Positions 1 to 64,000 of a stretch of 64,000 nt of DNA are shown here, piece by piece (within the stretch, counting starts at the first letter, position 1; every line of letters begins with the position of its first letter). The stretch comes from Limnobacter sp. 130. Lineage in GTDB: Bacteria > Pseudomonadota > Gammaproteobacteria > Burkholderiales > Burkholderiaceae_B. The stretch covers positions 62,001 to 126,000 of the forward strand of contig NZ_LR732331.1 in the NCBI RefSeq assembly GCF_902506325.1, read 5' to 3'. The notes beneath the pieces were generated by a model, which made no database searches, was not told the origin of the DNA, and saw only the letters and a program-made list of their open reading frames with translations. Position numbers and translations under genes: made by a program.

Positions 1-77
1 TCCGCCAGTCGCCAACCCTGTTGATTGCGCTAGGCAACCGAATTGGTGGTTTGCGGTAAAGCTACACGTCGCTTCGC
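1..77. other. Short left-edge stretch without assigned gene
   Basis: These bases lie downstream of the phoR stop codon and are cut by the window edge. I see no start codon with a ribosome binding site and no clear terminator. The gene that follows phoR on the minus strand is outside the window. Confidence 0.4.
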
Positions 78-1424
78 TCAAACAGTCGTCGCTTCGGAAA
101 CGGCAGGCTTCGAAGCCGCACCAGCCTTCGCCAGTGGCAGCAGAATCGTAAATGTGCTGCCCGCATTCGGCCGGCTTTGAATGTCCAGTTCACCATCGTG
201 GCGTTGCACCACATGCTTCACAATCGCCAAACCCAAGCCAGTGCCACCACTTTCGCGTGAACGGCTGCGGTCCACACGGTAAAAGCGCTCAGTCAGTCGT
301 GGAATGTGTTCTGCCGACACACCAATGCCCGTGTCTTTCACAACAAACGTTGCACAGGGCTTTCCAATCTCGTTTTCTGTCTTGCGCAAACTGATGGAAA
401 TTTTTCCATGCGCGGGTGTGTAACGCACAGCATTGGTCACGATATTCGAGAAGGCGCTGAAAATCTCGGCTGAATTGCCGAAACCCATTAAACCCTTGTC
501 AACATCCACCGAAATATCGTGCTTTCCGGCGGAAAGTTGTTGGGCTTCATCGCCTGTTTTCTGGGCAATTCCACTCAAATCAACTGGTTCGCCACCTTCA
601 CCCGCATTGGGCGATGATTCAAGCGCCGACAAAGCCAGCAGGTCTTCCACCAGGTTCTGCATGCGGTTGGCCTGGGTGTACATCAAATTCAGGTATTCGG
701 TTTGTTGTTCTTTGCTCAACGGCAAATCACGAAATGTTTCCAGAAAACCGCTGAGCACGGTCAGTGGCGTTTTCAGTTCATGCGACACATTGGCAATGAA
801 GTCCCGGCGCATGCGTTCCAGTTTTTCAACCTGGGTTACATCGCGGGAAAGTACCAGCATTTGCTGGTCACCATAGCTGACCAACTGCACCGACAATACT
901 TTGCTGCGGCTGCGTGGGGCGGTCATGATCAGGGGTTGTTCCCAAGAGCGGCTGCGTATGTATTTCGAGAAATTGGGATTTCGAACCAGGTTAATCAGGG
1001 GCTGGCCAATGTCGCTGCCCAGTTTCAATCCCAGGTGGTCTTGCGCTGTGTCGTTACACCAGGAAATATGACCTTCGGAATCGAGCGTAACAACGCCATC
1101 GGGCAAGGCCTGTGCGGCGGTTCTGAAAGAGACCAAGGCATTGGTCAGTGCCTGTTGCTGGCGCTGGTGCAAGCGCAGGTAGCGGAAAAGTTTCGCCGCA
1201 AGGTCGTCCCACCAACTGGAAACCTCGGGCACGTTTTCGACTTTGAAGTCATCCAGCCAGGCAATAATGCGCAGGCCCGAGCGCACGTGGAGCGCATAGA
1301 CCAGTAGCGAGGCCAAAATAGAACCAGCCACCGCGCCCTTGGGCCCGGCAACCATTTGGCCCACGATGGCAGCTGCACCCAGCACCATGGCCAATAGTAT
1401 GAGTCGAAAAAAGATGAACGTCAT
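78..1424 (-). CDS. phoR: Phosphate regulon sensor histidine kinase PhoR
   Basis: Membrane sensor kinase that phosphorylates PhoB when phosphate is scarce. The 448 residues start with two hydrophobic segments (about 5-25 and 32-48) with almost no periplasmic loop, as in PhoR, which senses through the Pst/PhoU complex rather than directly. A PAS region covers about 100-195. The dimerisation/phosphoacceptor helix carries His215 in DFIANVSHELKTPLT. The ATPase domain shows an N box around Asn331, a G1 box DTGIGV (364-369) and a G2 box GGTGLGLA (393-400). It follows phoB on the same strand with a 40-bp gap, so the two probably share one transcript. The PhoB partner and overall length make PhoR much more likely than another PAS kinase. 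Confidence 0.95.
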   Translation of the reverse strand: MTFIFFRLILLAMVLGAAAIVGQMVAGPKGAVAGSILASLLVYALHVRSGLRIIAWLDDFKVENVPEVSSWWDDLAAKLFRYLRLHQRQQQALTNALVSFRTAAQALPDGVVTLDSEGHISWCNDTAQDHLGLKLGSDIGQPLINLVRNPNFSKYIRSRSWEQPLIMTAPRSRSKVLSVQLVSYGDQQMLVLSRDVTQVEKLERMRRDFIANVSHELKTPLTVLSGFLETFRDLPLSKEQQTEYLNLMYTQANRMQNLVEDLLALSALESSPNAGEGGEPVDLSGIAQKTGDEAQQLSAGKHDISVDVDKGLMGFGNSAEIFSAFSNIVTNAVRYTPAHGKISISLRKTENEIGKPCATFVVKDTGIGVSAEHIPRLTERFYRVDRSRSRESGGTGLGLAIVKHVVQRHDGELDIQSRPNAGSTFTILLPLAKAGAASKPAVSEATTV

Positions 1425-1464
1425 AGGTGCGTATTCTAGGGGAATATCCCGTCGGGGGGAGCCC

Positions 1465-2172
1465 TTAGTTTAGTGCACCTTCATTTTGCGTTGCGGTAAA
1501 ACGGTAGCCTGCACCACGAACTGTTTCAATCAGGCGGTCATGCCCGGAAATAGTCAATGCCTGGCGCAAGCGTCGAATGTGTACATCTACCGTGCGCTCT
1601 TCTACAAACACATGGTCGCCCCACACCTGGTCGAGCAGTTGGGTACGGCTGTGTACGCGCTCGGGGTGGGTCATGAAAAAGTGCAGCAAGCGGAATTCGG
1701 TGGGGCCCATGTCGATAATTTTGTCATGGCCCATGATGCGGTGCGTCACCGGGTCCAGCTTCAGGCCATGTACTTCCACAATATCGTCGGTCAGCTGGGG
1801 CGCACGGCGGCGCAATACTGCCTTAATCCGGGCCAGCAACTCCTTGGGCGAGAAAGGCTTGGTAATGTAATCGTCTGCACCTGCTTCCAGGCCGTCTACT
1901 TTGTCCTGTTCTTCTGTGCGGGCAGTTAGCATAATGACCGGCACGTGGCGTGTGCGCTCGTGGCCGCGCAACTCGTGTGCAAACTGAATGCCGGTTTTGC
2001 CTGGCAACATCCAGTCCAGCAACACCAAGTCAGGTAATTCAGCTGTAATCAGGGTTTTTGCCTGGTCCGCATCGGCGGCCCGCAGCACTTTGTGCCCAGC
2101 AAAGCTCAGGTTGACGGCAATCAGTTCTGCAATCGCGGGTTCATCTTCAACAACTAGGATGGTGCTGGACAT
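1465..2172 (-). CDS. phoB: Phosphate regulon response regulator PhoB
   Basis: DNA-binding response regulator that activates phosphate-starvation genes after phosphorylation by PhoR. From the ATG at 2172 the protein is 235 residues. The receiver domain has the acidic pocket E9/D10, phosphoacceptor D53, T83 and K105. A winged-helix OmpR/PhoB output domain follows, with the recognition-helix region around RTVDVHIRRLRQAL. An in-frame upstream start at 2217 would add 15 residues, but the family starts right before ILVVEDE, so 2172 is preferred. A Pho box about 64 bp upstream suggests autoregulation. phoR follows in the same direction. Confidence 0.96.
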   Translation of the reverse strand: MSSTILVVEDEPAIAELIAVNLSFAGHKVLRAADADQAKTLITAELPDLVLLDWMLPGKTGIQFAHELRGHERTRHVPVIMLTARTEEQDKVDGLEAGADDYITKPFSPKELLARIKAVLRRRAPQLTDDIVEVHGLKLDPVTHRIMGHDKIIDMGPTEFRLLHFFMTHPERVHSRTQLLDQVWGDHVFVEERTVDVHIRRLRQALTISGHDRLIETVRGAGYRFTATQNEGALN

Positions 2173-2235
2173 CTCGTTTTTCCTCTTCTCTGGCATATTT
2201 GTTTGGTGCAACGTCACCTAAAGTAGTGGATTTCC

Positions 2236-2252
2236 ATGACAGTAATATGACA
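2236..2252 (-). promoter_or_regulatory. Pho box upstream of phoB
   Basis: On the minus strand this reads TGTCATATTACTGTCAT, two TGTCAT direct repeats with an 11-bp period. That is the half-site and spacing of a classical PhoB-binding Pho box. It sits about 64 bp upstream of the phoB start, which fits activation of phoBR by its own product. It also lies about 100 bp upstream of the divergent DUF971 gene, but faces phoB. Confidence 0.75.
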
Positions 2253-2356
2253 CTTGAATGAATCGTCATCAAATTAATCCCGGGCCATGGTGTAAACCGC
2301 TGTCGGCCTTGATGAGATACACTTGAGGATTACGCATTCCAAAGACCCTAAGCAGC

Positions 2357-2782
2357 ATGGAAACCACCAATATTCCCACCCCCACACGCATTGTGGTGCA
2401 CCAAAAGTCCAAGGTGCTCGAAATTGAATTCGACACTGGCGCCTGTTTTAACCTGCCTTTCGAGCTATTGCGGGTGTATTCCCCCTCGGCCGAGGTTCGT
2501 GGCCATGGTCCCGGCCAGGAAACCCTTCAGGTTGGTAAAAAGGAAGTCATGGTCAACAACCTGGAACCAGTGGGGATGTACGCAATCAAGCCGTTTTTCT
2601 CAGATGGCCACGATTCTGGCCTGTTCAGCTGGCAATACCTGCTGTGGATGGGCGAAAACCAAGAGGGTTTGTGGGAAGACTACCTGGAACGCATGAAAGC
2701 TGCGGGTGCCAGTCGTGAACCCAACGCACCAGAAAACATTCCATTCGAACAAAAGAAAGGCGGCGCCTGCGCGAGCCACTGA
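2357..2782 (+). CDS. DUF971 (gamma-butyrobetaine hydroxylase-like N-terminal) domain protein
   Basis: Small cytosolic protein of 141 residues belonging to the DUF971 family, which matches the N-terminal domain of gamma-butyrobetaine hydroxylase but lacks the catalytic dioxygenase part. Typical features are the beta-rich N-terminus IVVHQKSKVLEIEFDTG, the LRVYSPSAEVRGHG block and the closing aromatic segment FSWQYLLWMG. The C-terminal tail (EQKKGGACASH) is low-complexity. The gene lies 6 bp before ubiE, so the two are almost certainly co-transcribed, and this pairing hints at a role near quinone or Fe-S metabolism. The molecular function is not established; only the family call is firm. Confidence 0.85.
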   Translation: METTNIPTPTRIVVHQKSKVLEIEFDTGACFNLPFELLRVYSPSAEVRGHGPGQETLQVGKKEVMVNNLEPVGMYAIKPFFSDGHDSGLFSWQYLLWMGENQEGLWEDYLERMKAAGASREPNAPENIPFEQKKGGACASH

Positions 2783-2788
2783 AAAATC

Positions 2789-3529
2789 ATGAACGATAAA
2801 ATTACCGATTTCGGCTTCGAAAAGGTTCCCGAGGACCAAAAAGCCAAGAAAGTAGCCGAGGTATTTGATTCCGTGGCCGCCAAATACGACATCATGAACG
2901 ACTTGATGTCGGGCGGCATGCATCGATTGTGGAAGGCCAGCACCGTGCGGGCGGCTGGTGTGCGTCCCGGGATGAAAGTGCTTGATATCGCCGGCGGTAC
3001 AGGCGATCTCAGCAAGGCTTTTCTGGACAAAGCAGGCCCCAGTGGGGAAGTGTGGTTGACTGACATCAACGAGAGCATGCTTCGGGTGGGACGCAATCGC
3101 ATGATTGATCACGGGTATTTGCCAAAAATGGCCCTGTGCGATGCGGAAAAGCTGCCGTTTCCCGACAATTACTTCGATGTGGTCACCGTGGCATTTGGTT
3201 TGCGCAACATGACCCACAAAGACATCGCTTTGAGCGAAATGCGCCGGGTGATCAAACCGGGCGGCAAGGTGCTTGTGCTCGAGTTTTCGAAGGTAAATCC
3301 CTTGTTGGCACCCGCTTACGACCTTTATTCGTTCCAGGTGCTGCCAAAAATTGGTCAAGTGGTGGCCCAAGATAGCGCTAGCTACCAATATTTGGCCGAA
3401 AGCATTCGCATGCATCCTGATCAGGAAACCCTGAAAAGCATCATGCTTGAGAGTGGTTTCGACCAGGTGAAGTACACCAACTTTACCGCAGGCGTAGTGG
3501 CCCTGCACCAAGGAACCAAATTCGCCTGA
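2789..3529 (+). CDS. ubiE: Ubiquinone/menaquinone C-methyltransferase UbiE
   Basis: SAM-dependent enzyme that puts the C-methyl group on the benzoquinol ring in ubiquinone synthesis. The 246 residues have the family signature [17 protein letters not shown] (about 33-49), SAM motif [12 protein letters not shown] (64-74), and the second signature through [18 protein letters not shown] and [16 protein letters not shown]. Length is normal for UbiE. It is followed by a Tim44-like gene, ubiJ and ubiB. The C-terminus has the expected [16 protein letters not shown] motif, so the gene looks complete. Confidence 0.97.
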
Positions 3530-3579
3530 ATGTGTCTATTGGCTACACGCGAAAAATTAATATTCTGGAGGCTGTTGCT

Positions 3580-4572
3580 GTGAAAACCCGTGTTTGGTCT
3601 GTTCGGTTGTCTGTGTTGGCGGTTGTGGCCGCTTTTTTGAGTCTGAGTGTGTTGCCAACTGACGCGGAAGCGCGTCGCATGGGTGGCGGTGGCAGTTTTG
3701 GCCGTTCGGCGCCTTCGCAGTTCCAGAAAACCGCGCCGACTTCGCCTTCCGGCACCACGTCAACTGCGCCCAGCAAGCAGCAGGCCACCAATCCTGCCGG
3801 TACTACGGCAGGTACAGCGGCTGCACCACGCAACCGTTTTCTGGGTCCCTTGGGTGGTTTGGCGGCAGGTTTGGGTTTGGCGGCCTTGTTTGGCTACCTG
3901 GGCTTTGGCGCGGGCATGGCTGAGTTTCTCGGAACAATCCTGATGATCGGCTTGGCCGTGTTTGCGGTCATGTTCCTGGTGCGCATGTTGCGCGGTCAAC
4001 AGGCCACAAAGCCTCGCCCGGCTTACAGCGCCCCCGGCATGAACGCGGGTGATTCTGCAAACAGTTATCGTCAAGGCCCGGCAAACACCATAAACGATCC
4101 CGTGCCCGGTATGGGCGCCCCACGTGCTGATCAAAGCTTTGGTCAGTTTGGCGGTGCTTCTGCCTTTGACGCACCCGTGCCAGCCGCCACACCCACGAAA
4201 GACCTGCCTGCCGGTTTCGATGAAGCGAACTTTGTGAACAGTGCCAAGAAGTTTTTTGTCACGATGCAAGGCGTATTCGACAAGGGCGACATTGATGGCC
4301 TGCGTGAATATTGCAGCGACGACGTTGTGGAGCATCTCAAAGTCGAGATTGATGCGCGGGGCGGTGCAGTGAACCGCACCGATGTGGTCACACTCGATGC
4401 GCAGTTGATTGGATTCGAGACCGATGTGGATGAGCAAATCGCGACTGTGGCCTTCACCGGCATGCTGCGCGAGGAGCAAGACGGGCCTGCAGCCGAAATC
4501 AATGAGCTTTGGATTATGTCTCGCCCTGTTTCAGGCGGTGGCTGGGTGCTTTCGGGCATTCACAATCTGTAA
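3580..4572 (+). CDS. Tim44-like domain membrane protein
   Basis: Protein of 330 residues from a GTG start at 3580, chosen because a GGAGG-like sequence lies 8 bases upstream; an ATG-free extension to 3532 would lack a signal. A signal peptide (SVRLSVLAVVAAFLSLSVLP) is followed by a Gly/Ser/Thr/Pro-rich stretch, then two hydrophobic segments (PLGGLAAGLGLAALFGYLGF and TILMIGLAVFAVMFLVRML). The C-terminal 120 residues form a Tim44-like/NTF2-like domain, beginning at NFVNSAKKFFVTMQGVFDKG. Such proteins are common beside ubiquinone genes in betaproteobacteria. It is probably an inner-membrane protein with a soluble lipid- or protein-binding domain; its role is unknown. Confidence 0.82.
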   Translation: MKTRVWSVRLSVLAVVAAFLSLSVLPTDAEARRMGGGGSFGRSAPSQFQKTAPTSPSGTTSTAPSKQQATNPAGTTAGTAAAPRNRFLGPLGGLAAGLGLAALFGYLGFGAGMAEFLGTILMIGLAVFAVMFLVRMLRGQQATKPRPAYSAPGMNAGDSANSYRQGPANTINDPVPGMGAPRADQSFGQFGGASAFDAPVPAATPTKDLPAGFDEANFVNSAKKFFVTMQGVFDKGDIDGLREYCSDDVVEHLKVEIDARGGAVNRTDVVTLDAQLIGFETDVDEQIATVAFTGMLREEQDGPAAEINELWIMSRPVSGGGWVLSGIHNL

Positions 4573-4587
4573 TTTTTGACCCTACCC

Positions 4588-4608
4588 GCCGGGCTTGGCC
4601 TGCCCGGC
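4588..4608 (+). terminator. Stable hairpin after the Tim44-like gene
   Basis: GCCGGGC and GCCCGGC form a perfect 7-bp stem around a 7-base loop. A T-run comes about 20 bases later rather than at once. It may be a weak terminator or a processing signal between the Tim44-like gene and ubiJ, and it argues against starting ubiJ at the TTG inside the loop. Confidence 0.3.
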
Positions 4609-4651
4609 TGGGTTACACTCAAACAAATTTTTTGACTGTTGGAAGTGTGCC

Positions 4652-5359
4652 TTGGCCAGTCCCCCCGTTTTGTTTTTTCAGTTTGCCTCCAAACTACTGT
4701 CATCTGGCCAGGCCAAAGGTGTGGCTGCGGCAGGTGGTTTGCTCTCAGCCCCTTTGGCCTTGATGTCTGCAACGGTGACGCAGATGGCTTGCCTTGTGCT
4801 CAATCACTTGCTGGACCAGCAACGCAGCAGCAAATCAAAATTGCAGAAAGAGTCTGGCAAAGTCCTTGATCTGAATATTTTACCGGTGCAACTAAAATTA
4901 CGGGTGAACGATCAGGGTTACTTTCAGGCCAGCTCATCCAGCAACGGCGTTGCCGCACCGGCAGATACCAAAATTTCGATGCAATGGGCTGATTTGATCG
5001 GCTCTGTCAGTAACCCCAACAGCATGTCGCGCAAGGCCGCAATCGAGGGTGATATGGATTTCGCCCAAACCGTATCCACTGTCATCAACGATTTAAGCTG
5101 GGATCCCGAACGTGATCTGGCGCGTGTGGTTGGCGATGCGCAGGCCGTGTGGGTCATGAATACGCTTGCCGCTTTGGGAACGAATGCCCGGGATGTCGTG
5201 CAGCGATTCAAAAGTAATTTGCGCGAGTACGTGGTGCATGAAAAATCCATGACTCCAACAGCCTCGGAGTTTGATGCGTTTCGCGGTGAAGTCAATCAAA
5301 TGCGAGACGAACTGGCGCGTCTTGAAAAACGCCTGGCCAAGCTGGGTGCACCCAAATGA
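4652..5359 (+). CDS. ubiJ: Ubiquinone biosynthesis accessory factor UbiJ (SCP2-like)
   Basis: UbiJ is a lipid-binding scaffold of the soluble Ubi complex and carries hydrophobic ubiquinone intermediates through an SCP2-type fold. The 235-residue protein has an SCP2-like middle part (about 50-140) and a charged C-terminal coiled coil ([20 protein letters not shown]), both typical. There is no ATG start. TTG at 4652 is preferred because GGAAG sits 7 bases upstream, while the TTG at 4595 lies inside a hairpin. The stop codon overlaps the ubiB start by 4 bp, giving translational coupling. Sequence conservation in UbiJ is low, so the call rests partly on position next to ubiB. Confidence 0.85.
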
Positions 5360-6951
5360 AGTTACGCCGCCTGGCACGCATCGCATTGGTGGCCAGAAAA
5401 TATGGCCTTTTCCTGATTGCAGCGGATTCAATCAACAACGGTTTTGCCAAGTGGTTCCTGACGTTGATTTCCTCGCGGTCCCACGTTCAGGCGCCACGCG
5501 GTGAGCGCATGCGCCGTGCGCTTGAAGATCTTGGTCCTCTGTTTGTCAAGTTCGGGCAGCTGTTATCAACCCGCCGGGATTTGCTGCCAGAAGATGTGGC
5601 GGATGAACTGGCCCGGTTGCAAGACCAGGTGCCCGCGTTTTCCTCTGAAAAAGCCCGTGAATTGATTGAGGCCAGTTTGGGTCGTCAAATCGATGACATG
5701 TTTCTGGATTTCCAGAACATGCCTGTGGCCAGTGCTTCAATTGCGCAGGTTCATTTCGCGGTAATTCGCGCGGGTGAACATGAGGGCAAAAAAGTCGCAG
5801 TAAAAGTGTTGCGCCCCGGCATGATCGAGGTGATCGACAAAGACCTGGCCTTGATGAAAACTGCGGCCCAGTGGATTGAGAAAATTTCCTCAGACGGCAA
5901 ACGCTTAAAGCCTCGCGAGGTGGTGGCCGAGTTCAACAAGTACCTGCACGATGAACTGGACTTGATGCGAGAAGCAGCCAATGCTTCGCAGCTTCGCCGC
6001 AATTTCTCACCAACTTCGGGCAGCGGGCATTTGTTGCGTGTTCCAGAAATGTACTGGGACTATTGCTGTAGCACGGTGATCACCATGGAGCGCATGCACG
6101 GCATTCCAATTTCGCAGATCGAGCGGCTACGCGAGAACAACATTGACCTGAAAAAATTGTCCCGTGAAGGTGTGGAAATCTTTTTCACCCAGGTGTTTCG
6201 TGATGGTTTTTTCCATGCAGACATGCACCCCGGCAATATTTATGTGGGTGATCAACCCGAGGATTTTGGCCGTTACATTGCGTTGGATTTTGGTATTGTC
6301 GGCACGCTCAGCGATGTGGACAAACAATACCTGGCGCAAAACTTTCTGGCTTTTTTCCGACAAGACTACAAGCGAGTGGCCGAGCTACACGTTCAGTCGG
6401 GCTGGGTGCCCAAGGGCACACGGATTGATGAACTGGAATCCGCCATTCGTGCGTGCATTGAGCCATTTTTTGGGAAGCCCTTGAAAGAAATTTCACTGGG
6501 ACAGGCCTTGATGCGGCTGTTTCAAACATCCCGTCGCTTCAATGTGGAAATTCAGCCCCAGTTGGTTTTGTTGCAAAAAACCCTGCTGAACGTCGAAGGT
6601 TTGGGCCGACAACTCGACCCCGATCTGGATCTTTGGAAAACTGCCAAACCGTATCTGGAAAACTGGATGCACCAGCAAATTGGTTTCAAGGGCTTCCAGT
6701 CCAGCCTGCAGTGGGAGGCTGCGCAGTGGTCTCAAATTTTGCCTGCCCTGCCACGTTTGTTGCACCAAACCCTGACGCATTCCAATGGCCGGGTCGACGA
6801 TCAAATTGAACAGTTGGTGAAACAACAAAAACGCTTGAATCGCGCTTTGTTCTGGATGGTATTAATGCTTGCCGTGTTGTTTGGCGTTGTAGCGCTTGAT
6901 TTGTTGTGGCCTTTCTTGATTGGCTACGCGGGGCCGAAAGGCTTGTTCTAG
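5356..6951 (+). CDS. ubiB: Ubiquinone biosynthesis regulatory kinase-like protein UbiB
   Basis: Atypical ABC1/ADCK-family ATPase needed for ubiquinone production, probably by extracting lipid precursors from the inner membrane. The 531 residues carry the signature KFGQ (65-68), the Ala-rich nucleotide loop ASASIAQVH (126-133), the lysine K150 in VAVKVLRPG, the HADMHPGN catalytic-loop equivalent and the ALDFGIVG magnesium motif. Two C-terminal membrane helices ([20 protein letters not shown] and PFLIGYAG) anchor it. It overlaps ubiJ by 4 bp and ends the ubi cluster. Length and motif order are fully normal. Confidence 0.96.
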
Positions 6952-7012
6952 CAGTGCGCATGTTTCTTGCCTATAATCCGAAATCATTTTTTCTCTCTGG
7001 TGGGTTTTCAAG

Positions 7013-8458
7013 ATGTTGCTTGCCTCGGTAGTTGCTTATTTGCTGGTTTCTGTATTCATTGGCCTGTATGTGGCCAGAAATGTAAGTAGTACAGCGGATT
7101 ACGCGGTGGCGGGCAGGCACCTTTCCTTGCCCATCGTGACCGCAACGGTGTTTGCCACTTGGTTCGGCTCTGAAACGGTGCTGGGTATTTCCTCAACCTT
7201 TGTAGAAGAGGGTTTGAGCGGCATTGTGGCTGATCCGTTTGGTGCCTCCATGTGCCTGATTTTGGCGGGTCTGTTCATTGCGCCCAAAATTTATCGTCTG
7301 AATTTGCTCACCTTGGGTGACTACTACCGCGTCCGCTACAACCGGGTCGTCGAGATTTTTTGCAGCGCCTGTATTGTGGTGTCCTATCTGGGTTGGGTGG
7401 CTGCGCAAATCAGTGCACTGGGTTTGATCTTCAATGTGCTCACTGATGGTGCAATTTCCCAGGAATGGGGCATGATCATTGGTGCCAGTGTGGTGCTTAT
7501 CTACACGCTGTTTGGTGGCATGTTGTCAGTGGCCATTCTCGATTTCATTCAAATGGTGGTGATTGCAGCTGGTTTGGTCTACATCATGTGGATTGTGGCT
7601 GACCTGGCTGGTGGCGTAGGCACGGTGGTTGACCATGCCGAAGCAGCGGGCAAACTGCAGTTTTTCCCTGAAGAATTCAGCTATGTGATGTGGGTGCCGT
7701 TCGTGGGCGCTTTCCTGACCATGGCCTTTGGTTCAATTCCCCAGCAGGATATTTTTCAACGTATCAGCTCGGCCAAAAACGAAAAAACTGCGGTACGTGG
7801 CGCGGTGCTCGGTGGTTCCCTGTACTTCTTTTTCGCATTCATTCCGGTGTTTTTGGCCTATGGCGCCATCATGATCGACCCGGCTACCTTTAGTGCAATG
7901 GTGTCTGAAGACTCGCAAATGGTCTTGCCCAATTTGGTGTTGATGCACACGCCCCTGTTTGCGCAAATCGTGTTTTTCGGTGCGCTTATTTCAGCCATCA
8001 TGAGTACATCAAGTGCCACTTTGTTAGCGCCTTCCGTGTCTTTCGCTGAAAATATTGTGAAGAACATTTATCCGAACATGGACGACAAAGCCTTGTTGTT
8101 GACCATGCGGGTGTCTGTGTTTGTGTTCACCATCATCGTGGTGGCTTTCGCAATCAACAGCGATTCCTCCATATTTGAAATGGTGGAAAGCGCCTATGAA
8201 ATTACCTTGGCTGCCGCATTTGTGCCCTTGGTGTTCGGCCTGTACTGGAAGGGTGCCACTTCGCAAGGCGCGGTGTGGTCAATCATTGTGGGTGTCAGCA
8301 GCTGGTTGATTGCCAAAAACTTCTTCCCCAGCGAAGTTTGGCCACCCCAGTTGTTGGGCATGGTGCTGGGCTTGTTCACCATGATTATCGCCTCTCTGTT
8401 GCCACAGTGGATTGAACACAGGCCGGCGCTACGTGACGGTGTTGTGCACCCACATTAA
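7013..8458 (+). CDS. Sodium:solute symporter (SSS) family protein
   Basis: Inner-membrane secondary transporter of 481 residues with about 13 predicted helices, starting in an N-terminal membrane segment. Family features include DYAVAGRHLSLPIVTATVFATWFGSET near the N-terminus and the FGSIPQQDIFQRISSAKNEKTAVRGA block in the middle. It is closer to the proline/pantothenate/choline-type branch than to glucose carriers, but the substrate cannot be read from sequence. It stands alone between ubiB and cysM, 61 bp and 41 bp away. A GGTGGG run upstream of the ATG serves as ribosome binding site. Confidence 0.85.
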   Translation: MLLASVVAYLLVSVFIGLYVARNVSSTADYAVAGRHLSLPIVTATVFATWFGSETVLGISSTFVEEGLSGIVADPFGASMCLILAGLFIAPKIYRLNLLTLGDYYRVRYNRVVEIFCSACIVVSYLGWVAAQISALGLIFNVLTDGAISQEWGMIIGASVVLIYTLFGGMLSVAILDFIQMVVIAAGLVYIMWIVADLAGGVGTVVDHAEAAGKLQFFPEEFSYVMWVPFVGAFLTMAFGSIPQQDIFQRISSAKNEKTAVRGAVLGGSLYFFFAFIPVFLAYGAIMIDPATFSAMVSEDSQMVLPNLVLMHTPLFAQIVFFGALISAIMSTSSATLLAPSVSFAENIVKNIYPNMDDKALLLTMRVSVFVFTIIVVAFAINSDSSIFEMVESAYEITLAAAFVPLVFGLYWKGATSQGAVWSIIVGVSSWLIAKNFFPSEVWPPQLLGMVLGLFTMIIASLLPQWIEHRPALRDGVVHPH

Positions 8459-8499
8459 GCTAAAATAGCCGGATTACCTTTGTTGAAAGTGATCCGGCT

Positions 8500-9402
8500 G
8501 TGAAATACCTCACCATTGAAGACACCATCGGCAACACCCCCTTGGTTCAGTTGCAACGTTTGCCTGGCAAGGCCAATGCCGATCGCGGCAATGTCATTCT
8601 TGGCAAGCTAGAGGGCAACAACCCGGCGGGTTCAGTGAAAGACCGCCCGGCAATTTCCATGATCAAACGTGCTGAAGCACGCGGCACCATCAAGCCCGGC
8701 GACACCCTGATCGAAGCCACATCGGGCAACACCGGTATTGCGCTCGCCATGGCTGCGGCCATTCGCGGATACCGCATGGTACTCATCATGCCTGAGCACC
8801 TTAGCATCGAGCGCCGTCAAACCATGCGTGCATTTGGCGCAGAAATCATTTTGACTCCGCAAAAGGGTGGCATGGAATACGCGCGTGATTTGGCCGAACA
8901 AATGCGCGATCAAGGCAAGGGTGTCATCCTCGACCAGTTCGCCAACGAAGACAATCCGCTGGCGCACTTCGAGACTACCGGTCCGGAAATTTGGCGCGAC
9001 ACGGGTGGCAAAGTGACTCATTTCGTCAGTGCCATGGGCACCACCGGATCGATTATGGGTGTGTCTCGTTACCTGAAAAGTCAAAATCCCAATGTGCAAA
9101 TTATTGGTGCGGAGCCCAGCGAGGGGTCGCAAATTCCCGGTATTCGCAAATGGCCCCAGGAATACCTGCCCAAAATTTACAAGCCCGCCGGCGTGGACCG
9201 TGTGGTGCAGGTAACCCAGCTTGAGGCCGAAGAAATGGCCCGAAAAATGGCAGCCGAAGAGGGCATTTTCTGCGGCATATCAGCCGCAGGTGCTGCGCAC
9301 ATTGCGCTAAAAATTGCTGAAGAAGTTGAAAACGCCACGATCGTGTTCATTGTGTGCGACCGTGGAGATCGTTACCTGTCCACGGGTGTTTTTCCAGCCT
9401 AA
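8500..9402 (+). CDS. cysM: Cysteine synthase B (O-acetylserine sulfhydrylase) CysM
   Basis: PLP enzyme that makes cysteine from O-acetylserine and sulfide or thiosulfate. The 300 residues include the PLP lysine K47 in NNPAGSVKDRP, the substrate loop TSGNTGIAL (74-82) and the phosphate-binding loop GTTGSIMG. The Arg-rich tail and EEGIFCGISAAGA favour CysM over CysK, whose PLP motif differs. It starts with GTG. Its TAA stop overlaps the end of the convergent mltB gene by 4 bp, so there is no room for a separate terminator. Confidence 0.94.
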   Translation: MKYLTIEDTIGNTPLVQLQRLPGKANADRGNVILGKLEGNNPAGSVKDRPAISMIKRAEARGTIKPGDTLIEATSGNTGIALAMAAAIRGYRMVLIMPEHLSIERRQTMRAFGAEIILTPQKGGMEYARDLAEQMRDQGKGVILDQFANEDNPLAHFETTGPEIWRDTGGKVTHFVSAMGTTGSIMGVSRYLKSQNPNVQIIGAEPSEGSQIPGIRKWPQEYLPKIYKPAGVDRVVQVTQLEAEEMARKMAAEEGIFCGISAAGAAHIALKIAEEVENATIVFIVCDRGDRYLSTGVFPA

Positions 9403-10454
9403 TTCAGCATGTCCCTTCTAAGTTTCAACGCCTCGCTCAACTCCAGCACGGCGTTGGCATAGAAGGAACTGCGGTTGTAACGCGTGACCACGTAAAAATT
9501 GTGCCCACCCGCGACGAAAGCGGGTTCGGCGTCCCCGCGCACCAGTTCAATCAAGGCCAGTTTTTCATCCGGCAATGTTTCACCCTTCAGCTTCACGCCT
9601 TTTTGTTGCATCACTGCTGGGGTAAAGGTGGGCACAATGTCGGGTGCCAGTAGTTCCTTCAAATTATCGGCATGCTCGATATCAACCAGCACGCGCGTGG
9701 CTTTGCCTGTTTCCCAGCCGTGTACTTTCAAAAAATTGGCCACACTGAAAATGGCATCGCGGCGGCTGTGAAATAGGTCGACGATGCCATCGGCATCGCC
9801 ATCTACGGCATAAGCCGTCCATGAACTGGGCATGAATTGACCCAGGCCAATTGCCCCGGCATACGATCCTTTCACCTCGAGCGCGTCCAGATGGGTTCTG
9901 TTGCACAGGGCGATGAAGGCTTCCAGTTCGCTGAGAAAGAATTCCGAACGGTCTTTTTGACCTTCAGGATAAGCAAAGGCCAATGTGGCCAGTGAATCCA
10001 GTACCCGGTAATTGCCAATGTGTTGCCCGTAAATGGTTTCTACGCCAATGATGGCCACGATCACTTCTTGCGGAATGCCATACTTGGCTTCAGCCTCTTT
10101 CAGGGTGTCCAGGTTGGCGTCCCAAAACTCAACGCCTTTGCGAATTCGATAAGGCTCAACAAATCGGCTGCGGTAGGTGTCCCAGTTGCGTACCCCTTTG
10201 GTTTTTGGCGGCATGACGGCTTTTACCACCTGCGGCAGCAACTCGGCCTGTTTTAACAGGCTCAGTGTGGTGCTTGAAGGAATACCCTCTTTGGCCTGTA
10301 ATCGCTCAGCAAGGGCTGTCGCATTTCTGTGCGCTGCAAAGTCAACCTTCTGGGTGTCTTGGGCGTGTACAGCTTGAGTGCACAGGGCTGTGCTGATTAG
10401 AATGGATGCAAAGCTTGTTAAGATTCGATGAGTAGTCACAAAAGGAGTCAGCAT
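9399..10454 (-). CDS. mltB: Lytic murein transglycosylase B (MltB family)
   Basis: Periplasmic peptidoglycan-cleaving enzyme that forms 1,6-anhydromuramyl products. From ATG 10454 the protein has 351 residues with a signal peptide (ILTSFASILISTALCTQAVHA); a longer reading to 10532 adds 26 residues that would spoil the signal. The SLT_2 domain has the catalytic Glu in AIIGVETIYGQ (E139), followed by NYRVLDSLATLAFAYP, and a C-terminal block ending in LNLRRDML-like residues. There is no lipobox Cys at the signal cleavage site, so this may be a soluble periplasmic form. It converges on cysM and diverges from the HDAC-like gene. Confidence 0.92.
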   Translation of the reverse strand: MLTPFVTTHRILTSFASILISTALCTQAVHAQDTQKVDFAAHRNATALAERLQAKEGIPSSTTLSLLKQAELLPQVVKAVMPPKTKGVRNWDTYRSRFVEPYRIRKGVEFWDANLDTLKEAEAKYGIPQEVIVAIIGVETIYGQHIGNYRVLDSLATLAFAYPEGQKDRSEFFLSELEAFIALCNRTHLDALEVKGSYAGAIGLGQFMPSSWTAYAVDGDADGIVDLFHSRRDAIFSVANFLKVHGWETGKATRVLVDIEHADNLKELLAPDIVPTFTPAVMQQKGVKLKGETLPDEKLALIELVRGDAEPAFVAGGHNFYVVTRYNRSSFYANAVLELSEALKLRRDMLN

Positions 10455-10569
10455 GTCCGGTGTAGGTGTAGTCAAAAGTAGTAGCGGTCGACCCGGCGCG
10501 TGTTTACTTGGTTTGGCAGGTCTGTTGTTCACTATAACCCAGCATTTGTGCGCTGTTCGGGACTAAGCC

Positions 10570-11490
10570 ATGACCACTGCCTATATTTCCCACAATGATT
10601 GCGCCTTGCACAATCCTGGTCTTGGTCACCCGGAAAGCATGGCTCGCCTGCGCGTGATTCGTGAAAAACTGCAAGCGTCCGATTTGTGGCTCCGCTTGGT
10701 GCACTGTGACGCACCGGAGGTGCCTTGGTCGGCTGTGACTGCCGTTCACACGCCCGCGTACGTAGAAAGTATCAAGGCCCGTTTTCCGCTGAAGCGAAAC
10801 ATTGATATTGATGGCGACACCACCTTGTCGGAATTCTCGCTGGATGCGGCTCGACGTGCTGCGGGCGCCTGCGTGCATGCAGTGGATTTGGTCATGGCGC
10901 ATGCGGTCAACAACGCGTTTTGTGCGGTTCGCCCGCCCGGCCACCATGCCTGCGTAGACCGCGCCATGGGCTTTTGTGTGTTCAACAATGTGGCCATTGC
11001 CGCACAACACGCCATTGACGCTTACCGGCTTGAGCGCGTGCTGATTGTTGATTTCGATGTGCACCATGGCAATGGCACCGAGCATGCATTTGCCAACAAT
11101 CCGAAAATACTGATGTGCAGCACCTTTCAATCGCCACTTTATCCATTCAGTGGGGGGCTGGGTGGTGCCCGCAATATGGTGAACTGTCCTGTTCGGCCTG
11201 GCGGTGACCGCGAGGAAATCAAGCACGCTATTCAAACCCACTGGGTCGATGCGATTGATCAGTTCAAGCCCCAGTTGGTGTTGGTGTCTGCCGGGTTTGA
11301 TGCCCACGAAAAAGACCCTTTGGCTGACATGCAATTGACCACTGAGGACTACGGCTGGATCACGCACTTCCTGAAAAGGGTGGCCGATGAATATTGCGAT
11401 GGAAAGCTGGTTAGTACCCTGGAGGGCGGTTACGAGCTAGAGGCCCTGGCCGATTCTGTTTATGCCCATGTGGAGGCGCTTGCATCGTGA
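10570..11490 (+). CDS. Histone deacetylase family (acetylpolyamine/acetoin-type) amidohydrolase
   Basis: Zinc-dependent deacylase of the class II HDAC-like superfamily. The 306 residues show the HH pair H125-H126 in VRPPGHHA, the zinc ligands D161/D163 and H165 within DFDVHHGNG, and the substrate-tunnel motif SAGFDAHEKDPLADM. Bacterial members act on acetylpolyamines or unknown acyl-amides; there are no histones to act on. The stop overlaps the GTG start of the carbonic anhydrase gene by 4 bp, so the two are translationally coupled. The substrate is unknown. Confidence 0.9.
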   Translation: MTTAYISHNDCALHNPGLGHPESMARLRVIREKLQASDLWLRLVHCDAPEVPWSAVTAVHTPAYVESIKARFPLKRNIDIDGDTTLSEFSLDAARRAAGACVHAVDLVMAHAVNNAFCAVRPPGHHACVDRAMGFCVFNNVAIAAQHAIDAYRLERVLIVDFDVHHGNGTEHAFANNPKILMCSTFQSPLYPFSGGLGGARNMVNCPVRPGGDREEIKHAIQTHWVDAIDQFKPQLVLVSAGFDAHEKDPLADMQLTTEDYGWITHFLKRVADEYCDGKLVSTLEGGYELEALADSVYAHVEALAS

Positions 11491-12176
11491 TTTTTTCAAC
11501 GCCTGCGCCGTATTCTGAAGACCGGTTGAGCGAAATGCTGGCGCGAAACGCCGAGTGGGTGGAGCAAATCACCGCGCAAGATCCAGACTATTTCAAACGA
11601 CTTTATGCGGGGCAAAGCCCGGCATTCACAGTGATTAGTTGTTGCGACAGCCGGGCCGACCCCAACACCTTGTTGCAAAGCAATTTGGGCGAGCTGTTTG
11701 TTTATAAAAATGTGGCCAACCAAACGGGTTTGAACGACCTTAGTTTGCAAACCGCCTTGCAGTTCTCCATCGATAGTTTGAAGGTCAAGCACCTTTTGGT
11801 GTTTGGGCATCACAACTGCGGAGGCGTGCGCATCGCCTTGGGCTTGCATGCAGGTGGCGCCCCTGGCGATTGGCTGGAAGGTGTGCGAGAACTGGCCCAC
11901 GATCACCTAATGTTTAACCCGGCGTCGCTGGAAGAGGCCAACCGCAATGTTGACAAGCTGTGCGAATTGAACGTGATTCAGCAAGTGCGCCTGGCGGCGT
12001 TGAGCCCAGCCGTGAATACGGCTTGGGGGAGAGGTGAACCTGTGGCGGTGGGCGGCCTGGTGTATAGCCTGTCGACCGGGCGGGTGATCGATCTGGATTG
12101 CACCATTCGAAGCCGTGATGAAATCGACGAGCGCTGCTTTTCAGCGATGAAATCGATCTGCGCCCGATACCAATAA
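11487..12176 (+). CDS. can: Beta-class carbonic anhydrase
   Basis: Cytosolic zinc enzyme that interconverts carbon dioxide and bicarbonate, providing bicarbonate for carboxylases and for carbamoyl phosphate synthesis. In the 229-residue protein the zinc ligands are C52, H108 and C111, seen in the motifs SCCDSR and FGHHNCGG, with the D54/R56 catalytic dyad. It starts at GTG 11487 inside the end of the HDAC-like gene. The length matches E. coli Can. carAB, which uses bicarbonate, is 6.5 kb away but not linked in transcription. Confidence 0.94.
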   Translation: MIFSTPAPYSEDRLSEMLARNAEWVEQITAQDPDYFKRLYAGQSPAFTVISCCDSRADPNTLLQSNLGELFVYKNVANQTGLNDLSLQTALQFSIDSLKVKHLLVFGHHNCGGVRIALGLHAGGAPGDWLEGVRELAHDHLMFNPASLEEANRNVDKLCELNVIQQVRLAALSPAVNTAWGRGEPVAVGGLVYSLSTGRVIDLDCTIRSRDEIDERCFSAMKSICARYQ

Positions 12177-12252
12177 CCTCGACAAACCACCCCTTAGAGT
12201 GTAGACTCTATGAAAAATCGAACGATCGTGCGTTTTTTCTCAAAACGCTTCG

Positions 12253-12258
12253 TATAAT
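12253..12258 (+). promoter_or_regulatory. Candidate -10 box for etfBA
   Basis: A perfect TATAAT lies about 42 bp before the etfB start, in the only gap upstream of the etfB-etfA-dehydrogenase operon. The -35 region is not clear (a T-rich run at the expected distance), so this is a moderate call. Confidence 0.4.
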
Positions 12259-12299
12259 CCAATCATCTATTCTCCAATTTCAACAAAGGGATGGCTTGC

Positions 12300-13049
12300 A
12301 TGAAGATCCTGGTACCCGTTAAACGCGTAGTCGATTACAACGTAAAAGTTCGCTGCAAAAGCGATGGTTCTGGCGTGGATATCGCCAACGTGAAAATGTC
12401 GATGAACCCCTTCGACGAAATCGCTGTTGAAGAAGCCACGCGCCTGAAAGAAGCAGGCGTGGCCACCGAAGTGATTGCCATTAGTTGTGGCGTTGCCCAG
12501 TGCGCAGAAACATTGCGTACCGCCGCTGCCATTGGCGCAGACCGTGGCATTCTGGTTGAGACCGATGTTGAGCTACAGCCCTTGGCTGTTGCCAAAATTC
12601 TGAAAGCCATTATCGAAAAAGAAGGCATCGACCTGGTCATCATGGGCAAACAAGCCATTGACGACGATTGCAATCAAACCGGTCAAATGCTGGCTGCTTT
12701 GGGCGACATGCCACAGGGCACGTTTGCATCCAAGGTGGTGGTTGAGGGCGGCAAAGTCAATGTAACCCGTGAAGTGGATGGCGGTTTGGAAACGATTAGC
12801 TTGAGCCTGCCCGCGGTTGTGACAACCGACCTGCGCCTGAATGAGCCACGTTATGTAACGCTGCCCAACATCATGAAAGCCAAGAAAAAACAGATCGACA
12901 CCATCAAGCCCGCTGATTTGGGCGTGAATGTTGATCCACGTATCAAAACCCTGAAAGTAAGCGATCCACCCGTGCGTTCAGCAGGTATCACCGTGCCCGA
13001 TGTGGCCACGCTGGTCGACAAGCTGAAGAACGAAGCCAAAGTGATCTAA
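12300..13049 (+). CDS. etfB: Electron transfer flavoprotein subunit beta
   Basis: Beta subunit of ETF, the soluble FAD/AMP carrier that accepts electrons from acyl-CoA dehydrogenases and passes them to ETF-ubiquinone oxidoreductase. The 249-residue protein begins [18 protein letters not shown] and carries the signature [18 protein letters not shown] and the loop [31 protein letters not shown] (cited in parts only), as expected. ATG 12300 is preferred over 12291 because the AAAGGG ribosome binding site directly abuts the latter. etfA follows after 23 bp. Confidence 0.96.
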
Positions 13050-13072
13050 CACAGGGACAAAAGGAGCAAAAA

Positions 13073-14002
13073 ATGTCAGTACTCGTTATTGCAGAACACG
13101 ACAATCAAAGTATCAAGCCCGCCACGCTGAACACCATCGCTGCGGCCCAGAAAATTGGTGGCGACATCCACGTGCTGGTTTCCGGCAAGGGTTGTGGCGC
13201 TGCAGCTGAGCAAGCTGCGAAAGCGGCTGGCGTTGCCAAGGTGTTGGTTGCCGATTCAGACGCCCTGGGTGACCAGTTGGCAGAAAACTTTGCAGCACAA
13301 ATTCTCGCAATTGCCGGCAACTACGGTCACATTCTGGCACCCGCCACCAGCGTGGGCAAAAACGTGTTGCCGCGCGTGGCTGCCAAGCTGGATGTTGCAC
13401 AAATTTCCGACATCATCAGTGTTGAAAGCGCGGACACATTCACTCGCCCAATCTACGCAGGCAACGTGATTGCCACGGTGCAGTCTTCGGACGCCACCAA
13501 GGTCATCACCGTGCGTACCACCGCATTTGATCCGGTTGCGACCGAGGGCGGTTCTGCCGCCATTGAAAACCTGAGTGCGGTTGCCGATTCCGGCAAGTCT
13601 ACTTTCGTAAGCCGTGAAGTGGCCAAGAGCGACCGTCCCGAGTTGACTGCTGCCAGCACCATTATCTCCGGTGGCCGTGGTATGGGCTCCGCAGAAAATT
13701 TCCATGTTCTGGACCCATTGGCTGACAAGCTGAACGCCGCAATTGGTGCATCGCGTGCTGCGGTAGACGCAGGCTACGCACCGAACGACTGGCAGGTTGG
13801 TCAAACCGGCAAAATTGTGGCGCCCCAGTTGTACATGGCTTTCGGTATTTCCGGTGCTATCCAGCACTTGGCGGGCATGAAAGACAGCAAGGTGATTGTG
13901 GCCGTGAACAAAGATCCCGAAGCACCAATTTTTGGTGTGGCCGATTACGGTTTGGTGGGCGATTTGTTCGAAGTAGTGCCTCAATTGACTGAAAAACTGT
14001 AA
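13073..14002 (+). CDS. etfA: Electron transfer flavoprotein subunit alpha
   Basis: Alpha subunit of ETF, 309 residues. The C-terminal FAD domain has the signature [12 protein letters not shown] followed by [11 protein letters not shown], the [20 protein letters not shown] segment and the closing [15 protein letters not shown] motif. The N-terminal domain packs against EtfB. It has its own AGGAG site before the ATG at 13073. With etfB upstream and an acyl-CoA dehydrogenase 37 bp downstream, the operon provides both a dehydrogenase and its electron acceptor. Confidence 0.97.
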
Positions 14003-14039
14003 GTAAACAAAACACGCAAAGCTGTATCAGGAGACGACA

Positions 14040-15845
14040 ATGAGTTACAACGCCCCAGTCAAAGACATGATGTTTGTCTTGAAAGAATTGGCCGGCTTGG
14101 ATCAAGTATCCCAGTTGCCCGGTTGTGAAGATGCAACCGAGGAAACAGTGGATGCGGTTCTGAATGAAAACGCAAAGTTCACCAGCGAAGTGGTTGCTCC
14201 ACTGAACTGGTCGGGCGACGTAGAGGCCGCCAACTGGAAAGACGGCGTTGTAACCACAGCCAAAGGCTTCAAGCAGGCATTCAAAGCCTTTGGCGAGCAA
14301 GGCTGGCAAGGTTTGCAGCATCCTTCTGAATTCGGCGGCCAAGGCCTGCCCAAGCTGGTGGCAACACCCTGCATGGAAATGGTCAATGGTGCCAATCTCA
14401 GCTTTGCGCTGTGTCCCCTGCTGACCGATGGCGCCATTGAAGCGCTGTTGGTGGCCGGCAGCCAGCATCTGAAAGAAACTTACATTCCCAAAATGATTTC
14501 CGGTGAATGGACCGGCACCATGAACCTGACCGAGCCACAGGCTGGTTCAGACCTGGCGCTGGTGCGTTCCAAAGCCGTTCCCCAAGGCGATGGCACTTAC
14601 CGCATTTCTGGCCAGAAGATCTACATCACCTACGGTGAGCACGACATGGCCGAGAATATTGTTCACCTGGTGCTGGCTCGCACACCCGATGCGCCTGAAG
14701 GCGTGAAGGGCATCAGCCTGTTCGTGGTGCCCAAATTCATGGTGAACGACGACGGTTCATTGGGCAAGCGCAACGACGTGTATTGCGCATCCATCGAACA
14801 CAAGTTGGGTATCAAAGCCTCACCGACCGCTGTGCTGTTGTATGGCGATAACAAGGGTGACGTTGGTCAGGGCGCAATCGGTTATTTGGTGGGTGAAGAA
14901 AACAAAGGCCTGCAATACATGTTTGTGATGATGAACGCAGCCCGCTTCCAGGTGGGTGTGCAGGGCATTGGTGTGGCCGAGCGTGCTTACCAGCAGGCTG
15001 TGCGTTATGCGAACGATCGTGTTCAGTCTCGCCCCGTGGATGGCACTTCCAGCGAAGCGGTTGCAATTATTCATCACCCCGATGTCAAGCGCATGTTGAT
15101 GAGCATGCGTTCACAGGTTGAAGCTGCGCGTGCAATGGCCTGCGTGGCGGGTGCCGCATATGATGCAGCCCACTTCCATGCCGATGAAGCCACCCGCAAG
15201 CAAAACATGGCGGCGTATGAATTCATGGTGCCGCTGGTCAAAGGCTGGTCGACTGAGATGAGCATTGAAGTGGCCTCCACTGGCGTGCAAGTGCACGGTG
15301 GCATGGGTTTCATTGAAGAAACAGGCGCAGCCCAGTACTACCGTGATGCGAAAATTCTGACCATTTACGAAGGCACAACTGCGATTCAGGCCAACGATTT
15401 GGTGGGTCGCAAAACATCGCGCGATGGCGGTGCCATGGTAAAAACCTTGTGTGCTGAAATTGCGCGCACGGTGGTTCAATTGAATGAATCGGGTTCAGCC
15501 CACGCCAAAGCGGTTGCAGCACGTCTGGATGCGGCGCGTGCGTCGTTCCTGGAGGCTGCACAATTTGTGGTCGACAACATGAAAGCCAACCCCAACGCCG
15601 TGTTTGCCGGTTCAGTGCCTTACCTGAAACTGGCTGGCACCACAGTGGCGGGCTGGCAAATGGCGCGTGCGCTATTGGCTGCCGAGGCCAAAATCAAGGC
15701 TGGTGAAACAGACAGTTTCTACAGCGACAAGATTTTGACTTCACGCTTTTTTGCTGATCACGTGCTCAACGCCGTACCCGGCCTGCGCGACAGCATTGTG
15801 AACGGTTACCAGTCCGTGACAGAAATGGCCGTTGCCAATTTCTAA
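14040..15845 (+). CDS. Acyl-CoA dehydrogenase (600-residue class with extra C-terminal domain)
   Basis: FAD enzyme that oxidises an acyl-CoA to the 2-enoyl-CoA and reduces ETF. The 601 residues include the FAD/substrate signature LTEPQAGSDLALVRSKAV, the middle-domain segment ISGQKIYITYGEHDM, the GVQVHGGMGFIEE motif and the catalytic Glu region ILTIYEGTTAIQANDLVGRK. A further 130-residue C-terminal domain distinguishes this class (seen in DmdC- and FadE-like proteins) from the 380-residue short-chain enzymes. Third gene of the etfBA operon; a strong terminator follows. The chain-length preference is not readable. Confidence 0.93.
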   Translation: MSYNAPVKDMMFVLKELAGLDQVSQLPGCEDATEETVDAVLNENAKFTSEVVAPLNWSGDVEAANWKDGVVTTAKGFKQAFKAFGEQGWQGLQHPSEFGGQGLPKLVATPCMEMVNGANLSFALCPLLTDGAIEALLVAGSQHLKETYIPKMISGEWTGTMNLTEPQAGSDLALVRSKAVPQGDGTYRISGQKIYITYGEHDMAENIVHLVLARTPDAPEGVKGISLFVVPKFMVNDDGSLGKRNDVYCASIEHKLGIKASPTAVLLYGDNKGDVGQGAIGYLVGEENKGLQYMFVMMNAARFQVGVQGIGVAERAYQQAVRYANDRVQSRPVDGTSSEAVAIIHHPDVKRMLMSMRSQVEAARAMACVAGAAYDAAHFHADEATRKQNMAAYEFMVPLVKGWSTEMSIEVASTGVQVHGGMGFIEETGAAQYYRDAKILTIYEGTTAIQANDLVGRKTSRDGGAMVKTLCAEIARTVVQLNESGSAHAKAVAARLDAARASFLEAAQFVVDNMKANPNAVFAGSVPYLKLAGTTVAGWQMARALLAAEAKIKAGETDSFYSDKILTSRFFADHVLNAVPGLRDSIVNGYQSVTEMAVANF

Positions 15846-15871
15846 ATCGCTTTGGTGATTGAGCCGCTTGC

Positions 15872-15900
15872 AAAGCCCCTCCCTGTGAGGGGCTTTTTGT
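15872..15900 (+). terminator. Rho-independent terminator of the etf operon
   Basis: AAGCCCCT and AGGGGCTT form an 8-bp stem around CCCTGTG, followed at once by a T-run. It sits 27 bp after the acyl-CoA dehydrogenase stop. Confidence 0.85.
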
Positions 15901-15913
15901 TTATGCTAACAGC

Positions 15914-16303
15914 ATGAATTACGCCTTTGCAGCTGACGTTGTTTTGTTGACTCACTTCGCCATTGTGCTGTTTGTGGTGGTGGGGTTATTGCTCATTGTT
16001 GTGGGCAATTTGCGTGCGTGGCCCTGGGTGAACCGTTGGTGGTTCAGGGTACTTCACCTGCTCGCAATTTCAGTGGTTGTTCTTGAAAGCTGGCTGGGCA
16101 TTGAATGCCCGCTGACGACCCTTGAAAACTGGTTGCGTTTGCAAGCCGGGCAGGGCGTGTACCAAGGCAGCTTCATCCAGCACTGGGTGCATGGCGTGAT
16201 GTTCTACCAAGCCCCGGGCTGGGTGTTCGCCTTGGTCTATACCCTGTTCGGCTTGTTGGTTGCGGTGGCCTGGTGGCGCTGGCCGCCACAACAGTTCAAG
16301 TAA
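15914..16303 (+). CDS. DUF2784 family membrane protein
   Basis: Inner-membrane protein of 129 residues with four predicted helices and little loop sequence. It matches the DUF2784 family, with the N-terminal LLTHFAIVLFVVVGLLLIVVG helix, the conserved acidic WLGIECPLTTLENWLR segment and the C-terminal YTLFGLLVAVAWWRWPP helix. The function of the family is unknown. It starts 14 bp after the etf terminator and ends 3 bp from the convergent small gene at 16306. I see no clue to a partner. Confidence 0.82.
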   Translation: MNYAFAADVVLLTHFAIVLFVVVGLLLIVVGNLRAWPWVNRWWFRVLHLLAISVVVLESWLGIECPLTTLENWLRLQAGQGVYQGSFIQHWVHGVMFYQAPGWVFALVYTLFGLLVAVAWWRWPPQQFK

Positions 16304-16305
16304 CA

Positions 16306-16554
16306 TTACCAGCCCCCAATGCTGGCACCTGCCGCGTCGAATCCGCCCACCGCACCGTCGGCAAACCACGTGGAAAAGTTCAGCCATTCTGCCGTTTCAG
16401 TCACAATGACTGCAGGCAGCTCGGTGGCTTGCGCCAATCCAATACCGGCTAAAACAACAAGCAACATTAATATGGTCCTGATGACTTTGTTTGCGGTATC
16501 AAACATTGTCCAGTTCAGGTCCAGGCCAGGTAGGTTTTCGGGCCATTCATTCAT
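16306..16554 (-). CDS. Small hypothetical protein with one membrane/signal segment
   Basis: An 82-residue protein I do not recognise. It has a convincing AAGGAG ribosome binding site about 9 bases before the ATG at 16554, which supports real translation. A hydrophobic segment covers about residues 24-43 (VIRTILMLLVVLAGIGLAQA) and looks like a late signal sequence or a single helix. The tail is rich in Ala, Gly and Trp (TWFADGAVGGFDAAGASIGG). It is divergent from the LysR gene at 16645. The opposite strand also has an open frame here but with no ribosome binding site. Confidence 0.55.
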   Translation of the reverse strand: MNEWPENLPGLDLNWTMFDTANKVIRTILMLLVVLAGIGLAQATELPAVIVTETAEWLNFSTWFADGAVGGFDAAGASIGGW

Positions 16555-16595
16555 GATTCACACTCCTTTTGAGATGGTGTGAACTCATATTATTG

Positions 16596-16610
16596 TTGTA
16601 CATTGTGCAA
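16596..16610. promoter_or_regulatory. Candidate LysR-type operator (T-N11-A)
   Basis: TTGTACATTGTGCAA is an imperfect dyad containing a T-N11-A core, the usual binding pattern of LysR regulators. It lies in the 90-bp gap between the small minus-strand gene and the LysR gene starting at 16645. Confidence 0.3.
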
Positions 16611-16644
16611 ATAAACTACGCATATAGAACTTCACCATTGCGCT

Positions 16645-17592
16645 ATGAGCAACAATTTCAATGAACTTCAGGCGGCTGAAACCTTTTTGATGGTGGTCAA
16701 CACCGGCAGTTTTGCTGCTGCCGCCAAACTGAAAGGCGAGAACCCCTCCAGCATCAGCCGCGCCGTTGCACAGCTCGAGGCGCATTTGAATATCCGGCTG
16801 CTGAACCGCACCACCCGGCAAGTCAAAATAACCGAGGCGGGTGAAATTTATAAGCTGTATGCCCAGCGCATGCTGGAAAGCCAGCAAGAAGCGCGCGATG
16901 CAATTACCCAGTTGCAAAGCGGTCAGCCGCACGGCACCGTGCGTATTAGTCTTCCTGTGATTGTGGGTGAAAAAATACTGGCACCCCGTTTGCCGGAATT
17001 TCACGCCAAGTACCCCGATGTGCAGTTGCAAGTGGACTTGTCCAACCGCAATGCCATGATCGTGGAGGAAGGTTTTGACATTGCCTTGCGTGTTGGGCCG
17101 CTTCAAGATTCCACTTTGCGTGCGCGCAAAATTGCCACCATTTGGCGAAAGCTGTATGCCTCACCCGCCTACCTTGAAAAGCACGGTGCACCTCAAACAC
17201 CTGGAGATTTGGTTCACCACCAATGCATTGCATTTTCACAGCGTGGTGATTTGAAAGAATGGGAATTCTGGCCAAAAAACGGGGCACAGCCCAGCCAGAA
17301 GCATCGAGTGATTTCTTGGTTGACCTGTTCGAGCCCAATCATGGTGGTTCGTGCCATACAAGCAGGGCTGGGTTTGGGTCGCAGTGCGGATTGGATGTTG
17401 CAGGGTCCCTTGGCACGCGGCGAACTGATTGAAGTTCTTGAGGATTGGTATTCCGACAACCCGGCCACCGGTGGTTTGCCCATGTACTTGGTGTTTCCAC
17501 CGGGCTTGAGCAGTCAGTTGTCCCTCAAAACCCGGGTGGTGGCTGACTTTTTGGAGCAAAGTGTGCGAACTGAGTTCAAAAAGGCGGATTAA
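16645..17592 (+). CDS. LysR family transcriptional regulator
   Basis: DNA-binding regulator of 315 residues. The winged helix-turn-helix occupies about 8-66, with AETFLMVVNTGSFAAAAKL and the recognition part PSSISRAVAQLEAHLNIRLL. The rest is a periplasmic-binding-like effector domain. The wording of the HTH (LNRTTRQVKITEAGE) places it in the large CrgA/DmlR-like branch. The bile-acid:sodium-type symporter gene 78 bp downstream in the same direction is a likely target. The inducer is unknown. Confidence 0.9.
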   Translation: MSNNFNELQAAETFLMVVNTGSFAAAAKLKGENPSSISRAVAQLEAHLNIRLLNRTTRQVKITEAGEIYKLYAQRMLESQQEARDAITQLQSGQPHGTVRISLPVIVGEKILAPRLPEFHAKYPDVQLQVDLSNRNAMIVEEGFDIALRVGPLQDSTLRARKIATIWRKLYASPAYLEKHGAPQTPGDLVHHQCIAFSQRGDLKEWEFWPKNGAQPSQKHRVISWLTCSSPIMVVRAIQAGLGLGRSADWMLQGPLARGELIEVLEDWYSDNPATGGLPMYLVFPPGLSSQLSLKTRVVADFLEQSVRTEFKKAD

Positions 17593-17670
17593 ACGTCAAT
17601 TTGCTGACAGTGCATGGGTGCGGCTTCGGCTACAGTAGCTGAATAATAAAAAAGACCTCATGGAGACACA

Positions 17671-18540
17671 ATGCTCGGCAATTCCTACATCACGATCGGT
17701 TTACCGGTTTCTCTTTTTATCATCATGATCGGCATGGGGCTCAGCCTTACGGTCGAAGATTTTCGTCGCGTCAAGGAACAGCCCAAAGGCGTGATTGTGG
17801 GTACCGTGTTGCAGTTGGTGGGGGTTCCCCTGTTGGGTTTCGCCATTGGTGGCTTGTTTGGCGGTGGGGTGATGGCAGCTGGCTTGGTGCTTTCTGCCGC
17901 CATGCCCGGTGGTACCACGTCGAACGTACTGACTTACATGGCCCGGGCCAATCTGGCTTTGTCAATCACACTGACTGTAATAGCCAGTTTGCTCACGGTT
18001 ATCACCATCCCTTTTTACATGGCGTACGCCTTGCCCATGTTTGTTGGGGTGGGAACTGAATTGCAGCTTCCTTTCCTGAAAACATTGATCACCATGATGG
18101 TGATCGTGATTATCCCGGTGTGTATCGGCATGTTTATCCGTGCCAAGAAGCCAGCGTTGTCACAAAAGTTTGAGCCGGCCATCAACAAGTTTGCCGTTTT
18201 TGTGCTGGTGGCCATCGTGGTGCTGATCGGCATCAGCGAGTCTGACAACATGCTGGGATGGTTTGCCCAGGCCTGGATGCCGGTGGTCGCGTTGAATATT
18301 GCTGCCGTGGCGTTGGGGCTTCTCGGTGGAAAGATTTCAGGCCTGGACGCGCGTGACAGCCTGACCGTGTCGATCGAAATGTGTGTCAAAAACTCCACGC
18401 TGGGTTTGACGATTGCGCTGTCGTTGTTGCAAAACGCGGAAATTGCAGTGCCAGTGGTGGTGTATGGCTTATTGATGTATGTCACGGTGGCGGTTTTGTG
18501 CTGGTACGGTCGTCGAATCGCAAGCAAATCAATCGCCTAA
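17671..18540 (+). CDS. Bile acid:sodium symporter (BASS) family transporter
   Basis: Inner-membrane carrier of 289 residues with about nine helices. BASS family features are the early GMGLSLTVEDFRRVKEQPKGVIVG segment (cited in parts), the discontinuous-helix motif SAAMPGGTTSNVLTYMARAN and, near the end, EMCVKNSTLGLTIALSLL. Bacterial relatives move pyruvate, pantoate or other organic anions with sodium rather than bile acids. The substrate here is unknown. It follows a LysR regulator, which may control it. Confidence 0.88.
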   Translation: MLGNSYITIGLPVSLFIIMIGMGLSLTVEDFRRVKEQPKGVIVGTVLQLVGVPLLGFAIGGLFGGGVMAAGLVLSAAMPGGTTSNVLTYMARANLALSITLTVIASLLTVITIPFYMAYALPMFVGVGTELQLPFLKTLITMMVIVIIPVCIGMFIRAKKPALSQKFEPAINKFAVFVLVAIVVLIGISESDNMLGWFAQAWMPVVALNIAAVALGLLGGKISGLDARDSLTVSIEMCVKNSTLGLTIALSLLQNAEIAVPVVVYGLLMYVTVAVLCWYGRRIASKSIA

Positions 18541-18561
18541 AACGCCCAAAGTTCTCGAAAG

Positions 18562-18604
18562 GTCACACTTCGGTGTGGCCGAACTCGGCTGTTCAGGGTA
18601 TAAT
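18562..18604 (+). promoter_or_regulatory. UUCG-loop hairpin and -10 box upstream of carAB
   Basis: GGTCACAC-TTCG-GTGTGGCC (18562-18581) is a very stable tetraloop hairpin, probably ending the upstream symporter transcript although no T-run follows. A TATAAT at 18599-18604 is a plausible -10 element for carA; no good -35 sequence is visible. Confidence 0.35.
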
Positions 18605-18691
18605 TCTCGGCTAGCTGAATGATTCTTAGGCAAAAGCCTGCGCGGGTGTTATTTGTCCCCGGGTGTTTTGTCGCATCTATTGGAGTTTCCC

Positions 18692-19867
18692 TTGTCGAAA
18701 TTAGTCGCAAGCGCCCACCCGCGCGCCTTGCTCGCGCTCGCAGACGGCACAGTATTCGAGGGCATTTCTTTTGGCGCCCCCACCACGCAAGTGGGTGAAG
18801 TGGTTTTCAATACCTCTCTCACGGGCTATCAAGAAATTGCCACCGACCCCTCCTATTGCCGTCAAATCGTCACCCTTACCTACCCCCACATCGGGAACGT
18901 AGGCACTAACCCGCAAGACGAAGAGTCCGCTGGGCTGCATTTGTCGGGTTTGGTGATCAAGGACCTGCCTGAACTGGTGTCGAACTTCCGTTCTACCTTG
19001 CCGCTGGCCGATTACTTGAAAAAGCACGGTGTTCCAGGTATTGCTGGTATCGACACCCGCAAGTTAACCCGCATTCTTCGTGAAAAAGGTGCCCAAAACG
19101 GCTGCCTTTTGACCGAGGGCAGCGGCGAAACTTTCAGTGCCGAGCGAGCCGTTGAACTGGCCAAAAGTTTTCCTGGGCTGGCCGGCATGGACCTGGCCAA
19201 GGTGGTTTCGTGCACCGAGGCCCATGAATGGGTTGAAGGCGAATGGGCATTGGGCGTAGCAGCCGAAGAACCTCATTTCCAGACAGGCGAGCGCCCACAC
19301 CATGTGGTTGCATTCGATTACGGTGCCAAGCGCAATATCTTGCGCATGTTGGCCCAACGCGGCTGTCGCGTTACCGTAGTGCCTGCGCAAACCCCAGTTG
19401 AAAAAGTATTGGCCCTGAATCCCGATGGCGTGTTCTTGAGCAATGGCCCTGGCGACCCCGAGCCTTGCGATTACGCCATCTCTGCCATCAAGCACATTCT
19501 GGACAACACCAAACTGCCGGTATTCGGTATTTGTTTGGGTCACCAGTTGATGGCTTTGGCCAGCGGTGCCAAAACAATGAAAATGAAGTTCGGCCACCAC
19601 GGTGCCAACCACCCGGTGCAAGACCTGAAAACCAAGCGCGTGGCCATTACCAGCCAGAACCATGGTTTTGCGGTCGATGCCGATTCATTGCCCGCCAACC
19701 TGCGTGTTACGCATGTGTCGCTGTTCGATGGCTCCATTCAGGGTCTTGAGCGAACAGACCGTGCAGCCTTCTGCTTCCAGGGTCACCCCGAAGCCAGCCC
19801 GGGCCCGCACGATTTGGCCGAGCTGTTTGACCGTTTTATTTCAGACATTCAGGCAGCCAAGGCTTAA
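18692..19867 (+). CDS. carA: Carbamoyl phosphate synthetase small (glutaminase) subunit
   Basis: Releases ammonia from glutamine and channels it to CarB for carbamoyl phosphate, used by arginine and pyrimidine synthesis. From TTG 18692, which has GGAG 6 bases upstream, the protein is 391 residues. The class I glutaminase domain has nucleophile C281 in FGICLGHQ and the His/Glu pair in [13 protein letters not shown]. The N-terminal domain has the expected [17 protein letters not shown] block. A start at 18653 would add 13 residues with no ribosome binding site. carB follows after 59 bp. Confidence 0.96.
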
Positions 19868-19926
19868 ACAGCCCGCGTGCTTGCCAGTCTGAACCGTATT
19901 GAAATTTTTAAAATTAAAGGGAAGTT

Positions 19927-22900
19927 ATGCCAAAGCGTAACGATCTAAAAACAATCCTGATCATCGGCGCCGGCCCCATCGTGATCGGCCAGGCCTGCGA
20001 ATTTGACTACTCAGGCGCCCAAGCCTGTAAAGCGCTTCGCGAAGAAGGCTACAAAGTGGTGCTGGTCAACAGCAACCCGGCCACCATCATGACCGACCCG
20101 GAAATGGCTGATGTCACTTACATCGAACCCATTACCTGGCAGGTTGTTGAGCGCATTATTGAAAAAGAGCGCCCTGATGCCGTATTGCCCACCATGGGTG
20201 GTCAAACCGCGCTGAACTGCGCGCTTGATCTGGCCAAGCATGGCGTATTGGCCAAGTACAACGTGGAATTGATTGGCGCGAAAGAAGAAGCCATTGAGAA
20301 AGCCGAAGACCGCTTGAAGTTCAAGAATGCCATGACCAGCATTGGCCTGGATTCAGCGAAAAGCGGTGTGGCCCATTCCATGGAAGAAGCCCTTGAAGTG
20401 CAGGCCACCATTGCCAAACTGGTTGGCAGCAACGGCTTTCCGGTCATTATTCGCCCCAGTTTCACCCTGGGTGGCACCGGTGGCGGTATTGCGTACAACG
20501 CTGAAGAATTCGAAACCATTTGCCGCCGTGGCCTGGAAGCATCGCCAACCAATGAGTTGCTGATTGAAGAAAGCCTGATTGGCTGGAAAGAATACGAAAT
20601 GGAAGTGGTTCGCGACAGCGCCGACAACTGCATTATCGTGTGTTCAATCGAAAACCTCGACCCCATGGGCGTGCACACTGGCGACAGCATTACTGTTGCC
20701 CCGGCACAAACACTGACCGACCGCGAATATCAGTTAATGCGCAATGCATCCATTGCCATTCTGCGTGAAATCGGCGTGGACACGGGCGGTTCAAACGTTC
20801 AGTTCTCGATCAACCCGGCCAATGGCCGCATGATCGTGATCGAAATGAATCCACGTGTGTCACGTTCATCCGCCTTGGCTTCCAAAGCAACCGGTTTTCC
20901 GATTGCCAAAGTGGCCGCCAAGTTGTCGGTGGGCTACACACTCGATGAGCTGAAAAACGACATCACCGGTGGTCTTACGCCTGCGTCGTTCGAGCCTTCA
21001 ATCGACTACGTGGTTACCAAAATTCCACGTTTTGCATTCGAAAAATTCCCCACAGCCGATGATCGCCTGACCACCCAAATGAAATCCGTAGGTGAAGTGA
21101 TGGCCATGGGCCGTACTTTCCAGGAAAGCTTCCAGAAAGCCCTGCGCGGTCTGGAAGTGGGCGTAGACGGGCTGAACCAGAAAACAACCGACCGTGAAGT
21201 GATCGAGCGTGAGCTGGGCGAACCCGGCCCCGAGCGTATTTTCTACGTGGGTGATGCCTTTGCCCAAGGCTTCAGCCTTGAGGAAGTGCATCAGCTGACC
21301 AAAATTGATCGCTGGTTCCTGATCCAGATTCAGGACATCGTTGACACAGAACTCGAATTGGAAACCAAAACCCTGGCGGACTTGACCGAGCCCGTGTTGC
21401 GCTTGCTCAAGCGCAAAGGTTTCTCTGATCGTCGTTTGGCTTATTTGCTCGACGTGTCTGAAGCGGAAATTCGCAAGCTGCGCCACCAGCACAATGTGCG
21501 CCCCGTGTACAAGCGCGTGGACACCTGTGCTGCTGAATTCAAAACCGGTACGGCCTACATGTATTCCACCTACGAAGAGGAATGCGAAAGCCAGCCGACC
21601 GACAAGAAAAAAATCATGGTGCTGGGCGGCGGTCCCAACCGGATTGGTCAGGGCATTGAGTTTGACTATTGCTGCGTGCACGCTGCCATGGCGCTGCGCG
21701 AAGATGGCTATGAAACCATCATGGTGAACTGCAACCCTGAAACGGTATCAACCGACTACGACACCTCTGATCGCTTGTATTTCGAGCCTTTGACGCTTGA
21801 AGATGTGCTGGAAATTGTGGCCATTGAAAAGCCGGTCGGCGTGATTGTTCAGTATGGCGGCCAAACCCCATTGAAGCTGGCGAAGTCGCTTGAAGCCAAC
21901 GGCGTGCCCATCATTGGTACCAGCCCGGAAAGTATCGACATTGCCGAAGACCGCGAGCGTTTCCAGAAACTGTTGACCAAGCTGAACCTGCGCCAGCCGC
22001 CAAACCGCACTGCGCGCACGGAAGCTGAAGCCATTTCGCATGCGCAGGAAATTGGTTACCCGCTGGTGGTGCGCCCAAGCTATGTGTTGGGTGGCCGCGC
22101 CATGGAAATTGTGCACGAGCAGAAAGACCTTGAGCGCTACATGCGTGAAGCCGTGAAAGTCAGCAACGACAGCCCTGTGTTGCTGGACCGTTTCCTGAAC
22201 GACGCGATTGAGGTGGACGTGGATGCCTTGTGCGACGGTCAAACTGTCATGATTGGCGGTGTGATGGAGCACATTGAACAGGCGGGCGTACACAGTGGCG
22301 ACTCTGCGTGCTGCTTGCCTCCATACAGCTTGTCTGCTGACATGGTCAATGAGTTGAAGCGTCAGTCTGAGCTCATGGCCAAAGCCTTGAACGTGATTGG
22401 CTTGATGAACGTACAGTTCGCGATTCAAAACGACACCGTGTATGTGCTTGAAGTGAACCCACGCGCATCGCGCACTGTGCCTTATGTGTCCAAGGCCACA
22501 GGCAAGCAGTTGGCCAAAATTGCTGCCCGCTGCATGGCGGGCCAAACCTTCGCTGATCAAGGCGTCACCGATATTCCGGTACCCAAGTACTTCTCGGTCA
22601 AAGAAGCCGTGTTCCCCTTCGTGAAGTTCCCCGGCGTGGACACCATTCTGGGTCCCGAAATGAAGTCGACCGGTGAAGTCATGGGTGTGGGTCGCACATT
22701 TGGCGAAGCTTTCGTGAAATCGCAACTGGCCGCGTCAGTCAAATTGCCAGAAGGTGGCACTGCGTTTATCAGCGTGAAAACCGAAGACAAGAAGCACACG
22801 GTGAAACTGGCCAAGGGCCTTGTTGAGCTGGGCTTCAAGATTATCGCCACGCGCGGTACAGCGGCAGCCATTGCTGAAGGCGGTATTGAATGCACCGTGG

Positions 22901-23157
22901 TCAACAAGGTGCTGGAAGGTCGCCCGAATATTGTCGACATGCTGAAAAACGGCGAAGTACATTTGGTGGTCAACACGGTGGAAGAGCGCAGAAGTGCGAT
23001 CAATGACAGCCGTTACATTCGAACCACGTCGCTGAGTTCTCGTGTTACGATCTTTACAACCATGGCAGGTGCACTGGCTTCAGTCGAGGGTATGAAACAC
23101 CTCGGCGCAATGGATGTTTACAGCGTCCAGGGCTTGCATGCGGAACTCTCCGCTTAA
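19927..23157 (+). CDS. carB: Carbamoyl phosphate synthetase large subunit
   Basis: Makes carbamoyl phosphate from bicarbonate, ammonia and two ATP. The 1076 residues comprise two homologous ATP-grasp halves (about 1-400 and 555-935), an oligomerisation domain between them and a C-terminal allosteric MGS-like domain (about 940-1076). Signatures include [13 protein letters not shown] in the first half and [15 protein letters not shown] in the second. Length matches E. coli CarB. The protein ends [11 protein letters not shown]. No domain is missing. It is followed by a hairpin and then greA. Confidence 0.98.
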
Positions 23158-23176
23158 TCTGCCTGTCTGAACCTTT

Positions 23177-23215
23177 AAGCCGTCTCATAGCAATTTCTGC
23201 TATCAGGCGGCTTTC
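23177..23215 (+). terminator. Terminator-like hairpin after carB
   Basis: AAGCCG pairs with CGGCTT and, inside it, ATAGCA pairs with TGCTAT around ATTTC. Only a short T-rich stretch follows, so termination may be partial and greA could receive some readthrough. Confidence 0.45.
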
Positions 23216-23238
23216 CATTTGCAGGAACATTTGAATTT

Positions 23239-23715
23239 ATGGCAACTATCCCATTGACCGTCAAGGGTGCTGAAAAGCTGAAACAAGAATTACACCGCCT
23301 GAAAACCGTTGATCGCCCCGCAGTGATCAATGCAATTTCAGAGGCGCGGGCGCAGGGCGATTTGTCCGAAAACGCTGAATACGATGCAGCAAAAGAAAAG
23401 CAGGGTTTTATCGAAGGGCGAATCAAGGAAATTGAAGGCAAGATGAGCAATGCGCAGATCATCGACCCCACCAATGTCGATGCTGAAGGGCGTGTGGTGT
23501 TTGGTGCAACTGTGAAACTGGAAGACATTGAGGCCGGTGCCACGGTCGAATACCAAATTGTGGGCGACGATGAAGCGGACATCAAAGCCGGTCTCATCTC
23601 TATTTCAAGCCCCATTGCCCGTGCCTTGATTGGTAAGTATGAAGGCGATGTGGCCCATGTTCAGGCGCCAGGTGGTTTGCGGGAATATGAAGTATTGGAA
23701 GTAAAGTACATTTGA
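23239..23715 (+). CDS. greA: Transcription elongation factor GreA
   Basis: Rescues backtracked RNA polymerase by stimulating transcript cleavage. The 158-residue protein has the N-terminal coiled coil with the acidic tip around [17 protein letters not shown] and the C-terminal FKBP-like domain with [18 protein letters not shown]. These match the two GreA signatures and the full length. The carB-greA order is common in betaproteobacteria. The next gene encodes a DUF4149 membrane protein. Confidence 0.97.
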
Positions 23716-23743
23716 TAGTGCTTGTTAAGGGAGTGCAACAACA

Positions 23744-24223
23744 ATGACTTGGCGCGGTTTTCGGGGTGCGGAACTGGCGTTCTGGGCGATTTGGCTCGGG
23801 GCTTTGTGGTTCATTGCCATTCTGGTGGTGCCAGGTTTGTTCAAATGGTTACCCCGACCGGAAGCAGGTTTGGTGGCCGGCCGTTTGTTCTACATATTGG
23901 CCTTGTACTCTTTGGTGAGCAGCGCCTTGTTGTTGGCCCTGTCGAATTTTGCGGGTGAATTGCGCGCCGGTATGCGGCTCAATGTCTTGATGGCCGTGAT
24001 TTTGGCGGTTAGCGTGGTCGAGTTGGCCTGGTTGCAGCCCCACATGAATGATCTGCGTGCAGCAATGTCCACCTTGGAGGGCGACGCACTTGCGGCCATG
24101 CGAAGCCAGTTCGGGAATATGCATGCCATTTCGAGCGTGCTGTATTCCATCAAAATGATCGGGGCTCTGGTGTGGGGTTTAAACCGGTTTGGTGTCAAAC
24201 CGGTTTTGGCCGCAAAAGACTGA
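23744..24223 (+). CDS. DUF4149 family membrane protein
   Basis: Inner-membrane protein of 159 residues with four predicted helices: an N-terminal one (FWAIWLGALWFIAILVVPGLF), one about 45-65, one about 75-97 and one near the C-terminus. The pattern of a conserved Trp-rich first helix and a middle loop fits DUF4149, a family often found beside greA and yhbY in betaproteobacteria. The function is unknown. AGGGAG lies before the ATG. It converges on yhbY with a 1-bp gap. Confidence 0.8.
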   Translation: MTWRGFRGAELAFWAIWLGALWFIAILVVPGLFKWLPRPEAGLVAGRLFYILALYSLVSSALLLALSNFAGELRAGMRLNVLMAVILAVSVVELAWLQPHMNDLRAAMSTLEGDALAAMRSQFGNMHAISSVLYSIKMIGALVWGLNRFGVKPVLAAKD

Positions 24224-24224
24224 T

Positions 24225-24596
24225 TTAGGCTTTGGAGGCAAACTGGCGCTTGGTTTGGCGTGGGCCTTTGGGTTTTGGTCGGCTTTTGGCTTTCGCTTTT
24301 TCGGTGTCTTCTGCCTTGGGGCGGAATAGAACCAGCAATTTGCCAATGTGTTGAACCAAGGCAGCCCCGGTTTCGTCACAAATGGTTTGCGCATATTCAA
24401 GGCGGGCTTCCCGATCGTCGCCAGCTACACGTACCTTGATCAAGCCGTGTGCATTCAAGTTCATGTCGATTTCTTTGACCACATTGGGTGTTAAACCCTT
24501 GTCGCCAATCAAAACTACCGGATCCAACGCATGGGCCTGGGCTTTAAGCGCCTTTTTTTCGGCAGGTGTCAGGGTTACAGCAGCGGTGTCCGTCAT
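24225..24596 (-). CDS. yhbY: YhbY family CRM-domain RNA-binding protein
   Basis: Small RNA-binding protein that associates with the pre-50S ribosomal particle. The 123-residue protein has the CRM domain over about 8-105, with the start LTPAEKKALKAQAHALDPVV and the loop GDKGLTPNVVKEID; the GxxG region lies around VAGDDREARLEYA. The tail is a Lys/Arg/Pro-rich extension. It diverges from rlmE, a 23S rRNA methyltransferase gene, which is the conserved neighbour in most proteobacteria. Confidence 0.92.
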   Translation of the reverse strand: MTDTAAVTLTPAEKKALKAQAHALDPVVLIGDKGLTPNVVKEIDMNLNAHGLIKVRVAGDDREARLEYAQTICDETGAALVQHIGKLLVLFRPKAEDTEKAKAKSRPKPKGPRQTKRQFASKA

Positions 24597-24624
24597 ATTA
24601 ATTTTTCACTCGGTTGGGTAATCG

Positions 24625-25260
24625 GTGGCTAAAAAGAAGAAACTCAATAAAAACTGGTTGCATGATCACATCAACGACCCTTACGTGAAGATGGCCACGA
24701 ATGCAGGCTATCGCGCCCGTGCAGCCTTCAAACTGAAGGAAATTGCAGAGCCGGAAGGGTTGTTGAAGCCGGGCATCAAGGTGGTCGACCTGGGCAGTGC
24801 GCCGGGAAGTTGGTCGCAGGTGCTTCGGGAAGCCTTGGTTGGGCCCGGTGGCGTCATCAATGGCCGTATTATCGCACTGGATCTGCTTCCAATGGAACCT
24901 ATTGCGGGTGTTGAATTCATTCAAGGGGATTTTCGCGACGAAGCGGTGCTCGAAGATTTGAATCAACGCCTGGGTGGCGAGAAGCTGGATTTGGTGGTTT
25001 CTGATATGGCCCCCAATCTTTCTGGTGTTGCAGCGGCTGATTCAGCCCGGATTGAGCATGTGTGCGAGCTGGCCATCGACTTTGCGGTCAATCAGCTAAA
25101 ACCCAACGGTGCCTTGATTGTGAAAATTTTTCATGGATCGTCTTACAGCAACATTGTGCATCAGATGAAACAGGTGTTTAAAAGTGTGTCGCCGCGCAAA
25201 CCCAAGGCCTCCCGGGATCGTTCTCGTGAAACCTTTTTGCTTTGCAAGGGTCTTAAATAG
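24625..25260 (+). CDS. rlmE: 23S rRNA (uridine-2'-O) methyltransferase RlmE (FtsJ/RrmJ)
   Basis: Methylates the 2'-O of the uridine in the A-loop of 23S rRNA (U2552 in E. coli) during late 50S assembly. The 211 residues show SAM motif [16 protein letters not shown], the acidic DMAPNLSG motif and the lysine/glutamate pair in [10 protein letters not shown] and [10 protein letters not shown], together giving the K-D-K-E catalytic set. It starts with GTG. A 144-bp gap separates it from ftsH, the same order as in E. coli. Confidence 0.96.
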
Positions 25261-25410
25261 GTATTTTGCAGCATCATGATCCAGGCGATTGCGATTGTTA
25301 ATGCACACCATGAATTAGTGTGATGGCGTAATTCGTTGGCTTGGGTTTAAAATGGACAACCTGCCCCCATTTCCCTAGGGTGGTGGCAGAGTCCTCGAGG
25401 AGAAGTGGCA

Positions 25411-27333
25411 TTGAATAATTCGTTTTCCAAAGCAGCAGTTTGGTTGGTCGTGGCGTTGGTGCTTTTTACTGTGTTCAAACAGTTTGAAGGCCAGCAGGTT
25501 CGTTCCAACGAGATGACCTATTCCGAATTCATGCAGGATGCGCAAAATGGACGCATCAAGAGTGTGATCGTTGAAGGCCGCACCGTGCGTGCCCTCACTA
25601 CCGACGACCGTGAGCGCCTGGTGTATTCTCCCGGCGACATCTGGATGGTTGGTGATCTGCTGAAGTACGGCGTACAGGTACGTGCCAAGCCCGAAGAAGA
25701 GCCATCTTTGTTGATGAGCCTGTTCGTGAGCTGGTTCCCCATGATTTTGCTGATTGGTGTGTGGATCTTCTTCATGCGTCAAATGCAGGGTGGTGGCAAA
25801 GGTGGTGCGTTTAGCTTTGGCAAAAGCCGAGCCAAGTTGCTGGATGAAAATACCAACCCGGTTACTTTCGCTGACGTGGCTGGTTGCGACGAAGCCAAAG
25901 AAGACGTGCACGAACTGGTTGAATTCCTGAAAGACCCCACCAAATTCCAGAAATTGGGTGGTCGCATTCCCCGTGGCGTGCTCATGGTGGGTTCGCCTGG
26001 TACTGGTAAAACATTGTTGGCCAAAGCCATTGCCGGGGAAGCCAAAGTGCCTTTCTTTGCGATTTCCGGCTCTGACTTCGTTGAAATGTTCGTGGGTGTG
26101 GGCGCGGCCCGTGTTCGCGACATGTTTGAACAAGCCAAAAAGCAGGCACCCTGCATTATTTTCATCGATGAAATTGATGCGGTGGGTCGCCAGCGCGGCG
26201 CAGGTTTGGGCGGCGGTAACGATGAACGCGAGCAAACCCTGAACCAGATGCTGGTTGAGATGGACGGTTTTGATACCAACCAGGGCATTATTGTGATTGC
26301 TGCAACCAACCGCCCCGATGTGTTGGACCCAGCGTTGCTGCGCCCTGGCCGCTTTGACCGCCAGGTGGTTGTCAGCCTGCCCGATATTCGTGGCCGTGAG
26401 CAGATCCTGAAAGTGCACATGCGCAAAATCCCGATGTCGCCCGACGTCGATGCGTCTGTGTTGGCCCGTGGCTGCCCTGGTTTCTCCGGTGCTGATTTGG
26501 CCAACCTGGTGAACGAGGCTGCCCTGTTTGCTGCACGCCGCAATGGCCGTGTGGTCGAAATGAGCGACTTTGAAAAAGCCAAAGACAAAATCATCATGGG
26601 CGCAGAGCGCCGCAGCATGGTGATGCCGGAAGAGGAACGCCGCAACACGGCTTACCATGAGTCTGGCCACGCTGTGGTTGCCAAATTGATGAGCAAAACC
26701 GACCCCGTGCACAAGGTCACAATTATTCCGCGTGGCCGTGCTTTGGGTGTAACCATGCAGTTGCCGGAAGGTGACCGTTACAGCATGGACAAGGAACGCA
26801 TGTTGTGTACGCTTGCGGTCTTGTTTGGTGGTCGTATTGCCGAAGAAATTTTCATGAACCAGATGACCACTGGTGCCTCGAATGACTTTGAGCGTGCCAC
26901 AGCCATTGCCCGCGACATGGTAACCCGCTACGGCATGACCGAGGCCCTTGGCCCCATGGTGTATGCCGAGAACGAAGGTGAGGTGTTCCTGGGCCGTTCT
27001 GTGACCAAGACCACGCACATGAGCGAGCAAACCATGCAAATGGTCGATGCTGAAATCCGCAAGATCATTGATGCCCAGTACAAAGTGGCCTGGGATATTC
27101 TGGATCAGAACCGTGAGAAGGTTCACGTCATGGCCAAGGCCTTGCTGGAATGGGAAACCATTGATGCAGACCAGATCAATGACATCATGGAAGGCAAAGA
27201 TCCACGTCCACCCACAACTGGTGGTAGTACGCCGCCCACAGGTGGCAGCCCCAGTTCCAGTGGCGGTGGTGGCGAGAAGGTAACACCTGCGCCGCAACCT
27301 GCACCTGCTGCGATGAGTGTGAAAGCGGACTAA
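25411..27333 (+). CDS. ftsH: ATP-dependent zinc metalloprotease FtsH
   Basis: Membrane-anchored AAA+ protease that removes misfolded membrane proteins and short-lived regulators. The 640 residues start with a membrane helix and a periplasmic domain bounded by a second helix (about 105-122). Walker A GSPGTGKT (194-201), Walker [10 protein letters not shown], and the zinc site HESGH (416-420) are all present. The C-terminal 35 residues are Gly/Pro/Ser-rich. TTG 25411 is preferred over GTG 25405 because the GAGGAG lies 8 bases before the former and the protein then begins MNNSFSK as in relatives. Confidence 0.97.
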
Positions 27334-27356
27334 TCGTCGGGTTGGAGAAAACTGAA

Positions 27357-27388
27357 AAGCCGTTGGTTTTGCGACCAGCGGCTTTTTT
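27357..27388 (+). terminator. Rho-independent terminator of ftsH
   Basis: AAGCCG pairs with CGGCTT, extended by TTGGT with ACCAG (one G-U pair), and a run of six T follows. It lies 24 bp after the ftsH stop. Confidence 0.85.
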
Positions 27389-27414
27389 GTTTGGTGCGAT
27401 TGAGTTGGCTTTGA

Positions 27415-27596
27415 GCGAGGCTTGGGTGCTACACCGGTTGGCCTAAGCAACGCTTCTCGGTCCGGCTTGATGCTTCTGGCTTGGGGCATGCGAAACGCTT
27501 AAGCGTCTTCGCATCGATCCCCCGGATCGCCCCGCGCTGCGAAGCCGCCGGGAAGCCTTGCAAAGCCGGCCAACCGGTGTAGCACCCAAGCCTCGC
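27415..27596. repeat. Large palindromic element I with perfect 29-bp terminal inverted repeats
   Basis: 27415-27443 and 27568-27596 are perfect reverse complements over 29 bp. Inside is a nested palindrome at 27489-27513 with a perfect 12-bp core ACGCTTAAGCGT, then a GATCC-CCC-GGATC hairpin at 27516-27528. There is no convincing coding sequence. The terminal repeats and short length (182 bp) resemble a MITE or a REP-type structured repeat. No second copy exists in this window, so family membership cannot be tested here. Confidence 0.7.
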
Positions 27597-27612
27597 GCGT
27601 TGCCAACCCATT

Positions 27613-27815
27613 CGCTTGGCTTGCTCAGGTCGCAATGCCCTCGCAACGCCGATCAAGAAAACCTGCCCGTTTGAATTCACCCGCCACGTTCGGCCATAGG
27701 CCGGCACCGAGACTCGGCCCGCTTTTTTGCCGAGCGAGGTGAGTCAGGGTGAATCTCAAAAAGGGAAATACAGGTTTTCTGGCGCGAGAGGGTATGCACC
27801 TGAGCAAGCTGAGCG
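27613..27815. repeat. Large imperfect palindromic element II before folP
   Basis: Two arms, about 27613-27682 and 27747-27815, are imperfect reverse complements. Matching blocks are GCTTGCTCAGGT (27619-27630) with 27798-27809, AGAAAACCTG (27656-27665) with 27771-27780, and ATTCACCC (27675-27682) with 27747-27754. The centre is GC-rich with a T-run at 27723-27728. Open frames across it on the minus strand look accidental: they are Arg/Ser-rich and have no ribosome binding site. It lies directly after element I, filling the gap between ftsH and folP. Confidence 0.6.
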
Positions 27816-27872
27816 GAACAGGTTTGCACCTTTGCCGTAAAATGGCTTCTACAGCAACTCACTAGGTAGCAC

Positions 27873-28709
27873 ATGGTTCGCACTTGGAAGGCAGGTCGAT
27901 TCGAGCTTACATACACCCACGGCCAGCCCCTGATTATGGGTATTGTGAACGTGACGCCCGATTCTTTTTCCGATGGCGGCCGATACAACCAAACCAACCT
28001 GGCCATTGAACATGCCCGCCAACTGGTGGAGCAAGGCGCGCAGATTCTGGACATCGGTGGCGAGTCCACTCGACCTGGCGCAAAAGGCGTAGACGCGGAT
28101 GATGAATGGAAACGTGTGGAGGATGTGCTCAATGAGTTAATGGGCTGGAACGTGCCTTTGTCAATTGACACGATGAAAACCAAAGTGATGGCACGGGCTG
28201 TTGATTTGGGTGTGGATATTCTGAATGATGTGAACGGTTTTCGAGAAACAGGCGCAGAGGCAGTGCTTGCGCAATCCAATGCAGGCGCGGTTGTGATGCA
28301 CATGCAAGGCGAACCGCGCACCATGCAGAATTCACCGGAGTACGGCAATGTAGTCAGCGATGTGGAGGCATTTTTGAACAAGCGCTTGGTCGCGCTTGAA
28401 CAGCTGGGTGTAAACGCAAGCCGTATTTTGGTAGACCCTGGTTTTGGTTTTGGTAAAACACTTCAACACAATGTTGATTTGATGAAAGCGACCCCGTTGT
28501 TTTCCACGCTCGGGGCAGGGGTGCTGGTGGGCGTTTCGCGCAAGCGCATGATCGCTGAGCTCACCGGGCAAACCGACCCTGGCTTGCGCACGGCGGGTTC
28601 GGTGGCAGCCGCCACTTACGCCGCGCAACATGGCGCTGCTGTGTTGCGGGTTCATGATGTGCGCGAAACTGTGGAGGCATTGAAAGTGGCCTTCGCGTTG
28701 AACCAATAA
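27873..28709 (+). CDS. folP: Dihydropteroate synthase
   Basis: Joins p-aminobenzoate to dihydropterin pyrophosphate in folate synthesis; target of sulfonamides. The 278-residue TIM-barrel protein has both family signatures: IMGIVNVTPDSFSDGGRY near residue 24 and GAQILDIGGESTRPGA near 57. Later loops include SIDTMKTKV, DVNGF, and DPGFGFGKT. The stop codon overlaps the start of the next gene by one base, so folP is coupled to the glycosyltransferase gene rather than directly to glmM as in E. coli. Confidence 0.96.
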   Translation: MVRTWKAGRFELTYTHGQPLIMGIVNVTPDSFSDGGRYNQTNLAIEHARQLVEQGAQILDIGGESTRPGAKGVDADDEWKRVEDVLNELMGWNVPLSIDTMKTKVMARAVDLGVDILNDVNGFRETGAEAVLAQSNAGAVVMHMQGEPRTMQNSPEYGNVVSDVEAFLNKRLVALEQLGVNASRILVDPGFGFGKTLQHNVDLMKATPLFSTLGAGVLVGVSRKRMIAELTGQTDPGLRTAGSVAAATYAAQHGAAVLRVHDVRETVEALKVAFALNQ

Positions 28710-29695
28710 TGCAAGCCAACAGTTTGCAAAAGCTTCCGACAATTTTTGTGAGTGTGGCGGCGTACTGCGAGTCTCATCTTCAGCTGACCATTCACCATTT
28801 GTTTTCACAGGCGAAACACCCACAGCGGATTTTTGTGGGCCTGGTGGATCAGTCTGAGAATTTGAATCCGGATTGGTTGCAACAATTTCCTGCACGCAAA
28901 AATATCAACTATGTGGGATTGTCACCAATTGATTCGCGTGGGGTTAGCTGGGCGCGGTCTATCGCGTTCTCGCTGTACAACGATCAGGACTATTTGCTGC
29001 AAATTGATTCCCACACCTTGTTTGATCAAGGTTGGGATGAATTGTTGATTGAGCAGTTCAAGCAGCTAAAAAACTCCCATCCAAAGCCTTTGATCAGCAC
29101 CTACCCGCCGGGTTTCAGGTTTGATTCACAGGGCAGGGCAGTGGCGGATGAACCACTTAAATCGGACGAGATATTTTTTATTGATCGCGACCCTGCCAGT
29201 GCGCTGACCGCCGATCGGGCTGTGTTGCAGTTCCGGGTGGTTCGCAAACGGGTTGAACCGTCTGAGATTACCCACCTGCCAGGTTTTCATGTGGGGGCTT
29301 GTTTTTTGTTCACCACAGGCGACTTTACACAACAGGTGCCTTACGATCCTTACCTGTATTTTCGGGGCGAAGAACAAAGCCTTTCCCTGCGTGCGCATGC
29401 CAAGGGCTATCAGGTGTTTCATTCGCGGCACAATCTGATTCCGCTGTATCACCTGTACAAGGAAGTGGGCAAGGCGTATGAGGGGCAGCACTGGCACCCT
29501 GACATGGACGCCAAGCGCCACACGCCTTTTGGCTGGTTGCAACAACGTTCCAATGAAAGGATCAATGCCTTGTTCACGCCAGGGTCTGATTTGGGTGCTT
29601 ATGGCATTGACAGCCCGGCGCAACTTGAAAGCTTTTGTAAATTAAGCGGGATTGATTACCTGGGGCGCACCACAGTTCCCGTAAAATCAGATTGA
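28709..29695 (+). CDS. GlcNAc-type glycosyltransferase (PF11397-like)
   Basis: Protein of 328 residues resembling the GlcNAc glycosyltransferase family (PF11397), which includes the cytoplasmic Skp1 GlcNAc transferase of Dictyostelium. The N-terminus TIFVSVAAYCESHLQLTI starts a GT-A fold, and GVSWARSIAFSLYNDQDYLL followed by QIDSHTLFDQGWDE gives the Asp-x-His metal/nucleotide motif. No signal peptide or membrane helix is seen, so it is probably cytosolic. It is wedged between folP and glmM, which makes the UDP-GlcNAc precursor. The acceptor is unknown. A nearby Ser-Asp repeat protein is one candidate (see findings). Confidence 0.75.
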   Translation: MQANSLQKLPTIFVSVAAYCESHLQLTIHHLFSQAKHPQRIFVGLVDQSENLNPDWLQQFPARKNINYVGLSPIDSRGVSWARSIAFSLYNDQDYLLQIDSHTLFDQGWDELLIEQFKQLKNSHPKPLISTYPPGFRFDSQGRAVADEPLKSDEIFFIDRDPASALTADRAVLQFRVVRKRVEPSEITHLPGFHVGACFLFTTGDFTQQVPYDPYLYFRGEEQSLSLRAHAKGYQVFHSRHNLIPLYHLYKEVGKAYEGQHWHPDMDAKRHTPFGWLQQRSNERINALFTPGSDLGAYGIDSPAQLESFCKLSGIDYLGRTTVPVKSD

Positions 29696-29725
29696 TAAAC
29701 ATTATTCACCTATTGCAGACATTCA

Positions 29726-31078
29726 ATGAGCAGACAATATTTCGGTACCGATGGCATTCGCGGCACGGTGGGGCAAAGTCCCATGGTTCCTGACTTTGTG
29801 TTGCGTTTGGGGCAAGCCGCAGGCACGGTGCTGGCCAAATATGAGGGCGGTGGAAGGCGCCCGCAGGTGTTGATTGGCAAAGACACACGGGTGAGTGGGT
29901 ATTTGCTGGAAAGCTGCCTGGAGGCGGGCTTTACATCGGTTGGCGTGGATGTGGTTTTGGTGGGGCCCATGCCCACGGCAGGGGTGGCCTATTTGGCACG
30001 TGCTTTGAACATGTCGGCCGGTGTGGTCATTAGCGCTTCGCACAACCCTTACCAAGACAACGGCATCAAGTTTTTTTCAGGAGAGGGTACCAAGTTGCCC
30101 GATGCCTGGGAGATGGAAATTGAAGCGCAATTGGCCTTGAATGCACCGTGCAAGTCGTCTGAAGAGCTGGGTAAGGCCAAGCGCCTGAACGACGCAGCGG
30201 GTCGTTACCTTGAGTTTTGTAAAGGTACTTTTCCGCGCGACAAACATTTGCGTGGATTAAAAATTGTGGTGGATTGTGCCAACGGCGCAGCTTATCAAAT
30301 TGCACCCGCTGTGTTTCGTGAATTGGGTGCCGATGTGGTGGTGCTTGCAGACCAGCCAGATGGTTTGAATATTAACCGCGGCGTGGGTGCCACCTACCCC
30401 GACTTTGTGGCTCGAGCCGTGTTTGAACACAAGGCCGATTACGGTTTTGCGCTGGATGGCGATGCAGACAGGCTGATTTGTGTGGATGGCAGTGGCCGGA
30501 TTTACAACGGCGATGAACTGTTGTTTGCTTTGGTGGCCGAGCGTTTGCACATGCAGGGCAAGGTCGATGGTGTGGTGGGTACCTTGATGAGCAACCTGGG
30601 GCTAGAGCTTGCTTTGAAGCAACTGAATGTGGACTTTGAGCGTGCCAAGGTGGGCGATCGCTATGTGTTTGAGAAGTTGCAAGCCAATGGTTGGCAATTG
30701 GGCGGAGAAAGTTCAGGCCATTTGCTGGTGCTGGACCGTCATTCCACCGGCGACGGCATTGTGAGCGCCTTGCAAGTGTTGCGCGCTGTGCGCAATTTGG
30801 GCATGCCTTTGGCCGACATTTTGAAGCCGGTGGCCATGTTGCCGCAGGTGCTTAAAAATGCACGTTTGCCTGTGGGGTACGACTGGGCCAACGATATGAC
30901 AGTGCAGGGCGTTTGCGAGGCTGTGAAGGCTGAGCTTGGCAGCAATGGCCGTTTGTTGATTCGCCCTTCCGGCACCGAACCTGTGCTGCGCGTGATGGTT
31001 GAAACGGCCGATAAGCCCACCGCCAATCGCTTGGTTGATTCGATTTTGCAGGCTTTGCCCAAGGCGCCCCCGCAGTAA
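29726..31078 (+). CDS. glmM: Phosphoglucosamine mutase GlmM
   Basis: Converts glucosamine-6-phosphate to glucosamine-1-phosphate on the way to UDP-GlcNAc for peptidoglycan and LPS. The 450 residues contain the catalytic phosphoserine S105 in [13 protein letters not shown], the metal loop DGDADR, the sugar loop GGESSGH and the phosphate-binding loop [12 protein letters not shown]. Everything needed is present. The first 15 residues ([15 protein letters not shown]) match the family. It ends next to a convergent Ser-Asp repeat gene. Confidence 0.97.
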
Positions 31079-31090
31079 ATCGCGGGGGGC
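31066..31090 (+). terminator. GC-rich hairpin at the end of glmM
   Basis: GCCCCCGC and GCGGGGGC form an 8-bp stem around an 8-base loop that contains the glmM stop codon. No clean T-run follows, so it is a weak candidate terminator between convergent genes. Confidence 0.35.
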
Positions 31091-31131
31091 TTCGAGGCTT
31101 CTTTGAGTCTGTTGGTTGACGTTAGTCGAAG

Positions 31132-33627
31132 TTAGGCGGGGCTGAGCGTTTGAAGATGCTCGATGAAGGGTGTTGGACTTCCCCCCTCGATTGAAGACGA
31201 GATGGCAGCAGGTGTCCCGGCCAGAAAGCCCACTGGGTCAGGTCCGTCTCCGGAGTCGCCACCAACTGGAGCACCGCCGCCTTGCAATGAGGCCATGATT
31301 ACGCCGGGAGCACCTTCGAGTGTGCCCTGAACAAACTCAGGATTGCTCTGGTCGGGCGTGCCGCGCGCGTCGGTATAAGCCTCACCTTCTAAAATGGCTT
31401 GAATGCGTGGGGCCAATTCGTCGCTGCCACCTGGAGCCCGACTTGTAAAAAACGCTTGACCAGCTTCAGGTCCTCGTTCTTCTATTGAGGTGAGAAAAGC
31501 GTCTGTGCCTGCATTGTATTCAGTCACAAACAGGTTCAGGCCTTCATCCACGCCAGTGAATGCGCGTTCGACGCCTTCAATAAATGCGGAGGCAAAGGCT
31601 GCGTCTGCGGGCACCAAACCCTTCACCAGTGAAGGTGCTGGTCCTTCACCGCCGCCACCGCCGCCAGCGGCAGCAGCTACAACCTCAGCGGGAAAACTCA
31701 ACACGCCGTCTGCAATTGTCAGTACGTCGTTTTCGGTACCAATCACATCCATATTCGCAAATGCGTCATCGTCGCCAAAGCCATCATCGCCGTCGGGGCC
31801 GTTGACAAATTCGCCAAAATCCGTGGCCGGATCGTCACCATCATTTTCACCATCGACATTGCCCACGGCATCGGCTGCCAGGGAGGGTACGGCTTCGACC
31901 AGTTGGACTGCGACACCGGAAGTGTCGTCCATGATTTGACCTGCAAAGTTTTGAACAGCAAGACTGCCAGCGGCAAATCCGTCTTCCGGGCTACCACCGG
32001 TGGCTGGGTTACCAGCTTCAAAAGCGGCTTGCATGTCGCTTGCAAATTGTTGCTCGGGTGATTGCTCAACTGGATCGCCTTCATCGGGTGGGGGTGGCGC
32101 CGGTGCGTAACTCGCCGGGTCAATACCTTGCAGATTGCCAGCAATAACACCCGCAGCAGCAGCTGCGCGTGTGGCCAGGTTGTCGCCACCTGGGCCTTGA
32201 TTGATTCGGTCAAATACAACTGCAGTCATGTCTGTCTCCTTAGAATTATTAATAACAGCGAGTGTCACATCGGCGATTTGCCTTTGTGTGGTGGAGATGT
32301 CCCTAGAGACAATCCCCATTTCGTTGAGGGCAAATGTGCCCAAGGTCACCACCGAATTGGCGATGGCCGTGTCTGGTTCTTGTAGTGCTTGAACTATGGA
32401 TATCGGAGGAAGGCGACCGGTCTGAATCGTGTTTGCAGCAGCAAGGAGAAGGCTTTCTAGCCCTGCACCAATTGGTCCGGTAACAGGTGCCAGTTGCGGA
32501 ATTAGAACCGTCGGGATAAAAACTTGCCCTTCGGATGGCAAAGTTGCTTCTCCGGGCTGTACGTCAAAGCGCATTGGCGTGCCGCCAGCGTTGATTGCAA
32601 GATTGTCGATTGACGTACCAAGTGCGATTCGCAGACCGTCTTCACTGAAGGTGCTTCGAAAGGCACTTGCTGTATTTTGCAGCGACTGTGCGACGTTGCT
32701 ACGGGTAATATCCACCGTGGCCTGTTGAACTTCAAGAGTGCTACCCAAGTTCACAGAGGCATTGCTCAGTAGAAGGCCTTCTTCACCCGTTTGTGATGAA
32801 TCCGGAAGATCGACAGAACTTTCATCTATATTTGCAACGTCGCTTTGAACTGATGGTGCAGAGGCCTCGTTCAGAATATTCACGTCTTGAACTGACAATA
32901 CGGGTTGTTGTCCGCCCGCAAAAATTTGAATTTTTGGATCAAGCACCGTAACCGACGAGTTTTCAGGGTCGTCTTGGTGTATTTCGACGCTTAAGGCTTC
33001 TACGTTTTGGAGTTGTAGCAGTTGAATGCCCAGTGGCGCGACTGTCAGTTGATCCGCGCTTAACAACATCGGAAGCGTGATGTTGTCGGAATCACTGTCG
33101 GAATCGCTGTCGGAGTCGCTGTCAGAGTCGCTGTCAGAGTCGCTGTCGGAGTCGCTGTCGGAGTCGCTGTCGGAGTCGCTGTCGGAGTCGCTGTCGGAGT
33201 CGCTGTCGGAGTCGCTGTCAGAGTCGCTGTCAGAGTCGCTGTCAGAGTCGCTGTCGGAATCGCTGTCGGAGTCATCGCTTGGTGTCACAGCACTGCTCGA
33301 ACCACCCGCAATTACTCCCAGAGTGACAGCCCCTCCAGCGAGCGAACCAAATCCAGCCAAACCCAACTCGGCGCCGAATAAACCTGCCAGTTTCTCAGTC
33401 TCTTCGTCGGTATCCTTTTCGAGCAAAACGCCCTGCTCAATTTGTTCTGTCTCGTTTTCTTGTTCTACCTGCGATAAATCAGCTTGCTTTGGCGATACAA
33501 GGACTGGCTTTTCATGACCGGTAAGTGATTGCGCATTGTCAGTATTGCTCAAGACGATAGGCGCATCTCCAGCAAGTGGCGCCGACATAGATCGCTTTGT
33601 ACCCTCTGATTCGGTGTGCTCGGTCAT
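31132..33627 (-). CDS. Ser-Asp dipeptide repeat protein, acidic, possibly surface-associated
   Basis: I do not recognise a family for this 831-residue protein. It is strongly acidic. Residues 1-80 are hydrophilic; 82-113 form a Gly/Ala-rich hydrophobic segment ([20 protein letters not shown] onward); about 118-181 are an uninterrupted Ser-Asp tract of roughly 30 dipeptides. The following 250 residues look beta-rich with alternating hydrophobics. The last 350 have weakly repeating modules rich in FAxxF and G-G-S/D turns plus an Asp/Gly-rich linker ([16 protein letters not shown]). There is no classical signal peptide and no RTX nonapeptides, LPXTG or autotransporter barrel. Layout recalls large adhesins with a Gly-rich hydrophobic segment followed by a stalk. 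Function is unknown. Confidence 0.7.
33085..33264 (-). repeat. 12-bp tandem repeat encoding Ser-Asp
   Basis: Fifteen consecutive 12-bp units, plus strand GTCGGAGTCGCT with changes only at two positions, followed by one degenerate unit. On the coding strand each unit gives Asp-Ser-Asp-Ser with alternating AGC and TCC serine codons. Gain or loss of units keeps the reading frame, so slippage would change stalk length, not switch the gene off. Confidence 0.95.
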
Positions 33628-33934
33628 TTGGCAGACGGGACTTGTTGTTGTCCAACTGCTACTTGCGCTGATTTGAGGTGGATTTTATTTGGAATTCTGG
33701 ATTTAACAAATATTACGGAGAATTTTTATTTTTCTTTTTTCTTTTTTTGAAAAATAAATATATAAAACATATTGTTATGAAATTTATTAAGAAAAGAGTG
33801 TGATGTCTTGAAGGGTTTTACGTAGAATATTTATTAAAATTTATTTGACAATTTAATGTAATGTTCTAATTTAATACCAACGTAAATTAAAAGAAAACGC
33901 TCAGAAAGAAGTAGGCATTAATCCCAGTGTCTTT
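33628..33934. other. AT-rich intergenic region upstream of the Ser-Asp repeat gene
   Basis: About 300 bp between the FkbM-like gene and the Ser-Asp gene with no coding potential. From about 33680 to 33900 it is far more AT-rich than the rest of the window, with long T- and A-runs. It must hold the promoter of the Ser-Asp gene, though several AT-rich -10-like sequences prevent choosing one. Such composition would favour nucleoid-protein silencing and suggests acquired DNA. Confidence 0.6.
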
Positions 33935-34822
33935 TTACGGTTGATGTGTATGATTTGTTACCACGGGCAGAGTGATCCAGCTGCAAACCCGCAAGTCTTT
34001 CACAGAGCGTTGCAGGTAGCGGCCCTGCCGAACTTCGTACCGACCATATTGAAAGGTGACGCCGGCAGCTTGTTGTTGACGGGCGTAGCCGAGCGCTGAA
34101 TCCAGATTGTTCTCGTGGGGCAGGTTTAGCGGTGAGTAGTTTTTCGGGTAACCCTCGAGGTAATACCCTTTCGCAGTTTGAATGATAGTGCGCTCACCTT
34201 TCAGCCGGTTCAGGTTCAGGCGAAGATGCGTGTCGCTGGCGCCGCCGCCTGTTTGACAGGACACGATGTCGTAGCCCATCAAAATCAGCTTTGCAATTAG
34301 CCGATGAATCATTTCGCTGTCGGACAATTTATTCGATTCAAAAATGATTTGATGAGGCCATTGCCCGGGTTTTGCATCACTGAAAAAATCGTTCAGTATC
34401 ACTGCGTCATGTCCCTCGGTGTCGACCTTGAGCATGAATACGCCGTGAACTTCGTGCTGTTGAAAAATGGTTTGCAGCCGAAGGCAGGGTACAGCCTGAA
34501 TCACCAGAACATCTTGTTGAGCCAGGCCAGTCTTTGCGAGGTGTTTTTCAACAGTTGGGTGAGGTGCGCCGATTGAATTGCAGCCGCGAAGCCAGTTGGG
34601 CAGTTTGTGTTTCGCCAGCATTTGAGGTGGTATGAAATAGACATTCACCGTACCTTCCACATTGGAGATGGCTGCGTTGATTTTTTTACAGCCCGGGCGG
34701 TTAGGCAAGCGATCAATGTAAAGTGATATGGGATCGATCGACAGGCCACGCGTGTCCGGCCCAGCAGCCTGAATCAGGGTGTTGAAGTCGGAGGTGCCAA
34801 TTTCAATGAAGTCCAGGAACAT
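33935..34822 (-). CDS. FkbM family SAM-dependent methyltransferase
   Basis: Putative O-methyltransferase of 295 residues, probably acting on a sugar or other small-molecule hydroxyl. The SAM-binding start is FLDFIEIGTSDFNTLIQ (motif I with GTSDF in place of GANxG), and the FkbM hallmark LKVDTEGHDAVIL lies near residue 132. The last 90 residues are a less typical extension. It faces the same way as the Ser-Asp gene 307 bp downstream and diverges from the metalloprotease gene. I see no clear ribosome binding site before the ATG at 34822, and the true start could be shifted. Substrate unknown. Confidence 0.78.
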   Translation of the reverse strand: MFLDFIEIGTSDFNTLIQAAGPDTRGLSIDPISLYIDRLPNRPGCKKINAAISNVEGTVNVYFIPPQMLAKHKLPNWLRGCNSIGAPHPTVEKHLAKTGLAQQDVLVIQAVPCLRLQTIFQQHEVHGVFMLKVDTEGHDAVILNDFFSDAKPGQWPHQIIFESNKLSDSEMIHRLIAKLILMGYDIVSCQTGGGASDTHLRLNLNRLKGERTIIQTAKGYYLEGYPKNYSPLNLPHENNLDSALGYARQQQAAGVTFQYGRYEVRQGRYLQRSVKDLRVCSWITLPVVTNHTHQP

Positions 34823-34922
34823 AATGTTTTCAGTCAGATGTCAGTAAAAAATCATGCAAATAGACGGAATTGGTCGATATTTGACGAGTCAGGTTTTCAG
34901 TGTAATCAAGCTGGAACAACTC

Positions 34923-35816
34923 ATGTACTTGTTGCTCGCATTGTGTGTGCTTTTAATCCAGGCGGAGTCTGCGTGGGCCAAGCCACATCCCAAAGCACTT
35001 TACACCCACAGCGCGGCAGAGGGAGTATTCAGGGTTTTTTATACCACCGAAGGCAAGCATGCTGTTCCAGCAGATGACAAGGACGGTAACGATGTTCCTG
35101 ATCGAGTGGACGATATTCTCATGCAGCTAAAGGCGGCAGATTGGTTTTATCAAACCCAACTGAATTTGATTCCACCTTTGAAGCATTCAAGGTACGCCCA
35201 AAGCGATGGAATCGAAGTGCATATTCAGCACTTTGACCAGGGCACAGGCCTTGCCTTCGATGAACCCACCAAACCCAACTGGTATGAAGGTCAGTCCTCT
35301 TCTGCCCTTACTTTGAAAATCAAGATTGGTGCACAGGTGGACCCTCGTGTTAGCACCACGCCTGCACATGAACTTTTTCATGTGTACCAATACGCCTATT
35401 CGCCCTTTAAAACCAAGTGGTTCACCGAGGGCATGGCCAGGTGGCTGGAGGAGCCTTTTTCCCGCCAAACTGGTTTTGCGGTGCCTCCATCGCCGTCCTC
35501 TTGCCGGGAGTTGACTGGCATGGCTTACAACGCGAATGGCTTTTTTGCCCGACTTGCAGAGCGACAAGTGAAGGGCGTTGATCAGGCCGCCATTTCAAAC
35601 GAATATCGCCAGTTTGTGTACTCAGATGGCAGCCCGGTGATCAGAAACCGATTGGTTTCCAGGTTTCGACCAGTTAAAACATGGCTGGAACGTGCGGCTG
35701 AATTGGGAGCGAAGGAATCGCACAGGCTTGGTGTTGTTGAAGGCAGGTGGCCAGAGTCCCTTCAACGCAGCGCTCAATTTGACTTAACGCTGTGTGAGGT
35801 CTTGACGAAACCCTGA
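34923..35816 (+). CDS. Secreted MXAN_6640-like putative metalloprotease
   Basis: Predicted exported zinc protease of 297 residues from ATG 34923, chosen because it gives a clean signal peptide (MYLLLALCVLLIQAESAWA); an upstream ATG at 34854 would bury it. The mature N-terminus has DKDGNDVPDRVDD, an EF-hand-like or thrombospondin-3-like calcium motif typical of MXAN_6640 proteins. The zinc site is HELFH (149-153) with a likely third ligand or helper Glu in FTEGMARWLEE (E169). The protein ends shortly afterwards without a C-terminal anchor. It is divergent from the FkbM-like gene. A substrate is not known; the neighbouring Ser-Asp protein is a possibility. Confidence 0.72.
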   Translation: MYLLLALCVLLIQAESAWAKPHPKALYTHSAAEGVFRVFYTTEGKHAVPADDKDGNDVPDRVDDILMQLKAADWFYQTQLNLIPPLKHSRYAQSDGIEVHIQHFDQGTGLAFDEPTKPNWYEGQSSSALTLKIKIGAQVDPRVSTTPAHELFHVYQYAYSPFKTKWFTEGMARWLEEPFSRQTGFAVPPSPSSCRELTGMAYNANGFFARLAERQVKGVDQAAISNEYRQFVYSDGSPVIRNRLVSRFRPVKTWLERAAELGAKESHRLGVVEGRWPESLQRSAQFDLTLCEVLTKP

Positions 35817-35830
35817 AATAAACATAGAAT
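35802..35830 (+). promoter_or_regulatory. Sigma-70 promoter of the tRNA cluster
   Basis: TTGACG (35802-35807), 17-bp spacer, TAGAAT (35825-35830): a near-consensus promoter ending 13 bp before the tRNA-Pro gene. Its -35 box lies inside the last codons of the metalloprotease gene. Confidence 0.75.
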
Positions 35831-35843
35831 TCCGCTTCTTTGT

Positions 35844-35920
<77 letters not shown>

Positions 35921-35997
35921 CCGAATTTAAAGGATGTTCTATCCTTGTCCAGTGGGTTGTTTCTACCCATTCGCGTGTGCGAGTTACAATGCAAATT

Positions 35998-36074
35998 CTG
36001 CCCGTAGCTCAGTTGGATAGAGCATCGGCCTTCTAAGCCGAGGGTCGGGGGTTCGAACCCCTCCGGGCAGGCCA
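35998..36074 (+). tRNA. tRNA-Arg (anticodon TCT)
   Basis: 77 bases including encoded CCA. The acceptor CTGCCCG pairs with CGGGCAG; the D arm is GCTCAGTTGGATAGAGC; the anticodon loop CTTCTAA gives TCT (36032-36034), reading AGA/AGG; the T arm has GGTTCGAACCC. Confidence 0.97.
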
Positions 36075-36097
36075 AGAATTTAGTACCGGTTTACGGT

Positions 36098-36174
36098 GGC
36101 GGTGTTAGCTCAGTTGGTAGAGCAATGGATTGTGATTCCATGGGTCGTGGGTTCGAGCCCCATACATCGCCCCA
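36098..36174 (+). tRNA. tRNA-His (anticodon GTG)
   Basis: 76 bases plus the extra 5' G at 36098 (G-1) that pairs with C73, the identity element of tRNA-His. The acceptor GCGGTGT pairs with ACATCGC (one G-U pair), the anticodon loop TTGTGAT gives GTG (36132-36134), and CCA is encoded. Confidence 0.97.
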
Positions 36175-36182
36175 AATAAAAC

Positions 36183-36223
36183 AAGGACTTAGCGTGAGTG
36201 ATCCGCTAGGTCCTTTTTGTTTT
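36183..36223 (+). terminator. Rho-independent terminator of the tRNA cluster
   Basis: AAGGAC pairs with GTCCTT and TAGCG with CGCTA; a T-rich tail follows. It lies 9 bp after tRNA-His. Confidence 0.85.
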
Positions 36224-36308
36224 AGGCTCATAGAACCAGACCATGTTCAATGTAGAAACCCACGTACTGTGGTATTTTGGGTTCTATCTTTTTGAGAACC
36301 AAGGTCGA

Positions 36309-36716
36309 ATGAATCAGCACACCAACAGCCACAGCATCGTAATCGGTTACATCCTCTGGATTTTTGGATTCATGGGTGCACACCGTTTTTATTATGGGCG
36401 GCCCATTTCCGGCATCATCTGGTTTTTCACCTTGGGCTTGTTCCTGATCGGCTGGATCGTGGATTTGTTCTTGATTCCAGGCATGGACAAAAGCGCCGAT
36501 CGCCGTTTTTTAACGGGTCCGATCAACTACAACATTGCGTGGGTGCTGCTTACATTCTTGGGCGTGTTTGGCATTCATCGCTTTTATCAGCGCAAATGGA
36601 TCACAGGTTTGATTTACCTGCTTACAATGGGTTTGTTTGGTATTGGTGTTATTTATGACTGGTGCACATTGAACGACCAAATCGATGCGCTGCACCGTGA
36701 TGGTCAGTTGAATTAA
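36309..36716 (+). CDS. Double TM2-domain membrane protein
   Basis: Inner-membrane protein of 135 residues made of two TM2 modules in tandem. Module one has GFMGAHRFYYGRPISG then GLFLIGWIVDLFLIPGM; module two has GVFGIHRFYQRKWITG then GLFGIGVIYDWCTL. Each module is a pair of helices joined by the HRFY turn. TM2 proteins usually have a single module, so the duplication is notable. Function is not established. ATG 36309 is chosen over an upstream frame to 36243 because the earlier residues overlap no conserved part and AAGG lies just upstream. Confidence 0.8.
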   Translation: MNQHTNSHSIVIGYILWIFGFMGAHRFYYGRPISGIIWFFTLGLFLIGWIVDLFLIPGMDKSADRRFLTGPINYNIAWVLLTFLGVFGIHRFYQRKWITGLIYLLTMGLFGIGVIYDWCTLNDQIDALHRDGQLN

Positions 36717-36734
36717 AGCAGTCCTGTTTCACTG

Positions 36735-36753
36735 GAAAGCCCAATGGGCTTTC
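36735..36753. terminator. Symmetrical hairpin between convergent genes
   Basis: GAAAGCCC-AAT-GGGCTTTC is an 8-bp perfect stem between the TM2 gene and the convergent thioesterase gene. No long T-run follows on either strand, so it would be a weak bidirectional terminator. Confidence 0.4.
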
Positions 36754-36779
36754 AAATATTCAGCAAGACCACACAGCCT

Positions 36780-37283
36780 TTATTTCAGGCTGTTTTCAAC
36801 GGCCTTGTAGGCTTCAACAAATCGTGATGGCTGCTTTTTCGGCCTTCCGGTTTTCATATCAATGCAAACCCATTGGGTATGGCCAAGCATCACTGTGGCT
36901 TGGTCGCTTTCACGCACAAATTGATATTGGCGGGTCATGTCGGCTTTGCCTTCGTTGTGGCTGATCCAGGTGGCCACCCAAAGTACATCGCCCGCGAAGG
37001 TTGGTCGTTTGTATTCCAGGTGGTGTTGGCGCGCCACGCAGCCATAGCCCAATTCAACAAAGTCTTGAAAGGTCAGCCCAAGCTGCCGTGAATGCAAGGC
37101 TGCAATGGCCTGCATCCAAACCAGGTAAATGGTGTTGTTGGTGTGCTCGAATTCATCAAGATGTTCAGGCTGTACCGTGAGTGTGGCGACAAACTGCGGA
37201 GGGCAGTTCCATGCTGTGGGTGGCGTGTCGGCCACTGCAATCGCTTGAAGGTCGCTTTGCTTGAAAATGTTGGAGTTGTTCAT
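36780..37283 (-). CDS. Acyl-CoA thioesterase, hotdog fold (4HBT type)
   Basis: Hydrolyses acyl-CoA or acyl-ACP thioesters. The 167-residue protein has the hotdog signature FEHTNNTIYLVWMQAI (about 41-56, matching HVNNxxYLxW) and the strand GYGCVARQHHLEYKRPTFAGD typical of YbgC/FcbC relatives. The usual catalytic Asp position near the start of the signature is Glu (DEFEHTNN), which occurs in some family members. Its ATG overlaps by 4 bp the stop of a decayed receiver-domain fragment upstream. Substrate unknown. Confidence 0.85.
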   Translation of the reverse strand: MNNSNIFKQSDLQAIAVADTPPTAWNCPPQFVATLTVQPEHLDEFEHTNNTIYLVWMQAIAALHSRQLGLTFQDFVELGYGCVARQHHLEYKRPTFAGDVLWVATWISHNEGKADMTRQYQFVRESDQATVMLGHTQWVCIDMKTGRPKKQPSRFVEAYKAVENSLK

Positions 37284-37460
37284 GCCTGAAGCGACTTCTC
37301 CCGCTCGCTGAGCAAGGCACCGCCTGTGAGTTTTATCACGGATAGGGTATCAAACTTTCCAGTTTCGAGCAGGCACATCACTGCGGTCTTGCCATCCACA
37401 ATCGACATCTGAATATCCATCAACACAACATCAACGGCGTGTTCTGGTTTGAAAAGCCAA
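37280..37460 (-). pseudogene. Remnant of a response-regulator receiver domain
   Basis: The minus strand encodes VDVVLMDIQMSIVDGKTAV, a typical phosphoacceptor stretch, followed by VIKLTGGALLSEREKSLQA (matching IALTAGALLSEREKALAAG of hybrid kinases). The stop comes where an intact domain would continue to the conserved Lys-Pro. Nothing before it (from about 37460 upstream) reads as the first half of a receiver, and no kinase core is present. Pro after the phosphoacceptor block is replaced by Ser. This is best read as the decayed tail of a hybrid sensor kinase, truncated at both ends. Confidence 0.6.
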
Positions 37461-37782
37461 TTGAGGGTCTTTTTGACCATCGGGCACGGTGTGTGCAGTG
37501 GTACATTATGCTTGCGTACTAGCGGCAATCCACTGTTTTTGCTGTTCGGAAAACGGGGGGTTTTAGTGTTGGCCCATCCGCCGTCATACCCGTGGACTGG
37601 CGAGCTGGGAGTGATACTTTCATCGTTCGATTTGTTTAACCATTAATAGGGGGAGCATGCGAGGTTGGTCTGGGAATAAGAGTGTGGATTTGGCCTTATT
37701 TGCGTGTTTAACCTGCTGGTGAATTGCAGTCTGTGTATTCGTGGTTGAATAAACGCAATAAAAACAGACAGGAGACAGTTCA
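37461..37782. other. Gap with no clear gene upstream of the CMD-family gene
   Basis: About 320 bp. Frames on the minus strand could be worn-out upstream parts of the receiver/kinase remnant, but I cannot recognise any residue block. AGGAGA at about 37770 is the ribosome binding site of the next gene. No terminator or repeat is evident. Confidence 0.4.
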
Positions 37783-38403
37783 ATGGGTGAGGCGCAGCGC
37801 AATAAAATTGGTTATTTGGTTCCCGAGGGCGGCTGGCGTAAAGCCGAGCGCATTCGTGTGGCACCCTTGAAGCCAGAGGAAATGAGTTTGTTCGCACGCA
37901 TTGCAATTCGTGTGATCAACAAAGTGGGCAAACTCGAGGCCTCCAACCTGTTCATGATGTTGTTGCGCAATTTCAGGTTGTTCAAAGCCTGGTTGGGTTT
38001 TGCCGCACGCATGATGCCTTACGGCGAAATTGATCGGCGCGACACGGAACTGGTGATATTGCGTGTGGGCTGGAATTGCCGTTGCCGCTACGAGTGGGGC
38101 CAGCATGTGGACATTGGATTGCGCACGGCCTTGTCTGAGGATGATATTGTGCAAGTGCCTTTGGGGGAAACAGCACCCAATTTCGAGCCGCGTATCAAAG
38201 CACTGATGAAGGCTTGTGATGAATTTCATCACGACCGCATGGTGGGTGAAAGCACTTGGGCGGAATTGGAACAACACTACAGCACGCGTAAGTTGCTCGA
38301 GGTACTGATGCTGATCGGTCACTATGAAATGCTGGCTGGTGTATTGAATTCAACGGGTTTGCCGCTTGATCACAAGCTGGACAAGTTGCTTGAGAAGGTT
38401 TGA
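37783..38403 (+). CDS. Carboxymuconolactone decarboxylase (CMD/AhpD-like) family protein
   Basis: Protein of 206 residues of the CMD superfamily. The core, about 75-140, has DRRDTELVILRVGWNCRCRYEWGQHVDIG, with the YEWxxH signature and a C-x-C pair (NCRCR) in place of the redox-active CxxC of AhpD. It may be a peroxidase-like or a lactone decarboxylase-like protein; sequence alone does not decide. A good AGGAGA lies upstream of the ATG. An AraC regulator gene starts 9 bp later, so the two are probably co-transcribed. Confidence 0.82.
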   Translation: MGEAQRNKIGYLVPEGGWRKAERIRVAPLKPEEMSLFARIAIRVINKVGKLEASNLFMMLLRNFRLFKAWLGFAARMMPYGEIDRRDTELVILRVGWNCRCRYEWGQHVDIGLRTALSEDDIVQVPLGETAPNFEPRIKALMKACDEFHHDRMVGESTWAELEQHYSTRKLLEVLMLIGHYEMLAGVLNSTGLPLDHKLDKLLEKV

Positions 38404-38412
38404 GTCACACCC

Positions 38413-39447
38413 ATGAACCCATTTAGCCACGCTTCGGTTTCTGCCATTTATCCGCTCTCCATGATTCAGTTCGCGGTGGAGCGGGGGGTGTCTGCGCAGC
38501 GAATCCTGAACAACGCAGACCTCACCCTTGAACAATTGCACAAGCCCAGCGCGCGCATTACGCCGATGCAGCAGGCGGTAATCAGTTACAACCTGGTCAC
38601 CGAACTGGACGACCCTGGCGTGGGTTTGGAATTGGGTTTGCGATCGAACATCACCAAAACCGGTTTGATGGGGTTTGGGCTGATGAGCTGTGCCACGTTC
38701 CAGGAGGTTTCCGACCTTGGGGTGCGTTATCTCAAAACCCGTGTGCCGTACTTCACCCTGACCAAATCAATTGAGGGAGACCTGGCGGTTGTGCAGGCTC
38801 GCGAGGTGGTGCCGCTGGGACCGCTTCATCAGTTTGGCTTTGATCATTTCATGGCCGAGGTGTATCAAATTTGCCGTGCTTTCGCCAACCCGCAAGGTTC
38901 GGCCGAAGCCCATGCACACACTGAAATCTGGTTTGATTCGCCCGAGCAGCCTTACTATGCGAAGTATGCAGACCGCCTGCCACGCCTGCGTTTTGGCATG
39001 CCATCGAATCAGTTTCGTTTCAGCGCGGCCCTGCTGGACGTACCAATTCCTACAGCAAATCCGATTAGCGCACAAATGGCATTTGAAGAATGCGAGCGCG
39101 AAATGTCCTTGCTGGGCTACACGCAAAGTGTGACTGATCGCGTGTTGGCCCTGCTCACCAGTACTGGCGGGCAGTACCCCAACCTGGAGGCAGCGGCTGA
39201 GCGTTTGCACCTGTCGGCTCGTACGCTGAAACGCAGGTTGGCGGAAGAGAACACCACCTTTGGTGATTTACTGAACGAGGTGCGCAAGCGCGACAGTGTG
39301 CAGTTGTTGCTCAATGCCGACCGGGCCATCGACGACATTGCGACGCGTGTGGGTTATGCCGACCCCGCCAACTTTCGTCGCGCCTTCAAACGTTGGACAG
39401 GATTCTCGCCCAGCGAATACCGCGCTCAGCAACTTGGCCCGAAATGA
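38413..39447 (+). CDS. AraC family transcriptional regulator (OruR/ArgR-like N-terminus)
   Basis: Regulator of 344 residues. The N-terminal 200 residues match the arabinose-binding-like domain of the OruR/VirS branch. The C-terminal 100 residues hold two helix-turn-helix units: AAAERLHLSARTLKRRLAEE and IDDIATRVGYADPANFRRAF, followed by the signature WTGFSPSEYR. It lies between a CMD-family gene and a fatty acid desaturase gene 100 bp downstream, either of which may be a target. Effector unknown. Confidence 0.9.
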   Translation: MNPFSHASVSAIYPLSMIQFAVERGVSAQRILNNADLTLEQLHKPSARITPMQQAVISYNLVTELDDPGVGLELGLRSNITKTGLMGFGLMSCATFQEVSDLGVRYLKTRVPYFTLTKSIEGDLAVVQAREVVPLGPLHQFGFDHFMAEVYQICRAFANPQGSAEAHAHTEIWFDSPEQPYYAKYADRLPRLRFGMPSNQFRFSAALLDVPIPTANPISAQMAFEECEREMSLLGYTQSVTDRVLALLTSTGGQYPNLEAAAERLHLSARTLKRRLAEENTTFGDLLNEVRKRDSVQLLLNADRAIDDIATRVGYADPANFRRAFKRWTGFSPSEYRAQQLGPK

Positions 39448-39547
39448 CCGGTACAACGTCCCCAACGGCTATCACGTAGATGGCGTGATGCGACCTAAGA
39501 TGGCATCCATCAAGAAGCGCATGTTGCGCTCACCTTAGGAGGCTCTT

Positions 39548-40609
39548 ATGAACCCAACACAAATGACCGACGCCCAGCGCATTGCGCGCGTCAAAGAAGT
39601 TGTACTTCAGGCCAGTGACGACGTCCGCCGCAAGTACCCAATTTTGAAACACCAGGATGCCATTGGCGCAACCATCATGGTTGTGTCCCTGCTGGGCATG
39701 ATCGGTTCTGGCCTGCTGTATGTAGAAGGCATCATCCCTTGGTGGCTGTGTGTGCCCGTGACTGCAATTTTTGCATCGTTTATTCACGAGCTGGAACACG
39801 ATCTGATCCACTCCATGTACTTTCGCCAAAAGCCTTGGGTCAATAACCTGATGTTGGCCGTGGGCTGGCTGGCCCGTGCGAGCACGATCAGCCCTTTTGT
39901 TCGCCGCAAGCTGCACATGCACCACCACAAGTTTTCCGGCACAGAATCGGATCTTGAAGAGCGTGGCATCACCAACGGCGAGAAGTGGGGCATTCGCCGC
40001 TTCTTCATGACAGGCGACAACCTGCTGGCCGTGTACTTGCGCCCATTCACCATGATCAAGGCGGTGCGTGCCTACATTCATGCCCAAAAACCAGAAACAC
40101 CCGCCGCACAAAAAGCCATGGCCCGTGAGCAGATGTTTGGCTATTCCCCGCTTGGCCTTATTTACTACACGCTGTTCCACGCTTGGGTGGTTACACATGC
40201 GGTGTTGCTGGGTTCAGCCGCCATTGGCATGCCTGTTGCCCTGCCCGTTGAGTATCAACCCGTGCTGGATGGCCTGAATGTGTTTGCGGTGGTGTACATG
40301 TTGCCCTCGTTTTTACGCACCTTCTGCCTGCACTTCATCAGCTCGAACATGCACTACTACGGCGACGTGGAATCCAGAAACCCCTTGCAACAAACCCAGG
40401 TGTTGAATGTGTGGTGGCTGCTGCCCTTCCAGTTGTTCTGCTTCAACTTTGGTAGCACACACGCCATTCACCACTTTGTTGTCAAGGAAACCTTCTACAT
40501 CCGCCAACTGACTGCAAAGCGGGCCCATGAAGTGATGCGTGAAATGGGTGTGCGTTTCAATGACATCGGCACCTTTCGCCGCGCCAACAGGTATTCACTG
40601 GCCGTGTGA
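39548..40609 (+). CDS. Membrane fatty acid desaturase
   Basis: Di-iron membrane enzyme that introduces a double bond into an acyl chain or a related substrate. The 353 residues have three histidine clusters: HELEHDLIHSMYF, HMHHHKFSG and HAIHHFVVKE, all on the cytoplasmic side, between pairs of membrane helices. It starts at ATG 39548 with TAGGAGG 6-8 bases before. It stands as a single gene with its own terminator. The AraC gene upstream is a possible regulator. Confidence 0.88.
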   Translation: MNPTQMTDAQRIARVKEVVLQASDDVRRKYPILKHQDAIGATIMVVSLLGMIGSGLLYVEGIIPWWLCVPVTAIFASFIHELEHDLIHSMYFRQKPWVNNLMLAVGWLARASTISPFVRRKLHMHHHKFSGTESDLEERGITNGEKWGIRRFFMTGDNLLAVYLRPFTMIKAVRAYIHAQKPETPAAQKAMAREQMFGYSPLGLIYYTLFHAWVVTHAVLLGSAAIGMPVALPVEYQPVLDGLNVFAVVYMLPSFLRTFCLHFISSNMHYYGDVESRNPLQQTQVLNVWWLLPFQLFCFNFGSTHAIHHFVVKETFYIRQLTAKRAHEVMREMGVRFNDIGTFRRANRYSLAV

Positions 40610-40627
40610 TTGTTGGCTGTTCAATCG

Positions 40628-40661
40628 AAAAAACCCGCATCACCGATGCGGGTTTTTTTTT
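40628..40661 (+). terminator. Rho-independent terminator of the desaturase gene
   Basis: AAACCCGCATC-ACC-GATGCGGGTTT: an 11-bp perfect stem followed by a long T-run, 19 bp after the stop codon. Confidence 0.92.
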
Positions 40662-40807
40662 ATTCCATTTGTACGCGGTGCAGCAACCAATAGTCAGCTT
40701 TGTGCGTTTTATTAAAATCATTCGCTTTATGAAGTAAATGTGGTGTTGTTAAACCATCAATCTCTGTTAAGGTAAAAACCAAATCCAAGAATCACAGAGG
40801 AAGTTTG

Positions 40808-42412
40808 ATGAGCGACAGCAAAGATCTGATGGTGCCGGATGGTGCTGTTAATCCGATTGATACGGATTACAAAGTAGGCCAAGACAACATCGTCATGAAA
40901 GTAGGGCCATTCGGCCTGGACATTCACAACCGTGTTTTTGCAATCTCCGGCCTTGCCGTGGTGGCCTTTGTTATCCTGACCCTGGCATTTCAAAATGATG
41001 TGGCGCCGTTGTTTACTTCAATGCGCGATTGGCTCACTTCAAATCTCGACTGGTTCTTCTTGAGCGCGGCAAATGTATTCATTATTGTTTGCCTTGCAAT
41101 TGCGGTTTCCCCCCTGGGAAAAGTCAGGTTGGGCGGCACCGAGGCCAAGCCCGACTACACTTATCTAGGCTGGTTTTCCATGCTGTTTGCCGCAGGCATG
41201 GGCATTGGCTTGATGTTTTATGGCGTGTCCGAGCCCTTGTCGCATTACACAAGTTCCGTGGGCGGCACCGACTGGGCACCTTTGGGTGGCGCGGAAGGTG
41301 ACCCTGCTGCGGCCACTCGCTTGGGCATGGCGGCCACCATTTTTCATTGGGGTTTGCACCCCTGGGGCATCTACGCAATCATTGCTTTGGGTCTGGCAGT
41401 CTTTTCATTTAATAAAGGATTGCCGCTCACCATTCGCTCAATTTTTTACCCTTTGCTGGGCGAGCGTGTGTGGGGTTGGCCCGGCCACATCATCGACATT
41501 CTGGCAATTCTTGCCACTTTGTTCGGTTTGGCCACATCGCTCGGGTTCGGGGCGTCGCAAGCTGCAGCCGGCCTTAACTTCCTGTTCGACTTTCCCGCCA
41601 ATGACACCAGCAAGGTTTTACTGATCATCGGTATCACCGCGATCGCATTGCTTTCCGTGGTGGCTGGGCTGGACGCGGGGGTCAAGCGTTTGTCCGAGAT
41701 CAACATGGTGCTGGCCGTCACGCTGCTGTTGTTCGTCATCATAGTGGGCCCAACGGTGCTGATCTTGACAGGTGTGTTGGACAACCTGCTTGCCTACATT
41801 CAATACCTGCCCGCGCTATCTAATCCGGTGGGCCGGGAAGATGCCAATTTCACGCAGGGCTGGACCGCCTTTTACTGGGCCTGGTGGATCTCCTGGTCAC
41901 CTTTTGTGGGCATGTTCATTGCGCGGGTTTCCCGGGGCCGCTCAGTGCGTGAATTCATCGTGTCAGTGTTGCTGGTTCCATCGCTGGCCTGTGTGCTCTG
42001 GATGTCGGTGTTTGGTGGCGTGGCCATTGAGCAAGTGGTCAATCAGGGTTACCAGGCGGCCGCCGAAGCGGAATTGCCTTTGCAGTTGTTCATGATGCTT
42101 GAAGCCTTGCCCTTGGCGCAAATTACCTCATTCGTGGCCATTGTGTTGGTGATTGTGTTTTTTGTGACCTCGTCTGATTCGGGTTCGTTGGTGATTGACG
42201 TAATTTCAGCAGGCGGCAAGGTTGATGCGCCGACCCCTCAGCGCGTATTCTGGTGTGTATTCGAAGGCTTGGTGGCCATCGCGCTGATTCTCGGGGGTGG
42301 CTTGGCCGCATTGCAAGCCATGTCGGTGTCCACCGGGTTCCCGTTCACCATTGTGTTGCTGGTTGCCACTGTGGCGGTGATCAAAGGCTTGGCCAGCGAG
42401 CCGCGCGCCTAA
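40808..42412 (+). CDS. BCCT family (betaine/carnitine/choline) transporter
   Basis: Inner-membrane carrier of 534 residues with 12 helices. BCCT hallmarks are GMGIGLMFYGVSEP (sodium-coupled, betaine-type glycine motif) and WAWWISWSPFVGMFIARVSRGR (helix 8 signature). These point to sodium-driven uptake of a trimethylammonium osmolyte or nutrient, but the exact substrate is not readable. ATG 40808 is preferred to TTG 40805, with AGAGGA upstream. The next three genes follow with gaps of 10, 5 and 14 bp, so this heads a four-gene operon. Confidence 0.92.
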   Translation: MSDSKDLMVPDGAVNPIDTDYKVGQDNIVMKVGPFGLDIHNRVFAISGLAVVAFVILTLAFQNDVAPLFTSMRDWLTSNLDWFFLSAANVFIIVCLAIAVSPLGKVRLGGTEAKPDYTYLGWFSMLFAAGMGIGLMFYGVSEPLSHYTSSVGGTDWAPLGGAEGDPAAATRLGMAATIFHWGLHPWGIYAIIALGLAVFSFNKGLPLTIRSIFYPLLGERVWGWPGHIIDILAILATLFGLATSLGFGASQAAAGLNFLFDFPANDTSKVLLIIGITAIALLSVVAGLDAGVKRLSEINMVLAVTLLLFVIIVGPTVLILTGVLDNLLAYIQYLPALSNPVGREDANFTQGWTAFYWAWWISWSPFVGMFIARVSRGRSVREFIVSVLLVPSLACVLWMSVFGGVAIEQVVNQGYQAAAEAELPLQLFMMLEALPLAQITSFVAIVLVIVFFVTSSDSGSLVIDVISAGGKVDAPTPQRVFWCVFEGLVAIALILGGGLAALQAMSVSTGFPFTIVLLVATVAVIKGLASEPRA

Positions 42413-42422
42413 TGGATTGTCC

Positions 42423-44282
42423 ATGAACGTTGAGCAACAGGAAATCACAGAATTTTTTCAGAAGCATGCGCCCTTGAACACATTGAGCGAGGCGCAGCTT
42501 CAACTTGTGCTTTCCAACCTCGAAATCAGTTATTTCAAGGCCGGTTCTCCAATCCTGAATTTTGATGAACCCTCGAATTACTGGTTTGTGATTCGCAGTG
42601 GTGCAGTGGAGGTATTCAGGCGGAACGGTCAGCTGTACAACAGACTTTGCGAAGGGGGGTACTTTGGCGAGTTCGGTTTGTTGCGCGGAAAAAAAGTACG
42701 TTTCCCGGCCAAAGCCCTGGAGGATACCCTGTGCTACATGATTCCTGCGCCGGTGTTCACGAGCCTGTTTGAGCAATGTGAGGCGTTCGCCGATTACGTT
42801 GAGATCGAAGACCACACCCGCTTGCGGCAAGCCGTATCGCGCAGTCATCAAAACAATGTGTTGTTCACCTCGAATATTGATCAATTGATCAGCTCAGTAC
42901 CCCTGTGTTTGCCGGGTCATACGCCCTTGCAAGAGGCGGCACGCCACATGGTGCAAACGAACCAGACTGCCCTGATTGTGCAGGATGAAGCCAGGGCATT
43001 GATCGGCATTGTGAGTGATCAGGATTTCCGGGATCGCGTGGTTGCCAAAGGTCTGCCCTACAGCACGCCACTGCGGGACATCATGACCGAAACCCCCAAA
43101 ACGGTGAAACACAATCAATTGGTGTTCGAGGCGATGATGCTGATGCTGCGCCACAATACGCAGCATTTGCCGGTGATGAAAAATGGCGAAGTAATTGGCG
43201 TTGTGTCGCAATCTGATTTGGTGAAGTACCAGTCGCGAAACAGTTTGTTTTTGGTGAACAGTATTTTCAATGCAGGGTCAGTGGAAGAGTTGGCGGCCCT
43301 GAAGAAAGATGTTCAAGACGCTTTTGTTCGCATGGTGCAAGAGGATGCCAATTCGCGCATGGTGGGTAGCGCGATGGCGGCAATCGGCCGAAGCTTCAAA
43401 CAAAAACTGCTCGAGTTGGCTGTTCAGCAATTCGGGCAACCCCCAGTACCTTGCTGTTTTCTGGCCTTGGGTTCAATGGCCCGTGAAGAACAGTTGATTG
43501 TGACTGATCAGGACAATGCACTGGTGCTGGCCGATACCTATAGCCCGGATTTACATGGTGAGTACTTTGAGAAGCTCGCAAATTTTGTATGCGATGGTTT
43601 GGATGCCTGTGGCTACGACTATTGCACCGGGAAAATCATGGCGAGCAATCCACAATGGCGAATGCCTTTGGCTGCATGGAAGCAGACTTTCACCGAGTGG
43701 ATAGAAAACCCCAGCCCGGAGGGCTTGCTCAACAGCAATGTGTTTTTTGATCTGGATGGCGTGTGGGGCGAAACCGCATTTGCGAATCAACTGAATCAAC
43801 TGATTCGCAGCAAAGGCAGTTCATCGTATCGTTTTTTATCGTCAATGGTTCGCAACGCCTTGCTGCGCACTCCACCACTTGGATTTTTCAAAGACTTCGT
43901 CATGGAAACCGATGGCAGTCAAACAAAAACCATCAACATGAAGCGCCGCGGTACAGCGCCCTTGGCCGATTTGATCCGGGTGCATGCATTGTCTGTGGGC
44001 AGTACTTCGCGCAATTCTTTCTCCCGGCTCACAGACATTGAAAAGGCAGGTATTTTGGTCAAAGGTCAGGTGGCAAATATTCGGGATTCCATGGAGTTGA
44101 TTGCCATGGTTCGAATTCGCCACCAGGCACTTAGCGTGGAAGCGGGCAAGCAGCCTGACAACAATGTTGATCCCCGGCAATTGTCTGATTTTGAGCGCAA
44201 GAATTTGAAAGACGCATTCCAGATTCTCAGTGATGCCCAAAATTTCCTGAAGTTTCGTTATCAATCCAGCCGTGGTCAATAG
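42423..44282 (+). CDS. cNMP-binding/CBS/DUF294 nucleotidyltransferase-like protein
   Basis: Cytosolic signalling protein of 619 residues with four parts in order: a cyclic-nucleotide-binding-like domain (about 10-130, with the GGYFGEFGLLRG loop), a CBS pair (about 155-275), a DUF294 nucleotidyltransferase-like core (about 300-440, with GSMAREEQLIVTDQDNALV giving the G-S and D-x-D metal motif) and a DUF294 C-terminal helical domain. The layout resembles GlnD-like uridylyltransferases. Proteins of this kind are often encoded next to sodium-driven symporters, probably controlling them. It follows the BCCT gene by 10 bp and precedes the exonuclease gene by 5 bp. Confidence 0.88.
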   Translation: MNVEQQEITEFFQKHAPLNTLSEAQLQLVLSNLEISYFKAGSPILNFDEPSNYWFVIRSGAVEVFRRNGQLYNRLCEGGYFGEFGLLRGKKVRFPAKALEDTLCYMIPAPVFTSLFEQCEAFADYVEIEDHTRLRQAVSRSHQNNVLFTSNIDQLISSVPLCLPGHTPLQEAARHMVQTNQTALIVQDEARALIGIVSDQDFRDRVVAKGLPYSTPLRDIMTETPKTVKHNQLVFEAMMLMLRHNTQHLPVMKNGEVIGVVSQSDLVKYQSRNSLFLVNSIFNAGSVEELAALKKDVQDAFVRMVQEDANSRMVGSAMAAIGRSFKQKLLELAVQQFGQPPVPCCFLALGSMAREEQLIVTDQDNALVLADTYSPDLHGEYFEKLANFVCDGLDACGYDYCTGKIMASNPQWRMPLAAWKQTFTEWIENPSPEGLLNSNVFFDLDGVWGETAFANQLNQLIRSKGSSSYRFLSSMVRNALLRTPPLGFFKDFVMETDGSQTKTINMKRRGTAPLADLIRVHALSVGSTSRNSFSRLTDIEKAGILVKGQVANIRDSMELIAMVRIRHQALSVEAGKQPDNNVDPRQLSDFERKNLKDAFQILSDAQNFLKFRYQSSRGQ

Positions 44283-44287
44283 CAACC

Positions 44288-45034
44288 ATGATGCCCTTGC
44301 CCAAGTTGACCACCTATCTCAAACCTGGCGCGCAGCAGTCTTGGCGCATGCCATTTGAAAAGGCTGCGAGTCTGGCCCAGCACCCCGCCTTGAAAGCGTT
44401 TTACTCAGGCTTGAAACTGGATGAAGATTTGCCTTTGAACGGCACCCCCATGTTGGCACTCGACTTTGAAACAACAGGCCTGAATCCTGAGTACGACGAC
44501 ATCATCAGCATTGGTGCAATACCCATGGATTCAAAACGAATTCTGTTGGGGCAAAGCCGCTATTGGGTGTTAAAACCCGCCGCAAAGTTGCGTGCAGACA
44601 CCATACCGATTCACGGGATCACGCACTCGGATATTGAGCAGGCCCCCGATTTGATCGATGTATTTCCAGACCTGCTGGAAATGATGACGAATCGCGTGGT
44701 GGTTGCGCACTGTGCGGGCATTGAATCGCAGTTTTTGTCGACTGCCTTGCAGTACCGAATTGGGGAAGGAATTTCGTTTCCGGCGTTCGACACCATGGGC
44801 ATTGAACGGCATTTTTCAAACAATCAGCACTTGGGCCTTTTTGCTCGCATGTTCAGAAAAAACCAGGCGGGTTCCTTACGCCTTGCCGATGTGCGCAGCC
44901 AATACAAACTGCCTTTTTACAGACCACACAACGCCTTGCTGGATGCGTTGGCCTGCGCAGAATTGCTACAGGCACAGATTCAATACCATGGCCTTGACGC
45001 ACGCCCGGTCAGCCAGATTTTGCCATTGAGATAA
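44288..45034 (+). CDS. DEDDh 3'-5' exonuclease (DNA polymerase III epsilon-like)
   Basis: Exonuclease of 248 residues. Motif ExoI is LALDFETTGLN with D59 and E61, ExoII lies around VVAHCAGIESQF, and ExoIII ends in HNALLDALACAELL with the His and last Asp of the DEDDh set. It lacks the C-terminal polymerase-binding part of true DnaQ. Linkage of such exonucleases with DUF294/CBS proteins and symporters is recurrent in proteobacteria, so it may act in a nucleotide-signalling role, for instance trimming a nucleotide or RNA product, rather than in replication. This is inference. Confidence 0.85.
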   Translation: MMPLPKLTTYLKPGAQQSWRMPFEKAASLAQHPALKAFYSGLKLDEDLPLNGTPMLALDFETTGLNPEYDDIISIGAIPMDSKRILLGQSRYWVLKPAAKLRADTIPIHGITHSDIEQAPDLIDVFPDLLEMMTNRVVVAHCAGIESQFLSTALQYRIGEGISFPAFDTMGIERHFSNNQHLGLFARMFRKNQAGSLRLADVRSQYKLPFYRPHNALLDALACAELLQAQIQYHGLDARPVSQILPLR

Positions 45035-45048
45035 GGAGAACAACACCA

Positions 45049-46413
45049 ATGACCACCCGTTTAAAGCCCATACGCTGTGCAGCTGCACTGATGTGTTTGT
45101 CCCTGAGTTTGCCTGTGATGGCCCAGGAAAGTGCCGCCGAGTTGAAAGAGCGGATCCGAGTGCTTGAGGCACAGCTTGAAGAAAGCAAACGTGCCTTGGC
45201 CAAGGCTGAGCAACAAAGCAAGGTGACAGAAACGGCCTCGACTGAGCCCGACACCGACATGGCTTTTGACCTTGCAGGTGGCCGACTGAAAGTGGGCGGT
45301 GCGGTGCGTGTGAACTACACCGCAGGCACCTACCCGAAAGACACCGGAGGCGGGGAAAGCAGCCGTGCCTTCCCCGATGGGGGCAATGTCGGATTGGACA
45401 CCGCACGTATTAATCTGGATTACGAGAACGGCAACGTGCTGGGCAAGTTTGAATACCGGTTTTACGACGGATATGGTGGATTTGGAACGGGCTACCACAT
45501 GTTGCACACCGCCTGGTTGGGCTACAACTACGCCAATGGCAGCCAGGTGCAAGTGGGTGTGAACAGGGTACCGTTTGGCCCTGGCCCCTACGGTGTTTCG
45601 CAAAGTTTTTTCTTTGACCAGCACTACTACGTGGGCTTGTCCGATGACATGGATTTGGGCGTGAAATATTCATGGACCACAGGTGACTGGAAATGGGATG
45701 CAGGGTATTACCTGCAGGATGAAGGTTCTTACAAAGGTGGATCCAAAAAAGCAGACCGCTATTCCTACGATGTCATTACCGATGGCGCAGGCAATGGTTA
45801 CGCCGAAGAAAACCAGTTGAACTTGAGGGGGATCTACTCCACCAAGCTGGCCGGTATTGATTCCGATTTGGGTTTCTCGACCCAGTACGGTCAGCTTCGC
45901 GGCGAGGGTGTCAACGCTTTGGGCAATCCAACGCAAGACGGCGACATGTCGGCCTATTCACTGCACATGGTGAACAAGTGGAACAACTTCACGCTGGCCA
46001 CACAGGGTACTTATTACGACTACGATGTGCAGCAGGCCGGTGTGCCCAATCAGGGCGAAATTTTAATGGGCGCATTTGCGTTCCCGACTGCTGTGGCCCA
46101 GAAGGCCTTTATTCCTGCAGTGTCGCTAAGTTACTACCTGGAAACTCCCTCGATTGGCTGGTTGAACTATGTGATTCCGTTTGCGGAATACAGCTCGATC
46201 ATGAAAGACGAAAACGGATTCAATGACAGCGAGCTCTACACCATTGGTGCGGCTTTTGGCACTGCCGGGGGGTGGTACACCTATGCAGAATACGCCACCA
46301 GCAATGGCAACGATTTCATTGGTGGTGACGGCGGTTTCAACAGCCGGTTTGGTGCCAACCCAGACCAGAAACGAAACCACCGGTTCAACATCAATTTTGG
46401 ATATTACTTTTAA
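45049..46413 (+). CDS. Outer-membrane porin with N-terminal coiled coil
   Basis: Predicted outer-membrane beta-barrel of 454 residues. A signal peptide (AAALMCLSLSLPVMA) is followed by a coiled coil (AAELKERIRVLEAQLEESKRALAKAEQQ in parts, about 27-58), then a barrel with many alternating strands ending in FNINFGYYF, the C-terminal Phe required for BAM insertion. The layout resembles OprP/OprO-type trimeric porins, whose N-terminal coiled coil stabilises the trimer. A good AAGGAGA lies before the ATG. As last gene of the BCCT operon, it would admit the substrate through the outer membrane. Confidence 0.82.
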   Translation: MTTRLKPIRCAAALMCLSLSLPVMAQESAAELKERIRVLEAQLEESKRALAKAEQQSKVTETASTEPDTDMAFDLAGGRLKVGGAVRVNYTAGTYPKDTGGGESSRAFPDGGNVGLDTARINLDYENGNVLGKFEYRFYDGYGGFGTGYHMLHTAWLGYNYANGSQVQVGVNRVPFGPGPYGVSQSFFFDQHYYVGLSDDMDLGVKYSWTTGDWKWDAGYYLQDEGSYKGGSKKADRYSYDVITDGAGNGYAEENQLNLRGIYSTKLAGIDSDLGFSTQYGQLRGEGVNALGNPTQDGDMSAYSLHMVNKWNNFTLATQGTYYDYDVQQAGVPNQGEILMGAFAFPTAVAQKAFIPAVSLSYYLETPSIGWLNYVIPFAEYSSIMKDENGFNDSELYTIGAAFGTAGGWYTYAEYATSNGNDFIGGDGGFNSRFGANPDQKRNHRFNINFGYYF

Positions 46414-46416
46414 TCG

Positions 46417-46998
46417 CTACAGGCCAAGGTTTGCTCCAACACCCAGCAGCGTTGCCACACCCAGTGCAGCAAACATGGCCGCAGCGATTCGGTGGACAAG
46501 CTTCATCGGGATTTTCTCGGCGAGCTTGTCGCCTGCAAAAACCGCGGGTACGTCGGCAATCAACATGCCCAAGGTGGTGCCAGCCACCACCATGAGCACA
46601 TCGGCGTAGTGAGCCGACATGGCCACCGTGGCAATTTGCGTTTTATCGCCCATCTCGGCGAGGAAAAAGGTGATGAAAGTGGCTCCGAACACGCCCAGCT
46701 TGCTTGCAAGCTGGGTTTCTTCATCTTCAATTTTGTCAGGGATCAGAGTCCACGCCGCCATGGCGATAAAGGACGCACCCAGTACCCAACGTAGAACCGA
46801 TTGATCCACATTGGCTGTGATCCAGCTGCCAACAGCACCTGCCAGGCCATGGTTAATGAGTGTGGCCAAAGTAATACCCACAATGATGGGAATGGGTTTT
46901 TTAAAGCGGGTAGCTAGCAAGAATGCGAGAAGTTGGGTTTTGTCCCCAATTTCAGCAAGTGCAATCACACCGGTTGAAACGAGAAGTGCCGATGACAT
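46417..46998 (-). CDS. TMEM165/GDT1 family (UPF0016) cation transporter
   Basis: Inner-membrane protein of 193 residues with six helices and an internal duplication. Each half has the family motif E-x-G-D-K-T-Q: AEIGDKTQLLAF (16-22) and AEMGDKTQIATVA (about 115). Relatives such as MneA and yeast Gdt1 export manganese or calcium, so manganese homeostasis is the best guess. I looked for a yybP-ykoY manganese riboswitch upstream and see none. It converges on the porin gene with a 3-bp gap. Confidence 0.88.
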   Translation of the reverse strand: MSSALLVSTGVIALAEIGDKTQLLAFLLATRFKKPIPIIVGITLATLINHGLAGAVGSWITANVDQSVLRWVLGASFIAMAAWTLIPDKIEDEETQLASKLGVFGATFITFFLAEMGDKTQIATVAMSAHYADVLMVVAGTTLGMLIADVPAVFAGDKLAEKIPMKLVHRIAAAMFAALGVATLLGVGANLGL

Positions 46999-47168
46999 TT
47001 AAAAATTCCTGAAGTCAATTCATACAAAGTGTTGGATTAATGTGTTGCGCCGGTAACATCTCACAAATTGCTTAGTAATATACTGGGCAAATATGTCGTA
47101 AGTAAAAAATCAAGGCACGTACCAAGATTGATTACGAACATACCTAAAATTGTGGGAGACAAATTCCA

Positions 47169-49166
47169 ATGAAACCATCGTGGCTCAAACTCGGGCAAGG
47201 CGTGTCTGCGCAAGGCCTGCTGCCTTTGGCGTTGACATTTTACAGCGCAAGCGGATTCGGTGCAGGAACTTTTAATGGGCCTGTCGGTATTGAAGGGCGA
47301 TGGGCCATGGAGGTCAGCGTGGGGGCCTCCATGCGTACCAAGGATGCCGACAAATCCCTGGTGTTCATTGGCAATGGGGGCGAGGCTTCCAGCGGCACTG
47401 TGGATGACGGCAATTTGAATTATGCCAAGGGCGATGTGTTCAATTCGGTTGCCAAAGCAGTGGGCGAACTCGAATTGAAGAAAGACAACTATGGTGTTTT
47501 TGTTCGCGCCAAAGCGTTTTCAGACTTCCACAACCGCAGCAATCGAGTGCCTCACGGCTCTTCAAACAATGGTTTTCGCTCCAACGAACCGCTCAATGAC
47601 AATGGCTTCGAGAAGGGCACCAAGTTCGAGGATGCCCAATTTCTTGACAGCTATGTGTTTGCAGACTTTGAACCCTTGGGCAAGCCATTGACCATGAAAG
47701 TGGGCAATCAGGTCGTGACTTGGGGCGAGGCCTTGTTCGTGTTGGGTGGCGTGAATCAGTATTCAAATTTCGATTCTGCTGCGCTGCGCCGGCCAGGGGC
47801 GCAATTGAAGGAAGTATTTCTGCCTATCCCTCAAATTTATGGAAACCTTCAGGCGACTCCCGATTTGTCGCTGGAGGGTTTTGTTCAGCTGAATCATGAA
47901 AAAGTGGTCGTGGATGGTTGTGGCACATTCTTTTCACAAGCAGACCTTTTGAATTGTAATTTTCAGGGCGCACCCGTTAATCCGGGGGTCTTGAGTCTAG
48001 GACCTGCCACGGTTGATTTCACGGGTTACAACGATCAACAAACGTTTTCGGGCGGTGGTGTTGTGAACGTGTCTGGCGTGCCAGTGAACACCGCTTTGCT
48101 AAGCGGCCTGTCTTCCTTGCCCGGCTTGGGTACGCTGGCCAATTTGACCGGATTGCCCTTGGATCTTGCACGTTTGAATTTTCGAATGGCGCAACTGGCG
48201 GACGGTCGACCCAAAGATTCTGGGCAAATGGGTTTGGCGGCGCGGTACTACGCCGGGGAAATCGGCACCGAGTTTGGCGCTTATCTGGTGAATTATCACC
48301 AACGAATTCCTTCGTTGAGCCTGGTGAAAACCCCGTCCGGGTTTGACAATTCAATATTCAATGGTTTGGCTGTGGCCGGGCAAAATGTCGTGAATCCGCT
48401 GTCGTACTTTTTTGATTACAGTCAGGAAAATATTCAGGTTGCCGGTTTTTCCGCAGCAACAGAACTGTTCGGATACTCGGTTTTTGGCGAGCTTAGTTAC
48501 ACCAAAGATTATCCGGTCAGTTACAACACGGTTGATTTGATCAAGGGTTCTGCCACTGGGGATGGTCCACTGGCTCGATACGGCGACGCTTCCCAGTTTC
48601 CAATGGGCTCCGTGCTGCAGGGTTACAAACCGTTGGATAAAATTCAAGCCCAGGTGTCCACAATTGCATTGTTTCCGCGTCGTTTGGGTGCAAGCCAACT
48701 GGCTGTGGTTGGCGAGCTTGGTGCTCAAATGTGGCGCGGAATCGGCGACCCCTTCACTGGGGATCGCTTCGGGCGCTCACCCGCATTTGGAGCGGGTTCG
48801 CATATCAGTTACAACGGTGGCAATTGCGATGCAGGCGTCAATCCCAATGCGCGCAACTGCGTGGTGGACGGTTACGCCACCGAGACCGCGTTCGGTTACC
48901 GCATTTTGGCAGCGCTGACCTATCCGGATGCTTTATTCGGGATTAATCTGGCCCCGCGTGTATTTTTCTCGCATGATTTCAAAGGTTATTCGGCCGATGG
49001 CGTATTTCTTGAAGACCGCATGAATTTGGGTCTGGGCCTTCGCGCTGAAATACAATCTGCCAAATATTTTGCGGAAATGAATTACAGCATGTTCAACGAT
49101 CAAGCCTATTTTGATCCGTTTAAAGATCGGGATTTCCTGTCGCTTGTGGTGGGTGCTAATTTGTAG
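47169..49166 (+). CDS. DUF1302 outer-membrane protein
   Basis: Predicted outer-membrane beta-barrel of 665 residues. The N-terminal hydrophobic stretch (LLPLALTFYSASGFGAGTF) acts as a signal peptide. The body has long alternating strands, such as VKVGNQVVTWGEALFVLGG and RVFFSHDFKGYSADGVFLEDR. This matches DUF1302, a family usually encoded with DUF1329 and found next to aromatic, sterol and hydrocarbon catabolism genes. Here no DUF1329 gene or catabolic gene is adjacent. It may take part in transport of hydrophobic compounds. An AT-rich 170-bp gap upstream contains its promoter. Confidence 0.82.
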   Translation: MKPSWLKLGQGVSAQGLLPLALTFYSASGFGAGTFNGPVGIEGRWAMEVSVGASMRTKDADKSLVFIGNGGEASSGTVDDGNLNYAKGDVFNSVAKAVGELELKKDNYGVFVRAKAFSDFHNRSNRVPHGSSNNGFRSNEPLNDNGFEKGTKFEDAQFLDSYVFADFEPLGKPLTMKVGNQVVTWGEALFVLGGVNQYSNFDSAALRRPGAQLKEVFLPIPQIYGNLQATPDLSLEGFVQLNHEKVVVDGCGTFFSQADLLNCNFQGAPVNPGVLSLGPATVDFTGYNDQQTFSGGGVVNVSGVPVNTALLSGLSSLPGLGTLANLTGLPLDLARLNFRMAQLADGRPKDSGQMGLAARYYAGEIGTEFGAYLVNYHQRIPSLSLVKTPSGFDNSIFNGLAVAGQNVVNPLSYFFDYSQENIQVAGFSAATELFGYSVFGELSYTKDYPVSYNTVDLIKGSATGDGPLARYGDASQFPMGSVLQGYKPLDKIQAQVSTIALFPRRLGASQLAVVGELGAQMWRGIGDPFTGDRFGRSPAFGAGSHISYNGGNCDAGVNPNARNCVVDGYATETAFGYRILAALTYPDALFGINLAPRVFFSHDFKGYSADGVFLEDRMNLGLGLRAEIQSAKYFAEMNYSMFNDQAYFDPFKDRDFLSLVVGANL

Positions 49167-49178
49167 GGCAGGCGCGGG

Positions 49179-50297
49179 TTAAGCCTTGCCTAGATCAGCC
49201 AACGGATGTGAATCTTTAAACCGGGGTGTAAGAATATCGGCGATCAGTTCAGCTTCAACTTCGCGTAGGTGACCTGGTGTCCATCTCGGTAACTTGTCTT
49301 TGTCGACCAACAGCGCACGCACACCCTCCGGGAAATCCGGGTGTGCGCAGCAACCCACTGAAGCTTGATATTCCAGCCTGAGCACATCAGCCAAGTCGGC
49401 ATTGGCATGCCGTTTCATCAGTTCATACGACAAGGCCGCCGAGGTGGGTGAGCCGTGTGCATAGGCCTGTGCGGCCTTGGCCAGCCAGGGCTCGCTGTGT
49501 TGCAAAAGTTCACGTAGCGCCAGATCGATGTCGATCAGTGCATCGCGATTCATTACTTCATCAATTGCTTTCGCATGCGTGTGTAACAAGGGTTTGGGTG
49601 CCTCGGTCTCGAACCCTTTGAGCAATGTGGACAAGCGCTCGCGGTCTGCTTTCAATTCACCGAACCAGTTCGTGTTTTCAATGACCTGCAACACTTCTGA
49701 AAACTGCGCATGTTCAACAACCGCGTCAGCCCAGTTGCCCAGCATGGCGTCGCCGGCGTTGATCATGGCGCCAGTCAATGCTAGAAACAAACCGGTGTGT
49801 TTTGGCATGCGGTGCAAAAACCAGGTGCCCGCGACATCCGGGTACAAACCAATGTGAATTTCCGGCATGGCGATTCGCGCATTGGGGCTGACCACGCGGT
49901 GTGAAGCACCCACCATCAAGCCCACACCGCCACCCATTACAATGCCATGCGCCCAGCACAGAATCGGTTTCGGGTAGGTATGAATGCGGTAATCCAAACG
50001 GTATTCACGCTCGAAAAACGCCTCGGCCTCGGGGGGTACTTGCCCGGCGCCTACACGTTTGCTGGCATGGTGCAAACTGACCACATCGCCGCCTGCACAA
50101 AATGCCTTGTCGCCCGCTGCGCTCAACACCACGCCTGCAATGGAATCATCTTCAGCCCAGGCTTTCAGCTGCGGATCGAGCAGATCGATCATGGGCAGTG
50201 TCAGCGCATTCAAGGCGGAAGGGTTGTTCAATACGGCATGCCCGAATAGGTGACCGCTGGCAGTTGTGATGGTGCTGAAAATAACGGGTGCTGACAT
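49179..50297 (-). CDS. Enoyl-CoA hydratase/isomerase family, 3-hydroxyisobutyryl-CoA hydrolase-like
   Basis: Crotonase-fold enzyme of 372 residues. The N-terminal part has FGHAVLNNPSALNALTLPM and LSAAGDKAFCAGGDVVSL, then CWAHGIVMGGGVGLMVGASHRV (oxyanion-hole Gly pair) and the IGLYPDVAGTWFLHRMP stretch, a marker of the hydrolase branch (Pro-Asp-x-Gly with Glu earlier). The length of about 370 fits 3-hydroxyisobutyryl-CoA hydrolase of valine catabolism better than the 260-residue hydratases. It is a lone gene, ending 12 bp from the convergent DUF1302 gene. The katG terminator lies upstream. Confidence 0.86.
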   Translation of the reverse strand: MSAPVIFSTITTASGHLFGHAVLNNPSALNALTLPMIDLLDPQLKAWAEDDSIAGVVLSAAGDKAFCAGGDVVSLHHASKRVGAGQVPPEAEAFFEREYRLDYRIHTYPKPILCWAHGIVMGGGVGLMVGASHRVVSPNARIAMPEIHIGLYPDVAGTWFLHRMPKHTGLFLALTGAMINAGDAMLGNWADAVVEHAQFSEVLQVIENTNWFGELKADRERLSTLLKGFETEAPKPLLHTHAKAIDEVMNRDALIDIDLALRELLQHSEPWLAKAAQAYAHGSPTSAALSYELMKRHANADLADVLRLEYQASVGCCAHPDFPEGVRALLVDKDKLPRWTPGHLREVEAELIADILTPRFKDSHPLADLGKA

Positions 50298-50346
50298 GCT
50301 GTGAATGTGCTTTTAGAATTTAACCGGACTGCAAAAGATACACCAA

Positions 50347-50378
50347 TCAAAAAAGCCCGGTGCTTTCACACCGGGCTT
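50347..50378 (-). terminator. Rho-independent terminator of katG
   Basis: AAGCCCGGTG and CACCGGGCTT form a 10-bp stem around CTTTCA; on the minus strand a T-run follows. It lies 31 bp beyond the katG stop. Confidence 0.88.
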
Positions 50379-50408
50379 TCTCGCTTGCAAAGCAAGTTTT
50401 AAAACAAA

Positions 50409-52640
<2,232 letters not shown>

Positions 52641-52782
52641 TTAATTATTAACTGCTCAATTGAGTGTAGGTGGCTAAATCCTATCAATCAAGTTGTTTTT
52701 ATAAATTTGCTCTATAGGCAGTGACAATGGATATTGTTGACCGCCTGCATGTCTTCCATATTAATCCTGAAAAAAACGTCGG

Positions 52783-53697
52783 TCACTCCTCGTCAAAAGA
52801 GTCATATTTTTCAGAAAGAAAGTCGATCAATGCCCGCACCGCAGGCAGCATTCCGCGCCGCGATGGAAACACCACATGAATAACCTCCCGCCGGGGTGAC
52901 CAACCGGGCAGCAACTTCACCAACTCGCCCGTGGTCACTTGCTTGGGCACCATCAGGTTGGGCAGTTGAACTACGCCCACGCCGGCCATGGCACTGGCGC
53001 GCAAAGCAACCATGTCGGTGGTCACAAGCCGGGGTGAGTGGGGCACCACCACGCGTTCGCCACTGTCGTGAGTCAAGCACCATTCAAAACTGGCCTGCAC
53101 CTGACCTTGGGTTTGACCCAGGCCAAGGCTTGGCCACGTATTCAAGTCGTTGGGGTGTTTGGGTATGCCCATTTTGCTGATCAGGCAAGGCGAGGCCACC
53201 AAACACAATCCACGGTCTGACAACACCTTGAGTACCAAGTCGCTGCTGTCCAGGGGCAAGGGGCGAACACGAATGGCAAGGTCAATGCCCTCGGCCACCA
53301 CATCCACCCGCCTGTTGCTGGCTTCCATGTGCAGGGTTACCTGTGGGTGTTTCACCAGAAACTCGGCCAGCATGTCGCCAATGTGAGCATGCAATAAGGC
53401 AATGGGGCAGGTCATGCGAATCAGGCCCCTGGGTTCGGCGTGGCTGTGCTCAATCAATTCTTGGGCGCTTTCTGCCTCGATCAACATGGCTTTGCAGTGT
53501 TGGTAGTAAGTTTTGCCAATTTCGGTGATGTGCAGTTTGCGTGTGGAGCGATAAAGCAACTGAGTGTTCAGGCGCTTTTCGAGTTCGGCAATTCGGCGAC
53601 TTATTTTGGATTTGGGCACGCCCAATGCACGCGCAGCAGCTGAAAAACCTTGATGCTCAACCACTTTGGCGAAGTAATACAGGTCATTTAAGTCCAC
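52783..53697 (-). CDS. LysR family transcriptional regulator
   Basis: Regulator of 304 residues. The HTH domain begins MDLNDLYYFAKVVEHQGFSA and has the recognition part VPKSKISRRIAELEKRLNTQ. The effector domain continues with LIRMTCPIALLHAHIGDMLAEFLVKHP (cited in parts), placing it in the large DmlR/CrgA-type branch. It diverges from an isochorismatase-family gene across 122 bp that includes two dyads, so that gene is its probable target. Inducer unknown. Confidence 0.9.
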   Translation of the reverse strand: MDLNDLYYFAKVVEHQGFSAAARALGVPKSKISRRIAELEKRLNTQLLYRSTRKLHITEIGKTYYQHCKAMLIEAESAQELIEHSHAEPRGLIRMTCPIALLHAHIGDMLAEFLVKHPQVTLHMEASNRRVDVVAEGIDLAIRVRPLPLDSSDLVLKVLSDRGLCLVASPCLISKMGIPKHPNDLNTWPSLGLGQTQGQVQASFEWCLTHDSGERVVVPHSPRLVTTDMVALRASAMAGVGVVQLPNLMVPKQVTTGELVKLLPGWSPRREVIHVVFPSRRGMLPAVRALIDFLSEKYDSFDEE

Positions 53698-53712
53698 TGG
53701 GCTCCCCTTAAC

Positions 53713-53784
53713 CGTTCTGTTGGTGGAACGATTTGTTGAAAATTGGACTACTTATCGATGATTGTTTATTCCAATAGCATATTG
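53713..53784. promoter_or_regulatory. Two candidate operator dyads between LysR and isochorismatase genes
   Basis: CGTTC-TGTTGGTG-GAACG (53713-53730) contains a T-N11-A core and fits a LysR recognition site. CAATAGCATATTG (53772-53784) is a second dyad nearer to the isochorismatase gene. Two sites in a divergent gap are the usual LysR pattern. Confidence 0.4.
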
Positions 53785-53819
53785 CCATTATTCACTGTCA
53801 ATATGTAAAGGAAATAATC

Positions 53820-54440
53820 ATGAGCAAGCCCTACGTTCGCCTTGATAAAAACAATGCTGCAGTTCTGTTGGTGGATCACCAGGCGGGTTTACTTTCGCTG
53901 GTGCGCGATATCGACCCCGATCGTTTCAAAAACAATGTATTGGCCCTGGCCGACCTTTCAAAATATTTCAATTTGCCCACCATTTTGACGACCAGTTTCG
54001 AGACTGGCCCGAACGGCCCGCTGGTGCCCGAGTTGAAGGAAATTTTTCCCGATGCGCCTTACATTGCACGCCCCGGACAAATCAATGCATGGGACAACGA
54101 AGAATTTTTGGCGGCCGTCAAAGCCACCGGTAAAAAGCAGTTGATTATTGCCGGTGTGGTGACTGAGGTGTGTGTGGCATTTCCAGCCTTGTCCGCCTTG
54201 GCCGAGGGCTATGAGGTGTTTGTGGTCACCGACGCATCGGGCACATTCAATGAGCTGACCCGCGATTCCGCCTGGGAACGCATGACGGCAGCGGGTGCGC
54301 AACTGATGACCTGGTTTGGCGTGGCCTGTGAATTGCACCGCGACTGGCGCAACGACATTGAAGGTTTGGGTGCTTTGTTCTCCAACCACATTCCTGACTA
54401 CCGCAACCTGATTACCAGCTACACCGCACTGACGAAGTAA
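53820..54440 (+). CDS. Isochorismatase-family (YcaC-like) hydrolase
   Basis: Cysteine hydrolase of 206 residues. The catalytic Asp is D19 in AVLLVDHQAGLL, the nucleophile Cys is C118 in the AGVVTEVCVAFPA motif with the Val-x-Thr cis-peptide region, and a Lys should lie between them. The alignment resembles YcaC, whose true substrate is unknown, rather than nicotinamidases or the isochorismatases of siderophore genes. It is divergent from a LysR regulator. A pirin gene follows by 23 bp, so the two may be co-transcribed. Confidence 0.87.
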   Translation: MSKPYVRLDKNNAAVLLVDHQAGLLSLVRDIDPDRFKNNVLALADLSKYFNLPTILTTSFETGPNGPLVPELKEIFPDAPYIARPGQINAWDNEEFLAAVKATGKKQLIIAGVVTEVCVAFPALSALAEGYEVFVVTDASGTFNELTRDSAWERMTAAGAQLMTWFGVACELHRDWRNDIEGLGALFSNHIPDYRNLITSYTALTK

Positions 54441-54463
54441 GCGCAAGGCGTTATGATTTTGTT

Positions 54464-55333
54464 ATGAATAAAATCAAGCGAGTTGAACTTCGAAGCGCAG
54501 ACTTGGGCGAAGGCATGTTGGTGAAACGTGCCTTGCCCAGTCGCCACCAGCGCATGGTGGGGGCATGGTGTTTTCTGGACCATGCTGGCCCGGTGAACTT
54601 TGCGCCCGGCAAAGGCATGCATGTGGGGGCGCACCCGCACACTGCCTTGCAAACTTTCACCTGGCTGATCGATGGCGAAGTGTTGCACAAAGACAGCCTG
54701 GGCAATGAGCTGATTATTCGCCCAGGCCAGGTGAATTTGATGACGGCAGGCCGTGGCATTGTGCACACCGAAGACTCGGTGGTGAACGGTGGCCGCCTGC
54801 ATGCTGCGCAATTGTGGATCGCGTTGCCTGAAGCGTTGGCCAATTGCGATCCTGATTTTGCGCATTATCCCGAGTTGCCAGTTTGGCATTCCGACGGTGT
54901 TCAGTTCACACTGTTGGCGGGCAGCCATGGCGATATGAAGGCACCCACTGCGGTGCATTCGCCCATGCTGGGCATGGATTTGTTCAGCCCACAAGGCGGC
55001 ACGGTTGCGCTGAATTTGAACCCCGATTTTGAGTACGGATTTTTGCCATTGACCGGACAAGTGAATGTGCAGGGCGAGATTTACACGCCTGAAGAATTCG
55101 CTTATTTGGAGAAGGGTTCAGAAGGCCTGGATATGACGCTTGGCGCGAATACGCGCGTGTTGTTGCTGGGCGGCGAACCATTCAAGCAGCCCGTGCAAAT
55201 GTGGTGGAATTTTGTGGGCCACAGCAAAGAAGCCATTGCCCAGGCCCAGCAGGCTTGGGAGCAGGGCGATGCGCGTTTTGGTGATGTGGGTTCTGCGGCG
55301 CGTTTACAAGCCCCCATTCTGCCCTGGTCATAA
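54464..55333 (+). CDS. Pirin family protein (quercetinase-like cupin)
   Basis: Bicupin protein of 289 residues. Metal ligands H57, H59, H101 and E103 lie in GAHPHTALQTFTWL and GRGIVHTED, the set that binds iron or nickel in pirin and YhhW. Some pirins break down quercetin or regulate metabolism; the substrate here is unknown. There is no signal peptide. The isochorismatase gene is just upstream. The protein ends in a Gln-rich helix region (SKEAIAQAQQAWEQG). Confidence 0.86.
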   Translation: MNKIKRVELRSADLGEGMLVKRALPSRHQRMVGAWCFLDHAGPVNFAPGKGMHVGAHPHTALQTFTWLIDGEVLHKDSLGNELIIRPGQVNLMTAGRGIVHTEDSVVNGGRLHAAQLWIALPEALANCDPDFAHYPELPVWHSDGVQFTLLAGSHGDMKAPTAVHSPMLGMDLFSPQGGTVALNLNPDFEYGFLPLTGQVNVQGEIYTPEEFAYLEKGSEGLDMTLGANTRVLLLGGEPFKQPVQMWWNFVGHSKEAIAQAQQAWEQGDARFGDVGSAARLQAPILPWS

Positions 55334-55435
55334 GCGGGTTTTCAGGGTTATCCATGAGCCGGGCTGGTTGTCTGCATTTGGGTGGCCGCGTTGAAGTCGA
55401 TTACAGTAGATGTATCGACTGACACGGAGTACTCC

Positions 55436-56599
55436 ATGGATTTTTCCCTGACCCCTGCGCTGAAGTCACTTCAAGACGAAGTGAGAAATTTCATCGCCGA
55501 AAAAATCATTCCGCTGGAAAAAGACGCGCGCCAAACAGCGCATGGTCCTACGGAGACTTTGCGCGAGGAATTGGTCAGCCTGGCCCGCAGTGCCGGTTTG
55601 TTAACACCCCATGCTTCAGTGGAATTGGGTGGTCGGGGCTGGAGCCACATTGAAAAAGCAATCGCGTTCGAAGAGGCGGGCTATTCCACACTGGGTCCAA
55701 CGGCCATGAACATCCATGCGCCCGATGAAGGCAATATTCATTTGCTGGAGGTGGTGGCCACGGATTCGCAAAAAGAGCGCTGGTTAAAGCCCATGGTGCA
55801 GGGAAAAATTCGCTCGTGCTTTGCCATGACCGAGCCTGCACCTGGCGCAGGCGCCGACCCTTCCATGATGCAAACCACCGCGGTGAAAGACGGCGACCAT
55901 TATGTGATTAATGGCGACAAATGGTTTATCACCGGTGCGGAAGGTGCAAGCTTCGCCATCATCATGGCGAAGATGGAAGACGGCACCGCCACCATGTTTT
56001 TAAGTGACATGAATGCGCCCGGCATTGAGTATGTGCGCACCATGGACGCGATGGATGCCTGCTTTACAGGCGGGCACGGTGTGTTGAAGTTCAACAATTT
56101 GCGTGTGCCTGCCACCGATGTATTGGGTGAAATTGGCAAAGGTTTTCGGTATGCGCAAGTGCGCCTGGCACCCGCCCGTTTAACCCATTGCATGCGTTGG
56201 TTGGGGCAAGCCCGCCGCACGCACGACATTGCGCTGGACTACGCCCGAAAGCGGCAGGCTTTTGGTGTGCAACTGGGTGCGCATGAAGGGGTCAGTTTTA
56301 TGTTGGCCGACAATGAAATGGATTTGCACACGGCACGTTTGCACATATGGCACACCGCCTGGATGCTGGACCAAGGCGAGCGCTGTAATTTTGAATCCAG
56401 CCGCGCCAAGGTGGTGTGCTCAGAAGCCGAGTGGCGCGTGGTGGATCGCAGTGTGCAAATTCTGGGTGGGCAGGGCGTAACCGGCGAAACCATTGTGAGC
56501 CGAATTTTCACCGACATGCGCGCCTTCAGAATTTACGACGGCCCCAGTGAAGTGCACCGATTCAGCATGGGCAAGAAACTGATTGCCGGGCGGTATTAA
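55436..56599 (+). CDS. Acyl-CoA dehydrogenase family protein, LvaC-like
   Basis: FAD-fold enzyme of 387 residues from ATG 55436, with GGAG 6 bases upstream; a start at 55382 would add 18 unconserved residues. FAD motif region AMTEPAPGAGADPSMMQTTA, middle INGDKWFITGAEGA, and the C-terminal LGGQGVTGETIVSRIF are as in ACAD10/11-type dehydrogenases. In the levulinate pathway, LvaC works on phosphorylated 4-hydroxyacyl-CoA made by LvaAB. The following genes (SDR, phosphotransferase, DUF6285) match that set, so a 4-hydroxyacyl-CoA isomerising role is likely. The chain length accepted is unknown. Confidence 0.85.
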   Translation: MDFSLTPALKSLQDEVRNFIAEKIIPLEKDARQTAHGPTETLREELVSLARSAGLLTPHASVELGGRGWSHIEKAIAFEEAGYSTLGPTAMNIHAPDEGNIHLLEVVATDSQKERWLKPMVQGKIRSCFAMTEPAPGAGADPSMMQTTAVKDGDHYVINGDKWFITGAEGASFAIIMAKMEDGTATMFLSDMNAPGIEYVRTMDAMDACFTGGHGVLKFNNLRVPATDVLGEIGKGFRYAQVRLAPARLTHCMRWLGQARRTHDIALDYARKRQAFGVQLGAHEGVSFMLADNEMDLHTARLHIWHTAWMLDQGERCNFESSRAKVVCSEAEWRVVDRSVQILGGQGVTGETIVSRIFTDMRAFRIYDGPSEVHRFSMGKKLIAGRY

Positions 56600-56600
56600 G

Positions 56601-57374
56601 ATGAATACAAATCAATTGTTTTCGATGCAGGGCAAGTTGGTGCTGGTCACAGGTGCTTCCAGCGGGCTGGGCAAGCATTTTGCACACGTATTGGCGCAGG
56701 CCGGTGCAACCGTGTTGTTGAGCGCACGCAGCGTGGACAAATTGCAGCAGGTGCTTGCCCAAATTCAGTCGGAGGGCGGCAAGGCATTTGCGGTGGCCAT
56801 GGATGTAAGTAGTTCAGCCTCGGTGAGCAACGCAATGGCACATTTGATCCAAATGTATGGTGTGCCCGATGTGCTGGTGAACAACGCAGGGCAATCCATT
56901 GCCAAACCCATGCTGGAGCAGACCGAAGACGATTGGGACCAAATACTTGACACCAATTTGAAGGGTTGCTGGCTTGTGGCCACCGAACTTGCGCGTGCCT
57001 TGGCTGCAGCGGGCAAGCCGGGCTCCATTGTGAACATTGCTTCCATTTTGGGCGAGCGGGTGGGGGGCTCAGTGGGGCCTTATGCCATTTCAAAAGCTGG
57101 TTTGGTGCAGGCCACCAAAGCCATGGCGCTTGAACTGGCCCGTTACAACATTCGGGTCAATGCCATTTTGCCTGGCTATGTGGCCACCGACATGAACAGC
57201 GATTTTTTGCACAGCGAACTGGGCGACAAATTGCGCAAGCGAATTCCCTCCCGGCAGTTTTGTGAACTCAGCGATTTGACTGGGCCACTGTTGCTGCTTG
57301 CTTCGAATGCAGGTGCAGGCATGACCGGCGCTTGTGTTGCAGTGGATCGTGGCCATTTGGTCAGCGCACTGTAG
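56601..57374 (+). CDS. Short-chain dehydrogenase/reductase (LvaD-like)
   Basis: NAD(P)-dependent oxidoreductase of 257 residues. TGASSGLG (18-24) is the cofactor motif, NNAG sits near 94-97, and the catalytic set is S148, Y161 and K165 within GPYAISKAG. ATG 56601 directly follows the ACAD stop; an alternative start at 56583 lies inside that gene. In the levulinate pathway LvaD reduces a 4-ketoacyl-CoA to 4-hydroxyacyl-CoA. Operon position supports such a role but generic SDR activity on another alcohol or ketone is possible. Confidence 0.85.
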   Translation: MNTNQLFSMQGKLVLVTGASSGLGKHFAHVLAQAGATVLLSARSVDKLQQVLAQIQSEGGKAFAVAMDVSSSASVSNAMAHLIQMYGVPDVLVNNAGQSIAKPMLEQTEDDWDQILDTNLKGCWLVATELARALAAAGKPGSIVNIASILGERVGGSVGPYAISKAGLVQATKAMALELARYNIRVNAILPGYVATDMNSDFLHSELGDKLRKRIPSRQFCELSDLTGPLLLLASNAGAGMTGACVAVDRGHLVSAL

Positions 57375-57383
57375 GGCGGTGGA

Positions 57384-58406
57384 ATGAACGAGACACAGAA
57401 AGAATCACTGCAACGATTTTTGACCACGGCCCTGGCTGCGGACACCGTAGAAATCCTGAAGGCTGCCTTGCTTTCAGGCGGTGCCGTGCAAGAGAACTGG
57501 GCGCTTGATTTGCAAGTAAAGGGTGGTGAATATTCCGGGCTGCTGAATACCGTGTTGCGCTGTGATTCACCTACAGCAGGTGTGGCCATTAGCCATGGTC
57601 GTGCTCAAGAATTTGCATTGTTGCAAACGGTTTTTAATGCCGGGGTTGCTGTGCCGCAACCGCTGTGCCTGTGCACAGACACCGCAGTGTTTGGCCGCCC
57701 GTTTTTTGTGATGCGCAGAATAGGCGGCACTGCCGCTGGCCATGTGCTTGTAAAAAACACGGGGTATGCACCGGATCGTACCGAGCTTGCACGCCGCTTG
57801 GGGCGGGAATTGGCACGCATTCATTCGGTAAAGCCACCTGTTAATGCGCTTGGCTTTTTGCATGCTTATACCGAGTCGCCTGCGCAGTACCGAATCAACA
57901 CCCACCGTGCTTTTCTGGACCAACACCACACGGCCTACCCAGCCTTGGAGTGGGGTTTGCGCTGGCTTGAACGGCACGCGCCACAGCGCAATGTGATTGC
58001 CTTGGCGCATGGCGATTTTCGCACTGGCAATTACATGGTGGACGAACATGGCCTGACCGGTATTCTGGACTGGGAATTTGCCGGATGGAGCGACCCGCTG
58101 GAGGACATTGGCTGGTTTTGCGCCAAGTGCTGGTGTTTTGGTCAAAACGATTTGCAGGCTGGCGGCATCGGCGAGCGTGCGCATTTCTACGAAGGCTATG
58201 AAGCGGAGTCGGGCTGCACGATTGAACGAGAACAAATTCATTACTGGGAAGTGATGGCCCATGTGCGCTGGGCTGTGGTGGCCATTGAGCAGGCACAGCG
58301 TTATTGCTCGGGTCAGGAAAACTCATTGCTACTCGCCTTGACCGGGCACATTGTGCCTGAACTGGAATGGGAAATTTTGAACATGACGGAGCACAACAAT
58401 GCGTGA
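57384..58406 (+). CDS. Phosphotransferase family protein (4-hydroxyacyl-CoA kinase, LvaA-like)
   Basis: APH-fold kinase of 340 residues. The catalytic loop is ALAHGDFRTGNYMV (H209-x-D211 with N216) and the metal motif ILDWEFAGWSDPLEDIGW contains D229. The alignment is to the kinase domain of ACAD10/ACAD11 and to LvaA, not to antibiotic kinases, supported by the adjacent DUF6285 partner. The proposed reaction is ATP-dependent phosphorylation of the 4-hydroxyl group of a 4-hydroxyacyl-CoA. Stop overlaps the DUF6285 start by 8 bp. Confidence 0.88.
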   Translation: MNETQKESLQRFLTTALAADTVEILKAALLSGGAVQENWALDLQVKGGEYSGLLNTVLRCDSPTAGVAISHGRAQEFALLQTVFNAGVAVPQPLCLCTDTAVFGRPFFVMRRIGGTAAGHVLVKNTGYAPDRTELARRLGRELARIHSVKPPVNALGFLHAYTESPAQYRINTHRAFLDQHHTAYPALEWGLRWLERHAPQRNVIALAHGDFRTGNYMVDEHGLTGILDWEFAGWSDPLEDIGWFCAKCWCFGQNDLQAGGIGERAHFYEGYEAESGCTIEREQIHYWEVMAHVRWAVVAIEQAQRYCSGQENSLLLALTGHIVPELEWEILNMTEHNNA

Positions 58407-58773
58407 ACAACCCACAGGTGAGTCGCTGTTGCAATGCGCCCGCGATGTGTTGAAAAACAATGTGCTGCCCATGCTGCAAGGCGACGCCAAGCGAGACGTG
58501 TTGATGGTGATGAACGCCATGTCCATTGCGCAGCGTGAACTGCAGCAGGGAACAGCCCCTGATGAGCGCGAACAGCAAGCGCTGGCCCAGTTGTTGGGGG
58601 AACCTGTGTTTGATGTGGCGCAGGCCAATCGTGAACTTGCGGCTCGCATTCGTGCCGGTGTCGCTGACCCTGAAAGCACCGAGTGTGCAGCGGTGTTGAA
58701 TCATTTGCGCGACGTGGGCAAAAGCCGCTTGTTGGCCAGCAACCCCAAAGTATTGAAAGGCCAATCAGCATGA
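58399..58773 (+). CDS. DUF6285 family protein (LvaB-like kinase partner)
   Basis: Small helical protein of 124 residues. DUF6285 members such as LvaB are needed for activity of their partner kinase. Conserved parts are GESLLQCARDVLKNNVLPML near the N-terminus and MVMNAMSIAQRELQQG in the middle. It overlaps the kinase gene upstream by 8 bp and the phosphatase gene downstream by 4 bp (ATGA), a sign of tightly coupled expression. Probably a structural subunit rather than an enzyme. Confidence 0.85.
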   Translation: MREQPTGESLLQCARDVLKNNVLPMLQGDAKRDVLMVMNAMSIAQRELQQGTAPDEREQQALAQLLGEPVFDVAQANRELAARIRAGVADPESTECAAVLNHLRDVGKSRLLASNPKVLKGQSA

Positions 58774-59444
58774 GCACCCTGGTGTTGATGCGACATGGCC
58801 AGGCTTCCTTTGGTGCAGCGCGCTACGATGCCTTGTCGGAAGTGGGGCAGGCACAGGCACGCGCCACCGGGCAGTGGTTGCGCACGCAGGGTGTTCAACC
58901 CACAGCGGTGTTGCATGGTCCGCGTCAACGGCAGGCTGACACGGCTGCGTGGTTGTTGAGGGATGCAGGTTTTGAATTGCGAGGTGTTGAACACGCGCTG
59001 CTGGACGAGTTTGCCGAGGGCGAGGAAATTTTCAGCACAGCCGAACAATTGCTGGGCCGATCCATGGCGCTGAATGCAGGGCGCGAACGAATCGAGATAT
59101 TGCGCGATTACGATGCCACTTGCCGCGCCTGGGGCAATGGTGAAGTGGACATTCCGGGCCGCCTGAGCCTGGTGGATTTTCGTGCGCAATTGCGCGAGTG
59201 GCTGAACAGCCACTCCCAAGCGCAGCAAGCGCCGGGACAAACTGAATGGGTGGTAACCTCGGCGGGGTCGATTGCAGCGCTGGTGTGTGAAGTCATGGGT
59301 TTGCCCAATGCCAGCTGGTACAGCCTGCTGCGCGTGATCCGAAATGCGTCACTCACCGAAGTGCTGTACTCCAAAGGCAAAGTCAGTTTGCTGAGTTTCA
59401 ACGGCGTAAGCCACTTGCCAGCGCATTTGAACACGTCGATGTAA
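58770..59444 (+). CDS. Histidine phosphatase family protein
   Basis: Phosphoglycerate-mutase-like phosphatase of 224 residues from ATG 58770 (starts MSTLVLMRHGQASFG). The phosphohistidine motif is LMRHGQ (His at 9), the second Arg is in HGPRQRQADTA, and a late His-like position falls around VVTSAGSIAAL, where the usual GHG motif is replaced by SAG. That substitution may lower or change activity. It overlaps DUF6285 by 4 bp and ends the operon. It may remove phosphate from side products of the upstream kinase. Confidence 0.8.
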   Translation: MSTLVLMRHGQASFGAARYDALSEVGQAQARATGQWLRTQGVQPTAVLHGPRQRQADTAAWLLRDAGFELRGVEHALLDEFAEGEEIFSTAEQLLGRSMALNAGRERIEILRDYDATCRAWGNGEVDIPGRLSLVDFRAQLREWLNSHSQAQQAPGQTEWVVTSAGSIAALVCEVMGLPNASWYSLLRVIRNASLTEVLYSKGKVSLLSFNGVSHLPAHLNTSM

Positions 59445-59465
59445 ATTTATTAATGAGTCTTTGAT

Positions 59466-59852
59466 TCAGCCTGCCTGCGCACCGCCCGCTGCATTGCCAT
59501 GGCTAAGCAGTTCCCGGGCAGGGCGTACTTCAATGGAGCCATAACGGGCCGGCGGAATTTTTTCGGCCAATGCAATGGCTTCGTTCAGGTCTTTGGCTTC
59601 CAGCATGTAGAAACCAGCGAGTTGTTCTTTGGTTTCTGCAAAAGGGCCGTCGGTGGTGTGAGTTTTGCCATTGCGTACCCGCACGGTGGTGGCGGTATTC
59701 ACAGGCAACAATGGGCTCCCAGTGATGAAATGTCCACGTTGGCTTAGGCTCTCTACACAGGCACTGCACTCGTTGTTCAAGGCGTCCCATTCTTGCTGGG
59801 ACATGCCGTTCATGATGTTTTCGTCGTAGTACACCAATGCCAGATATTTCAT
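59466..59852 (-). CDS. YCII-related (DGPF) domain protein, second copy
   Basis: Protein of 128 residues from ATG 59852. It has the YCII fold with KYLALVYYDENIMNGMSQQEWDALN at the N-terminus and the DGPF box TTDGPFAETKEQLAGFYMLEA near residue 68. The paralogue at 59849-60229 overlaps its start by 4 bp. YCII proteins beside ECF42 sigma factors are thought to be the regulated or sensing partners; their enzyme activity is unknown. It is last in the operon led by the sigma factor. Confidence 0.84.
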   Translation of the reverse strand: MKYLALVYYDENIMNGMSQQEWDALNNECSACVESLSQRGHFITGSPLLPVNTATTVRVRNGKTHTTDGPFAETKEQLAGFYMLEAKDLNEAIALAEKIPPARYGSIEVRPARELLSHGNAAGGAQAG

Positions 59853-60229
59853 GATGGGTCTCCGTAGCGAGAGTCTTCGCGAAGTGTTTCCTCGATTGGG
59901 CGAATTTCTATGGTACCCAGTCTTGCAGAAGGCCATTGTGATGCAATGCGCAGGGCTTCGTTGAAGTCGTGGGCCTCTATCAGAAAATACCCACCCAATT
60001 GTTCTTTTGTTTCAACAAAAGGACCATCGGTGGTCACAAGCCGTTGGTTGCGTACACGAACCAGCACGCCATTGCTGGCACTTTGCAGGGCGTGTGTTGC
60101 AAGCAAATGACCGCTGGCTTTCAAAGCTTCTACATAACTCAATGTTTCCTGTCGCAAGGCCAACCACTCCTCGCGTGGCATGGCATTGAAAAGGGCCTCT
60201 TCCTCGTGGGCCAGGCACAAGTATTTCAT
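59849..60229 (-). CDS. YCII-related (DGPF) domain protein, first copy
   Basis: Protein of 126 residues beginning MKYLCLAHEEEALFNAMPRE, with the DGPF box VTTDGPFVETKEQLGGYFLIEA near residue 66. It is clearly a paralogue of the next gene, about 45% identical by eye. A longer open frame upstream (to 60577) is an artefact because the NTF2-like gene lies there. ATG 60229 is correct; the NTF2-like gene ends 14 bp before it. Role as in the paralogue: probable partner of the ECF42 sigma factor. Confidence 0.84.
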   Translation of the reverse strand: MKYLCLAHEEEALFNAMPREEWLALRQETLSYVEALKASGHLLATHALQSASNGVLVRVRNQRLVTTDGPFVETKEQLGGYFLIEAHDFNEALRIASQWPSARLGTIEIRPIEETLREDSRYGDPS

Positions 60230-60242
60230 TTCACACCGCCTT

Positions 60243-60659
60243 TCAAGGTTGTGCATCAAAAATGGCTTTGCCACTTTCAGGGTCGAAGGGGGAGGAAAAG
60301 TGTTCATGCACGATTTTCCACTCGCCGTGTTGTAGGCGCAGGCAAACCGTGGCCCGCATCCAGCCGATGTTTTCCTCGCCGAAATCTTGCACGGAACCGC
60401 AGCGTGACAGGTAGTGGCAAAAAGCCAGGTCGCCTGCAGCATGCATGGCCAGCTGATGAATTTCCATGATGACTCCGCCGCCACACAATTGCATGCAGTA
60501 TTCCCAGTGCGCTGTGTAATTGGCCTTGCCAACGATGTGTAGCGCTTTGACCGCGTCAAAAGACACGATGTCCTCACTGTAATGACTCATGATCTTGTCC
60601 AGATCTTCCTCGACTACGGCTTGCTGCCAGCTTTCCAGTACAGCTTTGATTGCGTTCAT
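60243..60659 (-). CDS. NTF2-like/SnoaL-type protein
   Basis: Cone-shaped NTF2-fold protein of 138 residues, starting MNAIKAVLESWQQAVVEEDL with the pattern of a SnoaL/DUF4440 protein: DKIMSHYSEDIVSFDAVKAL, then LAFCHYLSRCGSVQDF and LQHGEWKIVHEHFSSPFDP. AAGGAG lies 6 bases before the ATG at 60659. It may bind a small ligand or act as an isomerase-like protein. It lies between the sigma factor gene and two YCII genes on the same strand, so it is part of that operon. Confidence 0.83.
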   Translation of the reverse strand: MNAIKAVLESWQQAVVEEDLDKIMSHYSEDIVSFDAVKALHIVGKANYTAHWEYCMQLCGGGVIMEIHQLAMHAAGDLAFCHYLSRCGSVQDFGEENIGWMRATVCLRLQHGEWKIVHEHFSSPFDPESGKAIFDAQP

Positions 60660-60749
60660 GCTCACTCCTTTGTGGTTCCTTGGGTTGGTGCTTCATGAAT
60701 TAGTCGAACGGCAAATCTGGAAATCGACAAGCGATCAAAAATTTTTCAA

Positions 60750-61991
60750 TTACTTTTTCAGATTGTTGATGCGGCTCTGCAGAAAACGTTGTTCCGGTCC
60801 TTGCCGAGTCAGTCGAAGTGCTGCCTGGTAAGCGTCCATGGCCTCGTTGAGTTTGCCCAGGCGTCGGCACAAGTCGGCACGTGTTGCGTGGGCCAGGTGG
60901 TACTCGGTCAACTGCCCTTGCGCAAGCAATTCGTCCACCAGTGCAAGCCCTGCCTCGGGGCCGTCGCGCATGGCCACTGCTACAGCGCGGTTCAGTGCAA
61001 CCACCGGTGAGTGGGTGTGCTCCAGCAGGGCATCGTACAGGCCCACAATTTGTATCCAGTCTGTTTCCTCGGCGCTTGGTGCCTCGGCATGCACTGCACT
61101 GATTGCCGCTTGAAGCGTGTAGGCACCAAATCGTCGGGATGCCAACGCTTGCAAAACCAACTGGGCACCTTCGTTGATTTGTTCCTGATTCCACAATTTG
61201 CGATTCTGGTCTGCCAACAAGATCAAGTCGCCTTCGGGCGTGCTGCGTGCTGTGCGGCGCGAGTCGTTAATCAGCATCAGCGCCAGCAGCCCCATCGCTT
61301 CTGGTTCGGGCAATAATTCCACCAGCAAACGCCCCAGTCGAATGGCTTCACCGCTCAGTTCCTGACGAATCAAGGCGTCGCCCGCCGAAGCGGAGTAGCC
61401 TTCATTGAAGACCAGGTAGATCACTTGTAAAACCGCATGCAGACGTTCTTGAAGTTGCTCTGCTTGTGGCACTTCGTAGGGAATTTTGGCATCGCGGATT
61501 TTTGTTTTGGCACGAACAATTCGTTGAGCGATCGTGGGCACTGCGCTTAAAAATGCACTGGCCACTTCTTCTGTAGACAGACCACAGACCTCTCGCAAGG
61601 TGAGTGCAAGTTGTGCCTCGGGCGACAGGCTAGGGTGGCAGCAAGTGAAAATCAGTCGAAGGCGATCGTCTTCAATGCCCTCGTCTGTGTAATCGGGTTC
61701 GTGGTGCAGTTGTTCTGCCAGTGTATCGGCGACCTCTTCATATGACGTATCAAATTTTGCACGCCGGCGAATTTGGTCAATGGCCTTGAAGCGAGCAGTT
61801 GAGACCATCCATGCGCGGGGATTGGCAGGAATGCCATTGATTTCCCATTGCTGAATCGCAATTGAAAAGGCCTCTTGCATGGCTTCTTCGGCCAAATCAA
61901 AGTCGCCCAGCAAACGAATCAGTGTTGCCAGTATTCGTCGCGACTCTTGCTGGTAAAACGAGTCGAGCCAATTGTGCAGGTCAGTTGTCAT
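60750..61991 (-). CDS. ECF42-type RNA polymerase sigma factor
   Basis: Extracytoplasmic-function sigma factor of 413 residues. Region 2 has [19 protein letters not shown] and [20 protein letters not shown], and region 4 has [20 protein letters not shown] followed by [12 protein letters not shown] (the HTH). A long C-terminal extension of about 220 residues with helical TPR-like repeats is the mark of group ECF42; it replaces an anti-sigma factor. ECF42 genes are typically next to YCII genes, as here. The gene begins 83 bp from the divergent TonB receptor gene. Confidence 0.9.
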
Positions 61992-62020
61992 GGTGAAAAA
62001 TTAACACTCGTTAATACAAA

Positions 62021-62035
62021 TGATAATAATTATCA
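62021..62035. promoter_or_regulatory. Fur box between the sigma factor and TonB receptor genes
   Basis: TGATAATAATTATCA is a perfect 7-1-7 inverted repeat, the minimal Fur-binding site, extended by a TTATAAT run (TATAAT at 62037-62042). It lies 38 bp upstream of the receptor ATG and about 30 bp upstream of the sigma factor start. Iron-dependent repression of the receptor is expected; effects on the sigma operon are possible. Confidence 0.82.
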
Positions 62036-62073
62036 TTATAATTGTTCGATTATTCATTGTCCTCAATCTTCTC

Positions 62074-64000
62074 ATGAACGCCCAGAATCCGAAATTAAAC
62101 GTCTTGGCCTTGGCCGTGTTTACTGCCTTGTCCTCTCCAGTATTTGCTCAAACCACCGAGTTGCCCGCCGTGCAGGTTAACGCCAGTGCCGATGCTTCCG
62201 CCGAGGGCTTGGCACCTGAATACGCAGGTGGCCAGGTCGCTTCAGGCGGGCGCGTGGGTTTGTTGGGTACCCAATCGAACATGGACACCCCCTTTAATTT
62301 GACCAGCTACACGTCCAAGCTGATTCAAGACCAGCAAGCGGCCAGTGTGGGCGAAGTGCTGCTGAATGACCCAGCCGTTCGCGTGGCACGGGGTTTCGGC
62401 AATTTCCAGCAAGTGTATTTGGTCCGTGGTTTGCCAATTTTTTCAGATGACATGTCCTACAACGGTTTGTACGGTTTGTTGCCGCGCCAATACCTGGCAT
62501 CTGAGTTGGTTGAACGTGTGGAGGTGTTGCGCGGTGCCAATGCGTTTTTGAATGGTGCCGCACCCGGTGGAAGCGGTTTGGGTGGTGCCATTAACGTGGT
62601 GCCCAAACGTGCACCCAACTACGACATCAACCAGGCCACCGTGGGCATTCAGGATGGCGGAGAGGCTTACCTGGCGGGTGACTTTGCACGCCGTTTTAAC
62701 GACGGTTCTACGGGTGTGCGCGCAACCATTGCCAAGCGCGATGGCGACACGAATGTTGAAGGGGAATCGCGTGAATTAACCCTGTTTGCGGTGGGCGCAG
62801 ATTTCCGCAGTGACAAACTGCGAATTTCCGCAGATGTGGGCTACCAGGAGCACAAGTTACAAGCTTCGCAACCCAATATAACAATTGGTGCTGGGCTGGC
62901 TATTCCAGCAACACCGCGCGCGGACCGCAGCATTGCACAGCCCTGGACATTCTCGAACGCAGAAGACACCTTTGGTACCGTGCGTGCAGAATATGATTTC
63001 AATGACACAGTAACGGGCTGGATTGCTGGGGGTATTCGGGAAGGTGTTGAGGCTGGCAATTTCGCCAACCCTACCGTGGATGATTCCAACGGAGACTATG
63101 ACGCGAACAGATTTTCGAATGTGCGAGAAGACTCCGTTCAAACCGCTGAAGCCGGTTTGCGTTTCAAGTTCAACACAGGTGGCGTGAAGCACACCGTGAG
63201 CACCTCGGCTGCGATGTATGAGTTGGAGTCAAAAAATGCCTTCAATTTCTACAATAGTTTTTCAGGGAATATTTACAATCCTCAACCGGTGGCTGAGCCC
63301 ACGGTAGTGATTTTTCCGGGTGGTAGCTTTAACAATCCCTTGGTCACCGAGAAAACAGACACTTCGAGTCTTGCAATTGCAGACTCAATGGCCTTCCTGA
63401 ATGATCAGTTGTTGCTGACTGTGGGCGTTCGTCGTCAGGAAATTGAAGCCAAGAGCTTTGATTTCACCACAGGCGCTCAAACAGCCTCTTATTCAGAAAG
63501 CGCCACCACGCCGGTGGCAGGGGTTGTATTCAAACTGAACCCACAGTATTCGGTGTATGCCAATTACATTGAGGGTTTGGTGAAAGGTGAAACGGCACCG
63601 CAGACTGCAAATAATCAGGCTGTGACCAACGCAGGCTCCGTGTTCAAACCTTTCAAAACCGAGCAAGTTGAGTTGGGTGTGAAATACGACGGTGGCAACA
63701 TCGGCGGTTCGGTGTCGGTGTTTCAAAGCGAGAAGCCCAGTTACGGCATTGACAGCACCAACACCTTTTCTCAAATTGGTGATCAAACCAATGAGGGTCT
63801 GGAAATCATGGCGTTTGGCAAAGCCAGTAAAACAGTCAAGGTGCTGGGCGGCTTGAGCGTTCTGAACACCGATGTCGATGGCCGTGATGCAATTGGCGCA
63901 CCTTCCGCGCAGGCCAATGTGGGCCTTGAATGGAGCCCGGAACAGGTGCAGGGTTTGGCGTTCGAGACCCGCGCAATATACACCAGCAGCCAGTACGCCG
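62074..64000 (+). CDS. TonB-dependent siderophore receptor (3' end outside window)
   Basis: Outer-membrane iron-siderophore receptor, 642 codons visible before the window ends with no stop. The signal peptide is VLALAVFTALSSPVFA. A plug domain follows, with GEVLLNDPAVRVARGFGNFQ, RGLPIFSDDMSYNGLYGLLP and VERVEVLRGANAFLNGAAPG, the last being typical of siderophore receptors. The barrel starts near residue 180. A possible TonB box is near TELPAVQVNASA. A Fur box lies directly upstream. There is no N-terminal signalling extension, so the adjacent ECF42 sigma factor is not its FecI-type partner. The siderophore is unknown. Confidence 0.92.
   Translation, partial: MNAQNPKLNVLALAVFTALSSPVFAQTTELPAVQVNASADASAEGLAPEYAGGQVASGGRVGLLGTQSNMDTPFNLTSYTSKLIQDQQAASVGEVLLNDPAVRVARGFGNFQQVYLVRGLPIFSDDMSYNGLYGLLPRQYLASELVERVEVLRGANAFLNGAAPGGSGLGGAINVVPKRAPNYDINQATVGIQDGGEAYLAGDFARRFNDGSTGVRATIAKRDGDTNVEGESRELTLFAVGADFRSDKLRISADVGYQEHKLQASQPNITIGAGLAIPATPRADRSIAQPWTFSNAEDTFGTVRAEYDFNDTVTGWIAGGIREGVEAGNFANPTVDDSNGDYDANRFSNVREDSVQTAEAGLRFKFNTGGVKHTVSTSAAMYELESKNAFNFYNSFSGNIYNPQPVAEPTVVIFPGGSFNNPLVTEKTDTSSLAIADSMAFLNDQLLLTVGVRRQEIEAKSFDFTTGAQTASYSESATTPVAGVVFKLNPQYSVYANYIEGLVKGETAPQTANNQAVTNAGSVFKPFKTEQVELGVKYDGGNIGGSVSVFQSEKPSYGIDSTNTFSQIGDQTNEGLEIMAFGKASKTVKVLGGLSVLNTDVDGRDAIGAPSAQANVGLEWSPEQVQGLAFETRAIYTSSQYA

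Follow-up and report, generated by a model that had tools for sequence, protein, structure and literature searches.

The locus studied here carries a glycosyltransferase gene between folP and glmM and, close by, a gene for a protein with a long Ser-Asp repeat, which raises the question of what the transferase modifies. The initial annotation proposed that the Ser-Asp tract is the acceptor, with glmM supplying the sugar precursor and a nearby FkbM-type methyltransferase decorating the sugar, as a Gram-negative analogue of staphylococcal stalk glycosylation. Here, we analyzed this stretch of 64,000 nucleotides from Limnobacter sp. 130 (the window) together with 16 Limnobacter genomes and more distant bacterial and viral loci of the same transferase family.

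Organization of the locus

The features of the locus are as follows; all previously annotated positions were borne out.

27873..28709, + strand: folP, dihydropteroate synthase (PF00809, 4e-81)
28709..29695, + strand: GT60 (PF11397) glycosyltransferase, 328 aa (PF11397, 1.3e-46)
29726..31078, + strand: glmM, phosphoglucosamine mutase, a housekeeping gene (PGM_PMM domains I-IV)
31132..33627, - strand: Ser-Asp repeat protein, 831 aa, convergent to glmM (no Pfam match)
33085..33279, - strand: Ser-Asp tract of this protein, 65 residues (117-181) with 32 SD, 12-bp DNA unit
33292..33390, - strand: Gly-rich hydrophobic segment of this protein, approximately residues 80-112, assigned by eye
33935..34822, - strand: FkbM-type methyltransferase, 295 aa (PF05050, 6.9e-8)

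The ATG of the GT60 gene overlaps the folP stop codon by one base, and glmM starts 30 bp past the end of the GT60 gene. The convergent gene does encode the approximately 30 Ser-Asp dipeptides first described, offering some 32 serines at regular spacing. The DNA of the tract is a 12-bp tandem repeat of 15.8 copies with 95% matches, the only tandem array reported by the repeat finder in the window, and thus the tract is not a chance feature. No Pfam match was found for the protein up to an E-value of 0.1. A Gly-rich segment directly precedes the tract, and a similar layout was seen in the repeat-protein family of the genus.

Family, motif and fold of the transferase

The presence of a PF11397-like transferase in the folP-glmM junction was confirmed with a score of 160.1 bits, far over the curated cut-off of 21. 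Its DxH motif is D100-S101-H102, and both D100 and H102 were invariant in an alignment of 44 sequences (43 of the 55 GT60 proteins collected plus that of the window, the set also used for the family scan) and in another of 39 sequences. DxH is described as replacing DxD in GT60, and GT27 and GT60 are said to have polypeptide Ser/Thr O-glycosylation in common (PMC7185993). The AF2 model of the window enzyme (pLDDT 90.2) had its closest fold among the GT27 polypeptide GalNAc-transferases (GT-A). It differs from these in sequence, with approximately 15% identity in structural alignments, and its 328 residues contain no further domain. A sequence search of the PDB gave a best E-value of only 0.65. 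The enzyme therefore looks like a protein glycosyltransferase by its predicted fold, which supports this part of the initial annotation. The gene is under purifying selection (dN/dS 0.08-0.12).

Retaining GlcNAc transfer to a polypeptide hydroxyl is one of the traits expected of a GT60 enzyme, and examples of the family are Skp1 GnT1 of Dictyostelium and the mucin-type GlcNAc-transferases of protists. The window enzyme resembles CAZy GT60 in its PF11397 match, DxH motif and GT-A fold, but differs from the eukaryotic members in being bacterial, in its chromosomal folP-glmM slot and in having an FkbM-type neighbor in some strains. No description of a bacterial GT60 acceptor was found in the open-licence PMC literature, also when Skp1-like bacterial pathways, secretion-linked adhesin glycosylation and FkbM together with adhesins were searched.

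Distribution of the transferase and of repeat proteins in Limnobacter

GT60 is widely present in the genus, at the folP-glmM junction in 11 of the 16 genomes, whereas a homolog of the Ser-Asp protein, searched for with the part of the protein after the tract, was identified in only two. Two genomes (G000 and G008) share the neighborhood of GT60 and the Ser-Asp gene; with a homolog in 2 of 16, conservation of the gene combination beyond this genome does not hold, and the Ser-Asp gene was rejected as a member of a conserved operon. At five loci (L003-L007), glmM and fkbM are adjacent without a Ser-Asp gene. Furthermore, folP and glmM adjoin without GT60 between them in G004, and thus adjacency to glmM is no evidence of a sugar pathway. 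The idea that glmM is a dedicated supplier of UDP-GlcNAc to the transferase was accordingly abandoned.

Of the 11 genomes that carry GT60 at folP-glmM, six have Ser-Asp tracts; for the other five, a profile search and reading of its loci found no run of at least five Ser-Asp dipeptides. Three of the latter carry hydroxyl-free (DA)n, located in a tamAB-linked repeat protein in G007 and G010 and found also in G009. The tract of G003 is NT-rich, and nothing was matched in G013, whose assembly is fragmented. The result named beforehand as refuting the Ser-Asp link, a transferase gene widespread at folP-glmM in strains without any Ser-Asp protein, was thus largely obtained, and transferase and Ser-Asp proteins are not conserved together.

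Among related repeat proteins of the genus, the tract may be (SD)n, (DA)n, NT-rich or TG-rich. A GT41 (OGT-like) gene directly adjoins the repeat protein in precisely the two genomes with a threonine-rich tract at that place, G003 (NT-rich) and G004 (TG-rich); the eight genomes with an (SD)n or (DA)n tract there gave no match to GT41. On this pattern, the enzyme would change along with the tract letter.

Methyltransferase and oxygenase links

The FkbM-type protein of the window scored 33.2 bits against PF05050 (cut-off 22.7) and 23.5 against NCBIfam TIGR01444 (cut-off 37.7). Six of the 16 genomes yielded a close ortholog, and each of these six belongs to the 11 with GT60 at folP-glmM. In one other Limnobacter, GT60 and FkbM are fused (L068), and another methyltransferase family was matched by 15 of the 44 GT60 proteins. 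Direct BLASTP between the window protein and the FkbM part of L068 gave a poor alignment (24% over 62 residues, E 0.058), and the two are accordingly not closely related. The local FkbM profile, which matched 3 of 80 viral GT60 loci, was trained with L068 included and is therefore not independent evidence for it. The fusion, the matches to another methyltransferase family and the distribution of the fkbM orthologs make a functional tie of GT60 to a methyltransferase plausible and lend indirect support to this part of the initial proposal; the Ser-Asp tract as acceptor is not supported.

Two fusions with 2OG-type oxygenases recall the Skp1 pathway: a clear one in G731, of the form 2OG-oxygenase-GT60-TTL (PF13640, 2.5e-14), and a GT60-2OG fusion in G432 that is weak, scoring 24.6 bits against a cut-off of 27. 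However, the G432 fusion adjoins two RTX-type proteins, which points to secretion instead.

Neighborhoods of distant GT60 genes

Type I secretion or adhesin genes are more frequent near distant GT60 genes than in controls: they occurred within 6 kb in 19 of 42 places outside Limnobacter versus none of 40 control regions, a comparison for which the feature list was drawn up after the loci had been read and the controls were placed manually on contigs of greater length. By hand count, 12 of 22 genera were positive, many of the 42 loci coming from the same genera, and 23 places had no scored feature. Of the eight genes scored as adhesins, one (L167) encodes a Peptidase_S74 domain of the tail-fibre type. 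Outside the scoring were G547, G503:C221 and G790, which are weak or at contig ends (in G790, GT60 was not found by the local profile), and two Stenotrophomonas phage places. Three of three further GT60 places, from a genus already sampled, adjoin giant LapA-type adhesins.

It should be noted that the Limnobacter clade and most adhesin-linked GT60s fell in opposite halves of the tree; the tree was a quick one with a midpoint root for drawing, omitting L165 and L169-L172 and including only 37 of the 80 viral loci. Among the nearest relatives outside the genus, G251 (L115) had no scored feature nearby. In the genome of the window itself, no LapB-like type I secretion was evident (best 453 bits, cut-off 693). 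The genus repeat proteins weakly resembled the N-terminal retention module of LapA-type adhesins found beside GT60 (L114, L321, L322; hhalign E 1.6e-4, probability 50%), whereas the window Ser-Asp protein, by eye, lacks this module and keeps only the Gly-rich segment and the tract.

From 71 of the 80 viral loci, 109 next-gene proteins of 120-1500 aa were collected, which gave DNA polymerase, terminase and similar families. Among the 25 most frequent families per library, no adhesin or fibre family was found, and PF13640 was matched by four of the 109 proteins. Nine loci gave no neighbor row. In five of them, from one phage group (L203, L204, L205, L208, L212), GT60 lies by eye between structural-looking genes; in L204 and L205 it precedes a protein of approximately 1650 aa, above the size limit of the neighbor set.

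The acceptor of the transferase

Our best explanation, to which we give about an even chance, is that GT60 is a cytosolic polypeptide HexNAc-transferase expressed with folP and glmM, whose acceptor would most likely be a surface protein that receives its sugar prior to export, and not specifically the neighboring Ser-Asp tract. The gene (28709-29695) would share a transcript with folP and glmM; its product, a metal-dependent enzyme presumably working in the cytosol, would add a single sugar, probably GlcNAc, to hydroxyl side chains of a protein, most likely one destined for the surface. Where an FkbM enzyme is encoded next to it, this sugar may in addition be O-methylated. Counting against this reading are the 23 of 42 places without a scored feature, the tree position of most adhesin-linked GT60s, the neighborhood of G251, the lack of adhesin or fibre families among the commonest viral neighbor families, the low LapB score of the own genome and the polysaccharide-type surroundings, by eye, of the GT60 copy in G015.

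The arrangement first envisaged, in which the neighboring Ser-Asp tract receives from GT60 a sugar that FkbM then methylates, now appears quite improbable. The genes adjoin in two genomes, the tract presents regularly spaced serines, such tracts accompany six of the 11 junction copies, and polypeptide Ser/Thr O-glycosylation is said to be common to GT27 and GT60 (PMC7185993); but the Ser-Asp gene is rarer than GT60 at folP-glmM (2 against 11 of 16 genomes), glmM and fkbM adjoin without it at L003-L007, and three genomes with the junction GT60 have (DA)n instead. The Ser-Asp repeat protein is thus probably not the dedicated target. As in staphylococci, where SdgA/SdgB modify Sdr proteins and ClfA, this genome has a gene for a sugar transferase close to one for a Ser-Asp repeat protein, but according to the initial annotation the enzyme family is another, and neither the pairing nor the tract letter is conserved.

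Modification of a cytosolic protein unrelated to surface proteins, perhaps after prolyl hydroxylation, is a rather doubtful alternative. It follows the example of Skp1 GnT1, which acts on a cytosolic protein in Dictyostelium and Toxoplasma, and would suit the housekeeping gene string around GT60, the two oxygenase fusions and a 2OG-oxygenase gene approximately 2 kb from the GT60 copy of G015. However, no such gene was seen beside the folP-glmM GT60 in the five neighborhoods read (G000, G003, G007, G008, G010), PF13640 genes occur in all 16 genomes, GT60-less ones included, the local 2OG-oxygenase profile matched only 5 of 80 viral loci, and the weaker fusion lies beside RTX-type proteins. Action on a lipid-linked or surface polysaccharide is unlikely. 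Such acceptors are served by many enzymes that share this GT-A core, and the G015 copy lies, by eye, in a stretch with polysaccharide-type genes, whereas the modelled fold is clearly nearest to polypeptide transferases and no polysaccharide genes were seen beside the folP-glmM copies of the same five genomes.

Implications

GT60 modifying an exported protein may be part of a little-studied sugar-coating route for secreted proteins. A broader scheme, which we regard as speculative and rather doubtful, is that bacterial GT60s perform cytosolic O-glycosylation of secreted adhesins, in partnership with domains that add methyl caps and, in certain lineages, with a prolyl-type hydroxylase; that the eukaryotic Skp1 pathway descended from it; and that Limnobacter uses this logic twice, with GT60 for an exported protein and GT41 tracking the tract letter. 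If true, GT60, as a branch of the polypeptide glycosyltransferases, would gain a bacterial role: adhesins bound for secretion would be coated with sugar while still in the cell, methyl-capped and in some cases hydroxylated beforehand. The eukaryotic Skp1 and mucin-type enzymes would then be linked to a bacterial surface-protein pathway. The tract letter varies naturally in Limnobacter, which provides material for comparison.

Organization of the GT60 locus

The window belongs to a genome of 3.28 Mb and carries the following genes, in order:

plus strand, ftsJ and ftsH (presumed names)
plus strand, folP
28709..29695, plus strand, GT60, a PF11397 glycosyltransferase gene
plus strand, glmM
31132..33627, minus strand, convergent, Ser-Asp gene (831 aa)
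33935..34822, minus strand, FkbM-type methyltransferase gene (fkbM, PF05050)
plus strand, beyond fkbM, putative metalloprotease of the MXAN_6640 type (58 bits, below the NCBIfam cut-off of 140)

Because the folP stop codon is overlapped by the GT60 start codon (TAATG) and the spacing between GT60 and glmM is 30 bp, folP, GT60 and glmM are probably co-transcribed as a single transcript. Relatives of the transferase at six loci (L003-L008) showed 79-90% identity (85-90% for the four named Limnobacter), which assigns the genome to that genus. At the DNA level, the Ser-Asp tract consists of 15.8 tandem copies of a 12-bp repeat; the protein has 65 Ser/Asp residues there, including 32 Ser-Asp (SD) dipeptides. 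An open frame of Ser-Glu-Ser-Leu repeats on the opposite strand (33077-33517) follows mechanically from this repeat.

Distribution of GT60 and the Ser-Asp gene in Limnobacter

SdgA and SdgB are described as the staphylococcal enzymes that modify the Ser-Asp stalks of Sdr proteins and ClfA with GlcNAc (PMC3794999, PMC8561734). The initial annotation had proposed a Gram-negative analogue, in which GT60 glycosylates the Ser-Asp tract and the FkbM-type enzyme decorates the sugar. The genes and the tract are present as it described; the stalk reading was dropped on comparison within the genus. GT60 was matched in 13 of 16 Limnobacter genomes (G000-G015, G000 being the window's own), two of the three misses (G002 and G011) being incomplete assemblies. 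It lies at folP-glmM in 11 of the 13 (the window and loci L010-L019) and elsewhere in G004 and G015. A homolog of the Ser-Asp protein was found in only two of the 16 (G000 and G008), which were not sisters in a quick GT60 tree. Thus, the Ser-Asp gene is patchy, whereas the transferase is nearly constant. Moreover, glmM adjoins fkbM directly, with no Ser-Asp gene, at five of six loci (L003-L007), the sequence of the sixth (L008) stopping shortly past glmM. In G003 the slot after glmM is occupied by an Asp-rich repeat protein of 1186 aa, and in G009 by a repeat- or surface-like protein that runs off the contig. Neither G007, with a 588-aa protein whose repeats look ankyrin-like by eye, nor G010, with small proteins, has an adhesin there.

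Repeat proteins and their tracts

Outside the glmM locus, repeat proteins with a shared architecture (N-terminal module, Gly-rich segment, dipeptide tract) are common in the genus, and their N-terminal module is only weakly similar to the one in LapA-type adhesins (hhalign E 1.6e-4, probability 50%). The protein adjacent to tamA-tamB (named by eye) has an SD tract in G000 and G006, (SD)51 and (SD)57 respectively, and a DA tract in G007 and G010, (DA)130 and (DA)69. In G003 the tract is NT-rich, and in G004 it is TG-rich, its longest exact run being 27. Proteins matched by sequence rather than position carry (SD)59 in G012, (SD)56 in G008, (SD)40 in G005 and at least (SD)27 in G001. Further (DA)n tracts were found in G009 ((DA)28), at several places in G015 and in extra proteins of G006 and G010. 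No Ser-Asp run was found in G007, G009 or G010, all of which have (DA)n and GT60 at folP-glmM; the other G009 match (L057) is a brief Ser/Asp-rich frame with no run of five dipeptides. Therefore, three genomes with GT60 at folP-glmM have tracts that lack hydroxyl groups. Judged from the sequences, regular spacing and mostly acidity are kept across the tracts, and serine is not.

The SD- or DA-tract protein is divergent from the tamA-tamB-like genes at L072:8210-16853, L121, L122 and L125 (G000, G006, G007 and G010), and it is conceivable that the TAM module is involved in its export. After tamB, L122:458-3532 encodes a 1024-aa protein with Mur-ligase and glutamate-ligase domains (PF08245 4e-33); relatives occur in G000 and G006, and the corresponding slot of G004 holds a GT60-FkbM fusion instead.

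An OGT-like GT41 gene scored above the cut-off in two of the 16 genomes, G003 and G004, which are also the two with threonine tracts. In both it directly adjoins the repeat protein, divergently (L117:6820-10925 and L123:1481-6133). No GT41 match was found in the eight genomes with (SD)n or (DA)n tracts (G000, G001, G005-G008, G010 and G012), although eight versus two genomes are few and such counts ignore relatedness. G009 has a GT41-like match below the cut-off (20.9 vs 25 bits), on a different contig from its repeat protein, in a string containing type I secretion-like genes.

Methyltransferases and hydroxylases associated with GT60

Close fkbM orthologs were present in six of the 16 genomes, each with GT60 at folP-glmM. 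In G004, GT60 is fused to a C-terminal FkbM domain in a protein of 562 aa (PF11397 6.8e-45, PF05050 5e-8); this FkbM domain is only distantly related to the FkbM protein of the window. The fusion lies in a string with tamB, tamA and GT41, faces the TG-rich protein and, in the quick tree, branches as the sister of the core Limnobacter clade (support 97). In other members of the phylum, the methyltransferase domain on GT60 is different from FkbM. Of 44 GT60 proteins, 15 matched Methyltransf_25 and 13 matched Methyltransf_23, with overlap between the two sets; a consensus of long C-terminal tails (30 sequences) contains DAGCGD.

In the Skp1 pathway, a hydroxylase acts first and GT60 follows. This is echoed here by associations with 2OG-oxygenases: an 875-aa oxygenase-GT60-tubulin-tyrosine-ligase-like fusion in G731 (L190:8048-10672; PF13640 2.5e-14), a weak C-terminal match on GT60 of G432 (24.6 bits, cut-off 27) and an oxygenase gene about 2 kb from GT60 in G015. 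In the folP-glmM neighbourhoods that we read, GT60 has no oxygenase gene beside it. G002, whose incomplete assembly gave no GT60 match, has an oxygenase gene (L077:30-2016, L101) next to folP, in convergent and overlapping orientation, at the site where other species have GT60, and it matches the oxygenase part of the G731 fusion (1.4e-67).

GT60 neighbourhoods and the nature of the acceptor

The main rival to an exported acceptor is a cytosolic protein. We examined 42 GT60 places outside the genus (33, plus eight plasmids and one phage). Within 6 kb, an HlyD-type gene was found in 12 and an adhesin, fimbrial or RTX gene in eight, 19 of 42 in all, compared with none of 40 control regions, which were drawn from 11 of these genomes. 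It should be noted that the feature list was drawn up after reading the loci, that control positions were hand-set on longer contigs and include no plasmid, and that the loci lack independence (by hand count, 12 of 22 genera were positive). One adhesin call (L167) is a protein that carries a tail-fibre-type domain. Examples include a 2198-aa RTX protein with type I secretion genes near GT60 on a Phyllobacterium plasmid, a pair of RTX-type proteins next to the GT60-2OG fusion of G432, HlyD-GT60-ABC strings of a single genus and certain relatives, and an MrkD-like fimbrial adhesin directly upstream of GT60 on three Burkholderiaceae plasmids and in G456 (domains shown in one case, the rest called by similarity). 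An MrkD-like adhesin gene precedes GT60 at L129, L162, L163 and L166; at L129, L163 and L166 (the last by eye), the pair is located within or next to a type VI secretion cluster. In G219, GT60 has a LapA-domain protein of 3106 aa on one side and an RTX/Calx-beta protein of 1513 aa on the other. GT60 occurs in four of 63 genomes of this order, G219 included; all three new places in its genus directly follow a LapA-like gene, and two also precede a retention-module gene.

Against an exported acceptor, 23 of the 42 places had none of the scored features, no adhesin/type I secretion pattern was seen among the viral neighbours tallied, and most adhesin-linked GT60s lay distant from the Limnobacter clade in the quick tree. 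GT60 genes were frequent in IMG/VR (at least 575 confirmed among 600 candidate stretches), and one phage group (L203, L204, L205, L208 and L212 of viral loci L194-L273) has GT60 among likely structural genes.

With the Ser-Asp stalk set aside as acceptor, support has grown for the remainder of the proposal, that GT60 is a protein glycosyltransferase whose product possibly receives a methyl cap; the GT60-FkbM fusion and the fkbM orthologs bear on the methyl cap. Our leading guess is that its acceptor is an exported surface protein, a statement that, taken whole, may equally well prove right or wrong.
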